From positions 1 to 64,000 of the forward strand of contig JAHYIZ010000006.1 in assembly GCA_019429405.1 (NCBI GenBank): 64,000 nucleotides of DNA. Direction: 5' to 3'. This document shows positions 1-64,000 of this stretch, one piece after another; the first letter of the stretch is position 1; each line of letters begins with the position of its first letter. This DNA is from Paracoccaceae bacterium. GTDB lineage: Bacteria > Pseudomonadota > Alphaproteobacteria > Rhodobacterales > Rhodobacteraceae. Below the pieces are notes generated by a model. It was not told where the DNA came from. It worked only from the letters and a program-made list of their open reading frames with translations, and did no database searches. The translations under genes and the position numbers were made by a program.

Positions 1-41
1 CCCCCCACGATCAGCGCCAGCGTCACAAGCTCAGCCTTCAT
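1..41 (-). CDS. azlD: AzlD family branched-chain amino acid transport protein, 5' end only
   Basis: Only the first 13 codons lie inside the window; the gene runs off the left edge. The ATG at 39-41 (minus strand) overlaps the stop of the azlC gene by 11 bases. The visible residues, MKAELVTLALIVG, look like the start of a first membrane helix. AzlD is the small membrane partner of AzlC in the AzlCD branched-chain amino acid exporter. The call rests mainly on position and overlap, because the visible protein is too short to classify. Confidence 0.6.
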   Translation of the reverse strand, partial: MKAELVTLALIVG

Positions 42-750
42 GCCTGCCCCCCAGCCCCAGCACGCCCTCCAGCGCCCCCGCCACCATGCCGCCCAGAATT
101 CCCGCCGTGGGCGAGACCCAAAGCGTTGCCGCCACCGTCACAGCACCCGCAACCACGATCACCGGCACCTGCGCGCGGGTGAGGATCGACAGCAGCAGCG
201 CCAGAAAAAGCGCGGGCAGCATGAAGCCAAGCGCAGCGCTCAGCACCGGCCAGCCCTCGAGCGCGCCGCCCCCCGCCAGAGCCCCCGCCGCCGTGCCCGC
301 AAGCCATGCCGCATAGGCGCCAGACCCCAGCCCAAACATGAAGGGTTCCGAAAACACTGCGCGACCGCGCGCCAGCGCCCCCAGCGCCGCGCCAAACACC
401 TCGTCGGTCAGCCCAAAGGCCCAGGCCCAGGCGTAGCGCTTGCGCGCCCCTGCCCCGGCGCGCTTCATCAGCGCGGGGCCGTAAAGCACATGGCGGATGT
501 TCATTGCGACAAGCGTGAAGGCCGCCACCCCAAGCGGCGCGCCGCTGGTGATCAGCGCGAGCGCCAGAAACTGCGAGGCGCCGGCGTAGATGATGGTGGA
601 AAGCATGACGGCCTCGGCCCCCGTCAACCCCGCCCGCGTTGCCGCCACACCGAACGAAAAGGCGATCGGAAAATAGCCCATGGCAATCGGGGCGGCCGCC
701 AAAAGGCCGCTGGCGAGGGTCGATCTCGGGGCTGGTCCGGTCATGGGCAT
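31..750 (-). CDS. azlC: AzlC family branched-chain amino acid exporter permease
   Basis: About 239 residues, strongly hydrophobic with several predicted membrane helices. The N-terminal part carries the AzlC-type pattern (GYFPIAFSFGVAA, then STIIYAGASQFLAL, then AMNIRHVLYGPAL). The family exports branched-chain amino acids or analogues together with AzlD, whose start overlaps the 3' end here. Two in-frame ATGs lie at 750 and 744. The open frame extends to 798, but that extension (GPYRLAPFGFC) does not look like family sequence. No strong ribosome binding site separates the two starts. The gene lies 60 bases after gcvP on the same strand and could be read through from it, though it has no obvious link to glycine cleavage. 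Confidence 0.85.
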   Translation of the reverse strand: MPMTGPAPRSTLASGLLAAAPIAMGYFPIAFSFGVAATRAGLTGAEAVMLSTIIYAGASQFLALALITSGAPLGVAAFTLVAMNIRHVLYGPALMKRAGAGARKRYAWAWAFGLTDEVFGAALGALARGRAVFSEPFMFGLGSGAYAAWLAGTAAGALAGGGALEGWPVLSAALGFMLPALFLALLLSILTRAQVPVIVVAGAVTVAATLWVSPTAGILGGMVAGALEGVLGLGGRHEG

Positions 751-810
751 GCTGCAAAAACCAAAGGGGGCCAAGCGGTAAGGCCCGGCCCCCGGCATGT
801 CAATGCGCGC

Positions 811-3669
811 TTATTCGTCGGCGTAACTTTCGACCGGCGGGCAGGTGCACACAAGGTTGCGGTCGCCCCAGACGTTGTCCACTCGGCCCACCGGCGGCCA
901 ATATTTGTCAACCCGGAAGGCGCCGGGCGGAAAGCAGCCTTGCTCGCGGCTATAGGCGCGGTCCCAGTCGGCCACGAGGTCTTCGACCGTGTGCGGGGCA
1001 AAGTGCAGCGGGCTCGCCTCGGCGGCAATGCGGCCCTCAGCCACGTCGCGGATTTCCTCGCGAATTGCCAGAAGTGCTGTGACAAAACGGTCAAGCTCGG
1101 CCTTGGTCTCGCTTTCGGTGGGTTCCACCATCAGCGTGCCCGCCACCGGCCAGCTCATCGTGGGGGCGTGAAAGCCGTTGTCGATCAGCCGCTTGGCGAT
1201 ATCGTCAACCGAAATGCCGACCTCGCCGAAGGGGCGGGTATCCAGAATGCACTCATGCGCCACCCGGCCCCGGTTGCCCATGAACAACACCGCGTAGGCA
1301 CCACGCAGCCGCGCCGCGATGTAATTGGCGTTCAAAATGGCAACGCGCGTCGCCTGCGTCAGCCCCGCGCCGCCCATCATCAGGCAATAGGCCCATGAAA
1401 TCAGCAAGATCGAGGCGCTGCCATAGGGCGCCGCAGACACCGGCCCCTCATCGCCGCCGGTTTCGGGGTGGCCCGGCAGGTAGGGCGCCAGATGCGCCTT
1501 CACCCCAATCGGCCCCATGCCGGGGCCACCGCCACCATGCGGAATGGCAAAGGTCTTGTGCAGGTTCAAGTGACTCACGTCTGACCCGATCTCGCCGGGT
1601 TTCGCCAGCCCCACCAGCGCGTTCATGTTGGCACCGTCAAGATACACCTGGCCGCCGTGGTGGTGGGTGATGTCGCAGACCTCGCGCACCGTTTCTTCAA
1701 AGACCCCATGCGTCGACGGGTAGGTGACCATGCAGGCGGCAAGATTATCGCCCGCGGCTTTCGCCTTGGCGGCGAAGTCTTCAAGGTCGATATCGCCATT
1801 TGGCGCGGCCTTCACGACCACCACCTTCAGGCCCGCCATCTGCGCGCTTGCCGGGTTGGTGCCATGTGCCGAAACCGGAATCAGGCAGATATTGCGGTGC
1901 CCCTGCCCACGCGCTCGGTGATAGGCGGAAATGGTCAGCAAACCCGCGTATTCGCCCTGCGCGCCCGAGTTCGGCTGCATTGAAAACGCATCGTAGCCGG
2001 TGATCTCGCACAGCTTCGCGGTCAGATCGGCCACCACTTCGCCGTAGCCTTCGGCCTGATTGGCGGGCACGAAGGGGTGCAGGCTCGCAAACTCGGGCCA
2101 AGTCAGCGGCATCATCTCGGCCGCCGCATTCAGCTTCATCGTGCACGACCCAAGCGGGATCATCGCGCGGTCAAGCGCAAGGTCGCGGTCCGACAGGCGG
2201 CGCATGTAGCGCATCATTTCCGATTCCGCGCGGTTCATCTGAAACACCGGATGCCCAAGATAGGCCGACTGCCGCAACAGCGCCTCGCCAAAGCCAAGAT
2301 GGCACACCGGATCGGTTTTCTCCTGAATGCCGAAGGCATCGAGCACGCGGGCGATCACGTCGGCGTCGGTGGTTTCATCCACCGAAATTCCCACCCGGTC
2401 ACGCCCGATCTTGCGCAGGTTCAGCCCGCGGTGGCGGGCGGCCGCCAAAATACCCGCCTGCCCCACGCCAACCTCGACCGTGATCGTGTCGAAAAACGCC
2501 TCAGGTTGCACTTTTGCGCCCGCCGTGCGCAAGGCACCAGCAAGTTGCACCGCGTTGAAGTGCACTTTTTCCGCAATCATGCGCAGGCCAACCGGGCCGT
2601 GGAAGACCGCGTAAAAGCTGGCCATCACCGCCAGCAGCGCCTGCGCAGTGCAGACGTTCGAGGTGGCCTTTTCGCGCCGGATGTGCTGTTCGCGGGTTTG
2701 CAGGGCAAGCCGATAGGCCCGCCCGCCGCGCGCATCAATCGAAACCCCGACAAGCCGCCCCGGCATTGCCCGCTTCATCTCGTCACGGCAAGACATGAAG
2801 GCGGCATGCGGGCCGCCATAGCCCATCGGCACACCAAAGCGCTGCGCCGAACCTACCGCGATGTCGGCGCCCATCGCGCCCGGCTCTTTCAACAGGCAGA
2901 GCGCCAGAAGGTCGGTCGCCACCACCGCGACTGCGCCCGCCCCGTGCAGCGCGGCAATCGCGTCGGTAAAATCGCGCACATGGCCATAGGTGCCCGGATA
3001 CTGAAAGATTGCGCCGAACACGCGGGCGGGGTCAAGCGCCTCGGGCGCCCCCACGATGACCTCGAACCCCAAGGGGCGCGCGCGTGTGCGGATCACGCCG
3101 ATGGTCTGCGGGTGGCAGTTTTCATCGACAAAAAACGCCCGCGCCTTCGATTTGGCCACCCGTTCGGCCATCGCCATCGCCTCGGCTGCCGCGGTTGCCT
3201 CATCAAGCAGCGACGCGTTGGCAATGGGCAGGCCGGTCAGGTCGCTGACCATGGTCTGGTAGTTCAGCAGCGCCTCAAGCCGGCCTTGCGCAATCTCGGG
3301 CTGATAGGGCGTATAGGCGGTGTACCACGCCGGGTTTTCCAGAATGTTGCGTTGAATTGCGGGTGGCGTGACGGTGCCGTAATAGCCCTGCCCGATCAGC
3401 GAGGTCATCACCTTGTTCTTCGCCGCTACCCCGCGCATTTTCGCCAGCAGCGCGTGCTCGGTCATCGGCGCCCAGCCCAAGGGCTCGGTCTGGCGGATCG
3501 AACGCGGCACTGTTTCGTCAATCAGCGCATCGAGGCTGGCCGCCCCTACCACATTCAGCATCTCGGCCATCTCGGCGGGGCTGGGGCCGATGTGGCGGCG
3601 GTTGGCAAAGTCGTAGGTGTCGTAGCTGGTGGGGGTGAAGGTCACGGGGGTCGCCTCCTTGGCGTTCAT
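811..3669 (-). CDS. gcvP: glycine dehydrogenase (aminomethyl-transferring), P-protein
   Basis: 952 residues, the normal length of the single-chain (homodimeric) P-protein. It decarboxylates glycine with pyridoxal phosphate and passes the aminomethyl group to the lipoyl arm of GcvH. The N-terminal half begins with the family pattern [15 protein letters not shown]. The C-terminal half carries the PLP-lysine motif [18 protein letters not shown], with the lysine near residue 705. It is the last gene of the gcvT-gcvH-SRPBCC-gcvP operon, and its ATG overlaps the preceding stop as ATGA, which suggests translational coupling. Expression should follow the tandem glycine riboswitch upstream of gcvT. 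Confidence 0.98.
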
Positions 3670-4127
3670 TCAAAAAGAGCGGCAAGTTGGGCAAGCGAAG
3701 CCCCCATGCCTGCCGCGTGATCGGTGGCCGAAATTCCGTATGGCACGTTGCTGGCGACGATCCGCACCCGCGTGCCGCCCGCGACCGGGTCAAAATGCCA
3801 ATCCATCCGCATCTCGCCCTGAAAGGCCGGGTCGTCGCTACGAAAGCGGCTGACAAAGGCAAGCTGGCGCGGCGCGTCGATCACCACGAACTGCCCCGCC
3901 ACCACATCCTGCACGCCACCTGACTTGCCCTGCCTTGCCGGGTCGTCATGGGTCAACACAAGGCGGAACGCGCCACCGGGGCGCGGATCGAACACCTCGA
4001 GCTGCCCCGACATGCCCTTCGGCGGCAGCCAGCACATCAGCTGCGCCGGATCGGTCCAGCCGCCAAAGAGCCGCTCAGCAGGGGCGGCAATCAGGCGTTC
4101 GGCGTGGTCGGTGCGACGCGCCTGCAT
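3666..4127 (-). CDS. SRPBCC/AHSA1-domain protein inside the glycine cleavage operon
   Basis: 153 residues with the pattern of an activator-of-Hsp90-homology-1-like (AHSA1, START superfamily) domain: an opening [24 protein letters not shown], a central [13 protein letters not shown] and a C-terminal [14 protein letters not shown]. Such proteins form a helix-grip fold with a hydrophobic pocket, and most have no known ligand. The gene begins 9 bases after gcvH and ends in an ATGA overlap with gcvP, so it is embedded in the glycine cleavage operon and should share its riboswitch control. I cannot assign a reaction. A role in cofactor or protein handling for the glycine cleavage complex is only inferred from position. 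Confidence 0.85.
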
Positions 4128-4136
4128 CAGCTTTGC

Positions 4137-4496
4137 TCAGCCGATCAGCTCTTTATACGCTGCTTCATCCATGAACCCGTCGAGCGCCTTGAGGTCCGCC
4201 AGTTTCATCTTGAAAAACCACGCAGCCCCCAGCGGGTCATCGTTGACCATGCCGGGGGTGTCGGCCAGCGCCGCGTTGACCTCGACGATCTCGCCATCGA
4301 GGGGCGCCAGAATGTCGGATGCCGCCTTGACGCTTTCGATCACGCAAACCTCGTCGCCCTTGGCAACCTGCGTGCCCGGCTCGGGCAGTTCCACGAACAC
4401 CACATCGCCCAGGGCCTCCGCCGCGTGTTCGGTGATGCCGACCACCACAAGGTCGCCCTCGATGCGCAGCCATTCATGCTCTTCGGTGTATTTCAT
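4137..4496 (-). CDS. gcvH: glycine cleavage system H protein
   Basis: 119 residues starting [15 protein letters not shown], the typical H-protein start. The open frame extends upstream to 4655, but the extra residues are unrelated to the family and overlap gcvT. The lipoyl attachment lysine is in ESVKAASD, about residue 57. GcvH carries the lipoyl swinging arm that moves the aminomethyl intermediate from GcvP to GcvT and is then reoxidised by lipoamide dehydrogenase, which is not in this window. It starts 10 bases after the gcvT stop. Confidence 0.98.
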
Positions 4497-4506
4497 CGGA
4501 CGCTCC

Positions 4507-5631
4507 TCAGCGCTTGAAGGTTGTAGGTTGAAACGGCAGCGGCGCAATGCGGGCAGGCAACCGTTTGCCGCGCACATCGCCGTAAACAAGTGTGCCTTCG
4601 GGCAGGCCCGCAGGCAGGTAGGCCATCGCCACAGGCGCGTTGACCGAGGGGCCAAAGCCGCCCGACGAAATCACGCCGATCGGCGCCCCGCCCTCGGGTG
4701 CTGCGTAAATTTCAACCCCCTCGCGCATCGGCGCGCGGCCCTCGGGCGCCAGCCCCACGCGGCGGCGCGCCGGCCCCTCTGCCAGTTCACACAGAATGCG
4801 CTCGGCCCCCGGAAAGCCCCCCGCCCGCGCCCCGCCCGCACGCCGCGCCTTTTGAATGGCCCAGCCCAGATTGGCCTCGACCGGGCTGGTGGCGGTGTCG
4901 ATGTCGTGGCCATAAAGGCAAAGCCCGGCTTCCAGCCGCAGGCTGTCGCGCGCGCCAAGGCCCACGGGCGCCACCTCGGGCATCGCCAGCAGCGCCTCGG
5001 CAAAGGTCACCGCCACCGCGTCGGGCAACGAAATCTCGAACCCGTCCTCGCCGGTGTAGCCCGACCGCGAGACCCAAAGTTCCACCCCCTGCCAGCCGAA
5101 CACGCCCACATCCATGAACCGCATGGCCGCCACGCCGGGTACCAGCCGCGCCAGCGCCGTTTCGGCTGCGGGCCCTTGCAGCGCCAGCAGCGCGCGGTCG
5201 GTGATGTATTCAACGGCGCAGGCCGCCGAGAGGTGCGCGCGCATGTGCGCCACGTCAGCATCCTTGCAGCCCGCGTTGACCACCACGAAAATATGATCCG
5301 TGCGGTTGGCAAACATCAGGTCATCCAGAATCCCGCCCTGCGGGTTGGTGAACATGCCATAGCGTTGCCGCCCCGGCTTGACCCCCAGCACATCGACCGG
5401 CACCAGCGCTTCAAGTGCCAGCGCGGCGGCCTCGTAGCTGCCCTTTGGCCGCAAAATTACCTGCCCCATGTGCCCCACATCGAACAGGCCCGCCGCCGCA
5501 CGCGTGTGCAAATGCTCCTTCAACACCCCCATCGGGTATTGCACGGGCATCTCATAGCCCGCAAACGGCACCATTTTGGCGCCCAGCCGCAAATGAAGAT
5601 CATATAGTCCGGTCCGCAACAGGTCGGCCAT
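4507..5631 (-). CDS. gcvT: glycine cleavage system aminomethyltransferase, T protein
   Basis: 374 residues, the usual length. Family patterns include [17 protein letters not shown] and [12 protein letters not shown] near the N-terminus and [12 protein letters not shown] in the middle. It releases ammonia and forms 5,10-methylene-tetrahydrofolate from the lipoyl-bound intermediate. The ATG follows a GGGGAGGGG ribosome binding site. As the first gene of the operon it sits about 70 bases downstream of the second aptamer of a tandem glycine riboswitch, so the pathway is probably switched on when glycine accumulates. Confidence 0.98.
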
Positions 5632-5697
5632 GCCGCCCCTCCCCGATCAGCCGGATGCCCGGCATCGCGCCCAAGGCAGGCATTTGCCCACCCAACC

Positions 5698-5874
5698 CGA
5701 TGCCCCCTCTGTCCCATGCGCCTGAGATCGTTATCCCTTCGGCGGGTGCCGTCACGCACCACTCTCCAGAGTCCTTCTGCCAGAACGGTCCCTTGCGCCT
5801 GAGAGTTTACCGGGGCGGTTGCTCCTTCGGCACCAGCGGGGCGCTCCCCGCCAGATTCTCCCGATCCTGACCGC
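5698..5874 (-). ncRNA. tandem glycine riboswitch upstream of gcvT
   Basis: Read on the minus strand, two aptamers with the glycine-riboswitch consensus follow each other. The first (about 5874-5783) has CGAAGGAGCAACCGCCCCGG, then AAACTCTCAGGC and GGACCGTT. The second (about 5775-5698) has CTCTGGAGAG, CGCCGAAGGGATAACGATC, TCTCAGGC and GGGACAGAGGGG. The order, the short linker and the position about 70 bases before gcvT all match the known cooperative two-aptamer gcv riboswitch. The expression platform is not clear: a GATGCC/GGCATC hairpin lies between the second aptamer and the gcvT ribosome binding site and could control translation. Confidence 0.95.
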
Positions 5875-5877
5875 CAA

Positions 5878-5907
5878 GCGATAGCGCGCGCTACCCCCGG
5901 CTGGCAA
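5878..5907 (-). promoter_or_regulatory. candidate sigma-70 promoter of the gcv operon
   Basis: On the minus strand, TTGCCA (5907-5902) is followed by an 18-base spacer and TATCGC (5883-5878). Predicted initiation near 5871 coincides with the 5' end of the first riboswitch aptamer, which supports the call. The -10 match is weak. Confidence 0.45.
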
Positions 5908-5930
5908 GGGGGTATGCAAGCGGCCCGCCG

Positions 5931-5972
5931 GCTTCTTCAACGCAAAAATACCCTGCGGGGTGAGGCGGGATC
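5931..5972 (+). repeat. REP-like intergenic element, short copy
   Basis: Contains CTTCTTCAACGC followed by AAAAATACCCTGCGGGG, the core of a family of GC-rich intergenic repeats found about ten times in this window. This copy lacks the second G-run hairpin. It lies between the gcv promoter and the 3' end of gltX, and the remaining bases of this intergenic (5973-6055) hold nothing I can identify. Confidence 0.6.
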
Positions 5973-6055
5973 AAGAAACCGTCCGGTGGCCGGTTTACCC
6001 GACGAACGCGCGGCCCGTGGCCGCGCCGGGGGGTGCAAAACCGCCGGCCTTGCCC

Positions 6056-7384
6056 TCAGCCGCGCCCGCGCACTTTCTGCAAAAGCGGCATCAGATCGGC
6101 CATCTCTGGCCCGTGCGCCTGCCCGGTCAAGGCCTTGCGCAGCGGCATGAACAGGCCCTTGCCCTTGCGCCCCGTCACCTCTTTCACCGCCGCCGTCCAG
6201 GCACCCCAGGTGCTGGCGTCAAAAGGCAAGGGTGGCAACAGTGCCATGGCGGAGGCCACGAAATCGGCATCTTCGGCATCCACCACCGGCTCGGCGCCTT
6301 CGAGCACCAAGGCTGCCCATTGCCCTAGGTCATCAAGAACGGTGATGTTCTTGCTCGCGACCGCCCAGAACCGCTCGGCAATCGCCGCAGGAATGCCCAG
6401 CCCCGCAATCCGGTCGGCCACGGCGCTGTAGGGCAGGCGCTGGTTGCGCTCGCGCGTCAGCGGCATCAGGTCTTCGGGGTCGAGCTTGGTCGGTGCGGCG
6501 CCGAACTGGCTTAGCTCGAACCCGTCTGCGATCTCGTCAAGGCTCATGCGCAGCTCGACCGGCTGGCTGCTGCCAAGCCGCGCCATCAGGCTCAGCAGGG
6601 CTTCGGGCGCCACCCCCCGCGCGCGCAAATCGCGCAAGCTAAGAGTGCCCAGCCGCTTGGAAAGCTCTTCACCTTGCGGCCCGGTCAGCAGGCTGTGGTG
6701 TGCGAAGGCGGGCGGCGTGCCGCCCAGCGCGCGCATGATCTGGATCTGCGTTGCGGTATTGGTCACATGGTCGGCGCCGCGCACGATATGCGTGACCCCC
6801 ATCTGCAAATCATCGACCGACGAGGCGAAGGTGTAAAGCACCTGCCCGTCAGCGCGGATCAAGACCGGGTCCGACAGGCTGGCCGCGTCGATCGAAATCG
6901 GCCCCATGATGCCGTCCACCCACTCGATCCGCTCCTGCTCAAGCAGAAAGCGCCAGTAGCCGTCGCGGCCCTCTTCACGCAGACGGTCCTTGTCAAGCGC
7001 GCTCAGCCCCAGCGCGGCGCGGTCATAGACCGGGGGCTTGTGCATGTTGAGTTGTTTCTTGCGCTTCAGATCGAGCTCGACCGGGCTTTCAAAGCACTCG
7101 TAGAACTTGCCCAGCGCGCGCAGGCTGTCCGCCGCCGCCTCATACCGGTCAAAGCGTTCCGACTGCCGCTCCACCCGGTCCCAGTGCAGGCCCAGCCATT
7201 CGAGGTCTTCCATGATCGCGTCGGCGTATTCGGGGCGCGAGCGTTCGCGGTCGGTATCGTCAAGCCGCAGGATGAACTGCCCCCCCGCCTTGCGCGCTAT
7301 CAGATACGCCATCAGCGCGGTGCGCAGGTTGCCGACATGGATATAGCCGGTGGGCGACGGGGCAAAGCGGGTGACTGTGGTCAT
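6056..7384 (-). CDS. gltX: glutamate--tRNA ligase, short form
   Basis: About 442 residues with class I synthetase motifs: RFAPSPTGYIHVGNLRTAL (HIGH region) at the N-terminus and EELSKRLGTLSLRDL (KMSKS region). It charges tRNA-Glu with glutamate. The ATG at 7384 has AGGAG eight bases upstream, whereas the GTG at 7393 overlaps that site, so the shorter start is preferred. Alphaproteobacteria often carry two GltX proteins and lack glutaminyl-tRNA synthetase. This one has the length and the modified ELSKR signature of the shorter paralogue, but whether it prefers tRNA-Glu or tRNA-Gln cannot be read from the sequence. Divergent from the zincin gene. Confidence 0.95.
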   Translation of the reverse strand: MTTVTRFAPSPTGYIHVGNLRTALMAYLIARKAGGQFILRLDDTDRERSRPEYADAIMEDLEWLGLHWDRVERQSERFDRYEAAADSLRALGKFYECFESPVELDLKRKKQLNMHKPPVYDRAALGLSALDKDRLREEGRDGYWRFLLEQERIEWVDGIMGPISIDAASLSDPVLIRADGQVLYTFASSVDDLQMGVTHIVRGADHVTNTATQIQIMRALGGTPPAFAHHSLLTGPQGEELSKRLGTLSLRDLRARGVAPEALLSLMARLGSSQPVELRMSLDEIADGFELSQFGAAPTKLDPEDLMPLTRERNQRLPYSAVADRIAGLGIPAAIAERFWAVASKNITVLDDLGQWAALVLEGAEPVVDAEDADFVASAMALLPPLPFDASTWGAWTAAVKEVTGRKGKGLFMPLRKALTGQAHGPEMADLMPLLQKVRGRG

Positions 7385-7463
7385 TTCGGGCACTCCTGAT
7401 TGGCCCTTGCTCTTTCATATGGCGCGGCTTTTGTCCATATCGGGGTCAATGACGGGGGCCGAC

Positions 7464-7871
7464 ATGACCGATTGGGCGGGGCGCAGCGCGCCGGGGCTGG
7501 ACGAGATCGAGACACTGGCCGAAGCGGCGCGCGCCGCCCTGCCGGAGGCATTTGCAGCGCTGGCCGCATCGATCGTGCTGCGCGTCGAGGATTTCGCCAG
7601 CGACGCGATGCTGGACGAGATGCAGATTGACGACGGGTTCGAGCTGACAGGCCTTTACGAGGGCATCCCGCTGACCGAAAAATCGGTGATGGATCAGCCG
7701 ATGGGCCCTGATGTGATCTGGCTGTTTCGCCGCCCGATTCTCGACGAATGGGCCACACGGGGCGACATCACGCTTGGCGCGCTGGTAGCGCATGTGATGG
7801 TGCACGAGATGGCGCATCACTTTGGCTGGTCCGACGATGACATTGCGGTGATTGACCGCTGGTGGGAGTAG
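7464..7871 (+). CDS. zincin-like metallopeptidase family protein
   Basis: About 135 residues. The C-terminal half has HVMVHEMAHHFG, an HExxHxxG zinc-binding motif, and FELTGLYEGIPLTEKSV, both typical of the small zincin-like family (Pfam Metallopep 1 type) common in alphaproteobacteria. The protein has no signal peptide and is probably cytoplasmic; its substrate is unknown. I prefer the ATG at 7464, which follows a GGGGG run by five bases; an in-frame ATG at 7449 is an alternative. The first 80 bases of the open frame overlap the divergent gltX start and look non-coding. Confidence 0.85.
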   Translation: MTDWAGRSAPGLDEIETLAEAARAALPEAFAALAASIVLRVEDFASDAMLDEMQIDDGFELTGLYEGIPLTEKSVMDQPMGPDVIWLFRRPILDEWATRGDITLGALVAHVMVHEMAHHFGWSDDDIAVIDRWWE

Positions 7872-7946
7872 CGAAGGCTTTGGCGGGGGCGGCGCCCGTG
7901 GCACTCTGGTCGGATCGCTGACCAGAACCATGAGGAGGGAAGACCC

Positions 7947-8867
7947 ATGCACGCCACCTTGACCCGTCGCAGCGCGCTGCTTGCCGCCGCATCCCTGCCG
8001 TTCGCCGCCGCCTTGCCCCGCGCCGCGCGCGCAGCCGCACCCCTGCAGGGCGTCTCGATTGCGCCCTTTCATCGCGTCAAACTTGGCGATTTCGAGGTGA
8101 CCACGCTCTTGTCCGGCACCCGCATCGTGGAAGCGCCGCACACGATTTTCGGCACCAACGCCTCTGACGCCGATTTCGCCGCCGCCGCCGAGGCCGGCTT
8201 CATCCCCACCGATGCGACGCGGTTCTACTTCACGCCGGTGCTCGTCAATACCGGCGCCGAGCTGGTGCTATTCGACACCGGCAACACGGTGGCCGACATC
8301 ACCGGGGCGCTCGCGGCGGCGGGTATCAGCCCCGATCAGGTCGATACCGTGGTCATCACCCACATGCACGGCGACCATATCGGCGGGCTGATTGACGGGG
8401 CCACCCCCACCTTTGCCAATGCCCGCTATGTGACCGGCGCGGTCGAGCACAATTTCTGGGCCGCTGCCGGTAATGCCGGATTTGATGCCAAGGTGCGCCC
8501 GCTGAACGACAAGTTCAGCTTCATCGACGCCGGCGCCAGCCCGGTGCCGGGCATCACCGCAATCGACGCGCCGGGGCATACGGTCGGGCACATGGCCTAT
8601 ATGCTCGAAAGCGCGGGGCACGCGATGGTGCTGATCGCGGATGCGGCCAACCACTACGTCTGGTCGCTGCAACAGCCTGACTGGGAGGTGCGCTTTGATG
8701 CCGACAAGGCCACCGCCGCCGCCACAAGGCGCAGTCTGCTGGGCATGATCGCCGCCGACCGGCTGCCCTTTGTGGGCTATCACATGCCGTTCCCCGCGCT
8801 CGGGTATCTGGAGCCGCTGGGGGCTGGCTGGCGCATGGTCCCTGCCTCGTATCAACTCACGCTTTAA
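7947..8867 (+). CDS. exported MBL-fold metallo-hydrolase
   Basis: 306 residues. It begins with a Tat-type signal (TRRSALLAAASLPFAAALPRA, cleavage probably near ARAAA). The metallo-beta-lactamase fold metal site THMHGDHIGG lies near residue 137, followed by APGHTVGHMAY and IADAANHY as further metal ligands. It is probably periplasmic. The family includes hydrolases of lactones, thioesters and esters, and the substrate cannot be assigned. A GAGGAGGGA ribosome binding site precedes the ATG. It is followed by a perfect palindrome that may be its terminator. Confidence 0.9.
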   Translation: MHATLTRRSALLAAASLPFAAALPRAARAAAPLQGVSIAPFHRVKLGDFEVTTLLSGTRIVEAPHTIFGTNASDADFAAAAEAGFIPTDATRFYFTPVLVNTGAELVLFDTGNTVADITGALAAAGISPDQVDTVVITHMHGDHIGGLIDGATPTFANARYVTGAVEHNFWAAAGNAGFDAKVRPLNDKFSFIDAGASPVPGITAIDAPGHTVGHMAYMLESAGHAMVLIADAANHYVWSLQQPDWEVRFDADKATAAATRRSLLGMIAADRLPFVGYHMPFPALGYLEPLGAGWRMVPASYQLTL

Positions 8868-8885
8868 CACGGGGGCACACGGTGG

Positions 8886-8907
8886 GCTGCGGCGAATTCG
8901 CCGCAGC
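8886..8907. terminator. perfect 22-base palindrome after the MBL-fold gene
   Basis: The arms are GCTGCGGCGAA and TTCGCCGCAGC with no spacer, 18 bases after the stop of the MBL-fold gene. A hairpin terminator is the simplest reading, but there is no T-run, so it may instead stabilise the 3' end or be a protein-binding site. Confidence 0.45.
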
Positions 8908-8985
8908 TGCGGCATTGTTAGCGCCACCACTTGGAACCGCCGCGTAAAAGTGGCAGGGTCGCCGCGCAACACCCGAGGCCCTGCC

Positions 8986-9933
8986 ATGACACCGATCCTG
9001 ACCGTGACGCTTAACCCGACGGTAGATTTCTCGACCACGGCCGAAGCCGTCGAACCCGACCGCAAACTGCGCTGCACCCGCCCCGATACCGACCCCGGCG
9101 GCGGCGGGATCAATGTCAGCCGCACCATCACCATTCTGGGTGGCCACTCCACCGCCTTCGTGGCGGTCGGCGGGCCGATGGGCGACAAGCTGCTGCACCT
9201 TCTGACCGAGGCGGGCATCGGCATTGCGCCGTTTCCCGCGCCCGGCGAAACCCGGCTTAGCTTTTCGGTGCACGAAGAGGCCCAAGGCCAGCAATTCCGG
9301 TTCGTGACGCCGGGGCCGGACTGGCCTGCGAAATCGGTCACGGCGGCGCTGGCGCGGATCGCGCGCGCAGCACCGCGCGGCGGGCTTGTGGTGCTTTCGG
9401 GCAGTCAGCCGCCCGGCGTGCCGGATGATTTTCCCGCCCACCTCGCGGCCCGGATACGCCGCACCGGGGCGCTGCTGATCCTCGATACGTCGGGCAAGGC
9501 GCTGCACGAGTTGCTCAAGGCGGGCGCCGCACCGGTGCATGTGCTGCGGATGGATGATGAAGAGGCAGAAGAGCTGGCCGGGCGCCCGCTGACCACGCGC
9601 GCCGACAGCGCCGATTTCGCGCAAAGTCTGGTAGCCCGGAAAGTCGCCAAGATCGTGATCGTGGCGCGCGGCGCCGATGGCTCGGTGCTGGCGACCGCCA
9701 AGGGCCGCTGGCACGCCGCCGCGGCCAAGGTGCAAGTGGTTTCCAAGGTCGGCGCGGGCGACAGCTTCGTGGGCGCCTTCGCGCTTGCGCTGGCGCGGGG
9801 CGATGCGCCCGAGCGCGCGCTGCAAATCGGCGCGGCGGCGGCAAGTTCGGCGGTCACGACAGCGGCGACGCAGCTATGCCGCGCCGCCGATGTTCGCCGT
9901 CTTACGCCGCTGTGTACCCTCAGCCGGGTCTAG
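8986..9933 (+). CDS. pfkB: 6-phosphofructokinase, PfkB family
   Basis: 315 residues of the ribokinase/PfkB fold. It resembles E. coli Pfk-2 in several stretches: KLRCTRPDTDPGGGGINVSR, LVVLSGSQPPGV, ILDTSGKAL and, near the C-terminus, VGAGDSFVGAF with the catalytic aspartate, then TAATQLCRA. It should phosphorylate fructose 6-phosphate (1-phosphofructokinase or tagatose-6-phosphate kinase activity is possible in this family). The ATG at 8986 matches the family start; the open frame extends 216 bases further upstream but overlaps the previous gene. Ends one base before the convergent membrane-protein gene. Confidence 0.9.
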   Translation: MTPILTVTLNPTVDFSTTAEAVEPDRKLRCTRPDTDPGGGGINVSRTITILGGHSTAFVAVGGPMGDKLLHLLTEAGIGIAPFPAPGETRLSFSVHEEAQGQQFRFVTPGPDWPAKSVTAALARIARAAPRGGLVVLSGSQPPGVPDDFPAHLAARIRRTGALLILDTSGKALHELLKAGAAPVHVLRMDDEEAEELAGRPLTTRADSADFAQSLVARKVAKIVIVARGADGSVLATAKGRWHAAAAKVQVVSKVGAGDSFVGAFALALARGDAPERALQIGAAAASSAVTTAATQLCRAADVRRLTPLCTLSRV

Positions 9934-9934
9934 G

Positions 9935-10420
9935 TCAGCCGCGCGCGGCGCGCCGGAACACCAGCGCCGCGCAGACCCCGAACAGCAGCTTTGACGTCAG
10001 GCTGGCGTCGTAGGGCACAATCGTGACGAAGGCCGGGTTGATGATCGGCAGAACCACAAAGAAGTTCGTGCACCACACAACCGCCAATATGCCCACGATC
10101 AACCCAAATTCGGCCCAGCTGCCAGCCAGCCGCGGAAATGCGCGCGCCACAAACCATGCCGCCGCAACCCCCAACGCCACCGCAAGAACCATGTGAATGG
10201 CCAGCCCCAGCGCCACTGAATAGGATGCCGCAGCTGCCGCCGGAAACACGGTTTCGGTAATGCCACGCGCCACGTCAAGCGAGCCCGCGCCCTGAAGCTG
10301 GCGGTAAATCGCGATCCAGACAATTTCAGCCGCGCCCCCGGCAAGCCCGGCCCAAAGACCCGCGCCGACAAAATTGCGGCGCAGCGGCAGCGCCGCAGCG
10401 CCGTTCAGATTGCTATGCAT
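9935..10420 (-). CDS. small integral membrane protein of unknown function
   Basis: 161 residues with about four membrane helices (around FVGAGLWAGLAGGAAEIVWI, YSVALGLAIHMVLAVALGV, GLIVGILAVVWCTNFFVVLP and KLLFGVCAALVF). I do not recognise a named family. It stands alone, convergent with pfkB. About 140 bases upstream of its start is a near-perfect FNR/FnrL-type box, so it may be oxygen-regulated. No catalytic residues are evident. Confidence 0.75.
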   Translation of the reverse strand: MHSNLNGAAALPLRRNFVGAGLWAGLAGGAAEIVWIAIYRQLQGAGSLDVARGITETVFPAAAAASYSVALGLAIHMVLAVALGVAAAWFVARAFPRLAGSWAEFGLIVGILAVVWCTNFFVVLPIINPAFVTIVPYDASLTSKLLFGVCAALVFRRAARG

Positions 10421-10560
10421 GGTAGAAACTCCTTGGCTCCGTTTCGTTCAGGCACCCGTCAAACGAGCACATACCTTACGCGCCGGCAGAAACGGGGCAT
10501 CAACGGAGCACCACCTCTGCGGGTGCATTCTGGCCATGCACCCGGCGCGCGAAAATTGCA

Positions 10561-10574
10561 CTGATTCAAATCAA
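10561..10574 (-). promoter_or_regulatory. candidate FnrL/FNR binding site
   Basis: The minus strand reads TTGAT-TTGA-ATCAG, one mismatch from the FNR-family consensus TTGAT-N4-ATCAA. It lies in the intergenic between the small membrane protein gene (start 10420) and the 3' end of nadE. In a genome this GC-rich such an AT-rich match is rare: my rough estimate is about 0.2 chance one-mismatch matches per 64 kb. No clear -35/-10 pair was identified near it. Confidence 0.4.
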
Positions 10575-10599
10575 GTCGGGGCCAGGCGGCGCGCCGCCC

Positions 10600-12258
10600 T
10601 CAGCCCTCGTCGCGCCAGCGGTTGACGATCGGATAGCGGCGGTCAAGCCAGAAAGCGCGGGTGGAAAGGCGCGGGCCGGGGGCCGCCTGAAAGCGCTTCC
10701 ATTCCGAGATGTAAAGCAAGTGTTCCACCCGTTTCACGGTGGCGCGGTCAAACCCTGCCGCCACCACCTCGGCCACCGATTGATCGCCTTCGACCAGCCG
10801 CTCCAGTATCGCGTCGAGCACCTCATAGGGGGGCAGGCTGTCCTGATCCTTTTGGCCTGCGCGCAATTCGGCGGTCGGGGGCTTGTCAATCACGCGCGGC
10901 GCGATCACCTCGCCTGCGGGCGCGCGCATCCAGTTGCGGTGGTAGGCGTTGCGCCAGCGGCAGGTTTCAAAGACGCGGGTCTTGTAGAGGTCTTTCAAGG
11001 GGTTATACCCCCCGGCCATATCGCCATAAATGGTGCAATAGCCCACCGCCACCTCGGATTTGTTGCCCGTGGTCAGCAGCATTTCGCCAAACTTGTTGGC
11101 AATGGCCATCAGCATCAGCCCGCGCAGCCGCGACTGGATGTTTTCCTCGGTCACATCGGGCGCGGTGCCCGCCATCACCCCGGCCAGTGCCCCGGCCACC
11201 GCCGCCCGCGCGCCCTCGATCGGCACGGTATCGAGGCGGCAGCCAAGGCGGCGCGCCACGTCGGCCGCGTCGTCAAGTGAGGCCTGCGCGGTGAATTCAG
11301 AGGGTAGCATCACGCAGCGCACATTCTCGGGCCCAAGCGCGTCGGCGGCGATCACCGCCACCAGCGCCGAATCGATGCCCCCCGAAAGCCCGAGCAGCAC
11401 CTTGGAAAACCCTGACTTGCCAAGGTAGTCTTTCAGCCCCAGCACCATCGCGCGGTAATCCTGTTCCCACGCATCGGGTTGCGGCGACATTTCACCGGGC
11501 AGCACGCGCCAACCCTCGGGCTTGCGCGCAAAATCGACATGCTCGACCACTTCCTCGAACGCCGGCAATTGCCGCGCCAACGCGCCGCCGGGGTTCAGCG
11601 CAAAGCTGGCGCCGTCAAAGACCTGGTCGTCCTGCCCGCCCACCGCGTTGAGGTAAACCAGCGGCAGACCGGTTTCTACAACCCGCGCCACGGTCACGTT
11701 CAGGCGCAGATCAAGCTTGCCCCGCCGATAGGGCGAGCCATTCGGCACCAGCAGAATTTCGGCGCCGGTTTCGGCGAGCGTCTCGGCCACGTCTTCATAC
11801 CATGCGTCTTCGCAAACCGGCGATCCGATGCGCAGCGGCCCAACGCGATAGGGGCCGGAAATCGGGCCTTCATCAAACAGCCGTACCTCATCGAACACGT
11901 CATCGTTGGGGCGGTGGTGTTTGAGCATCCGCGCCACAACACGGCCCCCTTTCAGCACCCACCACGCGTTGTAAAGACCGCTGTCATCAGCAAAGGGGCC
12001 GCCGATGCCCAGCGCCGGACCATCGGCGCACGCACTTGCAAGCCGCGCCATCTCAGCCATCGCGTCGGTCACAAAGGCGGGCTTGAGCACAAGGTCCTGC
12101 GTCTGGTAGCCGGTCAGAAACATCTCGGGCAGCGCAACCATATCGGCCCCGGCATCGCGCGCCAGCACCCATGCGGCGTGCGCCTTGGCGGCGTTGGCGG
12201 CGAGCGCCCCCACGGTCGGGTTCAGTTGCGCGAGCGTCAGGCGAAAACGGTCGGTCAC
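10600..12258 (-). CDS. nadE: glutamine-dependent NAD+ synthetase
   Basis: 552 residues. The N-terminal nitrilase-type glutaminase domain (about 1-260) has the Glu-Lys-Cys triad regions ALPEMFLTGYQ, LKHHRPNDDVFDE and GSPVCEDAWYEDV. The C-terminal ATP-pyrophosphatase domain has LGLSGGIDSALVAVIA. It makes NAD+ from deamido-NAD+, ATP and glutamine in the cytoplasm. The start is a GTG at 12256-12258 and matches the family start (FRLTLAQLNPTVG). A single gene, divergent from the MORN-repeat gene. Confidence 0.97.
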   Translation of the reverse strand: MTDRFRLTLAQLNPTVGALAANAAKAHAAWVLARDAGADMVALPEMFLTGYQTQDLVLKPAFVTDAMAEMARLASACADGPALGIGGPFADDSGLYNAWWVLKGGRVVARMLKHHRPNDDVFDEVRLFDEGPISGPYRVGPLRIGSPVCEDAWYEDVAETLAETGAEILLVPNGSPYRRGKLDLRLNVTVARVVETGLPLVYLNAVGGQDDQVFDGASFALNPGGALARQLPAFEEVVEHVDFARKPEGWRVLPGEMSPQPDAWEQDYRAMVLGLKDYLGKSGFSKVLLGLSGGIDSALVAVIAADALGPENVRCVMLPSEFTAQASLDDAADVARRLGCRLDTVPIEGARAAVAGALAGVMAGTAPDVTEENIQSRLRGLMLMAIANKFGEMLLTTGNKSEVAVGYCTIYGDMAGGYNPLKDLYKTRVFETCRWRNAYHRNWMRAPAGEVIAPRVIDKPPTAELRAGQKDQDSLPPYEVLDAILERLVEGDQSVAEVVAAGFDRATVKRVEHLLYISEWKRFQAAPGPRLSTRAFWLDRRYPIVNRWRDEG

Positions 12259-12442
12259 GGGCAGACTCCGGTTGGTGCGCGAACTGGTTTAGCAGATCAA
12301 TGCCCAAGCGAAAGCCCGCGCGTACGCGGGCGGCGGCGGCGTGCCGCGGCGCCTGTGGCTTGTCACCTGCCGCCGCGGGGCTTAGGTTTGGCCCAATGTG
12401 GGGCCCGGAACCGCCCCGACACTTCTGGCGGGAGACACCAAA

Positions 12443-13894
12443 ATGGCGCGCGCGCATTGGGCAGGGCTTGGGCTGGCGCTGGCGCTTGCGGCATCCGCCG
12501 CCACCGCGCAAGAGGTGGTGACCAAGCAATATGAGGACGGCGGCTTTTACGAAGGCACCTTCAAGGATGGCGTGCAACACGGCTACGGCAGCTATCGGCT
12601 GACCAACGGCTATGAGTATGTCGGCGATTGGGTCAATGGCGTGATCGAGGGCCAGGGCCGGGCCCGCTTTCCCAACGGGTCGGTCTATGAAGGCACCTTT
12701 GTCGCGGGCAAACCCGAAGGCAAGGGCCGCATCGTCTTTGCCGATGGTGCAAGCTACGAAGGCGACTGGGTGGCGGGCGAGATTACCGGCGAAGGCGTCG
12801 CGGTCTATGCCAACGGCACCAGCTACAGCGGCGGTTTCGTGAATGCGGTGCACAACGGCCAGGGTGAGATGCGCAGCGGCGACGGTTATATCTACACTGG
12901 CGACTGGGTGATGGGCGTCAAGCAGGGCACCGGTACCATCACCTACACCGATGGCTCGGTTTATGAGGGCCAGATGGTGAATGGCCAGCGCGAAGGTCAG
13001 GGCCGGCTGACCACCGCCGAGGACATGGTCTATGAAGGTGGCTGGCTGGCCGGGCAGATGAGCGGCGCCGGGCGCCTGACGCAGCCGGGCGGCGACGTGT
13101 TCGAGGGCACCATGCTCGATGGCAAGCGCTCCGGCCAGGGCAAGGTCACCTATGCCAATGGCGACATTTACGAGGGCGGCTTTGTCGCCGACCGCCGCCA
13201 CGGGCAAGGCGTGTTTCGCGGCACCGACGGTTATTTGTATGACGGCGCCTGGGTTGAAGGCCGAATCGAGGGCGAGGGCCGCGTTGTCTACCCCGATGGC
13301 ACCGTTTACGAAGGCGAGTTTGTCGCCGATCAGCCCGAGGGGCTGGGTCGCATCACCTACCCTGACGGGTCCAGCTATGAAGGCGGCTGGGTTGGCGGCG
13401 TGATCGAGGGGCGCGGCGTCGCCATGTATGCCAACGGCATGACCTATGAGGGCGAGTTTCTGGCCGGGCGCAACCACGGCGAGGGCCGCATGAGCTACCC
13501 TGACGGCTACGTCTACGAGGGCGAGTGGGAAGACGGCCAGCGCCACGGTCAGGGCCGCGCGGTCTATGCCAACGGCTCGGTGTATGAGGGCAGCTTTGTG
13601 CAGGGCCTTCGCGAGGGCAAGGGCACGCTGACGACACCCGCAGGCTATCGCTACGATGGCGACTGGGTGGCGGGGCTTTCAGATGGGCAAGGCGTCGCCA
13701 CCTACCCCGAGGGCGACGTCTACGAAGGCGGCTTTGTGGCGGGCAAACGGCAAGGCACCGGCGTCATGCGCTACCGCTCGGGCAGCGTGATCGAGGGCGT
13801 CTGGCGCGAAGACGCACCCGTGGCGGGCCCCCCGGCGGCACCCGATGCCGCACCGCCTTCGGCCCCCGAAGGCACCGCTGCGCCGGCAAACTAA
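12443..13894 (+). CDS. exported MORN-repeat protein
   Basis: 483 residues. A Sec-type signal peptide (GLGLALALAASAATAQ) is followed by 18 complete MORN repeats of 23 residues plus a partial one (YEGxF/W...G.GxG pattern), filling about residues 28-455, then a proline/alanine-rich tail. MORN repeats form an elongated beta-meander that binds proteins, or in some cases lipid. No enzymatic domain is present. Repeats alternate between YxGxF and YxGxW openings, giving a 46-residue super-period that slips once after repeat 9. The ATG at 12443 follows GGGAGA; the ORF extension to 12398 is not signal-like. It is probably periplasmic or surface-associated. Confidence 0.9.
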   Translation: MARAHWAGLGLALALAASAATAQEVVTKQYEDGGFYEGTFKDGVQHGYGSYRLTNGYEYVGDWVNGVIEGQGRARFPNGSVYEGTFVAGKPEGKGRIVFADGASYEGDWVAGEITGEGVAVYANGTSYSGGFVNAVHNGQGEMRSGDGYIYTGDWVMGVKQGTGTITYTDGSVYEGQMVNGQREGQGRLTTAEDMVYEGGWLAGQMSGAGRLTQPGGDVFEGTMLDGKRSGQGKVTYANGDIYEGGFVADRRHGQGVFRGTDGYLYDGAWVEGRIEGEGRVVYPDGTVYEGEFVADQPEGLGRITYPDGSSYEGGWVGGVIEGRGVAMYANGMTYEGEFLAGRNHGEGRMSYPDGYVYEGEWEDGQRHGQGRAVYANGSVYEGSFVQGLREGKGTLTTPAGYRYDGDWVAGLSDGQGVATYPEGDVYEGGFVAGKRQGTGVMRYRSGSVIEGVWREDAPVAGPPAAPDAAPPSAPEGTAAPAN

Positions 13895-14044
13895 GGCGCA
13901 TTTCAAGAACTTTGGCGCGGTTTTGGGCAAAATGCGCGTAACAACAAATCGCCCCGGCGCCATGGCCCTTGCCAAGATGCGGCTCTGGTGCCGTGCGCGG
14001 TCATTCACGTCAAATCGGAACCGGTTTGTCGCTGCGGCACCCTC

Positions 14045-14073
14045 TTGCAACTAACTGACTGGTCAGTTAGTAA
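14045..14073 (+). promoter_or_regulatory. promoter and palindromic operator of the tetR-efflux operon
   Basis: TTGCAA (14045-14050), a 17-base spacer and TAGTAA (14068-14073) form a plausible promoter. An inverted repeat CTAACTGAC-TG-GTCAGTTAG at 14051-14070 fills the spacer and overlaps the -10. Nine-base perfect arms next to a TetR-family gene are typical of its own operator. Initiation would fall at or next to the ATG at 14080, so the transcript may be leaderless. The palindrome is seen directly; its role is inferred. Confidence 0.75.
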
Positions 14074-14079
14074 TTAGGC

Positions 14080-14748
14080 ATGAGCGCCCCCGACCCCGAT
14101 TCCACCGCCCCGCAAAGCGCGCCCAAGTTTCGCCGCCGTGCCGAGGCGCGCCCCGACGAAGTGCTTGACGCCGCGCTGGCGCTTTTTGTGGCGCAGGGCT
14201 ACGGCCACACCACGGTGGACCAGATCGCACGCCGCGCCGGGTTGTCGAAAGGCGCGGTATACCTCTACTTTCCGTCCAAGAAAGCGCTGCTTGAAGGGCT
14301 GGTGCGCCGCGCCATCGGGCCGGTGGCGGGGTTCGCCCAAGGCATGCCGGAACACGTTCCCGGTGACCCAAGGCCGCTGATTGCGCGTTTTTTGCGCCTC
14401 GCCGCCGGTCATCTGGCCGACCCGCACACGCTGTCGGTCCCTAAACTGGTGATTCGCGAGGCAATGGCTGCCCCCGAGATCGCCCAGATCTACCGCGATG
14501 AAGTACTTGCCCGCGCGCTGCCCGCGCTGCAAGCGCTGATCGGGCAGGGCGTGGCGGGGGGATTTATTCGCCGGGTTGACCCCGAAATGGCGGCGCGCTG
14601 CGTGATAGGGCCGCTGGTCGCGCATCTGCTCTTGTCCGAGGTGTTCGGCATCACGCCCGAAGGCGGGCTGGCGCTCGACCGGCTGATCGACACCCATCTG
14701 GCAATCCTCGACGCCGGGCTGGAACCTGTGGAAGGGGGGCGGAAATGA
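14080..14748 (+). CDS. TetR/AcrR family transcriptional regulator
   Basis: 222 residues. An N-terminal helix-turn-helix domain (about residues 25-75: ALALFVAQGYGHTTVDQIA, AGLSKGAVYLYFPSKKAL) is followed by a variable ligand-binding domain. It is the first gene of an operon with a HlyD-type adaptor, an ABC ATPase and an ABC permease, resembling the CecR-controlled ybhGFSR export genes of E. coli. It most likely represses its own operon by binding the 20-base palindrome just upstream. Its stop overlaps the next start as ATGA. Confidence 0.95.
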   Translation: MSAPDPDSTAPQSAPKFRRRAEARPDEVLDAALALFVAQGYGHTTVDQIARRAGLSKGAVYLYFPSKKALLEGLVRRAIGPVAGFAQGMPEHVPGDPRPLIARFLRLAAGHLADPHTLSVPKLVIREAMAAPEIAQIYRDEVLARALPALQALIGQGVAGGFIRRVDPEMAARCVIGPLVAHLLLSEVFGITPEGGLALDRLIDTHLAILDAGLEPVEGGRK

Positions 14749-15695
14749 GCACCTTGCCGGGCTTTGTCGTGGGGTTGATCGCCTTGGTGTTTCCGGGCTT
14801 CGGGGCACCCGACGCCCCCGGCTACAACGGCTACATCGAGGCCAATTACCTCTATGTCGCCGCCACCAGCACCGGGCGGCTGAGCGAATTAGCAGTTGCC
14901 GAAGGGGCCGAGGTCTTGGCGGGGCAGCCGCTGTTCCGGCTTGATGACAGCGCGCAGGCGGCGGCGCTGTTGGCGGCGCGGGCGCAGGTTGCGGCGGCCG
15001 CAGCCAACCTCGACAACCTGCAAACCGGCGCCCGGCCAGAGGAAATCGCGGTGCTGCGCGCTGCCCGCGCCAGCGCCGAGGCGCAGCGCGCGCTTGCCGC
15101 AAGCACGCTTGAGCGTTCAGAACGGCTGATCGCCAGCGGCTCGGCCACCGTGGCGCAGCTAGATGCGCAGCGTGCCGCACTGGCCGCAGCCACCGCACAG
15201 GTGGCGCAGGCCGAGGCGCAGCTTGCGGTGGCCGAACTGCCTGCCCGCCCCGCCCAGCGCGCCGCCGCCGAAGCCGCGCTGGAAGCGGCCGAGGCCGAGG
15301 CCGAGCGCGCCCGCACCGCGCTGGCCGACCGTGCCGTGGCCGCCCCCGTCACAGGTCGCGTCGAAAAGCTCTATTTTGACCCCGGCGAAGTCGCGGGCAT
15401 CGGCGCCCCGGTGCTGTCGATCCTGCCCGAAGGCCCGATGACCGTGCTCTTTTTCGTGCCCGAGGCGGACCGCCCGCGCCTTGCCCCCGGTGCCAGCTTC
15501 CTGCTTGGCTGCGATACCTGCCCGCCCGGCCTTACCGCCACCCTCACCCGGCTTGCCGCAAGCCCGCAATACACCCCGCCCGTGATCTACAGCCGCGATG
15601 AGCGCACCCGGCTGGTCTACCGCGCGGAGGCAAGCCTCGCCGCAGGTTCGGGCCTGCAACCGGGCCAGCCCGTCACGCTCACCCCCTGGCCATGA
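14745..15695 (+). CDS. HlyD family periplasmic adaptor (membrane fusion protein)
   Basis: 316 residues. A short N-terminal hydrophobic segment is followed by a lipoyl/barrel-sandwich half (EANYLYVAATSTGRLSELAV), a long alanine-rich coiled-coil hairpin (about residues 75-190) and a second lipoyl half plus beta-barrel (APVTGRVEKLYFDPGEVAG). It matches YbhG/EmrA-type adaptors that couple an inner-membrane ABC pump to an outer-membrane channel. Translationally coupled (ATGA overlaps) to tetR upstream and the ATPase downstream. No outer-membrane factor gene is adjacent. Confidence 0.93.
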   Translation: MSTLPGFVVGLIALVFPGFGAPDAPGYNGYIEANYLYVAATSTGRLSELAVAEGAEVLAGQPLFRLDDSAQAAALLAARAQVAAAAANLDNLQTGARPEEIAVLRAARASAEAQRALAASTLERSERLIASGSATVAQLDAQRAALAAATAQVAQAEAQLAVAELPARPAQRAAAEAALEAAEAEAERARTALADRAVAAPVTGRVEKLYFDPGEVAGIGAPVLSILPEGPMTVLFFVPEADRPRLAPGASFLLGCDTCPPGLTATLTRLAASPQYTPPVIYSRDERTRLVYRAEASLAAGSGLQPGQPVTLTPWP

Positions 15696-16630
15696 CCGAC
15701 GAATTCGCCATTTCGGTGCGCGGCATCACCAAGCGCTTTGGCGCCCGCACCGTGGTGGACCATTTCGACATGGATGTGCCCAAGGGCGCGATCTACGGCT
15801 TTCTCGGGCCAAACGGGTCGGGCAAGACCACCACCATTCGCATCATGTGTGGCCTGCTGACCGCTGACGAGGGCGATGGCACCTGCCTTGGTTTCGACAT
15901 CCGCACCCAGCCGCAAAGCATCAAGGAAAATGTCGGCTACATGACGCAGCGGTTTTCGCTTTATGAAGACCTGACGATCCGCGAAAACCTCGATTTCGTC
16001 GCCCGCATGTATCGCATGAAGGGGCGCCGCGCGGCGGTTGCGGCGGCGCTGGCGGAACTCGGGCTTGCCGACCGCGCCGGGCAACTGGCGGGCACCTTGT
16101 CAGGCGGCTGGAAACAGCGGCTGGCGCTGGCCGCCTGCATGCTGCACAAACCCGCGCTCTTGTTGCTCGATGAACCCACGGCGGGCGTTGACCCCAAGGC
16201 GCGCCGCGATTTCTGGGATGAAATCCGGCGGCTCAGCGCGGCGGGCGTGACCGTGCTGGTTTCAACCCATTACATGGATGAGGCGGTGCAGTGCGATTAC
16301 ATCGCCTACATCGCCTATGGCAAAAAGCTGATCTCGGGCCCCTCGCAAGACATTCCCGGCATGATCGGCCTGCACACATGGCGCGTGCAAGGCCCCGAGA
16401 TTGGCGCGCTTGAGGCCGAGTTGCGGCTGACCCCCGGCGTCGGGCAGGTGGCACGCTTTGGCGCGGTGCTGCATGTGTCGGGCACCGATGCGGTGGCGCT
16501 TGAGGGCGTGGCAAAGGCGGGCATGGCGCGCGGCCTGCACCGCTGGCAAAAGAAAGAGGCCGAGCTTGAAGAGGCCTTCATTTACCTGATGGCAGGCGCC
16601 ACCGACAATTTCGCAGATGGGCTGACATGA
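15692..16630 (+). CDS. ABC exporter ATP-binding protein
   Basis: 312 residues with Walker A GPNGSGKTTTI (about residue 43), signature LSGGWKQRLALA, Walker B LLLDEPTAGVDP and the switch histidine in VLVSTHYMDEA. It is a DrrA/YbhF-like ATPase with a C-terminal extension. It contains one nucleotide-binding domain, so it should act as a dimer with the following permease. Overlaps both neighbours by ATGA. Confidence 0.96.
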   Translation: MTDEFAISVRGITKRFGARTVVDHFDMDVPKGAIYGFLGPNGSGKTTTIRIMCGLLTADEGDGTCLGFDIRTQPQSIKENVGYMTQRFSLYEDLTIRENLDFVARMYRMKGRRAAVAAALAELGLADRAGQLAGTLSGGWKQRLALAACMLHKPALLLLDEPTAGVDPKARRDFWDEIRRLSAAGVTVLVSTHYMDEAVQCDYIAYIAYGKKLISGPSQDIPGMIGLHTWRVQGPEIGALEAELRLTPGVGQVARFGAVLHVSGTDAVALEGVAKAGMARGLHRWQKKEAELEEAFIYLMAGATDNFADGLT

Positions 16631-17757
16631 GTTTTTCGCCCGCCCGTTTCTTTGCCGTTCTCGCCAAGGAATTCGTTCAGATGCGGCGCGACCGGGTCAC
16701 CTTCGCGCTGATGATCGGGGTGCCGATCATGCAACTCTTGATCTTCGGCTTTGCCATCAACACCGACCCGCGCCACCTGCCAACGCTGGTCGAGATGGCC
16801 GACAGCGGCCCGGTGGCGCGCGCGGTGGTTTCGGGCATGCAGGCGTCGGGCTATTTCGAGGTGATCGGCACGGTGACGAGCGCCGCCGAGGGCGACCGTG
16901 CGCTGCGCGAGGGCAGCGCCAGTTTCGTGCTGGTGATCCCGCCGGGGTTTGAACGCGACGTGGCGCGCGGGCTTTCGCCCGAACTGCTGCTGTCGGTCGA
17001 TGCATCAGACCCGACCGCCGCCGCCGCCGCCGTGGGCGCGATGCCCGGCATCGCCGCAACAGCGGTTGCAGAAACCCTTTCAGGCGCCACCGCCCTTGGC
17101 GCAAAGGCGCCCGACCCGTTCACCGTGACCGTGCACCGCCAATATAACGCCGAAGGCAAGACCAGCACCAATATCGTGCCCGGCCTGCTGGCGATCATTC
17201 TGGCGATGACAATGGTCATGATCACCGCCGTCGCCATTGTGCGCGAGGCCGAAAAGGGCACGATGGAGGCGCTGATCGCCACCCCGGTGCGCCCGGCCGA
17301 GGTGATGCTGGGCAAAATCATTCCCTATGTGCTGGTGGGCTATGTGCAAACGCTGGTTTTTCTGTTGGCGGCGAAACTGCTGTTCGATGTGCCCTTCATC
17401 GGCAGCCGGTTCGCCTTCTTCCTTGGGTTCAACCTTTACATCGTAGTCAACCTCGCGCTCGGGTTCCTGATCTCGACCCTCTCGCGGTCGCAGATGCAGG
17501 CGATGCAGATTTCGTTCTTCACGCTTTTGCCCTCAATCCTGCTGTCAGGCTTCATGTTCCCTTTCGCGGGCATGCCGGGCTGGGCGCAGGCGATCGGAAC
17601 GGCAATTCCGGCCACGCATTTTCTGCGCCTGACGCGCAAGGTCATGCTGAAAGGCGCCGAGGTGCGCGACATCGCCCCCGACATGGCGGCGATTGCCGTG
17701 ATCATGGCGGTGATCGTGGTGGCGGCGATGCTGCGCTACCGGCAGACGCTCGACTGA
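16627..17757 (+). CDS. ABC-2 type exporter permease
   Basis: 376 residues, YbhS/YhhJ type. One N-terminal helix (LMIGVPIMQLLIFGFAINTD) is followed by a large periplasmic domain (about residues 50-170) and five C-terminal helices with the ABC-2 pattern KGTMEALIATPVRPAEVMLGK. It completes the tetR-hlyD-ATPase-permease operon. The E. coli ybh operon has two permease genes; only one is present here, so a homodimer is inferred. The substrate is unknown. Confidence 0.94.
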   Translation: MSFSPARFFAVLAKEFVQMRRDRVTFALMIGVPIMQLLIFGFAINTDPRHLPTLVEMADSGPVARAVVSGMQASGYFEVIGTVTSAAEGDRALREGSASFVLVIPPGFERDVARGLSPELLLSVDASDPTAAAAAVGAMPGIAATAVAETLSGATALGAKAPDPFTVTVHRQYNAEGKTSTNIVPGLLAIILAMTMVMITAVAIVREAEKGTMEALIATPVRPAEVMLGKIIPYVLVGYVQTLVFLLAAKLLFDVPFIGSRFAFFLGFNLYIVVNLALGFLISTLSRSQMQAMQISFFTLLPSILLSGFMFPFAGMPGWAQAIGTAIPATHFLRLTRKVMLKGAEVRDIAPDMAAIAVIMAVIVVAAMLRYRQTLD

Positions 17758-17770
17758 GGCGATTTTGGGC

Positions 17771-17798
17771 TTTTCTTTTGCCCCGCCCTGCCTATAGT
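17771..17798 (+). promoter_or_regulatory. candidate leuA leader promoter
   Basis: A TATAGT -10 (17793-17798) lies 16 bases after a weak TTTTCT. Initiation near 17805 would put the leader-peptide ATG (17807) almost at the transcript end. Confidence 0.35.
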
Positions 17799-17806
17799 CC
17801 GCCCCC

Positions 17807-17908
17807 ATGACCCGCACGCGGCACCCGATCATTGCCTGCCTCGCCCCGCATGACAGCCAGTCATGCGCGCGCACTGCCCGTGGTCTGCTTCTTCTTGGTC
17901 GCGTCTGA
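17807..17908 (+). CDS. leuL: leuA leader peptide (attenuation)
   Basis: A 33-codon open frame 75 bases before leuA, ending in TGA at 17906-17908. Near its end it has four consecutive leucine codons (CTG CTT CTT CTT, codons 27-30), the mark of a leucine attenuator leader. The codon run sits just before base-pairing segments that can form two exclusive hairpins (see the next entry). Leucine leader peptides before leuA are known in proteobacteria. The peptide has no homology-based support of its own, so the call rests on the codon run, position and structure. Confidence 0.75.
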   Translation: MTRTRHPIIACLAPHDSQSCARTARGLLLLGRV

Positions 17909-17936
17909 GCGTGCCCTAGGGTGCGACCGCTCGGAC
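17897..17936 (+). promoter_or_regulatory. candidate leu attenuator with mutually exclusive stems
   Basis: GGTCGC (17897-17902) can pair with GCGACC (17923-17928). Alternatively GTCTGAGCG (17903-17911) can pair with CGCTCGGAC (17928-17936), nine pairs including one G-U. The two stems cannot coexist in a nested fold. The first strand overlaps the end of the leader peptide, where a ribosome stalled on the leucine run would cover it. No T-run follows the second stem, so classic intrinsic termination is uncertain. Confidence 0.5.
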
Positions 17937-17982
17937 TGATCAGCACCCGGAACCAAGCCAGCCCCTTCCTGAGAGACCTGAA

Positions 17983-19554
17983 ATGACCAGCATGACCCCC
18001 GACCGCGTTCTGATTTTTGATACCACCCTGCGCGATGGCGAACAGTCGCCCGGCGCCACCATGAGCCAGGCTGAAAAGCTGGAAATCGCCCTGCTGCTTG
18101 ACGAAATGGGGGTCGACATCATTGAGGCCGGGTTTCCGATTGCCTCTGAGGGCGACTTCGAGGCTGTCAGTGAAATTGCCAAAGTGGCCAAAAATGCTGT
18201 CATCTGCGGTCTCGCGCGCGCCAATTTCAAGGATATCGACCGCTGCTGGGAGGCGGTGCGCCATTCTGCCCGCCCGCGCATCCATACCTTCATCGGCACC
18301 TCACCATCGCACCGCGATATTACCAAGCTCGACCCCGAGGCGATGCTGACGGTGATCCACGATACCGTGGTCCATGCCCGCAACCTGACCGACAACGTAC
18401 AATGGTCGGCGATGGATGCGATCCGCACTGAACGCGATTACCTCGCCCGCGTGGTCGAAACCGCGATCAAGGCGGGGGCAACCACGATCAACATTCCCGA
18501 TACGGTCGGCTATACCCTGCCCGATGAAAGCGCCGCGATCATCCGCATGCTGCTGGAACGGGTGCCGGGCGCCGACACGGTAGTCTTCGCCACGCATTGC
18601 CACAACGACCTTGGCATGGCCACGGCCAACGCGCTGGCAGCGGTGGGCGCGGGCGCGCGCCAGATCGAATGCACGATCAACGGGCTTGGCGAACGCGCCG
18701 GCAACACTGCGCTGGAAGAGGTGGTGATGGCGCTGAAGGTGCGGCGCGACCTGATGCCCTTCAGCACCGGCATCGACACCACCAAGATCATGAACCTAAG
18801 CCGCCGCGTTGCCCAGGTTTCGGGCTTTCCGGTGCAATTCAACAAGGCAATCGTCGGCAAGAACGCCTTTCTGCACGAAAGCGGCATCCATCAGGATGGC
18901 GTGCTGAAAAACGTCGAGACGTTTGAAATCATGCGCCCCGCCGACATCGGCATTACCGAAACCAACATCGCAATGGGCAAGCACTCGGGTCGCGCCGCGC
19001 TGCGTGCAAAGCTGGCCGATCTTGGGTTTGATCTGGCCGACAACCAGCTGGGCGATGTGTTCGTGCGCTTCAAGGCCTTGGCCGACCGCAAGAAAGAGGT
19101 CTACGACGACGATCTGATCGCGCTGATGTCCGACACCGCCACCAACACCGACAGCGACTATTTGCAGGTGAAATGGTTGCGGGTGATCTGCGGGTCCGAA
19201 GGCCAGTCGGCGGAACTGAAACTGCTGGTCGATGGCGTCGAACATTCTGCCGACACTTCGGGCGATGGCCCGGTCGATGCAGCCTTCCGCGCGGTCGATG
19301 CGATCTACCCGCACAAGGCGCGGCTGCAGCTTTACCAGGTGCATGCGGTGACCGAGGGCACCGACGCGCAGGCAACCGTGTCGGTGCGCATGGAAGAGGA
19401 AGGGCGTATCGTCACCGGCTCGGCCGCCGATACCGACACCATCCTTGCATCGGTCAAGGCCTATGTCGGCGCGCTGAACCGCCTGCGCCTGCGGCGCGAG
19501 AAAACCGCGCCCGACGCCGACCGCAAGTCCGTGTTCATGAACACGCCTTCGTAA
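17983..19554 (+). CDS. leuA: 2-isopropylmalate synthase
   Basis: 523 residues. It has the HMGL-like TIM barrel start LIFDTTLRDGEQSPGATM, the metal-binding HCHNDLGMATANALAA, the linker region FLHESGIHQDGVLKN, and a C-terminal leucine-responsive regulatory domain (about residues 390-510). It condenses acetyl-CoA with 2-ketoisovalerate, the first committed step of leucine synthesis. Two controls are likely: feedback through the C-terminal domain, and attenuation by the leader just upstream. A single gene; a hairpin follows the stop. Confidence 0.98.
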   Translation: MTSMTPDRVLIFDTTLRDGEQSPGATMSQAEKLEIALLLDEMGVDIIEAGFPIASEGDFEAVSEIAKVAKNAVICGLARANFKDIDRCWEAVRHSARPRIHTFIGTSPSHRDITKLDPEAMLTVIHDTVVHARNLTDNVQWSAMDAIRTERDYLARVVETAIKAGATTINIPDTVGYTLPDESAAIIRMLLERVPGADTVVFATHCHNDLGMATANALAAVGAGARQIECTINGLGERAGNTALEEVVMALKVRRDLMPFSTGIDTTKIMNLSRRVAQVSGFPVQFNKAIVGKNAFLHESGIHQDGVLKNVETFEIMRPADIGITETNIAMGKHSGRAALRAKLADLGFDLADNQLGDVFVRFKALADRKKEVYDDDLIALMSDTATNTDSDYLQVKWLRVICGSEGQSAELKLLVDGVEHSADTSGDGPVDAAFRAVDAIYPHKARLQLYQVHAVTEGTDAQATVSVRMEEEGRIVTGSAADTDTILASVKAYVGALNRLRLRREKTAPDADRKSVFMNTPS

Positions 19555-20739
<1,185 letters not shown>

Positions 20740-20798
20740 GCGCGCCACAGCCACCGCCGCGCCACGGCGGATGGGGCCGCCCCTGAGACGAGGCCACA

Positions 20799-21731
20799 TT
20801 GGCACGAGACCGCGACGACATCGACTTTGCCCGACCTGTGCGCCGCATCCTTGTTGCGGCCATGGCAATCGTGCTTGCGCTGACCTTTCTGGTCTGGCGC
20901 ATCGACAGCCCGCGCGTCGAACGCTTCCGCGCCGCCTTCATTGACCGTTTCGTGCCGACGTTCGACTGGGCCATGGTGCCGGTGACCAAGGTGCTTGGCA
21001 TGGTCGGAGGCTTTCAGTCTTACGCGCGCATCTACGAGCAAAATCAGGAACTTAGGCGCGAATTGCAGCAGATGAAGGCGTGGAAAGAGGCCGCCGTGCA
21101 ACTGGAACAGCAAAACGCCAAACTGCTCGCGCAGAACGCGGTGCGGCTTGACCCCAAGTTGACCTCGGTTTCGGGCGTGGTGCTGGCCGACAGCGGCAGC
21201 CCGTTCCGCAAATCGGTGCTGCTCAATGTCGGCGCACGCGATGGCGTGGTCGATGGCTGGGCAACGATGGACGGGCTCGGCCTTGTCGGGCGCATTTCCG
21301 GCGTCGGGCGCACCACCGCGCGCGTTGTGCTATTGACCGACAGTTCCAGCCGCATTCCGGTGACGATTCAGCCATCGGGCCAGCGCGCCCTGCTTTCCGG
21401 CGACAACTCGACCCTGCCGCTGATCGAGTTTCTGGAAAACCCCGAGTTCGTGCGCCCCGGCGACCGGGTGGTAAGCTCAGGCGATGGCGGGGTGTTTCCT
21501 GCGGGGATTCTGGTCGGGCAGGTGGCGCAGGGCAATGACCGCCGCTTGCGGGTGCGGCTGGCCGCAGACTATGAGCGGCTCGATTTTCTGCGCGTGCTGC
21601 GCAGCCACCCGGCTGAGCAGCTGCAGGATGTGGGGGCGCTGATCCCGCCGCCGCCCGAACCCGGCGAGACCGGCACCGGCGCGCCGCTGACCGCGCCGCT
21701 GGCACTGCCGAGGCCCGACAGCAATGGTTGA
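20799..21731 (+). CDS. mreC: rod shape-determining protein MreC
   Basis: 310 residues. One N-terminal membrane helix (ILVAAMAIVLALTFLVW), a coiled coil (about residues 70-110, YEQNQELRRELQQMKAWKEA) and two periplasmic beta domains with the MreC pattern GARDGVVDGWATMDGLGLVG. The start is a TTG at 20799 with GAGG upstream. It scaffolds PBP2 and RodA. Overlaps mreD by eight bases. Confidence 0.96.
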   Translation: MARDRDDIDFARPVRRILVAAMAIVLALTFLVWRIDSPRVERFRAAFIDRFVPTFDWAMVPVTKVLGMVGGFQSYARIYEQNQELRRELQQMKAWKEAAVQLEQQNAKLLAQNAVRLDPKLTSVSGVVLADSGSPFRKSVLLNVGARDGVVDGWATMDGLGLVGRISGVGRTTARVVLLTDSSSRIPVTIQPSGQRALLSGDNSTLPLIEFLENPEFVRPGDRVVSSGDGGVFPAGILVGQVAQGNDRRLRVRLAADYERLDFLRVLRSHPAEQLQDVGALIPPPPEPGETGTGAPLTAPLALPRPDSNG

Positions 21732-22263
21732 CCCGCTTTCGCGCCAGCAACTCTTGCACCGCGCGCTTTTTGTGGGGGTGGCGCTGGCGGTGCTGTTCCT
21801 GCGGCTGTTGCCGTTGTCCAGCGGCACTTCAGGCTGGCCCGGCCCCGATCTTACGCTGGCAGTCACGCTCGCCTGGCTGCTGCGCCGCCCGGAATATGTG
21901 CCCGCCTTCCTGATCGTCGCGGTGGTGCTGGCCGAAGACCTGATGTTCCAACGCCCGCCCGGCCTCTGGGCGCTGATCGTGCTTGGCGGCACCGAGTTTC
22001 TGCGCGCCCGCGAAGCCAGCCTGCGCGACCTGTCGTTCGCGCTCGAATGGATGGCGGTGGGTGTCTTGCTGCTGGCGATGGTGCTGGCGAACCGTGCAGT
22101 GCTGGCGGTTCTGATGGTGCCGCAGCCGGGGCTTGGCCTGTCGCTGCTGCACGCACTGGCCACCATTGCCGCCTATCCGCTGGTGGTGATCGCCGGATAC
22201 CTTGCGATCGGGCTGCGCCGCGCCGCGCCTGGCGAGGTCGATGCCTTCGGGAGGCGGCTATGA
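21724..22263 (+). CDS. mreD: rod shape-determining protein MreD
   Basis: 179 residues, nearly all hydrophobic with five or six helices, in the position expected for MreD between mreC and mrdA. The sequence is poorly conserved in the family, so the name rests on size, topology and position. Overlaps mreC (8 bases) and mrdA (ATGA). Confidence 0.9.
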   Translation: MVDPLSRQQLLHRALFVGVALAVLFLRLLPLSSGTSGWPGPDLTLAVTLAWLLRRPEYVPAFLIVAVVLAEDLMFQRPPGLWALIVLGGTEFLRAREASLRDLSFALEWMAVGVLLLAMVLANRAVLAVLMVPQPGLGLSLLHALATIAAYPLVVIAGYLAIGLRRAAPGEVDAFGRRL

Positions 22264-24206
22264 GGCGCTCTCCTCGCGACAGCGCCGAAAGCGCGCGCAA
22301 GATCGGCCGCCGCGGCCTGCTGCTGGGCGCGGTGCAAGCGGGAGCGGTGGCGGTTCTGGCGCTGCGCATGCGCAGCATGCAGCTTGCCCACGCCGACGAA
22401 TACCGGCTTTTGTCCGAGGGCAACTCGATCAAGATCCGCCTGCTGCCCCCCGCGCGCGGGCTGATCCACGACCGCAACGGCTATCTGCTGGCGGGCAACG
22501 AATCGAATTACCGCGTCACAATCACACGCCAGGATGCGGGCGATGTGGCCGAGGTGCTGGCACGCCTGCGCCGCCTGATCGCGCTCAGCGATGCCGAGGC
22601 CGACACGATCCTGGCCGAAATCCGCCGCCGCAGCCCGATCACGCCGTTCACCATCGCCGAGCGGATCAGCTGGGAAGAGTTTTCGCGCATCGCGGTCAAT
22701 GCCCCGGCCCTGCCGGGGGTCACGCCCGAGGTTGGGCTGTCGCGGGTCTACCCGCGCGGTGGTGACCTTGCGCATGTGCTCGGATACGTCGGCCCCGTCT
22801 CCGATTTCGACCTTGGCAGGATCGAAGACCCCGACCCCCTGCTGCGCATTCCGCGCTTTCAGATCGGCAAGGTCGGTATCGAGGCCAAGATGGAACAGGC
22901 GTTGCGCGGGCAAGCGGGCTCGCGGCGGGTCGAGGTAAACTCGGCCGGGCGCGAAATGCGCGAACTTTCGCGCCAAGAGGGCGACCCCGGCGATGCGCTG
23001 CAACTGACCATCGACTATCGGCTGCAAAACTATGTGCAGGCGCGGTTGGGCGAAGAAAGTGCTTCGGCGGTGATCATCGACGTGACCAATGGCGACGTCA
23101 TGGCCATCGCCTCGGCCCCCACCTTCGACCCCAACCTGTTCGTGCGCGGCATCTCGTCGGCCACCTACCGGGGCCTGAACGAAAACGACCACCGCCCGCT
23201 GGCCGACAAGACCGTGCAGGGCCTCTACCCGCCCGGCTCGACCTACAAGATGGTAACCGCGCTGGCAGCGCTGGAGGCGGGCGTGATCGACCCCAAGGAA
23301 ACCATCCGCTGCCCCGGCTATGTCGAGGTTGGCGGGCGCAAGTTTCACTGCTGGCGCCCGGCGGGGCATGGCAACATGAACCTGCAGCAAAGCCTCGAAC
23401 AGTCTTGCGACGTCTACTATTACGACCTGTCGCAGCGGGTCGGCATCGACAAGATCTCTGACATGGCACGCAGGCTAGGGCTTGGCCAGCGGCACGATCT
23501 GCCGATGTCGGCGGTGGCAGAAGGGCTGGCCCCCACCCAAGCCTGGAAAAAGCGCCGCTACGGGCGCGACTGGGTTATCGGCGACACGCTGAACGCCACC
23601 ATCGGTCAGGGCTATGTGTTGACCTCGCCGCTGCAGCTTGCGGTGATGACCGCGCGCATCGCTTCAGGCCGCGCCGTCGAGCCGCGCCTGATCCGCTCGC
23701 GCAACGGGGTTGAGGTTCCGGCCCCGCCCGCGCCGGCGCTGGAAATTGACCCGGCATTTCTTGTGGCGATCCGCGCGGGCATGGATGCCGTGGTCAATGC
23801 GCCGCGCGGCACCGCCAACGGCTCGCGCGTCGTTGCCGCCGAGATGCGCATGGCCGGCAAGACCGGCACCAGCCAGGTGCGCAACATTTCGGCCGCCGAG
23901 CGTGAAGGCGGCGTGACTGCCAACGACGACCTGCCCTGGCGGCAGCGCGACCACGCGCTGTTCGTGGCGTTCGCCCCGGTTGAGGCGCCGAAATATGCGG
24001 TCGCGCTGGTGGTTGAACATGGCGGCGGCGGTTCGGCCGTGGCGGCCCCGCTGGCGCGCGACATGCTGCTCTTCGCGCTTTATGGCAAGCTGCCACCGCT
24101 GTCGGCCTACCCCGAAAGCCAGCGCACGCGCATCCAGAACCAGCGCGACCAGATGATCCTTGTCGATCCCGATGAAGCCCCCCCGACCGCGAGCACCCGC
24201 GCATGA
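22260..24206 (+). CDS. mrdA: penicillin-binding protein 2 (peptidoglycan transpeptidase)
   Basis: 648 residues. An N-terminal helix (RGLLLGAVQAGAVAVLAL) is followed by the PBP dimerisation domain (RGLIHDRNGYLLAGNESNYR) and a transpeptidase domain with STYK (serine about residue 327, in YPPGSTYKMV), SCD (in LEQSCDVYYYD) and KTG (about residue 534, GKTGTSQV). It is the elongation-specific transpeptidase, partner of RodA. The ATG at 22260 is chosen from the ATGA overlap with mreD; the open frame upstream lies inside mreD. Confidence 0.97.
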   Translation: MRRSPRDSAESARKIGRRGLLLGAVQAGAVAVLALRMRSMQLAHADEYRLLSEGNSIKIRLLPPARGLIHDRNGYLLAGNESNYRVTITRQDAGDVAEVLARLRRLIALSDAEADTILAEIRRRSPITPFTIAERISWEEFSRIAVNAPALPGVTPEVGLSRVYPRGGDLAHVLGYVGPVSDFDLGRIEDPDPLLRIPRFQIGKVGIEAKMEQALRGQAGSRRVEVNSAGREMRELSRQEGDPGDALQLTIDYRLQNYVQARLGEESASAVIIDVTNGDVMAIASAPTFDPNLFVRGISSATYRGLNENDHRPLADKTVQGLYPPGSTYKMVTALAALEAGVIDPKETIRCPGYVEVGGRKFHCWRPAGHGNMNLQQSLEQSCDVYYYDLSQRVGIDKISDMARRLGLGQRHDLPMSAVAEGLAPTQAWKKRRYGRDWVIGDTLNATIGQGYVLTSPLQLAVMTARIASGRAVEPRLIRSRNGVEVPAPPAPALEIDPAFLVAIRAGMDAVVNAPRGTANGSRVVAAEMRMAGKTGTSQVRNISAAEREGGVTANDDLPWRQRDHALFVAFAPVEAPKYAVALVVEHGGGGSAVAAPLARDMLLFALYGKLPPLSAYPESQRTRIQNQRDQMILVDPDEAPPTASTRA

Positions 24207-25342
24207 GCCTGCTTGATTACGGCCTCAGATCGCCCCCCACCGGTATCCGCAAGGTGCTTTACATCAACTGGCCGCTGGTGGTGCTCTTGTCGGCCATCGC
24301 CTGCGTCGGCTTCCTGATGCTCTACTCGGTTGCGGGCGGGCGGATAGAGGTCTGGGCCGAGCCGCAAATGAAGCGGTTCGGGGCGGGTATGGCCGGGATG
24401 TTTGTCATCGCCATGGTGCCGATCTGGCTTTGGCGCAACCTCTCGGCGCTTGCCTATGGCTTTGCGCTATTGCTGCTGATCGCGGTCGATCTTTTTGGCG
24501 ATGTCGGCATGGGCGCGCAGCGCTGGCTCGAACTGGGCCCGCTGCGCCTGCAACCCTCGGAAGTGATGAAGATCGCATTGGTGATGGCGCTGGCCGCCTA
24601 TTACGACTGGCTCGACATTCGGCGCACCTCGCGCCTCATCTGGGTCGCCATTCCCGCCGTGCTGATCTTGGTGCCCACCGCGCTTGTGCTGGCGCAACCC
24701 GACCTTGGCACCGCGCTGATGCTGGTGATGGGCGGCGGCCTCGTGATGTTTGCGGCGGGGGTCAGCCTTTGGTACTTCGGCACACTCGCGGCGCTGGGCG
24801 TGGCGGCCGTTGCCGCCGTGCTGCAAAGCCGCGGCACTTCATGGCAACTTCTGCGCGATTATCAGTATCGCCGCGTCGACGTGTTCCTTGATCCGGCGTC
24901 CGACCCGCTGGGCGCGGGCTACAACATCACCCAGGCGCAGATCGCGCTTGGTTCGGGCGGCTGGGCCGGGCGCGGCTTCATGCAGGGCACCCAGTCGCGG
25001 CTGAACTTTCTGCCCGAGAAACACACCGACTTCATTTTCACCACCCTGGCCGAAGAATTCGGCTTTGTCGGCGGCATCTCGCTGCTCACGCTTTATGCGC
25101 TGGTGCTGGCTTTCTGCATCCACTCGGCGCTGTCGAACAAGGACCGCTACGCGTCATTGCTGACGCTCGGCATCGGCGCTACCTTTTTCCTCTACTTCGC
25201 GGTCAACATGGGCATGGTGATGGGCCTGTTGCCGGTGGTCGGCGTGCCGCTGCCGCTGGTCAGCTATGGCGGCACCGCGATGATGATCCTGCTCATGGCC
25301 TTCGGGCTTGTGCAAAGTGCCCACGTCCACCGCCCGAGGTAA
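24203..25342 (+). CDS. rodA: RodA peptidoglycan glycosyltransferase
   Basis: 379 residues, about ten helices, SEDS family. Conserved stretches are GAQRWLELGPLRLQPSEVMKI, QPDLGTALMLVMGG (with the catalytic aspartate), FLPEKHTDFIFTTLAEEFGF and PLPLVSYGGTAMM. It polymerises lipid II in the elongasome. Coupled to mrdA by ATGA. The ghrA-like gene begins five bases after its stop, so the operon may continue. Confidence 0.98.
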   Translation: MSLLDYGLRSPPTGIRKVLYINWPLVVLLSAIACVGFLMLYSVAGGRIEVWAEPQMKRFGAGMAGMFVIAMVPIWLWRNLSALAYGFALLLLIAVDLFGDVGMGAQRWLELGPLRLQPSEVMKIALVMALAAYYDWLDIRRTSRLIWVAIPAVLILVPTALVLAQPDLGTALMLVMGGGLVMFAAGVSLWYFGTLAALGVAAVAAVLQSRGTSWQLLRDYQYRRVDVFLDPASDPLGAGYNITQAQIALGSGGWAGRGFMQGTQSRLNFLPEKHTDFIFTTLAEEFGFVGGISLLTLYALVLAFCIHSALSNKDRYASLLTLGIGATFFLYFAVNMGMVMGLLPVVGVPLPLVSYGGTAMMILLMAFGLVQSAHVHRPR

Positions 25343-25347
25343 TCAAG

Positions 25348-26283
25348 ATGCCAACCGTTCTGTTCGCCGCCCCCGCCCGGCTCTGGCCGAATTACCAGGC
25401 GCCGCTGGCCGCCGCCTTCACCGAAGCGGGCCTCGCGGTCACCATGGCCGATGCCGCCACCCCGCCCGAAGCGGTCGATTACATCATCTTCGCCCCCGGC
25501 GGGCCGCTGCGCGATTTCGCCCCCTTCACCCGCGCCCGCGCCGTGCTCAGCCTCTGGGCCGGGGTCGAGCGGATCGTGGCCAACCCGACCCTCACGCAGC
25601 CGCTCTGCCGCATGGTCGACCCGGCGCTGACCGAAGGCATGGTGGAATGGGTCGCAGGCCATGTGCTGCGCTATCACCTTGGCATGGACACCCATATCCT
25701 CGGGCAAGACGGTGTCTGGCGCGGCAACGTCACGCCGCCGCTGGCGCGCGAGCGCGCCGTGGCCATCCTCGGCCTCGGCGCGCTCGGTAGCAGTTGCGCC
25801 GCAGCACTCGCCGCGCTCAACTTCCGCGTCACCGGCTGGAGCCGCAGCCCAAAATCGCTGCCGGGCGTCACCTGCCTGCACGGCGCCGAGGGTTTGCGCG
25901 AAACGCTCGCGCGCGCCGAAATCCTCGTCACGCTGCTGCCCAACACCCCTGACACCGAAAACATCCTCAATGCCGAAACCCTTGCCCTGTTGCCACGCGG
26001 CGCCCGCCTCATCAACCCCGGTCGCGGCAACCTGATTGACGATGCGGCCCTCCTCGCGGCACTCGATGCGGGCCAGATCGGCCATGCCACGCTCGACGTG
26101 TTCCGCACCGAACCGCTGCCCCCCGATCACCCGTTCTGGGCGCACCCGAACGTCACCGTCACCCCCCATATCGCCGCCGAAACCCGCCCCGCTTCAGCCG
26201 CCCGCGTCATCGCCGAAAACATCGCCCGCGACCTCGCCGGCCTGCCACTCAACCACCGCGTCGATCGCAAACGCGGCTACTGA
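25348..26283 (+). CDS. ghrA: glyoxylate/hydroxypyruvate reductase A-type dehydrogenase
   Basis: 311 residues, D-isomer 2-hydroxyacid dehydrogenase superfamily. The NAD(P)-binding part has AILGLGALGSSCAAALAALN and the GhrA-type serine-bearing stretch WSRSPKS; catalytic residues lie in LINPGRGNLIDDAAL, DVFRTEPLPPDHPFW and HIAAETRP. It should reduce glyoxylate or hydroxypyruvate with NADPH. It is close behind rodA, but a functional link is not evident. Confidence 0.9.
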   Translation: MPTVLFAAPARLWPNYQAPLAAAFTEAGLAVTMADAATPPEAVDYIIFAPGGPLRDFAPFTRARAVLSLWAGVERIVANPTLTQPLCRMVDPALTEGMVEWVAGHVLRYHLGMDTHILGQDGVWRGNVTPPLARERAVAILGLGALGSSCAAALAALNFRVTGWSRSPKSLPGVTCLHGAEGLRETLARAEILVTLLPNTPDTENILNAETLALLPRGARLINPGRGNLIDDAALLAALDAGQIGHATLDVFRTEPLPPDHPFWAHPNVTVTPHIAAETRPASAARVIAENIARDLAGLPLNHRVDRKRGY

Positions 26284-26287
26284 TGCC

Positions 26288-26322
26288 TGCTTCAGACCAA
26301 AATATCCCCGCCGGAGGCGCAC
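26288..26322 (+). repeat. REP-like intergenic element, variant copy
   Basis: CTTCAGACCAAAATATCCCCGCCGGAGG, of which the AAAATATCCCCGCCGGAGGC part recurs exactly after hisE at 31876-31895. It is a variant of the GC-rich repeat family seen across the window. Sits just after the reductase stop. Confidence 0.5.
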
Positions 26323-26347
26323 ACCCCAACCCGCGTTCCCGCAGCGC

Positions 26348-26376
26348 TTAACAAACCGCCGCCCGCCGCCTATAAG
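26348..26376 (+). promoter_or_regulatory. candidate hisB promoter
   Basis: TTAACA (26348-26353), a 17-base spacer and TATAAG (26371-26376), five of six matches at each hexamer, 26 bases before the hisB start. Confidence 0.65.
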
Positions 26377-26402
26377 GGCGCCACCAGCAGCGGAGAAACG
26401 CC

Positions 26403-26990
26403 ATGCGCAACGCCACCATCACCCGCCAGACCGCCGAGACACGGGTTGCGGTCACGGTCAACCTCGACGGCACCGGCGCGTATGAAAACGCCACCGGCGT
26501 CGGCTTTTTCGACCACATGCTCGACCAGCTTGCCCGCCATTCGCTGATCGACCTGACCGTGCACGCCACGGGGGATCTGCACATCGACGACCACCACACC
26601 GTCGAAGACGTGGGCATCACGCTCGGTCAGGCGCTGACCGCCGCCTTGGGCGACAAGCGCGGCATCCACCGCTATGGGCACTTCGACCTCGCTATGGACG
26701 ATGCGCTCGTGCGCGCAGCACTCGACCTGTCAGGCCGCCCGTTTCTGGTCTGGAGCGTCGATTTTCCGACTCCGAAGATCGGCGCTTTCGACACCGAGCT
26801 GGTGCGTGAATTCTTTCAGGCGCTGGCCACACACGGCGGCATCACGCTGCACGTCGACCAACTGCACGGGCTGAACAGCCACCACATCGCCGAGGCCACC
26901 TTCAAGGCGGTCGCGCGTGCCTTGCGCGCCGCTGTCGAACGCGACCCGCGCATGTCCGGCGTGCTGCCTTCAACCAAGGGCGCGCTTTGA
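26403..26990 (+). CDS. hisB: imidazoleglycerol-phosphate dehydratase
   Basis: 195 residues, the monofunctional form. It has the metal-binding motifs [25 protein letters not shown] and [16 protein letters not shown]. It converts imidazole glycerol phosphate to imidazole acetol phosphate in histidine synthesis. Its stop overlaps the hisH start (TGATG). First gene of the hisBH part of a split his cluster. Confidence 0.98.
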
Positions 26991-27628
26991 TGCTGACGGT
27001 TCTGGTCGATTACGACAGCGGCAACCTGCATTCCGCCGAAAAGGCGTTTCAGCGCATGGCGGCCGAGGTTGGCGGCGGGCAGGTGCTGGTCAGCTCGCGC
27101 CCAGAAGATGTGGCGCGCGCCGACCGTATCGTGCTGCCGGGTGACGGCGCCTTTCCCGCCTGCCGCCGCGCGCTCGGGTCTTACGGCGGGCTCTTCGAGG
27201 CGATCGAAGAGGCGGTGCACACCCGTGCCCGCCCCTTCTTGGGCATCTGCGTGGGCATGCAGATGATGGCCACCCTTGGCCGCGAATATCAGGACACGAG
27301 GGGGTTTGACTGGATCGGCGGCGAGGTGGTGCGCATCACCCCCGCCGACCCCGCGCTGAAGGTGCCGCACATGGGCTGGAACGATCTGGTAATCGACCGG
27401 CCACACCCGGTGCTGGCGGGCATCAGCACGGGCGATCACGCCTATTTCGTGCATTCCTACCATGTCAAGGTGGCCGACCCGGCGCATCTTCTCGCGCATT
27501 GCGACTATGGCGGCCCGATCACCGCTATCATCGGCCGCGCCAACATGGTCGGCACCCAGTTCCACCCTGAAAAAAGCCAGACGGCAGGCCTGCGCCTGAT
27601 CGCCAACTTCTTGCGCTGGCGACCCTGA
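26990..27628 (+). CDS. hisH: imidazole glycerol phosphate synthase, glutamine amidotransferase subunit
   Basis: 212 residues. A class I amidotransferase with catalytic cysteine in FLGICVGMQMM and the His-Glu pair in GTQFHPEKSQ. It supplies ammonia to HisF. The ATG at 26990 overlaps the hisB stop; the TTG one codon earlier is not needed. Its partner hisF is about 3.2 kb away, beyond an opposite-strand block. Confidence 0.97.
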   Translation: MLTVLVDYDSGNLHSAEKAFQRMAAEVGGGQVLVSSRPEDVARADRIVLPGDGAFPACRRALGSYGGLFEAIEEAVHTRARPFLGICVGMQMMATLGREYQDTRGFDWIGGEVVRITPADPALKVPHMGWNDLVIDRPHPVLAGISTGDHAYFVHSYHVKVADPAHLLAHCDYGGPITAIIGRANMVGTQFHPEKSQTAGLRLIANFLRWRP

Positions 27629-27643
27629 GGCCTGCCCCGGCCG

Positions 27644-28030
27644 TTACTGAACCCGCGCCCAGGTGCCCCCATCGCGGCAGATGAAGGCAACGCAGCCCTC
27701 GACCGCCAGCCCGTTGCCGGAAAGCGCCAGTCGCGACTTGTATTCCTTGTTTCGATCAGGGGACCACAGCATGCCCCTGTAGTTGCCTGTGCCATTCGGC
27801 GCCAGATCCCAGACAATCAGCTTGCCGATGTTTTCCGAAGCCATCGGCTTGCCGGCGTTGTCGAACGATTTGATCAAGGTGCCGCAGAACTTGTCGCCGC
27901 AAGGCACGATCTGCACATGGCCGGAATTGCCGTTATCGTCGGGAACGGTCCGCCAGATGCCTTCAATGGGATCAGCCGAAGCCACACCCGCCGCCACGGC
28001 GAATACCGCCGCAAGTATCACGCGATTCAT
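27644..28030 (-). CDS. DUF2147 family exported protein
   Basis: 128 residues with an N-terminal signal peptide (VILAAVFAVAAGVASA) and a DUF2147-type lipocalin-like body: IEGIWRTVPDDNGNSGHVQI, CGDKFCGTLI, YRGMLWSPDRNKEYKSRLAL, LAVEGCVAFICRDGGTW. Function unknown; probably periplasmic. Convergent with hisH with a 15-base gap. It lies inside the interrupted his cluster. Confidence 0.85.
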   Translation of the reverse strand: MNRVILAAVFAVAAGVASADPIEGIWRTVPDDNGNSGHVQIVPCGDKFCGTLIKSFDNAGKPMASENIGKLIVWDLAPNGTGNYRGMLWSPDRNKEYKSRLALSGNGLAVEGCVAFICRDGGTWARVQ

Positions 28031-28105
28031 GGTCTATCCTCCCTGATAGCTGCCGCCATCTCGCCACGCCGCCCGCCGTCGCGCAAGCCTGACGTTGGGT
28101 CGCGG

Positions 28106-29575
28106 CTACCAGGCGTTGTGACGGCGCAGATCGTCGCGCAGCGCGCCGGCAAAATCAAGCGCCCCCGCGCGCGGCTGCGTCAGCAGGCTGACCAGAATGA
28201 ACAGCCCGGTGCTGACCCCCGCCACGGTAAAGGCAAGAACCGGGTTGAAGACGCTCACCCCCGCCACCATCGCCATATAAACCGCCACCGCGGCGCCGCC
28301 CGCAAGGCAGGCCATCGCCCCCGCCGCCGTGCCACGCCGCCAGAAAAACGCGCCGACGATGGGCGGCACGGTGACCAGCAACCCCGCCGCCGACAGCGCC
28401 GCCAGCTGATCGACGATGCGCGCGGTATTCAGCGCGAACCCAGCGGCAAACACGATCACCGCCACCACCACCAGCCGCCCGGCAAACACCTGCCGCGCAT
28501 CGCTGACCCTTGGCCCCAGAAAATCGCGCGCCACCATCGAGCCCACCGTCAACGCGATCGAATCGAGCGTCGAGACCGCCGCCGACAACACCCCAATCAC
28601 CAAAAGCACCACCACCGGCACCGGAATCGCCCCCGAGGTCAGCAACGCGGGCGTGGCCAAGGCGGTATTTTCCAGCCCCGGCACCAGTTGCAGCGCCGCA
28701 AAGCCCCAGATCACCGCCACCAGCGTGAACACGAGGCCAAAGCCGAGCACCCACACGATCATCTGCCGCATCGCCGCGAAATCGCGCGCAACAAACAGCC
28801 GCTGGCTAACCTGCGGGTTCGAGATCGCAAAGAAGAACCACGGGAAGGAAAGCGCAAGAAAGGTCGGCAGGCTCCAAAGACCCGGCCCCGGCAGATCAAG
28901 CCATGCGCCATGCGTGGCTTTGGTCTCGGCCACGAACACCCCCGGCCCGCCAATCGCCGCTACGGCAAAGCCAACCGCCAGCAGCCCCGAAACCAGCATC
29001 ACCCCGGCCTGCAATGCATCGGTCCAGGCCACCGAGCGCAGACCCGCAAGCAGCGTCCAGAAAATCGCCAGCACCGCCCCGGTGCCTATCGCCTGCGCCA
29101 GCGAGATGCCGCCGCCCGTGACACCCGACAGCAACAGCCCCACCCCCGCCATTTGCGTCGTGCAATAGGGCAGTAGAAACACCAGCGCCACCACCGCCAT
29201 CAGCCGCGCCACGCCGGTGCTGCCATAGCGCGCGCCAACCATCTCGGCGGGCGAGATGAAGCCCCACTTGCGCGCCGCCAGCCAGAACCTCGGCGCGAAG
29301 ATCACCAGCAGGCTCAGACCCGCGAAATAAATCAGCTCAAACCCCAGCGCGCCGATGCCGCCGCGATAGGTCAGCCCGGTCAACACCACCAGCATGAAGG
29401 CCGAATAGGTGGTGGCGCCGTAGGAAAGCCCGGCCACCATGCCGCCCAAACGGCTGCCGCCAAGGTAATAGTCCGCGGCCGTGCCGCTATTGGCGCGCCG
29501 CGCCCGCCATGCAATCAGCGCCCCTGCCACCGCAAAAACCGCAATCGCGCCCCAGATCAACGTGGTGGAAAGCAT
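28106..29575 (-). CDS. sodium:solute symporter family transporter
   Basis: 489 residues with about 13 helices, SSS family. Typical stretches are GGSRLGGMVAGLSYGATTYSAFM near the N-terminus, GFISPAEMVGARYGSTG, FFFAISNPQVSQRLFVARD and LSAAVSTLDSIALTVGSMVARDF. The substrate (pantothenate, proline, acetate or another organic acid) cannot be assigned. The ATG at 29575 has AGGAG seven bases upstream; ORF sequence beyond it lies in the preceding small gene. It starts four bases after that small membrane protein gene, and the two look like a transporter with an accessory subunit. Confidence 0.9.
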   Translation of the reverse strand: MLSTTLIWGAIAVFAVAGALIAWRARRANSGTAADYYLGGSRLGGMVAGLSYGATTYSAFMLVVLTGLTYRGGIGALGFELIYFAGLSLLVIFAPRFWLAARKWGFISPAEMVGARYGSTGVARLMAVVALVFLLPYCTTQMAGVGLLLSGVTGGGISLAQAIGTGAVLAIFWTLLAGLRSVAWTDALQAGVMLVSGLLAVGFAVAAIGGPGVFVAETKATHGAWLDLPGPGLWSLPTFLALSFPWFFFAISNPQVSQRLFVARDFAAMRQMIVWVLGFGLVFTLVAVIWGFAALQLVPGLENTALATPALLTSGAIPVPVVVLLVIGVLSAAVSTLDSIALTVGSMVARDFLGPRVSDARQVFAGRLVVVAVIVFAAGFALNTARIVDQLAALSAAGLLVTVPPIVGAFFWRRGTAAGAMACLAGGAAVAVYMAMVAGVSVFNPVLAFTVAGVSTGLFILVSLLTQPRAGALDFAGALRDDLRRHNAW

Positions 29576-29579
29576 CGGC

Positions 29580-29786
29580 TCACTCCTTCCAGCGTGCGAC
29601 GGCAAGGCCGATCAGCGCTGTCACAACCAGCCCGAAGACCACCCAGAACGCGAAAATGCCCAGCGAAGGCTCGCCGCCTGCCAGCAAGCGATAGGGCACA
29701 TAGCCACCCAGAAAGACCAGTATCGCGACCGCCCCCGCCCATGCCCGAAACGCAACCACGCCCGGCTTGCGCTTTTGCTCGCCCAT
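29580..29786 (-). CDS. small membrane protein paired with the symporter
   Basis: 68 residues with two helices (AVAILVFLGGYVPYRLLAG and IFAFWVVFGLVVTALIGLAVA) and a basic start. The ATG at 29786 has GGGAGG seven bases upstream. It ends four bases before the symporter start. Several SSS transporters have similar two-helix partners (DUF997 with PanF, DUF4212 or DUF3311 with others), but I cannot place this one in any of them with confidence. Confidence 0.75.
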   Translation of the reverse strand: MGEQKRKPGVVAFRAWAGAVAILVFLGGYVPYRLLAGGEPSLGIFAFWVVFGLVVTALIGLAVARWKE

Positions 29787-29900
29787 GCTTTCGCCTCCCT
29801 CTGCCCCTCGCATGGCACCGCTCCTACCGCAGCAGGCACAGTTGTGCAACCGCAGCATTGACGTCACGTCAGCTTCACCCCGCGCCCGACCACTGAGGTT

Positions 29901-29929
29901 TTGCACCCGCCCCGGTTTCCCGCTATCAG
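29901..29929 (+). promoter_or_regulatory. candidate hisA promoter
   Basis: TTGCAC (29901-29906), a 17-base spacer and TATCAG (29924-29929), 31 bases before the hisA start. Matches are moderate. A separate promoter is expected because hisA is cut off from hisBH by opposite-strand genes. Confidence 0.4.
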
Positions 29930-29960
29930 GCACCCAACCCACCAACCCCAGAGGCACCCG

Positions 29961-30680
29961 ATGATCCTTTACCCCGCAATCGACCTCAAAGACGGCGCCT
30001 GCGTGCGCCTTGTGCACGGCCGCATGGACAGCGCCACCGTGTTCGGCACCGACCCGGCGGCGCAGGCCGCGGCCTTTGAGGCCGCAGGCTGCGAATGGCT
30101 GCATCTGGTCGATCTCAACGGCGCCTTCGCGGGCACCCCTGTCAACGCCGCCGCCGTCGAGGCGATTCTCGGCCGCATAAAGGTGCCGGCGCAACTCGGC
30201 GGCGGTATCCGCGACATGGCCACCATCGAACGCTGGCTTTCGCGCGGCCTCGCCCGCGTCATCCTCGGCACGATCGCGGTGGAAAACCCCGGCCTCGTGC
30301 GCGAGGCCGCCCGCCGCTTTCCGGGCCATATCGCGGTCGGCATCGACGCGCGCAACGGGTTTGTGGCCACCAAAGGCTGGGCCGAGGCCACGGCGGTGGA
30401 AGCCACCGACCTTGCCAAAAGCTTTGAAGACGCGGGCGTGGCGGCGATCATCTACACCGACATCAACCGCGACGGCGCCATGGGCGGCCCCAATATCGAG
30501 GCCACTGCCGCCCTCGCCCGCGCCGTCACCATCCCCGTCATCGCTTCGGGCGGCGTCGCTTCGCTCGCCGACCTCGTGGCGCTGCGCGATACCGGGGTGA
30601 TCGCTGGTGCAATCTCGGGCCGCGCGCTTTACGATGGGGCGATTGACCTTGCCGCCGCCCTCGCCGCCCTGAAATCCTGA
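29961..30680 (+). CDS. hisA: ProFAR isomerase
   Basis: 239 residues, (beta/alpha)8 barrel with two phosphate-binding halves: [51 protein letters not shown] and [13 protein letters not shown]. It isomerises ProFAR to PRFAR. The ATG at 29961 is the family start; upstream codons in the open frame are non-conserved. A REP-like repeat separates it from hisF. Confidence 0.98.
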
Positions 30681-30681
30681 T

Positions 30682-30755
30682 CCATCTTCAATGTCCAGAT
30701 ACCCCCGGGGGGTGAGCCCGGAACGGGCGAGGGGGCAGCACCCCCCCTTCCCTCG
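30682..30755 (+). repeat. REP-like intergenic element between hisA and hisF
   Basis: CTTCAATGTCCAGATACCCCCGGGGGGTGAG leads into a GAGCCCGGAACGGGC stem and a GGGGGCAGCACCCCCC hairpin, the same two-part layout as the other copies. It sits between two genes of one operon, so if it is a terminator it must be partial. Confidence 0.65.
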
Positions 30756-30794
30756 CGCGCCCCGGCGCGCTACCTAGGGGTAAAGGAACCGCCC

Positions 30795-31556
30795 ATGCTG
30801 AAAACCCGCATCATCCCCTGCCTTGATGTCGCCGATGGCCGCGTCGTCAAGGGCGTCAATTTCGTCAATCTGGTGGACGCGGGCGACCCGGTCGAAGCGG
30901 CCAAGGCCTATGACGCGGCGGGGGCAGATGAGCTGACATTTCTCGACATCCGCGCCACGCATGAAAACCGCGGCACCATGTATGACGTGGTCACCCGCAC
31001 CGCCGAGCAATGCTTCATGCCCTTCACCGTGGGCGGCGGGGTGCGCAGCCACGAAGACGTGCGCGCCCTGTTGCTCGCCGGCGCCGACAAGGTCAGCTTC
31101 AATTCGGCCGCGGTCGCCAACCCCGATGTGGTGGCCGAGGCCGCCGAGCGCTTCGGCAGCCAGTGCATCGTGGTGGCGATCGACGCGAAAACCGTAGCAC
31201 CGGGGCGCTGGGAAATCTTCACCCACGGCGGGCGCCGCGCCACCGGCATCGACGCGGTCGAGTTCGCCCGCACCGTCGCCGCCAAGGGCGCGGGCGAGAT
31301 ATTGCTAACCTCGATGGACCGCGATGGCACCAAGCAGGGCTTCAACATCCCCCTCACCCGCGCCATCGCCGATGCGGTCAAAATCCCGGTCATCGCAAGT
31401 GGAGGGGTCGGCACGCTCGACCATCTGGTTGAAGGCATCACCGAAGGCCATGCCTCGGCCGTGCTCGCCGCCTCGATCTTCCACTTCGGCACCTTCACCA
31501 TCCGCGAGGCCAAGGAACACATGGCCGCCGCGGGCATTCCCATGAGGATGTCATGA
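30795..31556 (+). CDS. hisF: imidazole glycerol phosphate synthase, cyclase subunit
   Basis: 253 residues. A barrel with the HisF patterns [47 protein letters not shown] and [13 protein letters not shown]. It joins HisH-derived ammonia to PRFAR. AAAGGAA precedes the ATG. Overlaps hisE by ATGA. Confidence 0.98.
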
Positions 31557-31861
31557 GCGCCCTTGCCCGTCTTGCTGCCACCATCGAAACCCGCCGCGCC
31601 GCCGACCCCGAAACCAGCTGGACCGCGAAACTGCTGGCCAAAGGCGCCGATAAATGTGCCGAAAAGTTTGGCGAAGAGGCGGTTGAGGCGATCATCGAGG
31701 CGGTCAAGGGCGACCGCGCCCGGCTGACCGCCGAGGCGGCGGATGTGCTCTATCACCTCTTGGTCATGCTCGCCGCGCGCGATCTGACCTTGGCCGACGT
31801 CGAGGCGGAACTGACGCGGCGCGAAAGCACCTCAGGCATCGCCGAAAAAGCCGCGCGCTAG
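31553..31861 (+). CDS. hisE: phosphoribosyl-ATP diphosphatase
   Basis: 102 residues, MazG-like fold, monofunctional HisE. Patterns are [29 protein letters not shown] and [18 protein letters not shown]. Second step of histidine synthesis. Last gene of the hisAFE group, followed by a long inverted repeat. Confidence 0.97.
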
Positions 31862-31863
31862 AA

Positions 31864-31947
31864 CTTGCCTTGGGCAAAATATCCCCGCCGGAGGCTCTTT
31901 CTTCGCGCACAGCGCGCTCCGCGGGGGATATTTGGAACCAAGGCAAG
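31864..31947. repeat. 84-base inverted repeat after hisE
   Basis: Outer arms CTTGCCTTGG (31864-31873) and CCAAGGCAAG (31938-31947) are perfect. Inner arms CAAAATATCCCCG and CGGGGGATATTTG match with small offsets. The centre has GCGCACAGCGCGC. It looks like two REP-like elements facing each other and probably ends the his transcript. Confidence 0.7.
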
Positions 31948-32025
31948 CATGAGGGGGTTCGGCCCCCCATTGAACCCGGCGCCCGGCCCGGCTAGCCTGC
32001 CCGTCATGCTTTGAAGGAGAGTGCC

Positions 32026-33393
32026 ATGCGCGACAATGCCCCCAATTCCTGGGAAGCCCGGGCCGACCGTTATTCGCTCTATGGCTTCACCGACCTGCCC
32101 TCGGTGCACGAACGCGGCGCAGTGGTGCTGACGCATGGGCGCGGGCCTTATGTCTATGACACCCACGGGCGCGAATATCTCGACGCCAATTCGGGGCTGT
32201 GGAACATGGTCGCCGGGTTCGACCACCCCGGCCTGATCGAGACCGCAAAGGCGCAATACGAAAAGCTCGCGGGCTATCATTCGTTTTTTGGCCGGATGTC
32301 TGACCAGACCGTGCTGTTGAGCGAAAAGCTGGTCGAGGTGTCACCCTTCAGCCGGGGGCGGGTATTCTACACCAACTCGGGGTCCGAAGCGAACGACACG
32401 ATGGTGAAGATCCTGTGGTTTCTGCATGCCGCCGAAGGCAAGCCGCAACGGCGTAAGATTCTCACCCGCTGGAACGCCTACCACGGTGTGACCGCTGTGG
32501 CGGCGAGCATGACCGGCAAGCCTTATAACAGCGTCTTCGGCCTGCCGCTGCCGGGGTTCTTGCACCTTGGCTGCCCGCATTATTGGCGCTTTGGCAAGCC
32601 GGGGGAAAGCGAAGCGGCCTTTAGCCAGCGACTGGCAAACGAGTTGGAGGCGACGATCATCAAGGAAGGCGCCGATACCATTGCGGGGTTCTTTGCCGAG
32701 CCGGTGATGGGGGCGGGCGGCGTGGTGGTGCCCTCGGCGGGGTATTTTCAGGCGATGGTGCCGATCTTGCGCAAATACGGGATTCCGGTCATTTCCGACG
32801 AGGTCATCACCGGCTTTGGCCGCACCGGCAACACCTGGGGCTGCGAGACCTACGACTTCAAGCCGGACGCGATCATCTCGTCAAAGAACCTGACCGCCGG
32901 CTTCTTCCCAATGGGTGCGGTGATCTTGGGCGACGATCTGGCCGACCGGGTGCAGGCCGCTGCGGAAGCGATCGAGGAATTTCCGCACGGTTTTACCGCG
33001 TCAGGGCACCCTGTGGGCTGCGCCATCGCGCTGAAAGCCATCGACGTGGTGATGAACGAGGGGCTGGCCGAGAACGTGCGCCATCTGACGCCGCATTTCG
33101 AGGCGGGCCTCGCGCGGCTGGCGGAAAACCCCAACATCGGCGAATGGCGCGGCAAGGGGCTGATGGGGGCCCTGGAGGCGGTGAAGGACAAAGCCACCAA
33201 GACCCCGTTCGACGGATCGTTGAGCGTGTCAGAGCGCATCGCCAATGCCTGCACCGATCAAGGGCTGATCTGCCGCCCGCTGGGCCAGGCGATCGTGCTC
33301 TGCCCACCCTTCATCATGACGCTGCCGCAGATGGACGAGATGTTCGACAAGCTCGAACGCGCGCTGAATAAGGTCTTTGCCGAAGTGGCGTGA
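32026..33393 (+). CDS. class III omega-aminotransferase
   Basis: 455 residues, PLP fold type I. It has the substrate and cofactor stretches YLDANSGLWNMVAGFDHPGL, VFYTNSGSEANDTMVK, WNAYHGVTAVAASMTG, DEVITGFGRTG and the PLP lysine in SSKNLTAGFFPMGAV. It resembles pyruvate-dependent omega-transaminases (beta-alanine or amine:pyruvate type) from Rhodobacter and Paracoccus, so amines or beta-amino acids are likely donors; taurine is possible. The ATG at 32026 follows AAGGAG by seven bases; the ORF start at 32011 is a TTG before that site. Single gene with its own terminator. Confidence 0.92.
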   Translation: MRDNAPNSWEARADRYSLYGFTDLPSVHERGAVVLTHGRGPYVYDTHGREYLDANSGLWNMVAGFDHPGLIETAKAQYEKLAGYHSFFGRMSDQTVLLSEKLVEVSPFSRGRVFYTNSGSEANDTMVKILWFLHAAEGKPQRRKILTRWNAYHGVTAVAASMTGKPYNSVFGLPLPGFLHLGCPHYWRFGKPGESEAAFSQRLANELEATIIKEGADTIAGFFAEPVMGAGGVVVPSAGYFQAMVPILRKYGIPVISDEVITGFGRTGNTWGCETYDFKPDAIISSKNLTAGFFPMGAVILGDDLADRVQAAAEAIEEFPHGFTASGHPVGCAIALKAIDVVMNEGLAENVRHLTPHFEAGLARLAENPNIGEWRGKGLMGALEAVKDKATKTPFDGSLSVSERIANACTDQGLICRPLGQAIVLCPPFIMTLPQMDEMFDKLERALNKVFAEVA

Positions 33394-33397
33394 CCCG

Positions 33398-33419
33398 AAG
33401 GGGCCCTGCAGGGCCCCTT
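33398..33419. terminator. bidirectional terminator between the aminotransferase and phaR
   Basis: AAGGGGCCC and GGGCCCCTT flank a TGCA loop, a perfect nine-pair stem between convergent genes. Short A/T ends on each side allow use in both directions. Confidence 0.75.
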
Positions 33420-33422
33420 TGC

Positions 33423-33983
33423 TTACAGCTTGGCGAGTTTCGCCTGCAGTTCGGCAAGCTGCTTCTTGATCGCATCAAGATCTTCGCGCCCGCCCGTTTT
33501 GGCGGTGTCGGGCGCGACCGCGCCCTCTTCGCCGCCGGTTTCTGTCCAGCCGCCCATCATGGTTTTCATGAAGGCCTGCTGCTGGCGCTGCAACACCTCA
33601 AACCCCGGCATCTTCGACATCGGGTTGGGGAAAGATGAAAGATTCTCCATCAGCTTGCTCTGCCCCTCGCGCAGCATCTGAAACGAGGCGGCAAGAAACT
33701 GCGGCACCACGCTTTGCGCCTGCGTGGTGTAGCTGCGCACGAGATCGGTCAGCACGTCCACGGGCAGCACCGATTCGCCGCGGCTTTCGTGTTCGGCGAC
33801 GATCTGCAAAAGATACTGGCGGGTCAGATCATCACCCGATTTCAGGTCGATGATCTGCACCTCGCGGCCCTCGCGAACGAAGGCGGCAATATCTTCAAGT
33901 GTCACATAATCGCTGGTTTCGGTGTTGTAGAGACGGCGGCTGGCGTAACGCTTGATCAGCAGCGGCTTCGCGTCTTCGGCCAT
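33423..33983 (-). CDS. phaR: polyhydroxyalkanoate synthesis repressor PhaR
   Basis: 186 residues. The N-terminal PHB/PHA accumulation regulator DNA-binding domain reads LIKRYASRRLYNTETSDYVTLEDIA; the PHB-accumulation repeat follows (LPVDVLTDLVRSY, VPQFLAASFQML). The C-terminal 60 residues are linker and a short coiled coil. PhaR binds PHA granules or short oligomers and releases the phaP operator, so phasin is made when polymer forms. The ATG at 33983 has GGAGG five bases upstream. Last gene of the phaC-phaP-phaR row, each probably with its own promoter. Confidence 0.95.
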   Translation of the reverse strand: MAEDAKPLLIKRYASRRLYNTETSDYVTLEDIAAFVREGREVQIIDLKSGDDLTRQYLLQIVAEHESRGESVLPVDVLTDLVRSYTTQAQSVVPQFLAASFQMLREGQSKLMENLSSFPNPMSKMPGFEVLQRQQQAFMKTMMGGWTETGGEEGAVAPDTAKTGGREDLDAIKKQLAELQAKLAKL

Positions 33984-34046
33984 ATGGTCCTCCGGGGTAT
34001 TTTGGCAGTGCAGCAAAGCCTAATACGCGGGCGCACAAAAGCAACA

Positions 34047-34080
34047 AAAGAAAAAGGCGGGCCGTGCGTGGCCCGCCTTT
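34047..34080 (-). terminator. intrinsic terminator after phaP
   Basis: On the minus strand AAAGGCGGGCC and GGCCCGCCTTT flank a six-base loop, followed by TTTTTC and TTTTG. A textbook intrinsic terminator, 37 bases after the phasin stop. Confidence 0.9.
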
Positions 34081-34116
34081 CACATGCATCCGGCACCAAG
34101 CTGGCCGGTAGACCGA

Positions 34117-34581
34117 TCAGGCCTTGACGGCGCTGGTGGCTGTCGCGGTGGCTTTCTTGGCCGCAGCGGTCACGTCGGCGGTGGCTTTTTTCACTGCGGC
34201 AGAGGCGTCATCGGTGGCTTCCTTGCCAGCGGCAAGCAGCAGTTCGACGGTTTCCAGCTGCACTTTTTTCGCAACTTCGGCATAGGCGGCAAGGTTTTCC
34301 GCGGCGGTTTCGGCAGCGGCCGAGGTGAAATCGTTCATGGCTTTGGCGTAGTCGGCCGGTTCGGATTTCGATTTCGACAGATCGCCAACACGGGCCAGCG
34401 TTGCCTTGGTCCAGGCCGAAGAAATCTCGGTCGATTTTTCGGCGGCTTCGAGCGCGACTTTGGTCAGGCGCTCGCCAATCGCGGTCGAATTCTTGAAGGC
34501 GTCCTGAAACGCCGAGGTGTCGATCGGGAAGGCGCCGAACATGTCTTGCACGGCTTTGGTGTAGTCTTGGGTCTTGGCCAT
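34117..34581 (-). CDS. phaP: phasin (PHA granule-associated protein)
   Basis: 154 residues, phasin family: an amphipathic helical body (AVQDMFGAFPIDTSAFQDAF, LERVGDLSKSK-like AKATLARVGDLSKSK region, LAAYAEVAKKVQLETVELL) and an alanine/lysine-rich tail (AAVKKATADVTAAAKKATA). It coats PHA granules and limits their size. The ATG at 34581 has GGAG eight bases upstream; ORF sequence beyond it is not phasin-like. Its promoter carries two PhaR-type palindromes, and a strong terminator follows. Confidence 0.93.
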   Translation of the reverse strand: MAKTQDYTKAVQDMFGAFPIDTSAFQDAFKNSTAIGERLTKVALEAAEKSTEISSAWTKATLARVGDLSKSKSEPADYAKAMNDFTSAAAETAAENLAAYAEVAKKVQLETVELLLAAGKEATDDASAAVKKATADVTAAAKKATATATSAVKA

Positions 34582-34623
34582 TTGAATGTCTCCGGTTTGG
34601 GGGCGGGTTTGTTTCTGCCAAGA

Positions 34624-34677
34624 TACATACACGCTGCACCGCAGCATTTCAAGTGCAAAGTTGCTGCGGCGCAGCAA
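34624..34677 (-). promoter_or_regulatory. phaP promoter with two PhaR-type operators
   Basis: On the minus strand, TTGAAA (34652-34647), a 17-base spacer and TATGTA (34629-34624). One CTGC-N3-GCAG palindrome (core 34634-34644) lies inside the spacer. A second, with eight-base arms TTGCTGCG/CGCAGCAA (34661-34677), lies eight bases before the -35. Centres are 30 bases apart. CTGC-N3/4-GCAG is the published PhaR site type in Rhodobacter/Paracoccus relatives. The sequence is seen; repression by the PhaR encoded next door is inferred. Confidence 0.85.
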
Positions 34678-34697
34678 TTGCGAAGAAGCGCCAGAAA

Positions 34698-36491
34698 TCA
34701 GGCCTCTGGCCGTTCGACCACATAGGTGCCAGGGGCCGCCGCCAGCACCGGGTGCGCCGAATCACCCAAGGCGCGCGCTTCAATCCGCTTGCCCGACCGT
34801 TGCGCCAGCCACGCCCCCCAATGTGGCCACCAGCTGCCCTTGCTAAAGCTGGCCGCTTCGCGCCAGGCATCAACGTCGACAATCGGCGCGTCTGAAAGAT
34901 AGTGGCCGTATTTGTCCTTGCCGGGCGGGTTCACGATGCCGGCAATATGCCCCGACTGCGACAGGATGAAAGTCTTGTCTTTGGCGCCCATCTGCGCCAC
35001 CCCGGCAAAACTCGCCCGCCACGGCGCGATGTGGTCGGTTTCGCAGGCCACGGCGCAAAGCGGCACCTTCACCCCTGAAATCTGCACCTTCTCGCCCAGA
35101 ACGGTGAAGCCCTTGCCCGCAAACTCATCGCGCTGGCAGAGGCCGCGCAGGTATTCCACCGCCATCTTGCCCGGCAGGTTGGTGCCATCGCCATTCCAGA
35201 ACAAGAGGTCAAAGGCGGGCGGCGCCTCGCCCATCATGTAGCTGCGGATCGCGGGCTGATAGATCAGGTCGTTGGCACGCAGATAGCTGAAGGTGCGGGT
35301 CATGAAATACGACGAAAGCACCCCGTCGTGCGCCACCTGCTGTTCGATCCCGTCAACGAAGTCATCCTGCAAATAGGCGGTAAACTCGCCCTGATCGGCA
35401 AAATCGGTCAGCGTGGTGAAAAACGTGGCGGCGTTCACCGACCTGTCGCCGCGCTTTTGCAGCAAGGCCAGCGTCAGCGCCAGCGTCGTGCCCGCAATGC
35501 AGTAGCCCACCGCGTTCACCTTCGGCTCGCCCGTGATCGCCTTGATCTCGCGGATCGCGGTCAGGTAGCCATCTTGCACATAGTCATCCATGCCGATCTG
35601 GGCATAGCTTGCATCGGGGTTTTTCCAGGCCACCACGAACAAGGTGAAGCCCTGATCGACGATCCAGCGGATCAGGCTGTTTTGCGGTTTCAGGTCGAGA
35701 ATGTAGAACTTGTTGATCCACGGCGGAAAGATCACCAGCGGCGTGCGGTGCACGGTTTCGGTGGTGGGCGCATACTGGATCAGCTCGAACAGGTGGTTGC
35801 GGTAGACCACGCCGCCCTCGGCGGTGCCGATATTGACCCCGACCTTGAAGACATCCCGGTCGGCCAGCGTGATCACCAGATCGCCCTTGTGGGCCTCGAT
35901 GTCGGCGACGAGGTTTTCCAGACCCTTCACAAGGCTTTCGCCCTCGGTCGCCACGGCGCGTTCCAGCGCATCGGGGTTGGTGGCAAGGAAATTGGTCGGC
36001 GCCATCATGTCGATGATCTGGCGCGTGAAATAATCGACGCGCTTGCGGTCAACCGGGTCGAGCCCTTCGATACTCGCCACCGATTCCTCGATCGCACGCG
36101 CCGAGATCAGGTATTGCTGCTTGACGAAGTTGAAGTAGGGGTTGGTGTCCCACAGCGGGTTGGCAAAGCGGCGGTCTTTTGGCCCGGTATCTTCGGGCGG
36201 CGCCAGCTTGCCCTTGGCCAGCACCTGCTGCGCCTCGACATAGTGTTTCAGCGCCTGCCCCCAGTAGCTGATCTGGGTTTCCATCAGCTTTGCCGGGTTT
36301 TCCATCCATTCCTTGATCAGCGCGGAACTGGCCTTGAGGTAAAGATCCTGCCCCGGCGCCTCCAGCGCTGGGTTGGGCGCGCGTTTTTGCGCCAGCGCCG
36401 CCACGAGTCGTTGCGATAATGCCTCGACTTTGGAAAGATTCTCGGTCAATTGCTGCGATGCAGCAGGAAGGCCGCCGTCACCCGTTGTCAT
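34698..36491 (-). CDS. phaC: class I poly(3-hydroxyalkanoate) synthase
   Basis: About 597 residues. The conserved PhaC N-terminal domain is followed by an alpha/beta hydrolase core. The lipase-like box GYCIAG has the catalytic cysteine near residue 331; the aspartate is in CETDHIAPWR and the histidine in SQSGHIAGIVNPPG. It polymerises (R)-3-hydroxyacyl-CoA. Two ATGs lie at 36500 and 36491; GGAGG sits one or two bases before the first and about ten before the second, so 36491 is preferred. Divergent from phaZ across 93 bases. A CTGC-N3-GCAG palindrome lies in the first codons (36453-36463). Confidence 0.97.
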   Translation of the reverse strand: MTTGDGGLPAASQQLTENLSKVEALSQRLVAALAQKRAPNPALEAPGQDLYLKASSALIKEWMENPAKLMETQISYWGQALKHYVEAQQVLAKGKLAPPEDTGPKDRRFANPLWDTNPYFNFVKQQYLISARAIEESVASIEGLDPVDRKRVDYFTRQIIDMMAPTNFLATNPDALERAVATEGESLVKGLENLVADIEAHKGDLVITLADRDVFKVGVNIGTAEGGVVYRNHLFELIQYAPTTETVHRTPLVIFPPWINKFYILDLKPQNSLIRWIVDQGFTLFVVAWKNPDASYAQIGMDDYVQDGYLTAIREIKAITGEPKVNAVGYCIAGTTLALTLALLQKRGDRSVNAATFFTTLTDFADQGEFTAYLQDDFVDGIEQQVAHDGVLSSYFMTRTFSYLRANDLIYQPAIRSYMMGEAPPAFDLLFWNGDGTNLPGKMAVEYLRGLCQRDEFAGKGFTVLGEKVQISGVKVPLCAVACETDHIAPWRASFAGVAQMGAKDKTFILSQSGHIAGIVNPPGKDKYGHYLSDAPIVDVDAWREAASFSKGSWWPHWGAWLAQRSGKRIEARALGDSAHPVLAAAPGTYVVERPEA

Positions 36492-36584
36492 GGCAATCAT
36501 TCCTCCCTATTCTTTAGCGCAACATAACGTCGCAGGGGCCGGGCGGTAAAGCGGCGTTTGGGCTCAACCGGGTCAGGAGACACG

Positions 36585-37850
36585 ATGAAGGGCATGATGA
36601 GTTACGACCTGATGGAAACCGTCAGGAATACGAACGAGTGGATGGGTGCCTCGGCCCGCGCGATGGCCTCTTACCCCGCCTGGGGTTTGGTGCCGCATCC
36701 GATGTTCAAGGTAATGTCGGCCTGGGGCCGCGTGACCGAACGCAGCTTTGCCCGCATGGTGATCAAACCCGACTGGGGCATCCGCTCCATTCCCGGTGCC
36801 GATGGCCGCGACCATCTGGTCAATGTCGAAACCCTCATCAGCCGCCCCTTCGGCAACCTGATCCGGTTCGCCGTCACCGGCCGCGCCCCGATGGCACGCC
36901 GCATCCTGCTGGTGGCACCGATGTCGGGCCATTACGCAACCCTGTTGCGTTCCACCGTCGCCAGCCTTCTGCCTGATGCCGATGTCTACGTCACCGATTG
37001 GCACAACGCCCGCGATATTCCGGTTTCCGAAGGCAAGTTCGACATTGAGGACTATACCCTATACCTCGTTGATTTCATGCGATATCTCGGCCCAGATATC
37101 AACGTGATCGCGGTCTGCCAGCCGGCCCCGCTCACGCTTGCCGCCACCGCCTATCTGGCCGAGATCGACCCCGCCGCGCAGCCCCGCACCCTCACCCTGA
37201 TCGGCGGCCCGATTGACCCCGACGCCGCCCCCACCGAAGTCACCGATTTCGGCCGCCGTATCACCATGGGCCAGCTTGAACACCTCGTCATCCAGCGTGT
37301 CGGATTCAAGCATCGCGGCGCCGGGCGGCTGGTCTACCCCGGCCTGATGCAGCTTGCCTCGTTCATCTCGATGAACGCCGAAAAACACGGGCGCGCATTT
37401 TCCGACAAGATCACCGCCGAAGCCAAAGGCGAAGGCTCAGAGCGCGATCACCACAACATCTTTTATGATGAATACCTCTCGGTCATGGATATGACCGCCG
37501 AGTTTTACCTCTCGACCGTCGAACGCATCTTCAAGGGCCGCGAAATCGCGCAAAACCAGTTCGTGGTAGCGGGCCATCAGGTCGATATCGGCCGCATCAC
37601 CGATGTCGCGGTCAAAACCGTTGAAGGCAGCAAAGACGATATCTCCGCCCCCGGCCAATGCGCCGCAGCGCTCGACCTGCTCACCGGCCTGCCGCCGGAA
37701 AAGAAGGCGGGCTACATCGAAATCGGCGCAGGGCATTACGGCATTTTCGCCGGAAGCAGCTGGCGCGAGCGCATCCGCCCGCTGGTGCTCAGGTTCATCG
37801 ACCAGAACGCGGCCCCGCAGCCCAAGGTCGCGCCGCTGCGGGCCATCTGA
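36585..37850 (+). CDS. phaZ: intracellular polyhydroxyalkanoate depolymerase
   Basis: 421 residues, intracellular PhaZ family. It has MARRILLVAPMSGHYATLLRSTV, DVYVTDWHNARDIPVSEG, a lipase-like NVIAVCQPAPLTLAA with the catalytic cysteine, and IEIGAGHYGIFAGSSWRE near the C-terminus. It mobilises stored polymer. The ATG at 36585 has AGGAG five bases upstream, so codons from 36558 are probably not used. Divergent from phaC, so synthesis and breakdown genes share one short control region. Confidence 0.95.
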   Translation: MKGMMSYDLMETVRNTNEWMGASARAMASYPAWGLVPHPMFKVMSAWGRVTERSFARMVIKPDWGIRSIPGADGRDHLVNVETLISRPFGNLIRFAVTGRAPMARRILLVAPMSGHYATLLRSTVASLLPDADVYVTDWHNARDIPVSEGKFDIEDYTLYLVDFMRYLGPDINVIAVCQPAPLTLAATAYLAEIDPAAQPRTLTLIGGPIDPDAAPTEVTDFGRRITMGQLEHLVIQRVGFKHRGAGRLVYPGLMQLASFISMNAEKHGRAFSDKITAEAKGEGSERDHHNIFYDEYLSVMDMTAEFYLSTVERIFKGREIAQNQFVVAGHQVDIGRITDVAVKTVEGSKDDISAPGQCAAALDLLTGLPPEKKAGYIEIGAGHYGIFAGSSWRERIRPLVLRFIDQNAAPQPKVAPLRAI

Positions 37851-37973
37851 ACCGCTGTTTCCGGGGCGGCCCTGGCGCCGCCCCTTCCGGCCCAACCGTA
37901 AATATCGCAACATTCCGATTTGCAGTGTTGCCGGATTTCGCCCCAAACTCGCATAAACCCAACCTCACGGCTG

Positions 37974-38046
37974 CTTCAGTGCAAATATCCTCGGGGGGGT
38001 GAATTGCACGGGCACCGCGCAAGAGGGGGGCAGACCGCCCCCCTAC
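37974..38046 (+). repeat. REP-like intergenic element after phaZ
   Basis: CTTCAGTGCAAATATCCTCGGGGGGGTG leads to a GGGGGGCAGACCGCCCCCC hairpin that ends at the 3' end of the convergent hydrolase gene. Same two-part layout as the other copies. Confidence 0.7.
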
Positions 38047-38783
38047 CCCGCGACCTCGGCCACTGCCTCTTCGATCAGCCGCAGGCAGGCGGGCGTCGAA
38101 AATCGGTGGTCCGCCCCCTTCACCAGCGTCAGATGCATATCCGCCCCCTCGGCATGCGCCAGAAGCCGCAACGCCACTGCCTGCGGCACGTCGGCATCGG
38201 CCGTGCCCTGCAACATCCGTACTGGCATCGGCAGCCGCAGCGGTTCGCGCAGCACCAGATGGCGGCGCCCATCCTCGATCAGGCGGCGGGTGATCACATA
38301 AGGCTCGTCTGAATACTCCGACGGCTGCTCCACCCGCCCGTCCCGCGCCAGCGTGGCACGCTGAACCTCGTCGAACCCCGCCCACATCGAATCTTCGGTA
38401 AAATCCGGCGCCGCAGCGATGGTCACCAGCCCGGCCACGCGCTCCGGCGCCTCGCGCGCCAGCAAAAGTGCCAACCAGCCGCCCATCGAAGAGCCGACCA
38501 GCACCTGCGGCCCTTCGCTCAGGCGCAGCGCCGCCCGCGCATCCGCCAGCCAGTCGCCAATGCAGCCCTGCTCGAAATCCCCGCCCGAGGCGCCGTGCCC
38601 GGAATAGTCGAAGCGCAGAAATGCCCGACCAGCGGCGCGCGCCCAGCCTTCCAGGGCTTGCGCCTTGGTGCCGGTCATGTCGGACCGGAACCCGCCCAGA
38701 AACACCACCCCCGGCCCCCGCCCCGGCAGCCGCGCAAAGGCAATTCGCCGCCCCTCGGGCGTGTTGAAATGCTGCACCGTCAT
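38043..38783 (-). CDS. alpha/beta hydrolase
   Basis: 246 residues. The oxyanion stretch VVFLGGFRSDMTG and FDYSGHGASGGDF are followed by the nucleophile elbow LVGSSMGGWLAL, and late in the protein the aspartate in GTADADVPQAVA and the histidine in KGADHRFS. Substrate unknown; the family includes esterases and palmitoyl-thioesterase ABHD10-like enzymes. The ATG at 38783 is the natural start; the open frame runs 1.6 kb further only because it is antisense to thrS. Convergent with phaZ. Confidence 0.88.
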   Translation of the reverse strand: MTVQHFNTPEGRRIAFARLPGRGPGVVFLGGFRSDMTGTKAQALEGWARAAGRAFLRFDYSGHGASGGDFEQGCIGDWLADARAALRLSEGPQVLVGSSMGGWLALLLAREAPERVAGLVTIAAAPDFTEDSMWAGFDEVQRATLARDGRVEQPSEYSDEPYVITRRLIEDGRRHLVLREPLRLPMPVRMLQGTADADVPQAVALRLLAHAEGADMHLTLVKGADHRFSTPACLRLIEEAVAEVAG

Positions 38784-38885
38784 GTTGCGCCCCCGCCGTT
38801 GACTTCGCCCTGAAATCTTCCTACCACGCAAGCCGTAACCCGCAACCGGGCGTTTCGTGGGCGCCAAACCGACGAGGAGGACCGC

Positions 38886-40832
38886 ATGTCCCAAATTTCC
38901 CTCACATTCCCCGATGGCAATGCGCGCAGCTTTGACGCGGGCGTGACCCCGGCGCAGGTGGCCGCCTCCATCGCCCCCTCGCTCGCCAAGGCGGCCATTT
39001 CGGCGCAGGTGAACGGCAAGCATTGGGATCTGGCCTGGCCGATTGCCGAAAGCGCCAGCATTGCCATCAACACGATGAAGGATGAGGGCGCGGCGCTTGA
39101 ACTGATCCGCCACGACCTCGCGCATGTCATGGCCCGCGCCGTGCAAGAACTGTGGCCCACCGTCAAGGTCACCATCGGGCCGGTCATCGAAAACGGCTGG
39201 TATTACGATTTCGACCGCGCTGAACCCTTCACCCCCGAAGACCTCGGCGCGATCGAGGCGAAGATGCGCGATATCATCAACCGCCGCGACCCGGTGACCA
39301 CCGAAACATGGGACCGCGCCCGCGCCATCGCCTACTATGAGGCGCAGAACGAGCCCTATAAGGTCGAGCTGGTCGGCATGATCCCCGAAGACCAGCAGAT
39401 CCGCATGTATTGGCACGGCCACTGGCAAGACCTCTGCCGTGGCCCGCATCTGCAACACACCGGCCAGTTGCCCGCCGACGCCTTCAAGCTGATGAGCGTG
39501 GCCGGCGCCTATTGGCGCGGCGACAGCACGCGGCCCATGCTGCAACGCATCTACGGCGTGGCGTTCAAAACCCGCGACGCGCTCAAGGCGCACCTGACCA
39601 TGCTGGAAGAGGCCGCCAAGCGCGACCACCGCAAACTTGGCCGCGAGATGGAGCTCTTTCATTTGCAGGAAGAAGCCCCCGGCATGGTATTCTGGCACCC
39701 CAACGGCTGGCGCATCTACCGGACCTTGCAGGAATACATGCGCCGTCGGCTTGACCGCGCGGGCTACCGCGAGGTCAACACCCCGCAGGTGGTAGACCGC
39801 GTGCTTTGGGAACGCTCGGGCCATTGGGAGGCCTACCGCGAGAACATGTTCATTGTCGAAGTCGACGAGGAAGGTGCAAAGGAAAAGCGCATCAACGCGC
39901 TGAAACCGATGAACTGCCCGTGCCATGTGCAGGTCTACAATCAGGGGCTCAAATCTTACCGCGACCTGCCCTTGCGGCTGGCCGAATTCGGGTCGTGCCA
40001 CCGCTATGAGTCCTCGGGCTCGATGCACGGGCTGATGCGGGTGCGCGGCTTCACGCAAGATGACGCGCATATCTTCTGCACCGGCGAGCAGATCGAAAGC
40101 GAATGCGCGGCCTTCATCGACCTTCTGGCCTCGGTCTACCGCGACCTCGGGTTTGAGGCGTTCGAGATCAAGCTTTCCACCCGCCCCGCCGTGCGGATCG
40201 GCACCGATGAGGCCTGGGACCAGGTTGAAGGCGCGCTGGAAAACGCCATCAAGAAAACCGGCAACCCTTATGAGATTGACCCCGGCGAAGGCGCGTTCTA
40301 CGGCCCGAAGCTCGACTTCAAGCTGACTGACGCGATCGGGCGCAAATGGCAGTGCGGCACCTTTCAGGTTGACCCCAACTTGCCGACCCGGCTTGGGGCC
40401 GAATACATCGGCGAAGATGGCGCCAAGCACCGCCCCTACATGCTGCATCGCGCCATTCTGGGCAGTTTCGAACGCTTCATCGGTATTTTGATCGAAAACT
40501 ACGCGGGGCGCCTGCCGTTCTGGCTGGCGCCGCGTCAGGTTGTGGTGGCCTCAATTGTCTCAGGCGCCGATGATTTCGTGGCCGAAGTGGTGGCCACGCT
40601 GCGCGCGCAAGGTCTGCGCGCCGAGGCCGACACCCGCAACGAAAAGATCAATTACAAAGTGCGCGAGCATTCGGTTGGCAAGGTGCCGGTGATTCTGGCA
40701 ATCGGCATGAAAGAGGTCGAAGACCGCACGGTTTCGCTGCGCCGTCTGGGCGAGCCGCAAAGCCGCGTCCTTGCCCTTGCCGATGCCGTCACAGAGCTTG
40801 TGGCCGAGGCCCTGCCGCCCGACCAGCGCTAG
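38886..40832 (+). CDS. thrS: threonine--tRNA ligase
   Basis: 648 residues: TGS domain (1-60), editing domain ([16 protein letters not shown], then [14 protein letters not shown]), class II catalytic core ([24 protein letters not shown] with a zinc cysteine, [12 protein letters not shown]) and anticodon-binding domain. GAGGAGG precedes the ATG. Ends in a strong terminator before the cold-shock gene. Confidence 0.99.
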
Positions 40833-40837
40833 CGATC

Positions 40838-40869
40838 CTTGGGGGGCCGCCGCGCCCCCCAGTTTTTTT
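40838..40869 (+). terminator. intrinsic terminator after thrS
   Basis: GGGGGG and CCCCCC enclose an eight-base loop and are followed by AGTTTTTTTG. Confidence 0.85.
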
Positions 40870-41023
40870 GTTGATTTTCGGCACGGATGCGGCATCCTTT
40901 GCCTCGCGCTGCTGCTGCCTTTCCTACCGCCTACCCGATCAGGGACAGCCGGAATGCTTGAAAGACCTGGCTGCACGGCCCGGTGCATTCCGCTCCGGGA
41001 ACACTGATGATGGAGATGCGGGT

Positions 41024-41230
41024 ATGGCCACTGGCACCGTAAAATGGTTCAACACCACCAAAGGGTTTGGCTTCATCGCGCCTGACGACGGCGGCAAGGA
41101 TGTGTTTGTGCACATTTCGGCGGTCGAACGGGCGGGGCTGAAGGGCCTCAACGACAACCAGAAAGTCGCCTATGAGCTGCAGTCGGGCCGCGACGGGCGT
41201 TCTTCGGCGGGCGACCTGAAACTGCTTTAG
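41024..41230 (+). CDS. cold-shock protein
   Basis: 68 residues, single cold-shock domain with RNP1 KGFGFI and RNP2 VFVHI. It binds single-stranded RNA or DNA as a chaperone. The start MATGTVKWFN is standard. The 150 bases between the thrS terminator and the ATG form a long leader, as is usual in csp genes. A close paralogue lies at 50549-50755. Confidence 0.96.
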   Translation: MATGTVKWFNTTKGFGFIAPDDGGKDVFVHISAVERAGLKGLNDNQKVAYELQSGRDGRSSAGDLKLL

Positions 41231-41302
41231 GGCTTCGCGCCGGGCAGACCGGCGGCAGGCACCTTGGCCCGCGCGTCTGCGCGGGCCGTTTTGGCTTCGG
41301 CC

Positions 41303-43195
41303 TTACTTCGCCCAGTCCCAAGGCGTGGTGAACTCGCCCATCTTCGCGGCCAGGGCGGCGTCATCGACATCGCCCAAGCGGCGCAGATGCGCCACCAGAC
41401 CACGCTTCTTGTCTTCGGTCACGGTGGCGACGTTTGCGGCAAAGCCCGCCGCCGCAAGCGTTTCGTTCAGCACACGGGTAATGGCGCGCTTGCGCAGGTC
41501 GGGCTTGAAGATCTTGCCGACCCCGGTTTTCGGCAGCTCTGCCATGATCTCGATGTGCTTGGGAATTGCCGCGCGTTCGTGAATATGGGTGCGCGCATGC
41601 TCCATCAACTCGTCTTCGGTAACATCGGCACTCTGCACCAGTTCGACATAGACGCAGGGCAACTCGCCCGCAAAAGCGTCGGGCTGGCCGATGGCGCCGG
41701 CAAAGGCCACCGCCGGATGCGCCATCATCGCCTCTTCGATCTCGGCGGGGTCGATGTTGTGGCCGCCGCGGATGATCAGGTCTTTCTTGCGCCCGGTGAT
41801 CCAGAGGTAGCCATCGGCATCAATCCGCCCAAGGTCGCCGGTGCGCAGAAACCGGGTTTCGGCAAACAGGTCGTGGTTCTTGTCAACCTCGGTATAGGTC
41901 GAGCCCTCGAACACACCGGGGTTGGCAATGCAGATTTCGCCCACCTCATCGGTCACGCATTCACGAAAGCCGCCGCCGTTTTCCTGCAACAGAATCCGCA
42001 CATGCGTATGCGGCATCGGAATCCCGACCGAACCGACCTTCTTCTTGCCTTCGACCGGGTTGACCGAGACAAGGCAGGTCGCCTCGGTAAGGCCATAACC
42101 CTCTGAAATCTGCACCCCGGTGGCTTTCTCGAAGCGGTTGTAAAGCTCGACCGGCAGCGGCGCCGACCCCGACAGCGCGGTTTTCAATGACGAGACATCA
42201 GCATTGACCGGGCGCTGCATCAGCGCCGAGATCGCCGTGGGCACGGTGATGAGGAAGGTCACATGCCAGCGCTCGATCAGCTTCCAGAAGTTGTCGAACA
42301 CGCCCTCGCCGCGATAGCCCGCAGGGGTCGGGAACACCACATGCGCACCCGAGGCGATGGCCGACATCAGAATCGGATAGGCCGCAAAAACGTGGAACAA
42401 GGGCAGCGGGCAGATCATCACATCGGTTTCGTCAAACAACAACCGCGCACCGAGCCAGCCGTTGTAGATCATGCCCGAAACCTTGTGCTGCGCGACCTTC
42501 GGCATGCCGGTGGTGCCGCCGGTGTGGAAATAGGCGGCAACCCGGTCTTCGGTGCTGTCGGCGAAGGTCAGGTTGCCAGCAGGCTGGCGCGCGCATTCGG
42601 CGTTAAAATCCTTGATATCGGCCTTGTGTTCCACCGGGTTCTTGGGGCGCACCAGCGGCACGATCCAGCTTTTCGGCGGCGTCAGGTAGCGGTTGAGATC
42701 AACCTCAAGCACGGTCTTCACATTGGGCGCATGCTTCACCGCCTCGGCGGCCTTCTGCGCCACATCCGACTTTGGAAAGGCTTTCAGCGTGACCAGCACC
42801 TTGGCTTTGGTTTCACGCAGAATCGCCGAAATCTGCTCGGGCTCCAACAGCGGGTTGACCGGGTTCACAATGCCCGCAATCGAGCCCGCGATCAGCGCCA
42901 CCACGGTTTCGTTGCTGTTGGGCAAAAGGTAGGCAACCGTGTCGCCCTCGCCCACACCAAGGCTGCGAAACAGGTTCGCCGCCTGCGTGACGCGGCCCAG
43001 CAACTCGGCCCAGGTCAGGGTTTCGGCCTTGTCCTTCGGGCCGGACAAAAGCTGAAACGTGCTCGCCGGGCGATTGCCGTGTCGCGCCGCGACATCGGCG
43101 ATGAACTGATACATCGTCTGCGCGCGCGGGCGGTCTTCCCACGCCTGTTCCTTTTCAACCGCATCACGGTCGGCAACCGAACCAAATCTCGCCAT
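41303..43195 (-). CDS. fatty-acyl-CoA synthetase (AMP-forming)
   Basis: 630 residues, ANL superfamily. The AMP/phosphate motif is YFHTGGTTGMPKVAQHK; also EGYGLTEATCLVSVNP, TGDLGRIDADGYLWITGRKKDLIIRGGHNI and the C-terminal catalytic lysine in KTGVGKIFKPDLRK. It activates a carboxylic acid as acyl-AMP and then acyl-CoA; chain length cannot be read. The ATG at 43195 has GGAGG six bases upstream; the open frame to 43288 is not conserved. Confidence 0.93.
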   Translation of the reverse strand: MARFGSVADRDAVEKEQAWEDRPRAQTMYQFIADVAARHGNRPASTFQLLSGPKDKAETLTWAELLGRVTQAANLFRSLGVGEGDTVAYLLPNSNETVVALIAGSIAGIVNPVNPLLEPEQISAILRETKAKVLVTLKAFPKSDVAQKAAEAVKHAPNVKTVLEVDLNRYLTPPKSWIVPLVRPKNPVEHKADIKDFNAECARQPAGNLTFADSTEDRVAAYFHTGGTTGMPKVAQHKVSGMIYNGWLGARLLFDETDVMICPLPLFHVFAAYPILMSAIASGAHVVFPTPAGYRGEGVFDNFWKLIERWHVTFLITVPTAISALMQRPVNADVSSLKTALSGSAPLPVELYNRFEKATGVQISEGYGLTEATCLVSVNPVEGKKKVGSVGIPMPHTHVRILLQENGGGFRECVTDEVGEICIANPGVFEGSTYTEVDKNHDLFAETRFLRTGDLGRIDADGYLWITGRKKDLIIRGGHNIDPAEIEEAMMAHPAVAFAGAIGQPDAFAGELPCVYVELVQSADVTEDELMEHARTHIHERAAIPKHIEIMAELPKTGVGKIFKPDLRKRAITRVLNETLAAAGFAANVATVTEDKKRGLVAHLRRLGDVDDAALAAKMGEFTTPWDWAK

Positions 43196-43307
43196 CTCAT
43201 TCCTCCCCAAGGGGTCCGTTCCTCGCGAACCTTTGGTGCAGAATGCGTAGAAATGCGGCGCCCGGCAAGCAAAAGCGCCGCCGGGCACGTCACGTCACAT
43301 GATCCGA

Positions 43308-45098
43308 TCACTCGATCTCAAGACCGGTGGTGAATTGCAGCCGCGCAAGGCGCGCATAAAGCCCGCCTTCGGCCACCAGTGCCTCGTGTGTGCCCTGCGC
43401 CACAATGCGGCCTTGGTCAAACACCACGATGCGGTCGGCGCGCTTTACCGTCGCAAGACGGTGCGCCACGATCACCGTGGTGCGTCCACTCGCCAGCCGC
43501 TCTACTGCTGCCTGCACCAGCCCTTCGCTTTCAGAATCGAGCGCGCTCGTCGCCTCATCAAGCAACAGCACCGGGGCATCGCGCAAGATCGCGCGCGCAA
43601 TCGCGATGCGCTGCTTTTGCCCGCCCGACAGCATCACCCCGCGCTCGCCCACATAAGAATTGTAGCCCTCGGGCAGCGCCATGAGAAAATCGTGCGCGTG
43701 CGCCGCACGCGCGGCATCCTCCACATCGGCGTCGCTTGCCTCGGGGCGGCCAAATCGGATGTTTTCGCGCGCCGTGGTGGCAAAGATTACCGGGTCTTGC
43801 GGCACCAGCGCAATGGCGTGGCGGAAATCGGCCCTTGCCAGATCGCGCAGGTCGTACCCGTCGAGCGTGACGCGGCCCTGCTCGGGGTCCCAGAACCGCT
43901 GGATCAGCTGAATCATCGTGGTCTTGCCCGCGCCTGACGGCCCGACCAGCGCCACCGTTTCGCCCGGCGCAATCTTCAGCGTCACCGCGTCAAGCGCCGA
44001 AGCAGCGGGGCGCGAGGGGTAATGGAAGGTCACATTCTCAAACCCGATCTCGCCGCACACCGGGCGCGGCAGCAGCTGCGGGCTGGCGGGGTCGCGCACC
44101 GGGTCGTCGGCCCCCAGCAGCTCGGCCAGCCGCTCGGTCGCCCCCGCCGCCCGCTGAATCTCGCCCCAGATCTCAGAGAGGGCGCCAACCCCGCCCGCGA
44201 CCATGACCGCATAGATGACAAACTGCACCAGTTCGCCCACCGTCATCACGTTCAGCCGCACGTCGCGCGCGCCGACCCAAAGCACCCCCACCACGCCCGA
44301 GAAGATCAGAAAGATCACGATCACCGTCATCACTGCGCGGGTGGAAATGCGGCGCCGGGCCGAAACGAAGGATCTTTCGGTCACGTCGGCAAATTCGGCC
44401 CGACTTTGCGGCTCATGGGTGAAGGCCTGCACCGTTTGCGCCGACAACAGCGCCTCGGTGGCCGAGCCTGCCGAATTTGCGATCCAGTCCTGGTTTTCGC
44501 GGCCAAGCACCCGCAGGCGGCGCCCCAGCACCACGATCGGCACGATCACCACCGGCACCACCAGCAGAACAAGGCCGGAAAGCTTGGCCGAGGTCAGTAG
44601 CAGCATCGCCATGCCACCGATCAGAATCATCACATTGCGCAGCGCCACCGACACCGACGACCCGATCACAGACAAGATCAGCGTGGTATCGGTGGTGATG
44701 CGGCTGATCACCTCGCCGGTCATGATCCGCTCAAAAAACGCCGGGCTCATGCCCAGCACGCGGTCAAACACCGCCTTGCGGATGTCGGCCACCACCCGCT
44801 CACCCAGCCGGGTGACAAGGTAGTAACGCGCGCCCGTGCCCAGTGCCAGCAGCGCGATGATGACCAGCGCTGCGGCAAAATACTGATCAAGCAGTTCTGC
44901 GCCCGCCTGAAAGCCGTCAACGACCCGGCGCACCGCCACCGGCAAAATCAGGCTGATCGAGGCGGTCAGCACCAACGCCAGAAGCGCTGCCAGAACCTGC
45001 CCGCCATAGGGCTTCACGAAAGGATAGAGCGCGCGCAGGGCCCCGATCCGCTTGGTCGTGGGCCGGTCTTCGAGCTGGGTCCGGGGTGCGCGTGCCAT
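43308..45098 (-). CDS. MsbA-like ABC exporter (fused permease-ATPase)
   Basis: 596 residues. The N-terminal domain has six helices (about residues 25-320, with GEVISRITTDTTLILSVIGSS). The nucleotide-binding domain has Walker A VGPSGAGKTTMIQL, signature LSGGQKQRIAIARA, Walker B VLLLDEATSALDSES and the switch histidine in VIVAHRLATV. It forms a homodimeric half-transporter for lipids, peptides or drugs; substrate unknown. The ATG at 45098 has AAGGA seven bases upstream. It ends about 110 bases before the acyl-CoA synthetase start on the same strand. Confidence 0.95.
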   Translation of the reverse strand: MARAPRTQLEDRPTTKRIGALRALYPFVKPYGGQVLAALLALVLTASISLILPVAVRRVVDGFQAGAELLDQYFAAALVIIALLALGTGARYYLVTRLGERVVADIRKAVFDRVLGMSPAFFERIMTGEVISRITTDTTLILSVIGSSVSVALRNVMILIGGMAMLLLTSAKLSGLVLLVVPVVIVPIVVLGRRLRVLGRENQDWIANSAGSATEALLSAQTVQAFTHEPQSRAEFADVTERSFVSARRRISTRAVMTVIVIFLIFSGVVGVLWVGARDVRLNVMTVGELVQFVIYAVMVAGGVGALSEIWGEIQRAAGATERLAELLGADDPVRDPASPQLLPRPVCGEIGFENVTFHYPSRPAASALDAVTLKIAPGETVALVGPSGAGKTTMIQLIQRFWDPEQGRVTLDGYDLRDLARADFRHAIALVPQDPVIFATTARENIRFGRPEASDADVEDAARAAHAHDFLMALPEGYNSYVGERGVMLSGGQKQRIAIARAILRDAPVLLLDEATSALDSESEGLVQAAVERLASGRTTVIVAHRLATVKRADRIVVFDQGRIVAQGTHEALVAEGGLYARLARLQFTTGLEIE

Positions 45099-45324
45099 CA
45101 AGATATCCTTTTTGCCTTGCGGCGATCTATGCGCCGCGACGCCTCGGGGCAAGTGCGGATCGCTCGTAAGCCCGTCTCCGTCTGCCCCTGCCGCACGGTC
45201 ACATGGCCGCCGCAGCCAACCTGCGCAGTCTTTGCCGCCCCGTCAGGCCCCGGCGTCTTCAACGCCCAAATCCCCCATGGGCAAGGCCCGAAACAGGCCG
45301 AGGGTGCGGCCCCCCCTGTTGGTC

Positions 45325-45410
45325 TGGTGCGGGCGGCCGGACTCGAACCGGCATGGGCTTGCGCCCGAGGGATTTTAAGTCCCATGCGTCTACCATTCCG
45401 CCACGCCCGC
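45325..45410 (-). tRNA. tRNA-Leu (anticodon UAA), with encoded CCA
   Basis: The minus strand gives a perfect acceptor stem GCGGGCG/CGCCCGC, a GGGA-CTTAAAA-TCCC anticodon arm with TAA in the centre, a long variable arm (TCGGGCGCAAGCCCAT) and the T arm GCCGG-TTCGAGT-CCGGC, followed by ACCA. The long variable arm marks a class II tRNA. The 170 bases between it and the ABC gene hold only a poor copy of the REP-like repeat (about 45250-45299). Confidence 0.97.
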
Positions 45411-45562
45411 GCGAAACGGGGCGCTTGCGCCCCGGCCCCATGGCTAATCGCTTCGTGCCGGGGCGGCAAGAGGGGGCACCCCGGCGGCGCCTTTGCGCCC
45501 TGCGCTGGCGGCGGGGCACCACCGATCTTGAGAACGTTTCGCAAACATACTACCCTTCCCCC

Positions 45563-46189
45563 ATGCCGACTCGCACCGCCCTACCGCCCCACGCCCCGCC
45601 ACCTGCGGCCCCGCCGCCGCACGCCCCGCCGATATTGGCGCGGGCGCGCCCTGCGCTGGCCCTGGGGCCGGGGGCCGAGTTCGCGCGCGGCCGGGTGCAC
45701 GAGCTTTGCGGCCCGGCGCGGCGCACGCTGGCGCTGCTGCTGGCGGGCAGGCTGGAAGGGGCGGTGCTCTGGATCGCGCCCGATACGGGCGCGCGCGCAC
45801 TTAACCCCGCAGGCATGGCCGGGCTTTGCGCGCCCGAGCGGCTCATCATCGCCGCCGCCCAACCTGACCGCAAGGTGCTCTGGTGCCTTGAAGAGGCACT
45901 CTGCAGCGGCGCGGTGCCGCTGGTGGTGGCCGAACTGGCCGCCCCCCCCGGCCTCACGCCCATGCGGCGGCTGCAACTGGCCGCCGAGGCCAGCGGCCGC
46001 ACGCCCACCGGCCTGATCCTGACCCCCGAGGCGGGCGGCGCGCCCGGTGCCGAAAGCCGCTGGCACCTCGCCGCCGCCCATACCGAGGGCCACACCCGCT
46101 GGTTGCTCGAGCGCCGCCGCGCCCGCATGGCCCCCCCCGCCGCATGGCTGCTGGAACCCGGCAGCGCCGCCCCGGTGCTGACCCCGTAG
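45563..46189 (+). CDS. ImuA-like RecA-fold protein
   Basis: 208 residues after a proline/alanine-rich start. The body fits the ImuA pattern: RVHELCGPARRTLALLLAG, GAVLWIAPDTGARALNPAGMA, LWCLEEALCSGAVPLVVAEL and MRRLQLAAEASGRTPTGLIL. ImuA is a RecA-fold partner of ImuB and DnaE2 in SOS mutagenesis and normally lacks a working Walker A, as here. No imuB or dnaE2 is adjacent, so the role is uncertain. The ATG at 45563 is chosen because the ORF upstream runs through the tRNA. Next to tRNA-Leu, divergent from it. Confidence 0.65.
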   Translation: MPTRTALPPHAPPPAAPPPHAPPILARARPALALGPGAEFARGRVHELCGPARRTLALLLAGRLEGAVLWIAPDTGARALNPAGMAGLCAPERLIIAAAQPDRKVLWCLEEALCSGAVPLVVAELAAPPGLTPMRRLQLAAEASGRTPTGLILTPEAGGAPGAESRWHLAAAHTEGHTRWLLERRRARMAPPAAWLLEPGSAAPVLTP

Positions 46190-46300
46190 GCCTGGCCAGG
46201 GGGCTAAAGGGTCCGGCACGGCTGCCCCGACCCTGCCCCCCGCGTGACCGCAAAAGCCAGCGGATAGCGCCACCCCCTGCCAACGCGTCTCGACCGCCCC

Positions 46301-46372
46301 CTTCTTCTTTGCAAAAATACCCAAGGGGGAAAGCCCGGAACGGGCTTGGGGGGCGGCGCCCCCCTGCCCCGT
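46301..46372 (+). repeat. REP-like intergenic element after the imuA-like gene
   Basis: CTTCTTCTTTGCAAAAATACCCAAGGGGG leads to AAGCCCGGAACGGGCTT, a perfect stem, and then a GGGGGGCGGCGCCCCCC hairpin. It lies in a 294-base intergenic (46190-46483) with no other visible feature. Confidence 0.7.
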
Positions 46373-46483
46373 CCGCCGCAGGCGTGCCCGCTTGCCCCCG
46401 CAGCACCACACCCACGCCCCCCAAATCCGCCCACCCGCACAATCACCCTTTCGCGCCCTGCGCGCCGCAGCTAGCGTCGCGCC

Positions 46484-47704
46484 ATGCGCCTGCTCATCTC
46501 GTTCACGGCGCTGTTCCTCTCGGTGATCTTCGTCCAGCTTGGCTCGGGCGCGGTGGCGCCGCTCGATGCTATTTCCGGCCTTGGCCACGGCTTTTCCAAG
46601 GCTGAGGTCGGCATGCTCGGCTCGGCGCAATTCGTCGGCTTCTTCGTCGGCTGCTGGTGGGCGCCGCGAATGCTGGGCACGGTAGGCCACGCCCGCGCTT
46701 TTGCTGCGTTTTCGGCGATGGGCACCATCGGCATCGCGGCGCACATGATGCTGGTCAATCCGCTCGCCTGGTCAGCCATGCGCATGCTCACCGGGCTTTC
46801 GGTGGCGGGCTGTTACACCATCATCGAGACCTGGCTGCAAGCCAGCGTCACCAATGAAACCCGGGGCCGCGCAAGTGGCGTCTACCGCGTCGTCGATGTG
46901 GGCGCCTCGCTTGGCGCGCAGCTGATGATTGGGGTGCTGACGCCGTCAAGCTACGCCAGCTACAACCTGCTGGCGATCCTGTGCTGCGCCGCGCTGTTGC
47001 CGCTGGCGCTGACCCGCACCCGCGAACCCGAAACACCGCAGGCGCCGCGCCTGCGCCCCGCGATGGCCTGGGCACGTTCGCCGCTGGCGGCGGCGGGGGT
47101 GGTGGTGACCGGTATTACCGGCGCCGCCTTTCGCTTTGTCGGCCCGGTCTATGCCATCGAGGTGGGGCTGGCGCTCGACCAGATCGCGGTGTTTCTGGCG
47201 GTCTATGTGCTCGGCGGCTGGTTTGCGCAACTGCCGGTGGGCTGGCTCGCCGACCGTTACGACCGCCGCTGGGTGCTGATCTGGCTGTCGGTTGCCTCCA
47301 TCGTGGCCTCGGCGCTGACAGTGGCGCTGGCCGGTTCGGGCAGCATGGCCATTTACCTCGCCGCCGGTTTCTTCGGCTTTGCCACACTGCCGATCTATTC
47401 GATCTCGTCGGCGCACGCGCATGACCACGCCACCGCATCCGAACGGGTCGAGCTTTCGGCGGCGCTGCTGTTTCTCTACGCGATCGGCGCCATCGCCTCG
47501 CCCGTGCTGGCCTCGCTGCTGATCGAGGGTTTCGGCCCAGCGTCGATGTTCTGGGCGATTGCGCTGGTGCATCTGGTGCTGGCGGTGTTCGGCCTCTGGC
47601 GCATGGCGCTGCGCCCCGGTCCGCGCCGCCGCCGCCCCTACACATGGATGCCGCGCACCTCGTTCATCGTGGGTCGGCTGTTCGGGCGCGGCCGCGACGA
47701 TTGA
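46484..47704 (+). CDS. MFS transporter
   Basis: 406 residues, twelve predicted helices, major facilitator superfamily (UMF/YcaD-like). It has the loop pattern GWLADRYDRRWVLIW between helices 8 and 9 and GCYTIIETWLQASVTNETRGRASGVYRVVD in the N-terminal half. Substrate unknown. It stands on the plus strand just before the SDR gene (67-base gap). Confidence 0.9.
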   Translation: MRLLISFTALFLSVIFVQLGSGAVAPLDAISGLGHGFSKAEVGMLGSAQFVGFFVGCWWAPRMLGTVGHARAFAAFSAMGTIGIAAHMMLVNPLAWSAMRMLTGLSVAGCYTIIETWLQASVTNETRGRASGVYRVVDVGASLGAQLMIGVLTPSSYASYNLLAILCCAALLPLALTRTREPETPQAPRLRPAMAWARSPLAAAGVVVTGITGAAFRFVGPVYAIEVGLALDQIAVFLAVYVLGGWFAQLPVGWLADRYDRRWVLIWLSVASIVASALTVALAGSGSMAIYLAAGFFGFATLPIYSISSAHAHDHATASERVELSAALLFLYAIGAIASPVLASLLIEGFGPASMFWAIALVHLVLAVFGLWRMALRPGPRRRRPYTWMPRTSFIVGRLFGRGRDD

Positions 47705-47771
47705 CCCTTACCCCGCGCCTTGCGCGCCCCCATATTCCGCGTGGTGCATCAAGAAACCAACGGAGGTCACA

Positions 47772-48525
47772 ATGGATATTCGTTTTTGATGGCAAGGTGG
47801 CACTGGTCACCGGCGCGGGTTCCGGCATCGGGGCGGCGATTGCGCGCGAACTCGCGGCATCAGGGGCCAAGGTCGCGGTTAGCGATATCGACCGCGCCGC
47901 AGCCGACGCCGTGGTGGCCGAGATCGCCACTGCGGGCGGCACTGCGGCGGCTTTCACCTGCAACGTTGCCAGCGCTGGCGCGGTGGCCGAGATGACGACG
48001 GCGGTGGTGGCGCGCTTTGGCGGGCTCAATCTCGTGGTCAACAATGCCGGTATCGGCGGCCCGAGCGCGCCCGTGGGCGATTACCCGCTTGATGGCTGGC
48101 GGCAGGTGATGGGCGTCAACCTCGACGGCGTCTTCTACGGCATGCGCGCAGCACTGCCGCATCTGGTTGCGACGGGCGGCGGCGCCATTGTCAACATCGC
48201 CTCGATCCTTGGCTCGGTGGGCTTTGCCAATGCCCCCGCCTATGTCGCGGCCAAACACGCGCTGGTCGGGCTGACGAAGAACGCGGCGCTCGAATATGCC
48301 ACCGCCGGGGTGCGCGTCAACGCCGTAGGGCCGGGCTTCATTCGCACGCCGCTGCTCGAACTGCTGCCCCCCGAGGCGCTTGACGGCATCGCCGCCATGC
48401 ACGCGCTCAAACGGCTCGGCACCGCCGAAGATGTCGCGGCGCTGGTGCTGTTCCTGCTTTCCGATCAGGCGAGCTTCATCACCGGGTCGTATCATCTGGT
48501 CGATGGCGGCTATACCGCGCAATGA
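47772..48525 (+). CDS. SDR-family oxidoreductase with an out-of-frame start
   Basis: The body (about 246 residues) is a classical short-chain dehydrogenase: cofactor motif VTGAGSGIGAAIARELA, NNAGIGG, the serine in NIASILGS and the YVAAK catalytic pair, then FITGSYHLVDGGYTAQ. The well-placed start ATG at 47772 has GGAGG five bases upstream, but its frame reads MDIRF and stops at TGA (47787-47789). Removing one T from the T5 run (47783-47787) gives MDIRFDGKVALVTGAG, a normal SDR start. So the gene has a one-base frameshift, a sequencing error, or a +1 shift at TTT-TGA. A GTG at 47797 is the only nearby in-frame alternative and lacks a ribosome binding site. Substrate unknown. Confidence 0.8.
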
Positions 48526-48610
48526 ACGATGCAAGGCCAGCGGGCAAACCCTCTGGCCTTGCCCGCACAAGGGCTGTAAACCGCGCTGAAACGGCAACGG
48601 AAGGCGCGCG

Positions 48611-50353
48611 ATGGCCCCGATACGCAAACGGCATCTGATCACCTCGGCAATTCCCTACATCAACGGCATCAAGCACCTGGGCAACCTCGTCGGCAGCCAG
48701 TTGCCCGCCGATCTTTACGCCCGCTACCTGCGGGCGCGTGGGCATGAGGTGATGTTCATCTGCGCCACCGACGAACACGGCACCCCGGCCGAGCTTGCCG
48801 CCGCCAAGGCGGGCAAACCGGTGGCGCAATACTGCGCCGAAATGCATGGCGTGCAGGCCGATCTTGCGCGCGGCTTTCGCCTTTCGTTCGACCATTTCGG
48901 GCGGTCTTCCAGCCCGCGCAACCACGCGCTGACGCAGTATTTCGCCCGCACTCTGGGCGAACAGGGGCTGATCTCGGAAGTCGCTGAAAAACAGGTCTTC
49001 TCGGTCGATGACAACCGCTTTCTGCCCGACCGCTACATCGAGGGCACCTGCCCCAATTGCGGCTATGAACGCGCGCGCGGCGATCAGTGCGAAAACTGCA
49101 CCAAGCAGCTTGACCCCACCGACCTTCTCAACCCGCGCTCGGCCATTTCCGGGTCGACCCGGCTTGAGGTGCGCGAAACCAAGCACCTCTACCTGCGCCA
49201 GCGCAGCCTGAAAGGCGAGATCGCCGCCTGGATCGACAGCAAGACCGACTGGCCGCTGCTGACCACCTCGATTGCGAAAAAGTGGCTGAACGACGGCGAG
49301 GGCCTGCAAGACCGCGGCATCACCCGCGATCTGCACTGGGGCGTGCCCGCGCAGTTTGAAGGCGCGCCGTGGGCCGGCATGGACGGCAAGGTCTTTTACG
49401 TCTGGTTCGACGCACCCATCGAATACATCGGCGCAACCGCCGAATGGGCCGACGCCACCGGGCAAGATGATGCTGCGTGGCAACGCTGGTGGCGCACCGA
49501 CAAGGGCGCGGCTGACGTGACCTATACCGAGTTCATGGGCAAGGATAACGTGCCCTTCCACACGCTCTCGTTCCCCGCCACGATCATCGGCGCCAACCGC
49601 GCCGGTGCGGCGCAGTGGAAGCTGGTCGACTATATCAAGTCGTTCAACTACCTCAACTATGATGGCGGCCAGTTTTCCACCAGCCAGGGTCGCGGCGTGT
49701 TCATGGATCAGGCGCTCAGCCTGCTGCCCGCCGATTACTGGCGCTGGTGGCTCTTGTCCCACGCCCCCGAAAGTGCCGACAGCGAGTTTACCTGGGAGAA
49801 TTTCCAGCAAAGCGTGAACAAGGATCTGGCCGATGTGCTGGGCAACTTCGTTTCCCGCATCACCAAGTTCTGCCGCGGCAAGTTCGGCGAGGCGGTGCCC
49901 GAGGGCGGCAGCTACGGCCCGCAGGAACAGGCGCTGATCGCTGCCGTCACCGAAGGCGTGGCCAGCTATCAGGCATCGATGGATGCCATGTCGGTGCGCC
50001 GCGCGGCACAAGACCTGCGCGCGCTCTGGGTGCTCGGCAACGAATACCTGCAATCGGCAGCGCCCTGGACGGTGTTCAAAACAAACCCGGCGCAAGCCGC
50101 CGCGCAAACCCGCCTGTCGCTGAACCTGGTGCGGCTATACGCGGTGCTCTCGGAACCCTTCATCCCCGATGCCGCCGCCTCGATGCTGGCGGGCATGCAA
50201 ACCGACAACCGCGACTGGCCCGAAGATGTGGCCGAAGCCCTCGCCGCGCTGCCCCCCGGCCATGCCTTCACCACGCCCGAGGTGCTCTTTCGCAAAATCG
50301 CCGACGAAGAGCGCGAAGACTGGCAGAAGCGGTTTTCGGGCATCCGAAGCTAA
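48611..50353 (+). CDS. metG: methionine--tRNA ligase
   Basis: 580 residues, class I. It has the HIGH-type motif HLGNLVGS in [11 protein letters not shown], zinc-type cysteines ([17 protein letters not shown]), [13 protein letters not shown] and [11 protein letters not shown]. The usual KMSKS site reads [11 protein letters not shown] here, with neither lysine. No C-terminal dimerisation domain is evident. GGAAGG precedes the ATG. Lies 85 bases after the SDR gene. Confidence 0.96.
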
Positions 50354-50407
50354 GCCGGGGGTTTTGCACCCCCGGACCCCCGCAGGGTATTTATGCGAAA
50401 GAGAAGC
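50353..50407 (-). repeat. REP-like element, minus-facing member of an inverted pair
   Basis: On the minus strand TTTCGCATAAATACCCTGCG leads into a CCGGGGGT/ACCCCCGG hairpin. It faces the plus-oriented copy 25 bases away. Confidence 0.75.
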
Positions 50408-50430
50408 CGCTAGACGCGGCCTCGCCTTGA

Positions 50431-50489
50431 CATCTTCATCGCGCAAATACCCTCGGGGGGTCCGGGGGGCAGACAGCCCCCCGGCTTTG
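50431..50489 (+). repeat. REP-like element, plus-facing member of an inverted pair
   Basis: CTTCATCGCGCAAATACCCT leads into CGGGGGG, then a CCGGGGGGC/GCCCCCCGG hairpin with an AGACA loop. Together with the preceding copy it fills the gap between convergent metG and csp. Confidence 0.75.
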
Positions 50490-50498
50490 TGCAAACGA

Positions 50499-50528
50499 AA
50501 ACGGGGCGGGCTTTCGCCCACCCCGTTT
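50499..50528 (-). terminator. terminator of the second cold-shock gene
   Basis: On the minus strand AAACGGGGTGGGC and GCCCGCCCCGTTT form 13 pairs (one G-U) around a GAAA tetraloop, and the second arm runs into TTTTCGTTTG. It follows the csp stop by 20 bases. Confidence 0.85.
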
Positions 50529-50548
50529 CAATCCGTCAGTGCCCGAAA

Positions 50549-50755
50549 TCAGGCCAGCGCGAGGTTGGTGGCCGATTCACGGCCGTCGCGGCTGGTTTCG
50601 ATGTCGAAGGTCACTTTCTGACCGTCATTCAGCGCACGGATGCCGGCGCGCTCAACGGCCGAAATGTGCACGAACACGTCCTTGTTGCCGCCATCGGGGG
50701 CAATAAAACCGAAACCTTTGGTGGTGTTGAACCATTTCACGGAGCCAGTAGCCAT
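50549..50755 (-). CDS. cold-shock protein, second paralogue
   Basis: 68 residues, start [20 protein letters not shown], with RNP1 KGFGFI and RNP2 VFVHI. It differs from the 41-kb paralogue mainly in the C-terminal third. The ATG at 50755 is the family start. Its leader lies in the 304-base gap to the divergent arginase gene. Confidence 0.96.
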
Positions 50756-50903
50756 CGTGATATCTCCTTCAAAATGCCACCCACACAATTGCGGCGGCCC
50801 GGCTCAGTCAGTGCAGAATCGAAAGACTGGCCGATGAAGGTTACAGTGTCGATCAGATAACATCGCCCGGCACATATGGGCGAGGTGCTGCGAAAACTCA
50901 AGG

Positions 50904-51009
50904 GGTTTACGCACACCGCCGCAAAATCGCGTCAGCTGGCCCGATCCGCCAGATTGGCACATTCGCCCGCCGTATCGCCCGGTCTGACCCGGATTTTGCC
51001 GCGTAAACC
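50904..51009. repeat. interrupted inverted repeat before the arginase gene
   Basis: GGTTTACGC (50904-50912) plus GCAAAATC (50921-50928) recur in inverted orientation as GATTTTGC-C-GCGTAAACC (50992-51009). The left copy has eight bases between its two blocks and the right copy one. The right arm ends about 50 bases before the rocF start. This gap (50756-51059) also holds the csp leader; no promoter is certain. Confidence 0.5.
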
Positions 51010-51059
51010 GGCTTTTCTCTGGCAGTCTTTGCGGCCATGCTGCGGCAAAGGGGAACATC

Positions 51060-51986
51060 ATGAAACGACACTGCATTCTGATCGGCGCGCCGGTCGATAA
51101 TGGGCAGCGGCATGCGGGCTGCCTGATGGGGCCCGCAGCCTACCGCGTGGCCGGGCTGGCCACCACACTGTCCGATCTGGGCCACACCGTCGCTGACCAT
51201 GGCGATGTGCAGCCCGCACCGCCGCGCCCGCTGGAATGCTCCAACCCCGCCGTGCACCATCTTGGCGAGATCGTTGCCTGGACCGAGGCACTGGCCGTGG
51301 CGGCGCGCGCAGGCATGGCCGCGGGGTTCCCGATCTTTCTGGGCGGCGACCATGCGCTTTCGCTTGGCACCGTTTCGGGGGTTGCCGCGCATGCCAAGGC
51401 TGCGGGGCGGCCGCTCTTTGTGCTCTGGCTCGATGCGCACACCGATTTTCACAGCGTCGAATCCACGCAAAGCGGCAACCTGCACGGCACGCCCATGGCC
51501 TATATTGCGGGGCGCGAGGGGTTTGCGCCGTTTCCGCCGTTTCCCGCCCCGGTGCCGGGCGAAAACATCTGCATGTTCGGCATCCGCTCGGTTGACCCAG
51601 CCGAGCATGACGCGCTCGTGTCGCGCGAGATCGAGATCAACGACATGCGCGTGCTTGATGAGCGCGGCATCATCGCGCCCCTGCGCGAGTTTCTGCACCG
51701 GGTGGTGGCAGCGGGTGGGTTGCTGCATGTCTCGCTTGATGTCGATTTTCTTGACCCCGCCATTGCCCCCGCCGTGGGCACCACTGTGCCCGGCGGCACC
51801 ACCTTTCGCGAGGCGCATCTGGTGATGGAGCTGTTGCACGAATCTGGCCTTGTCAGTTCGCTCGATCTGGTTGAGCTGAACCCCTTTCTCGATGACCGGG
51901 GCCGCACCGCGCGGCTGATGGTGGACCTTGTGGGCAGCCTGATGGGCCGCAAGGTATTCGACCGCCCGACACGGGGCTTTGCATGA
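51060..51986 (+). CDS. rocF: arginase
   Basis: 308 residues, ureohydrolase fold. Manganese ligands lie in [23 protein letters not shown] and SLDVDFLDP, and [10 protein letters not shown] is conserved. It hydrolyses arginine to ornithine and urea. Overlaps the ornithine cyclodeaminase start (ATGA), so the two are coupled and together convert arginine to proline. Confidence 0.97.
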
Positions 51987-53026
51987 CCGCGCCTTCGCGT
52001 CTGGCGCTGGTGCCGTTCGTTTCGGTCGCCAACATGATGCGCCTCGTGCATCACATCGGGCTGGAGCGGGTGTTGGTGGAACTGGCCGCCGAGGTCGAGG
52101 CCGATTTTCGCCGCTGGCCCGAGTTTGACAAGACGCCGCGCGTGGCCTCGCACAGCGCCGTGGGGGTGATCGAGTTGATGCCCACATCGGATGGCGAAAC
52201 CTACGGTTTCAAATACGTCAACGGCCACCCCAAGAACATGCGCGAGGGGCTGCAAACTGTTACCGCCTTCGGGCTTCTGGCCGATGTCGCGACCGGCTAC
52301 CCGTTGTTGCTCAGCGAAATGACCCTGCTCACGGCGTTGCGCACCGCCGCCACCTCGGCCATGGCGGCAAAATGGCTGGCGCCAAAGGGGGCGCGGGTGA
52401 TGGCGCTGATCGGTAACGGCGCGCAGTCCGAATTTCAGGCGCTGGCGTTCAAGGCGATTTGCGGCATTGCCGAGGTGCGGCTTTACGATATCGACCCTGC
52501 CGCCACCGCCAAATGCGCGGCCAATCTGGCCGGGTCAGGGCTGCGGGTGGTGCCCTGCCGCAGCGCCGAGGCGGCTATCGAAGGCGCGCAGATCATCACC
52601 ACCTGCACCGCCGACAAGGCCTATGCCACGATCCTTTCCGACAACATGGTGGGCGCCGGGGTGCACCTGAACGCCATCGGCGGCGATTGCCCCGGCAAGA
52701 CGGAACTGGCGCCGGGCATATTGGCGCGGTCGTCGGTGTTTGTCGAATACCCCGACCAGACGCGGATCGAAGGCGAGATCCAGCAGATGCCTGCGGATTT
52801 TCCCGTTACCGAACTTTGGCAGGTGATCACCGGGCAGGCGCCGGGGCGGCAAAGCGCGGCGCAGGTGACACTGTTCGACGGCGTCGGCTTTGCGATCGAA
52901 GATTTCGCGGCGCTGCGCTATGTGCTTGGTCGGCTCAAAGGCACCGGGTTTTACGACGAACTGGACATGATCGCCGACCCTGACGAGCCGCGCGACCTAT
53001 ACGGCATGCTGATGCGGGCGGGGTAA
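51983..53026 (+). CDS. ornithine cyclodeaminase
   Basis: 347 residues, OCD/mu-crystallin family. The NAD-binding stretch is [16 protein letters not shown], and [22 protein letters not shown] with [21 protein letters not shown] forms the substrate part. It converts ornithine to proline with loss of ammonia. Directly follows arginase; PutA, which would oxidise the proline, lies 2.7 kb downstream. Confidence 0.95.
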
Positions 53027-53138
53027 GGGGGGCCTTGAGGGCCGGACCAGCAAAGGTCCGGTGGACCTTTGCCCGGCCCGATTGCCTGAAGCCGCAGGGC
53101 GCAAGGCAAGTGGCTTTCGGTTAGCCCGGTCAGCGGTA

Positions 53139-53205
53139 ATCGGGCCGCGACTGCCTGGGCGGGCGCGTTTTCGCGCCTGCCGGGGGCAGGCAGGCGCGGC
53201 CCGAT
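53139..53205. repeat. 67-base nested hairpin in a palindrome-dense gap
   Basis: Outer arms ATCGGGCCGCG and CGCGGCCCGAT, middle arms CTGCCTG and CAGGCAG, and inner arms GGCGGGCGCG and CGCGCCTGCC around TTTT form one nested structure with small mismatches. Neighbours in the 53027-53347 gap are GCAAAGGTCC-GGT-GGACCTTTGC (about 53050-53072), GATTTGC/GCAAATC (53203-53221), GCGGCT/AGCCGC and CCCTTA/TAAGGG. No gene is visible here. Confidence 0.7.
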
Positions 53206-53326
53206 TTGCTCGGGGCAAATCGGGCAAGATCAAGCGGCTTTGACAGCCGCCCCTGTCACGCCAAAACCCTTAACAAATCGCTAAGGGAATTTGCGAATAG
53301 AAGCGAAATCAAAGTCTTACGTCGCA

Positions 53327-53340
53327 TAACACGCGTGTTA
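53327..53340. repeat. 14-base perfect palindrome after gabT
   Basis: TAACACGCGTGTTA, eight bases beyond the gabT stop. It may be a weak terminator or a protein site; no T-run follows on the minus strand. Confidence 0.4.
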
Positions 53341-53347
53341 CGGGGCC

Positions 53348-54616
53348 CTACCCCCGCGCCGCCAGCATCGAGGCCTCTAGGATATCCAGCGCCTCGTCAA
53401 ACACTGCGTCAGGGATCGTCAACGGCGCCAAAAAGCGGATGACGTTGCCGTATACCCCGCAGGTCAGCAGAATCAGCCCACGCTTCAAGGCTTCTTCGCG
53501 CACCCGGTTGGTAAAGGCCGGGTTTGACTCGGCCTTGCCCGCCAGGTTGAACTCGACAGCGTTCATGAAGCCGGGACCGCGGATGTCGACGATTTCCGGC
53601 ACCATTTCGCGCATCCCCGCCAGCCGTTGCTTCAGCCGCTGGCCCATCCGGGTGGCGCGCTCACACAGCTGCTCATCCTCGATCACGTCCAGCACCGCAT
53701 GCGCCGCAGCGACGCTCAACGGGTTGCCCGCGTAGGTGCCGCCAAGGCCGCCGGGGTTGGGGCTGTCCATGATCTCGGCGCGCCCGGTGACCGCCGATAT
53801 CGGCAGGCCGCCGCCCAGCCCCTTGGCCATGCAGGTAATGTCGGCCGCGACCCCGTGGTGCTCCATTGCGAACATCTTGCCGGTGCGGGCAAAGCCGGTC
53901 TGCACCTCGTCGGCGATCAGCACGATGCCGTGCGCATCGCAGACCTTGCGCAGCGCGGCCATGAAGCCTGCAGGCGCCTCGTAAAACCCGCCCTCGCCCT
54001 GCACCGGCTCGACAATGATCGCGGCGACACGGGTGGGTTCGAGATCGGCCTTGAAGAGGCGGTCGAGTGCGGCCAGCGCATCTGCGGTCGAGGTGCCGTG
54101 CAGTTCGATCGGAAACGGCAGGTGCCACACGTCGCCCATCATCGGCCCGAACCCCGCCTTGTAGGGCTGCACCTTGCCGGTCAGCGCCATGCCCATAAAG
54201 GTGCGGCCATGAAAGCCGCCCGCAAAGGCCACGATGGCCGACCGCCCGGTGTAATGCCGCGCAATCTTCACCGCGTTTTCCACCGCCTCGGCGCCGGTGG
54301 TGGCGAAGATGGTTTTCTTCGCGAAGTCGCCCGGCAAGAGGCCATTCAGCCGCTCGGCCAGTGCCACATAATTCTCGTAAGGCACGACCTGATGGCAGGT
54401 GTGGGTGAAACGGTCGAGCTGCGCCTTGACCGCCGCGATCACGCGCGGGTGGCGGTGCCCGGTGTTGACCACCGCGATGCCCGCCGCAAAGTCGATGTAG
54501 CGGTTGCCCTCTTTGTCCCAGATCTCGGCATTCTCGGCGCGATCAGCATAGATCTGCGTGGTCATGCCGACGCCCTTGGCGATGGCGGCGTTCTTGCGGT
54601 CGGTCAGGCTGGTCAT
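53348..54616 (-). CDS. gabT: 4-aminobutyrate aminotransferase family, GabT-type
   Basis: 422 residues, class III PLP aminotransferase. It has IDFAAGIAVVNTGHRHPRV, ATTGAEAVENAVKIAR, FAGGFHGRTFMGMALTGK, VQGEGGFYEAP, ADEVQTGFARTG and the PLP lysine in CMAKGLGGGLP. It most likely transfers the amino group of GABA to 2-oxoglutarate; ornithine, putrescine-derived or 5-aminovalerate donors are possible, given the arginine/proline neighbours. The ATG at 54616 has GGAGG five bases upstream; ORF sequence beyond it is not conserved. Confidence 0.92.
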   Translation of the reverse strand: MTSLTDRKNAAIAKGVGMTTQIYADRAENAEIWDKEGNRYIDFAAGIAVVNTGHRHPRVIAAVKAQLDRFTHTCHQVVPYENYVALAERLNGLLPGDFAKKTIFATTGAEAVENAVKIARHYTGRSAIVAFAGGFHGRTFMGMALTGKVQPYKAGFGPMMGDVWHLPFPIELHGTSTADALAALDRLFKADLEPTRVAAIIVEPVQGEGGFYEAPAGFMAALRKVCDAHGIVLIADEVQTGFARTGKMFAMEHHGVAADITCMAKGLGGGLPISAVTGRAEIMDSPNPGGLGGTYAGNPLSVAAAHAVLDVIEDEQLCERATRMGQRLKQRLAGMREMVPEIVDIRGPGFMNAVEFNLAGKAESNPAFTNRVREEALKRGLILLTCGVYGNVIRFLAPLTIPDAVFDEALDILEASMLAARG

Positions 54617-54748
54617 GGCTTCCTCCGATTCGGTGCTTGCGCCTTTTTGCCGGGTTTTTGCGCGCCGCGATAGGTTGCACGACGTTGTTTCGGCTTGGAG
54701 GCGCCGCGCCACAAGCGCATACTGCGCCGCAGTCTTGCGGAGCATCAC

Positions 54749-55144
54749 ATGAAACCTGTTCTTGTCGCGTTCGTGGCACTGGGGCTTGCCAGCCCGATTC
54801 TTGCCGATCCTTTCGCAGCCCTGCCCGTTGGCGGGGCGTGGCGGGTGACCGCGATTGCGGGCGAAGCGCTGCCCGCCAATGCCGAAATCACGCTGGCGCG
54901 GCCAAGCGCAGGGCTGCTTGCCGGCACGGTGATCTGCAACCAGTATTCGCGCGAGGTAAGTGCTGCGGGCGAAACGCTGGTGGTAGGCGGGCTGACCACC
55001 ACCAAGATGCTCTGCGATGTCGAGCTCTTCAAGTTCGAGTTCAGTTTCAACGACCTCTTGGGCAAGGTCGATGCCGTGCGCGCGGCGGGTGCCGGCATCG
55101 AAATGCTTTCGGGCGGCACGGCGGTGATCAGCGCGGCGAAATAG
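54749..55144 (+). CDS. exported META/HslJ-domain protein
   Basis: 131 residues: a signal peptide (VLVAFVALGLASPILA) and a META-type body (GGAWRVTAIAGEALPANAEITLA, GTVICNQYSREV, TTTKMLCDVEL, EMLSGGTAVIS). Related proteins (HslJ) are periplasmic or outer-membrane associated and linked to stress. Its last 17 bases overlap the convergent regulator gene. Divergent from gabT. Confidence 0.8.
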   Translation: MKPVLVAFVALGLASPILADPFAALPVGGAWRVTAIAGEALPANAEITLARPSAGLLAGTVICNQYSREVSAAGETLVVGGLTTTKMLCDVELFKFEFSFNDLLGKVDAVRAAGAGIEMLSGGTAVISAAK

Positions 55145-55604
55145 GGCCCGCCTCTTTCACCGCCTCCATCGCCACATAGGTTGAGGTGGCGGCAACATGG
55201 GGCAGGGTCGAGATGCGCTCGGCCATAACCCTGCGATAGGCCGCAATATCGGTGGTGCGAACCTTCAGAAGGTAGTCAAAGCCGCCCGCGATCATGTGGC
55301 ATTCCTCAATTTCCGGCACCGCGCGCACGGCGCGGTTGAAGGCTTGCAACGCCGCTTCACGGGTGTCGGAAAGCCGCACCTCGACAAAGGCCACATGCGC
55401 CAGCCCCATGCGGATCGGGCTGAGAATGGCGCGGTAGCCCGCGATCACCCCTGCCGCCTCCAGCCGTTTGACCCGCGCCTGCACGGGTGATTTCGTCAGA
55501 CCCACGCGGCGGGCAAGCTCGGTTGCCGTGATGCGGCCATCGGCTGCCAGTGCAGCAACAATGGCGCTATCGAAGCGGTCCAGATCGACCGGGCCTTTTG
55601 GCAT
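55128..55604 (-). CDS. putR: Lrp/AsnC family regulator, probable PutR
   Basis: 158 residues. The N-terminal helix-turn-helix (LDRFDSAIVAALAADGRITATELARRVGLTKSPVQARVKRLE) is followed by a RAM ligand domain (CHMIAGGFDYLLKVRTTDIAAYRRVM). It is divergent from putA, as PutR is in Rhodobacter capsulatus and relatives, where it activates putA in response to proline. The ATG at 55604 is the family-like start (MPKGPVDLDRFD). The symbol rests on position. Confidence 0.85.
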   Translation of the reverse strand: MPKGPVDLDRFDSAIVAALAADGRITATELARRVGLTKSPVQARVKRLEAAGVIAGYRAILSPIRMGLAHVAFVEVRLSDTREAALQAFNRAVRAVPEIEECHMIAGGFDYLLKVRTTDIAAYRRVMAERISTLPHVAATSTYVAMEAVKEAGPISPR

Positions 55605-55708
55605 GTATTTACCCCCAAGATTGGTCGTTTCGGCTGCTTTATCAGAAAGATCGGGCCGAATGGCTGGCAGATTGCCACTATCATGGGGCAAACGCAAGGG
55701 AGCAGCCG
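55605..55708 (+). promoter_or_regulatory. putR-putA divergent control region
   Basis: 104 bases between the two divergent starts. It contains TTCGGC and GCCGAA as inverted arms around CTTTATCAGAAAGATC (about 55628-55660), the type of loosely symmetric AT-centred site Lrp proteins bind. Exact operators cannot be defined by eye. Confidence 0.4.
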
Positions 55709-58700
55709 ATGACCCGCCTTTCCAGCCTGATGACCCGGATCGAAAACGAGAGCCTCGCCCCTGAAGCACCCTTGCTGGCGGCTCTGGCCGACGAGGCGGC
55801 GCTTGACGGCCCCGCGCGGCGGCGCATCGTTGAGGAAGCAGCGGCCCTTGTGCGTCAAATCCGCGCCGATGTGAGGCCGGGCCTGATGGAGGTGTTTCTG
55901 GCCGAATACGGGCTGAGCACCGAAGAAGGCGTGGCGCTGATGTGTCTGGCCGAGGCATTGCTGCGGGTGCCCGATGCCGACACCATGGACCGGCTGATCG
56001 AAGACAAGATCGCGCCTTCCGACTGGGGCAAGCACCTTGGGCGGTCCTCTTCAAGCCTCGTCAATGCCTCGACCTGGGGCCTCTTGCTGACCGGCAAGGT
56101 GCTGGAAGACAAGGAACCGGGCGTGGTTGGCCATCTGCGAAACGCGGTGCGGCGGCTGGGCGAGCCGGTCATCCGCCTTGCCGTGGGCCGCGCGATGAAA
56201 GAGATGGGGCGCCAGTTTGTGCTGGGCGAAACCATCAAGGGCGCGATGAAACGGGCCGAGGCGCGCGAGGCCGAAGGCTATTGCTTCAGCTACGACATGC
56301 TGGGCGAGGCGGCGCGCACCGGGCACGATGCGCAGCGCTATGCCGAAAGCTATGCCCGCGCGATTGCCGCCATTGCCAAGGGCTGCACCGGCGCCGATGT
56401 GCGCACCAACCCCGGCATATCGGTGAAACTCTCTGCGCTGCATCCGCGCTACGAGGTGGCGCAAGAGGCCCGCGTGATGGCCGAACTGGTGCCGGTGGTG
56501 CGCCGCCTTGCCCGCGCCGCTGCCAAGGCGGGCATGGGCTTCAACATCGACGCCGAAGAGGCCGACCGACTGGCGCTGTCGCTGAAGGTGATCGAGGCGG
56601 TGCTGGCCGACCCCGACCTGAAAGGCTGGGATGGGTTCGGCGTGGTGGTGCAGGCCTACGGGCGGCGCGCGGGCCATGTGATCGACTGGCTTTATGCCGC
56701 CGCCGAACGGCTTGACCGCCGCCTGATGGTGCGGCTGGTGAAGGGCGCCTATTGGGATGCCGAGGTGAAGCGCGCGCAGGTGCTCGGGCTGGCCGATTTT
56801 CCGGTCTTCAGCCGCAAGATCGGCACCGATGTCAGCTACATCGCGCTGGCGCGGCGGCTTTTGGGCATGACCGACCGGCTTTACCCGCAGTTTGCCACCC
56901 ATAACGCGCATACCGTGGCCGCCGTGCTGGCGATGGCCGAGGGGCGCGATTTCGAGTTTCAGCGCCTGCACGGCATGGGGCAAAAACTCCATGATATCGT
57001 GCTGAAGGGCATGGGCGCGCGCTGCCGCATTTATGCCCCGGTGGGCGCGCACCGCGACCTCTTGGCCTACCTTGTGCGGCGGTTGCTGGAAAACGGCGCC
57101 AATTCGAGCTTCGTCAATCAGATCGTCAACGAAGAGGTGCCGCCCGAGGTGGTCGCCGCCTGCCCGCTGACCGCGCTTGAGGCCGAAGGCGGCGTGAACC
57201 CGCGCCTGCCCAAGGCAGCCGCGCTTTTTGCGGGCCGCGCCAATAGCCGCGGGTTTGATCTGTCCGAACCCGGCACGCTTGCAGCCATTGAGGCTGCGCG
57301 CGCGCCCTTGGGCCACGCCCTCGCAGGCCCGGTTCTGGCCGGACAGGTCGAAGGCACGGCGCCGCTGGCGGTGCTGAATCCGGCGACCGGGGCGAAGGTG
57401 GGCGAGGTGCGCAATGCCACCCCGGCTGACGTGGAAACCGCGCTGGCCGCGGCGCGGCCATGGGCCGCGCCAGTGGCCGAGAGGGCTGCGGTGCTGGCCC
57501 GCGCCGCCGACCTGATGGAGGCCGACTTTGGCCCGATCTTCGCGATTTTGGCGCGCGAAGCGGGCAAGACGCTGCCCGATGCGGTCAGCGAATTGCGCGA
57601 GGCTGTTGACTTTTTGCGCTACTATGCCGCCGAGGCAGGCCGGCTGGCCCGGCCCGCGCTTGGGGTGTTCACCTGCATCTCCCCCTGGAACTTTCCGCTG
57701 GCAATCTTTACCGGGCAAATCGCCGCCGCGCTGGCGGCGGGCAACGCGGTGCTGGCCAAGCCCGCCGAACAGACCCCGCTGATTGCAGCGCATGCGGTGG
57801 CGCTGCTGCACCGCGCCGGGGTTCCGGCCAGCGCACTGCAAGTGTTGCCGGGCGATGGCCCCACGGTGGGCGCCGCGCTCACCTCTGACCCGCGCGTGTC
57901 TGGTGTGGCGTTCACAGGTTCCACTGATACCGCGCAGGCCATTCGCCGCGCGATGGCAGCGAACCTTGCCCCCGACGCGCCGCTGATTGCCGAAACCGGC
58001 GGCCTCAACGCGATGATCGTTGACAGCACCGCGCTGCCCGAACAGGCGGTGCGCGATGTGATCGCGTCGGCCTTCCAGTCGGCGGGGCAGCGCTGCTCGG
58101 CGCTCCGCTGCCTTTATGTGCAGCACGACATCGCCCCCGCCTTCAGCGAGATGCTCTTTGGCGCGATGGACGAGCTTTCGGTGGGCGACCCGTGGCATCT
58201 GGCCACCGATATCGGCCCGGTGATCGACGCCGAGGCCGAGGCAAGCATCGGCGCCCATATCGGGCAGGCCGAGGCCGAAGAGCGGCTATTGAAAGAACTG
58301 CCGCGCCCCGAGGGCGGGTTTTACATCACCCCAACGGTCATCCGGGTGCAAGGCATCGCGGATATGGGCCGCGAGATCTTTGGCCCGGTGCTGCATCTGG
58401 CAACCTTCCGCGCTGAAGAGCTGCCGCGCGTGCTGGCCGACATCACCGCTACCGGCTACGGGCTGACTTTCGGGCTGCACAGCCGCATCGACAATCGCGT
58501 GCAAGAGGTGACCGAGGCGCTGGCGGTGGGCAACATCTACGTCAACCGCAACCAGATTGGCGCGGTGGTGGGCAGCCAGCCATTTGGCGGCGAGGGGCTT
58601 TCTGGCACTGGGCCAAAGGCGGGGGGGCCGCACTATCTGACCCGCTTCACGGCACCGCCACGCCCCGCGATGGCGCAGGCAGGCGATGCCCCGCCCACGA

Positions 58701-59143
58701 CCGGCGCTGCGGTTCAGGCGGCGCTTGCCGCATGCACGCCTGCCACGCCCCTGCCTGGGTGCGAGCTGCCGGGGCCGACGGGCGAATCCAACCGCCTCAC
58801 ACTGCACGCGCGTGAACCGCTCTTGTGCCTAGGGCCGGGGGCCGAGGCCACGGCAGCGCAAGCCGGGGCCGTGCGCGCACTCGGCGGGCGGGCGGTTGCG
58901 GCAAGCGGGCTCGCCCCCGAGGCGCTGACCGGCCTCGCCGGGTTCTCGGGCGCGCTTTGGTGGGGCGACGCAGCCACCGCACGCGCTTTTGCGCAAGCAC
59001 TCGCCGCCCGCCCCGGCCCGATTCTGCCGCTGATCGGCGCGCTGCCCGATCTGGCGCATGTGGCGCATGAACGGGTGATCTGCATCGATACCACGGCATC
59101 GGGCGGCAACGCGGCGCTGTTGGCGGGCGCGGGCACCGCCTGA
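55709..59143 (+). CDS. putA: bifunctional proline dehydrogenase / delta-1-pyrroline-5-carboxylate dehydrogenase
   Basis: 1144 residues. The N-terminal arm leads to the FAD-dependent proline dehydrogenase barrel (about residues 90-470, with LMVRLVKGAYWDAEVKRAQVLG, ATHNAHTVAAVLAMAEG). The aldehyde dehydrogenase domain (about 540-1010) has ISPWNFPLAIFTGQIAAALAAGN, ETGGLNAMIVDSTAL and the catalytic cysteine in SAGQRCSALRC (about residue 796). A further 100-residue C-terminal domain follows. No ribbon-helix-helix domain, so regulation is by the separate Lrp-type protein. It oxidises proline to glutamate at the membrane. AAGGGAG precedes the ATG. Confidence 0.98.
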   Translation: MTRLSSLMTRIENESLAPEAPLLAALADEAALDGPARRRIVEEAAALVRQIRADVRPGLMEVFLAEYGLSTEEGVALMCLAEALLRVPDADTMDRLIEDKIAPSDWGKHLGRSSSSLVNASTWGLLLTGKVLEDKEPGVVGHLRNAVRRLGEPVIRLAVGRAMKEMGRQFVLGETIKGAMKRAEAREAEGYCFSYDMLGEAARTGHDAQRYAESYARAIAAIAKGCTGADVRTNPGISVKLSALHPRYEVAQEARVMAELVPVVRRLARAAAKAGMGFNIDAEEADRLALSLKVIEAVLADPDLKGWDGFGVVVQAYGRRAGHVIDWLYAAAERLDRRLMVRLVKGAYWDAEVKRAQVLGLADFPVFSRKIGTDVSYIALARRLLGMTDRLYPQFATHNAHTVAAVLAMAEGRDFEFQRLHGMGQKLHDIVLKGMGARCRIYAPVGAHRDLLAYLVRRLLENGANSSFVNQIVNEEVPPEVVAACPLTALEAEGGVNPRLPKAAALFAGRANSRGFDLSEPGTLAAIEAARAPLGHALAGPVLAGQVEGTAPLAVLNPATGAKVGEVRNATPADVETALAAARPWAAPVAERAAVLARAADLMEADFGPIFAILAREAGKTLPDAVSELREAVDFLRYYAAEAGRLARPALGVFTCISPWNFPLAIFTGQIAAALAAGNAVLAKPAEQTPLIAAHAVALLHRAGVPASALQVLPGDGPTVGAALTSDPRVSGVAFTGSTDTAQAIRRAMAANLAPDAPLIAETGGLNAMIVDSTALPEQAVRDVIASAFQSAGQRCSALRCLYVQHDIAPAFSEMLFGAMDELSVGDPWHLATDIGPVIDAEAEASIGAHIGQAEAEERLLKELPRPEGGFYITPTVIRVQGIADMGREIFGPVLHLATFRAEELPRVLADITATGYGLTFGLHSRIDNRVQEVTEALAVGNIYVNRNQIGAVVGSQPFGGEGLSGTGPKAGGPHYLTRFTAPPRPAMAQAGDAPPTTGAAVQAALAACTPATPLPGCELPGPTGESNRLTLHAREPLLCLGPGAEATAAQAGAVRALGGRAVAASGLAPEALTGLAGFSGALWWGDAATARAFAQALAARPGPILPLIGALPDLAHVAHERVICIDTTASGGNAALLAGAGTA

Positions 59144-59154
59144 GGCGCGCGGGC

Positions 59155-60243
59155 TCACCCCAGCCCGGTCAGCAACAGCGAGCCATCCATCATCGGAAAC
59201 GCCACCCGACCATTGCCAAGCGGCAGCGCCGCATGGCGGGTCTTGCCGGGCACACGGCCGGTCAGGCTCAGCGCGCCGTCACGCAGGTCGAGCAGGCGCA
59301 GGGTATCGCGCATGTCGAGCGTGTAAAGCTGACCACCCGCGCTGGTCAGTTCAGCCAAAACAGAGGCCCAGTTGCCGCCGCCCCCGCGGTAATCAGTGGT
59401 CAGGTGCTGCCAGCGTGGCAAGCCGGTGCCGGTGTCGATGGCATAAAGCCGCCCGGTCGGCGACCACAGGCAGGCCAGATCGCCGGCAACGTGGTGCGAA
59501 TTGATGAAGTTGCCGGCGATGAACTCCCAGCGGATCTTGCCATCCTCCGGGCCGATCCCCAGCAGCTGTTCCTGATAGCTGCCCGCCACCAGCACGCCCT
59601 CGCCAAAATGGATCTGCCGAAGGTATTGCCAGCGCGCGCGCCCGTCGATCTGCCAGCGCATCGCGCCATCGGCCAGCGACATCGCATAAAGGCGCCCGTC
59701 ACCCGGACCGGCAAAGACCGCGTCGCCCGCAATGCAGGGCGCATAGGCCGCGATCGTATCGGGAACCCCGGCGAACCGCCAAAGCTCTGCCCCGGTCTCA
59801 AGGTCGAGCGCCACGATTTCGTGCCCGTCGCCAAAGACCACGCGGCCAGCAGCCACCACCGGCACCCCGGTCTGGATGCGCGCAGTGTAGCGCCAGCGAT
59901 CGGCGCCGGTGTCGCGGTCAAGGCAGGCCATGCCCGCCCGCCCGCCGATTACCAGCGCACCCGGCCCGAGCCTCGGGCGGAACACTGCGGCAGCGCCGAG
60001 CAGGTGCGGGCGCAGCCAATCCGGCGCTGCCGCATCGGGCGTTATTCGGCCGACCGTATCGCTGCCGCAAAAGAACAGCGCGCCCGCGTCAAGCGCGGGC
60101 GGGCTAAGGGTCTGGTTGCCGGTCTGCCAGCGGGCGATTTCGCGCAGCAGCGGCGCGGGCACCTCGGCCCGCGCGCGCAATGGCCACGCCAATGTGGCAG
60201 CCCCGATCGCCGCCAGAACCTGGCGGCGGGTCGTCACTCGCAT
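59155..60243 (-). CDS. Tat-exported PQQ-like beta-propeller protein
   Basis: 362 residues. A twin-arginine start ([23 protein letters not shown]) is followed by repeated beta-propeller blades of PQQ type ([48 protein letters not shown]), about seven blades. The spacing fits quinoprotein-like propellers, but the calcium and PQQ ligands cannot be checked by eye. It starts inside the last ten bases of the cytochrome gene and is therefore coupled to it. Convergent with putA (11 bases apart). No catalytic role is assigned. Confidence 0.85.
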
Positions 60244-61091
60244 TTCGCGCCTTGCTTGACCCAGAGGAACAGGATCTGGGTGTTCGGATGGTCGCGGTTT
60301 TCGAACGGGCTGATGCCGGGGGGCATGCGGTTTTCGGCCAGATGCTGCCAGATACCGCTCCGTTCCGGCGCGCCTGCAATGACCACTTTGGTTGCATTGT
60401 CAACGCCATTGGCCACCGAATCTGCGCCCAGCATGATGCCTTCGTAACTGCTCAGATCAAGCTCGTGGAAGCTGGGCGGTTCCTGGTTGGACATGTGGCA
60501 ATCGGTGCAGGCGGGGGTATCGGGTGCAAAAGCGCTTTCGGTGGCGAACAGCGGCAACACGTTTGCGGCAAAGTTGGCGTCGTTCGGCGCGCCGGCAAGA
60601 ATCCAGTCTTCGACAAGGCTGATCGCGTCACTGTCTGTGGGCACATCGAAGTTCACCCCCAGCGGCATCCGGTTGTTACGCAGCCTGCGCCCGATGACTT
60701 CGCGCTTGGGGTCTTGCCCCGGCACGAGGATCGCGCGGGCGGGTTCTTCGGTGGCGCCAAGCCGGATGCCCTCGCAGCTCGACAGGTCGAGCCCGCGATA
60801 GCTTTCAGCAGGGTCGTTGCTGGAATGGCAGACAATGCAGGCCGGGCCTGGCCCGAAAGCGTTGGGCACATGCATCAGCGTATCAATATAGCTATAGGGG
60901 ATCGGGATGTTGCGTTTGAGGATCAGCTCGTTCACAGCGGCGTCATCGCCATCGACGCTGATCTTTCCCTCAGCAATGTCGTCTGCGAGCAGGCGTGCCA
61001 GTGACCCGCCGTCTGCCACTGCCGATGTCGCCACAAACGCGGCCACTGCGGCACCGATCGCCAGCTCCGCCACCATTTTCGGTGTTGTCAT
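60234..61091 (-). CDS. exported protein with two CxxCH c-type heme domains
   Basis: 285 residues with a signal peptide ([20 protein letters not shown]) and two tandem domains. Each has a CxxCH ([16 protein letters not shown]), then GLDLSS-EGI-LGA or [14 protein letters not shown], then a possible distal methionine in NNRMPLG or ENRMPPG, and a closing WI-GA / WVKQGA. This matches planctomycete-type cytochrome domains (PSCyt1-like). It is probably a periplasmic diheme electron carrier. The ATG at 61091 is chosen because the residues before it are not signal-like. First gene of a two-gene operon with the propeller. Confidence 0.87.
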
Positions 61092-61165
61092 ATTTTCCCT
61101 CTCCCTTGCTTTGAGCCGCGGCAATCGCCGCACCGTTTCTTGAGCTCACAGGATCGTGAGGTAAC

Positions 61166-61185
61166 GCCGACGCTGTCAAGTCGGC
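61166..61185 (-). promoter_or_regulatory. candidate promoter -35 with inverted-repeat operator for the cytochrome operon
   Basis: On the minus strand a perfect TTGACA (61179-61174) lies inside GCCGAC-N8-GTCGGC (61185-61166), a six-base inverted repeat. The -10 is weak (GATCCT after 18 bases). A repressor bound here would block RNA polymerase. 75 bases before the cytochrome start. Confidence 0.5.
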
Positions 61186-61191
61186 AGAAAC

Positions 61192-61560
61192 GGTCATTAA
61201 ACCAGAGGTATAATGGTGATTAAGTAATTGTTTTCATTTTAGTATTCTGAATATCTGCCAAACCACCGCATACTGCAGTTGCGAAATCAACGCTCTGCGC
61301 TGCGGCATGATTTGATCTGCCTGATCGGCCAATGCGGCATAAGCTTATATTTTTCTTAAAGTAAAACCAAACAAGCATCAGGGTATTTCGTGCTGCATCG
61401 CAGCGACGACTTCGGGTTTGGCCGCCGAGATCTGCCGTAAACCATTGTGCTATTCTTGGCGTTTTTGCACAGAAGGCGCTGCCGTTCACGGTTCGTGAAT
61501 CGCGGAGCGCCGTTTCCGGCCTCAGCCGAGGGCCACCAGCAGGCCCGCGCTGGCAGGTGC
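61192..61560. other. gene-free AT-rich intergenic
   Basis: No supported gene between the cytochrome and rhomboid starts. The part 61195-61380 is far more AT-rich than the rest of the window and has TGCGGCAT twice (61301-61308, 61333-61340). A CTGC-ATC-GCAG palindrome lies at 61393-61403. It may hold promoters for both divergent genes; otherwise I see nothing. Confidence 0.5.
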
Positions 61561-61600
61561 CCACTTGACGGCGCGCAGCGCTTCGGAAAGGTTCGGGCAC

Positions 61601-62332
61601 ATGTTCCCCTTGCGCGACCATAACCCATCGCAGCGCCCGGCCTTCGTGACATGGGTTCTTATCGGCATGAACCTGGCGGTGTTTGCGGCCACGTGGTCCT
61701 CGGGCGACTATCCCGGTGCGCTCTGGCAAAGCCTCGCGCTTTACCCCGGGGCGGTCACGCAGGGGCAAATGCTGACCGGCCTTGTCAGCCACATGTTCGT
61801 GCATGCGGGGCTCGCGCATCTTGCCGGCAATATGCTGTTCTTGTGGATCTTCGGCGACAACCTTGAAGAAATGCTCGGGCATTTCGGGTTTGCGGTGCTC
61901 TACCTCGCCAGCGGCCTTGCCGCCGCGTCGGCGCAGATCCTTGCAGACCCGTCAAGCATGGTGCCGATGGTTGGCGGATCTGGTGCCATAGCCGGGGTGA
62001 TGGGCGGCTATCTGCTGCTGTTTCCGCGCGCGCGCGTCGATGTGCTGTTCATCTTCGTGATCTTCTTCAAGGTCCTGCCGGTTCCGGCCTGGGCCGTGCT
62101 TGGGGTCTGGTTTGCCCTGCAGGTGTTCAATGGCACAGTGGCCGACATCGGCGGCGGCGGGGTTGCCTACTGGGCGCATGTGGGGGGCTTTGCGGCGGGC
62201 TTGCTGCTGACCTTTCCGGCATGGGTCCGGCGCGGTGCCGCCAGCTTCTGGGCCGCAAGCGGCGGTCACCCTGTGCATCCGGCAAACCGCTACCCCAGCC
62301 GCATTCCCATCGTGCCACGAAGGCGCCGCTGA
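61601..62332 (+). CDS. rhomboid family intramembrane serine protease
   Basis: 243 residues with six helices. The catalytic serine is in MVGGSGAIAGVMGGYL (about residue 127) and the histidine in AYWAHVGGFAAGLLL (about residue 193); HMFVHAGLAHLAGNMLFLWIFGDNLEE is the conserved loop-2 region. It cleaves single-pass membrane proteins; substrates unknown. The ATG at 61601 is preferred over ORF codons from 61565. Overlaps the next start (TGATG). Confidence 0.95.
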   Translation: MFPLRDHNPSQRPAFVTWVLIGMNLAVFAATWSSGDYPGALWQSLALYPGAVTQGQMLTGLVSHMFVHAGLAHLAGNMLFLWIFGDNLEEMLGHFGFAVLYLASGLAAASAQILADPSSMVPMVGGSGAIAGVMGGYLLLFPRARVDVLFIFVIFFKVLPVPAWAVLGVWFALQVFNGTVADIGGGGVAYWAHVGGFAAGLLLTFPAWVRRGAASFWAASGGHPVHPANRYPSRIPIVPRRRR

Positions 62333-62715
62333 TGCTGCCCGAGATCGACACACCGCACCGTCTGACGTGTCATTGCGGCGCGGTCGAATTGCAGGTGCGG
62401 CTCAGCGATGGCCTCGCCACCGCACGCCGCTGCGATTGCTCGTTCTGCCGCAGGCGCGGCGCGGTGGCGATATCGGTGCCGCTTGCCGGACTTTTGATTG
62501 CCAGGGGCGCCGAAAGCCTCGCTCTCTACCAGTTCGGCAGCCACACCGCGAAACACTGGTTCTGCAAGACCTGCGGCATCTACACCCACCACCAGCGCCG
62601 CTCGAACCCCAATGAATACGGTGTCAATGCAGGCTGCCTCGATGGCGTAAACCCGCGCGACCTGGACCCCGTGCCCTGGGTCGATGGCGTCAACCACCCG
62701 TCGGACCGGGGCTGA
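62332..62715 (+). CDS. GFA/CENP-V family zinc protein
   Basis: 127 residues with the family's zinc cysteines: LTCHCGAVELQV, RRCDCSFCRRRGAV and HWFCKTCGIYTHHQRRSNP. The family includes glutathione-dependent formaldehyde-activating and related enzymes; a specific reaction is not assigned. Coupled to the rhomboid gene by a one-base overlap. Confidence 0.92.
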   Translation: MLPEIDTPHRLTCHCGAVELQVRLSDGLATARRCDCSFCRRRGAVAISVPLAGLLIARGAESLALYQFGSHTAKHWFCKTCGIYTHHQRRSNPNEYGVNAGCLDGVNPRDLDPVPWVDGVNHPSDRG

Positions 62716-62720
62716 TTACC

Positions 62721-62782
62721 GCGTCTTCTTTGCACAAATACCCTCGGGGGGTCCGGGGGGCAGACGGCCCCCCGGCTTTGCC
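62721..62782 (+). repeat. REP-like intergenic element after the GFA gene
   Basis: CGTCTTCTTTGCACAAATAC continues to CCTCGGGGGG, then a CCGGGGGGC/GCCCCCCGG hairpin with an AGACG loop. It is almost identical to the 50431 copy and lies between convergent genes, so it may serve as terminator for both. Confidence 0.8.
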
Positions 62783-62786
62783 GCAA

Positions 62787-63578
62787 TCAGGCGGGCGCGC
62801 GCAGGGTGGCGCAGAACTGCTCATATAGCCCGGAGTTGCCGGCAATCACCGAGCCGCTATCGAAGATGTCGGCGCCGTCGCGCACCGCGCCCACAAAGCC
62901 GCCCGCCTCTTTCACAAGTATCAGCCCCGCCGCGATATCCCAGGCATTGATGCCGCGTTCCCAGTAGCCGTCATAGCGCCCCGCTGCGACATAGGCGAGG
63001 TCGAGCGCCGCTGCGCCCCAGCGCCGCACCCCGGCACAAACCGGCATCAGGCGGGCAAGGTCTTGCAGCGTGGCGGGCAAGGTCGGCCGGCCGCCAAACG
63101 GCACTCCGGTGGCAAAGATGGCCTCGATCATCGTGCGACGCCCGGAAACCCGCAGCCGGGTTTCGTTCATGAAGGTGCCAAGCCCCTTTTCGGCGTAGAA
63201 CAGTTCATCTTTTGCGGCGTCAAACACCACCCCGGCGACAATCTCGCCCTTGTGTTCCAGCGCGATCGACACCGCCCAATGCGGCAGACCGTGCAGAAAA
63301 TTGGTGGTGCCATCGAGCGGATCGACGATCCAGCGCCGGGTCGGGTCTTCGCCCGCCTCTTCGCCGGTTTCCTCGCCAAGCCAACCGTAGGCGGGCCGCG
63401 CGCCGCGCAACTCTTCCTTGATCAGCCGCTCCGCCTCGCGGTCGGCCTTGGTCACGAAATCGCCCGGCCCCTTGGCGGAAACCTGAAGGTTTTCCACTTC
63501 GCGAAAGTCCTTGACCAGCGCACGACCCGCCTTGCGGGCGGCCTTGATCATCAGGTTGAGGTTGGCGCTGCCGTGCAT
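62787..63578 (-). CDS. suhB: inositol monophosphatase family protein
   Basis: 263 residues. It has the metal-binding motifs LGEETGEEAGE, WIVDPLDGTTNFLHGLPH and INAWDIAAGLILVKEAGG. It dephosphorylates inositol phosphates, and SuhB also takes part in rRNA transcription in enterobacteria. The ATG at 63578 has an AAAGGAG-type site upstream. It lies between two oppositely oriented REP-like elements. Confidence 0.93.
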   Translation of the reverse strand: MHGSANLNLMIKAARKAGRALVKDFREVENLQVSAKGPGDFVTKADREAERLIKEELRGARPAYGWLGEETGEEAGEDPTRRWIVDPLDGTTNFLHGLPHWAVSIALEHKGEIVAGVVFDAAKDELFYAEKGLGTFMNETRLRVSGRRTMIEAIFATGVPFGGRPTLPATLQDLARLMPVCAGVRRWGAAALDLAYVAAGRYDGYWERGINAWDIAAGLILVKEAGGFVGAVRDGADIFDSGSVIAGNSGLYEQFCATLRAPA

Positions 63579-63659
63579 GGGGGGCTCCTTTTTGTCAGGC
63601 GCTGGCTATACGCGCGCTGCGGCCGGATGCCAAGGGGCTTGGGCCGGTAGTGCGGGGTG

Positions 63660-63723
63660 GCAAGGGCGGGGGGCTTTCCGCCCCCCGCACCCCCCGAGGG
63701 TATTTGTGCGAAGAAGACGCCCC
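63660..63723 (-). repeat. REP-like intergenic element after the lysR gene
   Basis: On the minus strand CGTCTTCTTCGCACAAATAC continues to CCTCGGGGGG, then a GCGGGGGGC/GCCCCCCGC hairpin. It starts five bases after the lysR stop and is an inverted copy of the 62721 element. Confidence 0.8.
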
Positions 63724-63727
63724 TATG

Positions 63728-64000
63728 TCAGGACCGTTGCAGCTTGACCGGCTCGCTGCGACCCAACCGCAGGAAATGCGCCATGAAGGGTTCGGTCGCG
63801 TCTTCGGCGCGGGTGGCGGCGTAAAGACGTTTCGTCAGCCCCTTGGCGGTGATCGGGCGGGTGATGTAGTCGGGGCGGTATTTTACCTCGCGCAGGACCC
63901 AGTCGGGCAGCACCGAGACACCACGCCCCGAAGCCACCAGCATCAGGATGACGGCGGTCAGTTCGACCTGCCGGATCGCCCTTGGTTCCACCCGCGCGGC
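63728..64000 (-). CDS. LysR family regulator, 3' part
   Basis: About 90 C-terminal residues are inside the window; the gene continues past the right edge, so its start and helix-turn-helix are not visible. The visible RQVELTAVILMLVASGRGVSVLPDWVLREV is the end of a LysR substrate-binding domain and resembles MetR of homocysteine/methionine control, but the assignment needs the missing part. Confidence 0.75.
   Translation of the reverse strand, partial: AARVEPRAIRQVELTAVILMLVASGRGVSVLPDWVLREVKYRPDYITRPITAKGLTKRLYAATRAEDATEPFMAHFLRLGRSEPVKLQRS

Follow-up and report, generated by a model that had tools for sequence, protein, structure and literature searches.

The leuA gene in the window, which is the whole analysed stretch of DNA with a length of 64,000 nt, is preceded on the same strand by a short open reading frame (ORF) whose stop codon is located 74 nt before the gene (Table 1). 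The ORF terminates in ...GLLLLGRV, and its 3´ codons are CTG CTT CTT CTT GGT CGC GTC TGA, which confirms the 33-codon leader with a Leu run near its end that a sequence-only reading of this DNA had proposed. Four Leu residues in a row within 33 aa have a probability of ~0.003 in a simulation at 10.5% Leu. No Rfam family matched the leader above the gathering threshold in the window or in 12 relatives, and the sub-threshold matches in the window are unrelated. Elsewhere in the window, a glycine riboswitch aptamer (5776-5873) and a cspA thermoregulator (50497-50809), both on the minus strand, match above gathering. Downstream, leuA is followed within 19554-24206 by mreB, mreC, and a penicillin-binding protein gene, all on the same strand. 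Neither a terminator nor a promoter match was observed at the leuA/mreB junction (19400-19800), and the two genes are perhaps carried on one transcript. An MreB motif occurs 3´ of leuA in the fetched flank of 65 of 104 loci, at a distance of at most 250 nt in 16.

Table 1. Features of the leuA leader region in the window, in order of position.
Feature	Position	Strand	Sequence	Remarks
-35-position element	17770..17775	+	CTTTTC	17 nt 5´ of the -10 box
-10 box	17793..17798	+	TATAGT	8 nt 5´ of the leader ATG
Leader ORF	17807..17908	+	MTRTRHPIIACLAPHDSQSCARTARGLLLLGRV	33 aa
Putative regulatory Leu codons	17885..17896	+	CTG CTT CTT CTT	Last one is four codons before the stop
Arm A	17894..17899	+	CTTGGT	5´ arm of A:E; last Leu codon and next codon
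S1 extension, 5´ arm	17895..17901	+		Leu-codon end; in the nested minimum-energy fold of 4/4 genus members
First stem of the sequence-only reading, 5´ arm	17897..17902	+	GGTCGC	Pairs with 17923-17928; complete in 4/91
S1, 5´ arm	17903..17911	+	GTCTGAGCG	Holds the leader stop TGA
S2, 5´ arm	17919..17924	+	GGGTGC	Within the S1 loop
S1, 3´ arm	17928..17936	+	CGCTCGGAC	Partner of 17903-17911
S1 extension, 3´ arm	17937..17943	+	TGATCAG	Pairs with 17895-17901
S2, 3´ arm	17943..17948	+	GCACCC	Beyond S1; crosses S1 without shared bases
Arm E	17952..17957	+	ACCAAG	3´ arm of A:E; 25 nt 5´ of the leuA ATG
leuA	17983..19554	+		2-isopropylmalate synthase; Pfam HMGL-like and LeuA_dimer
mreB	19597..20739	+		Pfam MreB_Mbl; 42 nt 3´ of leuA

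The leader region was compared across 110 leuA loci of near relatives, 30 obtained in a search of relatives and, from GTDB genomes, the 80 best of 570. Two loci without a leuA motif (L093 and L099) were removed to give 108, and no leader was selected in five others (L027, L071, L090, L101, and L108; little upstream sequence is present in L071 and L101), which left 103. Nine loci from outside the Rhodobacteraceae and two duplicates (L047 and L058) were set aside and the window (L001) was kept, which yields a set of 92 loci that are nearly all Rhodobacteraceae. The alignment of the helices S1 and S2 contains 91 of the 92; L008, in which the automatic S1 call lay elsewhere, was left out. In a class-wide sample, 78 of 144 genomes carry leuA at E<=1e-100, and 69 loci were examined (29 from the search, with the in-family loci L157 and L158 included, and 40 fetched). 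A leuA motif is present in 65 of these and a Leu-rich ORF in 43, under a loose criterion that admits several spurious ORFs. By the ORF criterion applied to them, no Leu-rich ORF was found in the Streptomyces plasmid loci L187 and L188 or in the Nocardia locus L186, and the LLL leader of L186 was found by eye only. Together, 41 class-wide loci and the nine from the GTDB search form a set of 50 out-of-family loci, 35 of which have a CCYC-stop form.

An upstream ORF with a Leu-rich end precedes leuA in 103 of the 108 loci. The last 12 leader residues contain LLL in 82 and LLLL in 61 of the 92 loci; the ORFs were chosen for their Leu-rich ends, so only the fixed position of Leu constitutes independent evidence. 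Leu occupies codon -4 from the stop in all 92 loci and codons -5, -6, and -7 in 84, 88, and 72 loci, respectively. The most common leader length is 28 aa, the stop codon is TGA in every one of the 92 loci, and 40-130 nt separate the stop from the leuA start in 79. The choice of Leu codons is skewed: CTT and CTA account for 40.8% and 16.5% of the leader Leu codons (n=363), whereas the leuA genes of these loci use them for 8.1% and 1.0% of their Leu codons (n=3400). This skew would be expected of codons that monitor charged tRNA or base-pair with other stretches of RNA. Judged from these sequence comparisons, control of leuA by the leader Leu codons is well supported.

The opposite end of the peptide carries a separate feature. 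A His-Ile (or Asp/Asn-Ile) pair is located near the N-terminus in 55 of the 92 leaders (for example, L011, L044, and L068), starting at residue 6 in 43 loci and encoded mostly by CATATC; shuffled peptides give 6.6%. The window leader has His-Pro-Ile in this region (17807-17830). Downstream pairing of CATATC was considered and set aside: its complement GATATG is present in the 150 nt that follow the stop in nine of the 92 loci, a count without a control. Attenuation leaves the His-Ile pair unexplained, and possibilities include a downstream-box-like signal for a leaderless start or a function of the peptide.

The leader promoter is located so close to the ORF that, as the sequence-only reading had anticipated, almost no 5´ untranslated RNA is predicted. 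The sigma-70 consensus is not matched at this promoter in the window, and CTTTTC occupies the place where a TTGACA-like -35 element would sit. A -35-like pattern, [CG]TTT[TC][CA] or CTT[CT]CC at 15-19 nt before TAT and at most 45 nt from the leader ATG, recurs in 72 of the 92 loci, for which no control is available. In 74 of the 92 loci, an in-frame ATG has a -10-like hexamer (at least 5 of 6 positions) 6-14 nt upstream, as do 66 of 2760 random ATGs, the leaders being scored by their best in-frame ATG and the control by single ATGs. The hexamer is at exactly 7 or 8 nt from the ATG in 60 of the 74 loci. This fixed distance suggests a leaderless transcript that starts at or next to the leader ATG.

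Two crossing helices, S1 and S2, and a longer-range helix between the end of the Leu codons and a downstream segment (A:E) are recognized in the relatives. S1 corresponds to the second of two mutually exclusive stems that the sequence-only reading had described, and at least 8 of its 9 pairs are present in 88 of the 91 aligned sequences. S2, A:E, and the S1 extension had escaped that reading. In the alignment, 97% of S1 cells are paired and 68.4% of S2 cells, a figure that partly reflects a sliding register. Across the 103 loci, the mean pairing scores exceed those obtained with swapped partners for S1 (26.92 versus 24.19, sd 0.26), S2 (19.25 versus 16.72, sd 0.28), and A:E (16.06 versus 13.60, sd 0.23), none of 300 swaps reaching the observed value in any case; these statistics ignore the relatedness of the loci. 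The search for compensatory changes in relatives that the earlier reading had recommended thus found covariation in all three helices. Compared with 500 shuffles, none of which reached the observed values, S1 and S2 together have more paired cells (85.3% versus 82.5), more cells changed on both sides (44 versus 16.0), and a higher covariation score (0.134 versus 0.089). The number of pairs with a change on both sides (5 versus 5.0, reached in 352 of 500 shuffles) and the number of further pair types (22 versus 19.5, reached in 67 of 500) are not above the shuffles. The most informative S2 pair, col54/col85, reads CG in 70, TA in 9, TG in 8, and GG in 4 sequences, and C is never combined with A. 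The folding energy of the window sequence is not above shuffles (z 0.20 and 0.03), so the support for structure is comparative.

S1 and S2 have no nucleotide in common. In 87 of 88 loci with an unambiguous call, a gap of 0-3 nt separates the end of the S2 5´ arm from the S1 3´ arm; these 88 are a subset of the 92 that excludes the window, in which the automatic S1 call took the first stem of the earlier reading. S1 alone is more stable than S2 in 82 of the 88 loci (median -17.6 versus -11.4 kcal/mol), nested folds lengthen S1 inward by using the S2 5´ arm, and the loop bases GCC are nearly invariant in the family alignment. From their arrangement, S1 and S2 may form either a pseudoknot or a pair of alternatives that exclude one another for geometric reasons only.

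The A:E helix connects the last Leu codon with the region before the next gene. An exact 6-nt complement of arm A is present between the element and the gene in 35 of the 92 loci, compared with 11.7 (sd 2.4) after partner swapping and 1.1 after base shuffling. A match of at least 5 nt occurs in 43 loci; 49 loci are without a 5-nt complement and 57 without an exact 6-nt complement. Eight different hexamers are matched, including CTTAGC:GCTAAG (23 of 41 loci), CTTACG:CGTAAG (4 of 7), CTAAGC:GCTTAG (3 of 4), CTAACC:GGTTAG (1 of 3), and CTTATT:AATAAG (1 of 1), and arm E reads GCTAAG or GCTAAGGA in many relatives. The window-type pair CTTGGT:ACCAAG is matched in one of four loci, and its complement is also present in 4 of the 88 other loci. 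The switch from CTTAGC/GCTAAG to CTAAGC/GCTTAG is synonymous (CTT to CTA), and conservation of the peptide therefore cannot explain the match. In the nested minimum-energy folds of the 92 loci, the partner of the Leu-codon end is located 45 nt or more past the stop in 52 loci and 28-44 nt past it in 8, and in 32 the end is otherwise paired or unpaired; some of the leuA starts behind these counts, as behind the A:E and out-of-family counts, were assigned by rule and not by annotation.

Arm E is located 8-13 nt before leuA itself in the Paracoccus-type loci L033 and L037-L039 and in L013, L052, L078, and L084. In 24 of the 43 matched loci it lies 17-26 nt before the start, which is too far for a normal Shine-Dalgarno (SD) sequence; a helix at this position would lie at the margin of the initiating ribosome. 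An inspection of eight loci with odd or long gaps revealed that in L024, L030, L043, L062, and L086 the element and leuA are separated by an ORF of about 118 codons. The inserted ORF is a Cupin_2 protein in both loci that were scanned (L043 and L062), and the other three resemble them on visual inspection. Arm E can be read as the SD of this ORF in L024, L030, L043, and L062, and also in L086 if G-U pairs are allowed; in L062, arm E (GCTAAGGAG) is located seven nt before the GTG. The inserted ORF is a candidate leucine-controlled gene. Five consecutive T residues are absent from the interval between element and gene, taken up to 120 nt past the stop, in all 92 loci. The longest T-run after the element is 1 nt in 21 loci, 2 in 42, 3 in 20, and 4 in 9, and no terminator-like site was matched in the window. 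The absence of a T-run after the second stem, pointed out in the sequence-only reading, is thereby confirmed, and its suggestion that the output mechanism may not be the enteric one gains support from the 92 loci.

The element is a regular constituent of the family. A covariance model of S1 and its flanks matches 287 of 295 family genomes at E<=0.001, with one match per genome, as in the source genome, except for one genome with a weak second match. The stretch downstream of this second match (G608, L230) does not include leuA, and the match was considered to be fortuitous. A repeat search at E<=1 in six of the eight unmatched family genomes also gave no match. The source genome carries a second LeuA-like gene (L112). 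In the class-wide search, the model matches 14 of 385 genomes, five in the family and nine outside, and each of the nine out-of-family matches is closely followed by a leuA start in the same orientation. The stop codon is covered by a helix of 7 or more pairs in 42 of the 50 out-of-family loci with a called leader, a count that has no control and includes some spurious leaders. In the 35 CCYC-stop loci, the base facing the middle letter of the stop codon is T in 7 of 7 TAG loci and in the single TAA locus; in the 27 TGA loci, it is C in 23 and T in 4. On this comparison of sequences, the stop codon changes together with its S1 partner outside the family. Furthermore, across these 35 out-of-family loci, pairing between the Leu codons and the 35 nt upstream of the start scores higher than pairing between swapped partners (15.03 versus 13.14, sd 0.46; 0 of 500 swaps), and in some loci the pairing lies on the SD itself (TCCTTATC:GATAAGGA and TTCTTCTC:GAGAAGGA).

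These features resemble the LEU element of actinobacterial leuA genes, which according to Seliverstov et al. (2005; PMC1262725) combines a Leu-run leader peptide with a pseudoknot and with a base stem formed by the Leu codons and the leuA SD. A Leu-run leader before leuA and two crossing helices, both above partner swaps, are common to the two systems, and the base stem may have a counterpart in the pairing of Leu codons with the SD region in relatives; in the window this stem is only 6 bp, ends 25 nt before the ATG, lies off the SD, and has a competitor, the S1 extension, that folds better. The leader of Nocardia farcinica (L186), compared by eye as one sequence, has its parts in the same order: Leu codons, S1 (CCGCGACGG:CCGTCGCGG), a crossing S2 (GACCGGC:GCCGGTC), and a base stem (TTCTC:GAGAA) that ends 4 nt before leuA. 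Compared with the LEU element, the present element belongs to another phylum and has no evident sequence similarity beyond the peptide end, its S1 spans the stop codon, its arm E is often 17-26 nt upstream and off the SD, and the base stem of the window's genus may be an extension of S1. The alphaproteobacterial element has the parts of a LEU element and probably works like one. Common descent is possible: L186, the one actinobacterial leader compared, agrees in the order of parts and not evidently in sequence.

Other leaders share single traits with this element. Streptomyces lividans leuL1 (MRFGLLLLSCRGEGL) is a leaderless leader before leuA without a typical Rho-independent terminator (PMC8079986); it shares the predicted leaderless start and has a GLLLLS core, with 15 aa compared with 33 aa in the window. 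The trpL/peTrpL leader of Sinorhizobium meliloti is likewise an alphaproteobacterial amino acid leader that starts at its AUG, as predicted here; it differs in that it is a Trp leader and a transcription attenuator whose termination yields the sRNA rnTrpL (PMC10117765), which is not predicted for the leuA leader. In the same bacterial order, the leader-ORF element uORFC-8-2 upstream of cysS in Rhodobacterales carries cysteine codons instead, and transcriptional read-through has been proposed for it (PMC8632094). A description of the present element in Alphaproteobacteria was not found in the open-access literature; Vitreschak 2004 and Lopatovskaya 2010 may mention it.

Taken together, the comparisons favour a leucine-responsive leader of the LEU-element type that acts mainly on translation and in which the Leu codons would serve both as the sensor and as an anti-SD sequence; we assign this reading a probability of roughly 0.56. 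RNA polymerase would initiate at the A of the leader ATG or at an adjacent position, and ribosomes would load without an SD, as the promoter implies. When leucine is plentiful, ribosomes would pass the Leu run and terminate, the RNA would refold, and S1 and S2 would form. The Leu-codon end would then be captured by the base stem, and translation of leuA would stay low. In most of the family the partner in this base stem would be arm E, which is located a short distance 5´ of the following gene's ribosome-binding site or overlaps with it; in the window's genus it is perhaps the S1 extension. Under a shortage of Leu-tRNA, a ribosome would stall at the Leu codons and, given the usual footprint, cover the Leu-codon end but leave most of S1 folded. 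The base stem would be blocked, and leuA would be translated. In this scheme we infer the transcription start, the stalling, the direction of the response, the coexistence of S1 and S2, and the translational output.

Translational control is favoured because in several relatives A:E reaches the SD or the SD of the inserted ORF, because the Leu codons pair with the SD region outside the family, and because no T-run is present; Rho-dependent termination is its main rival. In the rival scheme, transcription attenuation would resemble that of tnaC: a stalled or terminating ribosome would gate the loading of Rho between the leader and leuA, and S1 and S2 would shape this region. The same leader and Leu run would serve such a mechanism, the missing T-runs accord with it, and the 40-130 nt between the leader stop and leuA in most loci leave room for Rho to load. 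There is also a precedent, since Rho has been suggested for mycobacterial cys leaders without terminators (PMC1262725). Nevertheless, the rival leaves unexplained why a covarying A:E helix reaches the SD region and why arm E is the SD of an inserted ORF, and we regard it as unlikely, although deserving of serious consideration.

A second rival is restricted to the window's genus, to which the first stem of the sequence-only reading (17897-17902:17923-17928) also belongs. That stem had been put forward as the exclusive alternative to S1, but it is complete only in L001-L004, all of one genus. In the window, it can extend to 10 ungapped pairs and ties with S1 by a simple pairing score, with energies of -9.5 (6 pairs) and -11.0 kcal/mol (10 pairs) compared with -13.8 kcal/mol for S1; the automatic helix call took this stem, extended by G-T pairs, in L001 and L003. 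Only the S1 half of the proposed pair of stems therefore holds across the family, and the conserved S2 does not share any nucleotide with the conserved part of S1. The logic of leucine attenuation that the earlier reading had invoked survives as regards codon control, through the fixed Leu run, the rare codons, and the covariation, and is not general as regards the particular stems that it named as exclusive.

The nested minimum-energy fold of the genus instead extends S1 to the Leu-codon end, and this pairing is kept through changes: GGUC:GACC in L002, GGUC:GAUC in L001 and L003, and GGUU:GGCC in L004. The extension excludes A:E and shares base 17943 with the S2 3´ arm. It also folds better than the A:E helix of the window, which does not cover the SD. 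Arm E is not kept exactly in the congeners; L002 has no 5-nt match, and L003 (at the ATG) and L004 have 5-nt matches only. Based on these folds, the true competition in the window may be between extended S1 and either S2 or A:E. Genus-only exclusive folds could decide leuA expression, with the Leu-codon end closing extended S1 and a stalled ribosome opening it for S2 to form. The nested fold in all four congeners and the base that the extension and S2 have in common are in favour of this explanation. It is improbable nonetheless: it applies to only 8 of the 92 loci and is without an output step, S2 being neither followed by a T-run nor placed over the leuA start.

Little credence is given to a third explanation, in which a regulatory protein binds to the pseudoknot and the leader peptide is of little importance. 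A regulatory protein was proposed for the LEU element by Seliverstov et al., who report that the effects of mutating Leu codons in Streptomyces were at odds with classical attenuation (PMC1262725), and the nearly invariant GCC loop bases would suit a protein contact. The Leu at a fixed codon in every family locus and the enrichment of rare codons, however, point to codon sensing.

Classical enteric attenuation, with S2 (17919-17924:17943-17948) as an intrinsic terminator and S1 as the antiterminator, is very unlikely because a five-T run is absent from all 92 loci. The enteric leu attenuator has a run of rare Leu codons near the end of its leader peptide, and both traits recur here. In addition, conservation extends to both S1 and S2, which are incompatible as nested hairpins, and a ribosome at the stop codon would free S2. 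However, no intrinsic terminator and no Rfam match at gathering were seen; the longest T-run reaches four residues in nine loci and is shorter in the other 83, S2 on its own would enclose a loop of 18 nt in the window, and it has no bases in common with S1. That the leader is a chance ORF without function is practically negligible: single-sequence folding is indeed no better than shuffles, but the presence of the element in nearly all family genomes, the position of all nine out-of-family model matches just upstream of leuA, and the conservation contradict it.

A wider form of the preferred translational reading is more tentative, and we hold it to be possible rather than probable. Here, a translational leucine switch that is widespread in Alphaproteobacteria would assign three jobs to one stretch of RNA: sensing of Leu-tRNA, pairing with the SD, and placing the stop codon in a pseudoknot that the terminating ribosome opens. 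The same design would recur in Actinobacteria, by old descent or by convergence. The sequence CUC CUU, read as Leu codons, is itself an anti-SD sequence, and convergence, if true, would be driven by this built-in complementarity of Leu codons and SD sequences.

A regulatory RNA that is carried by 287 of 295 family genomes has no Rfam match above gathering in the window and in 12 relatives. The LEU element has been puzzling since 2005, because its Leu codons are both sensor and structure and codon mutations alone cannot separate these roles. The alphaproteobacterial version offers many naturally covarying sequences, which include synonymous Leu-codon changes that are matched by the partner. Tractable hosts such as Rhodobacter, Cereibacter, and Paracoccus make the question of sensor versus structure directly testable. 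If the wider form of the reading is true, the switch may also tune mreB, a cell-shape gene located 42 nt downstream of leuA.
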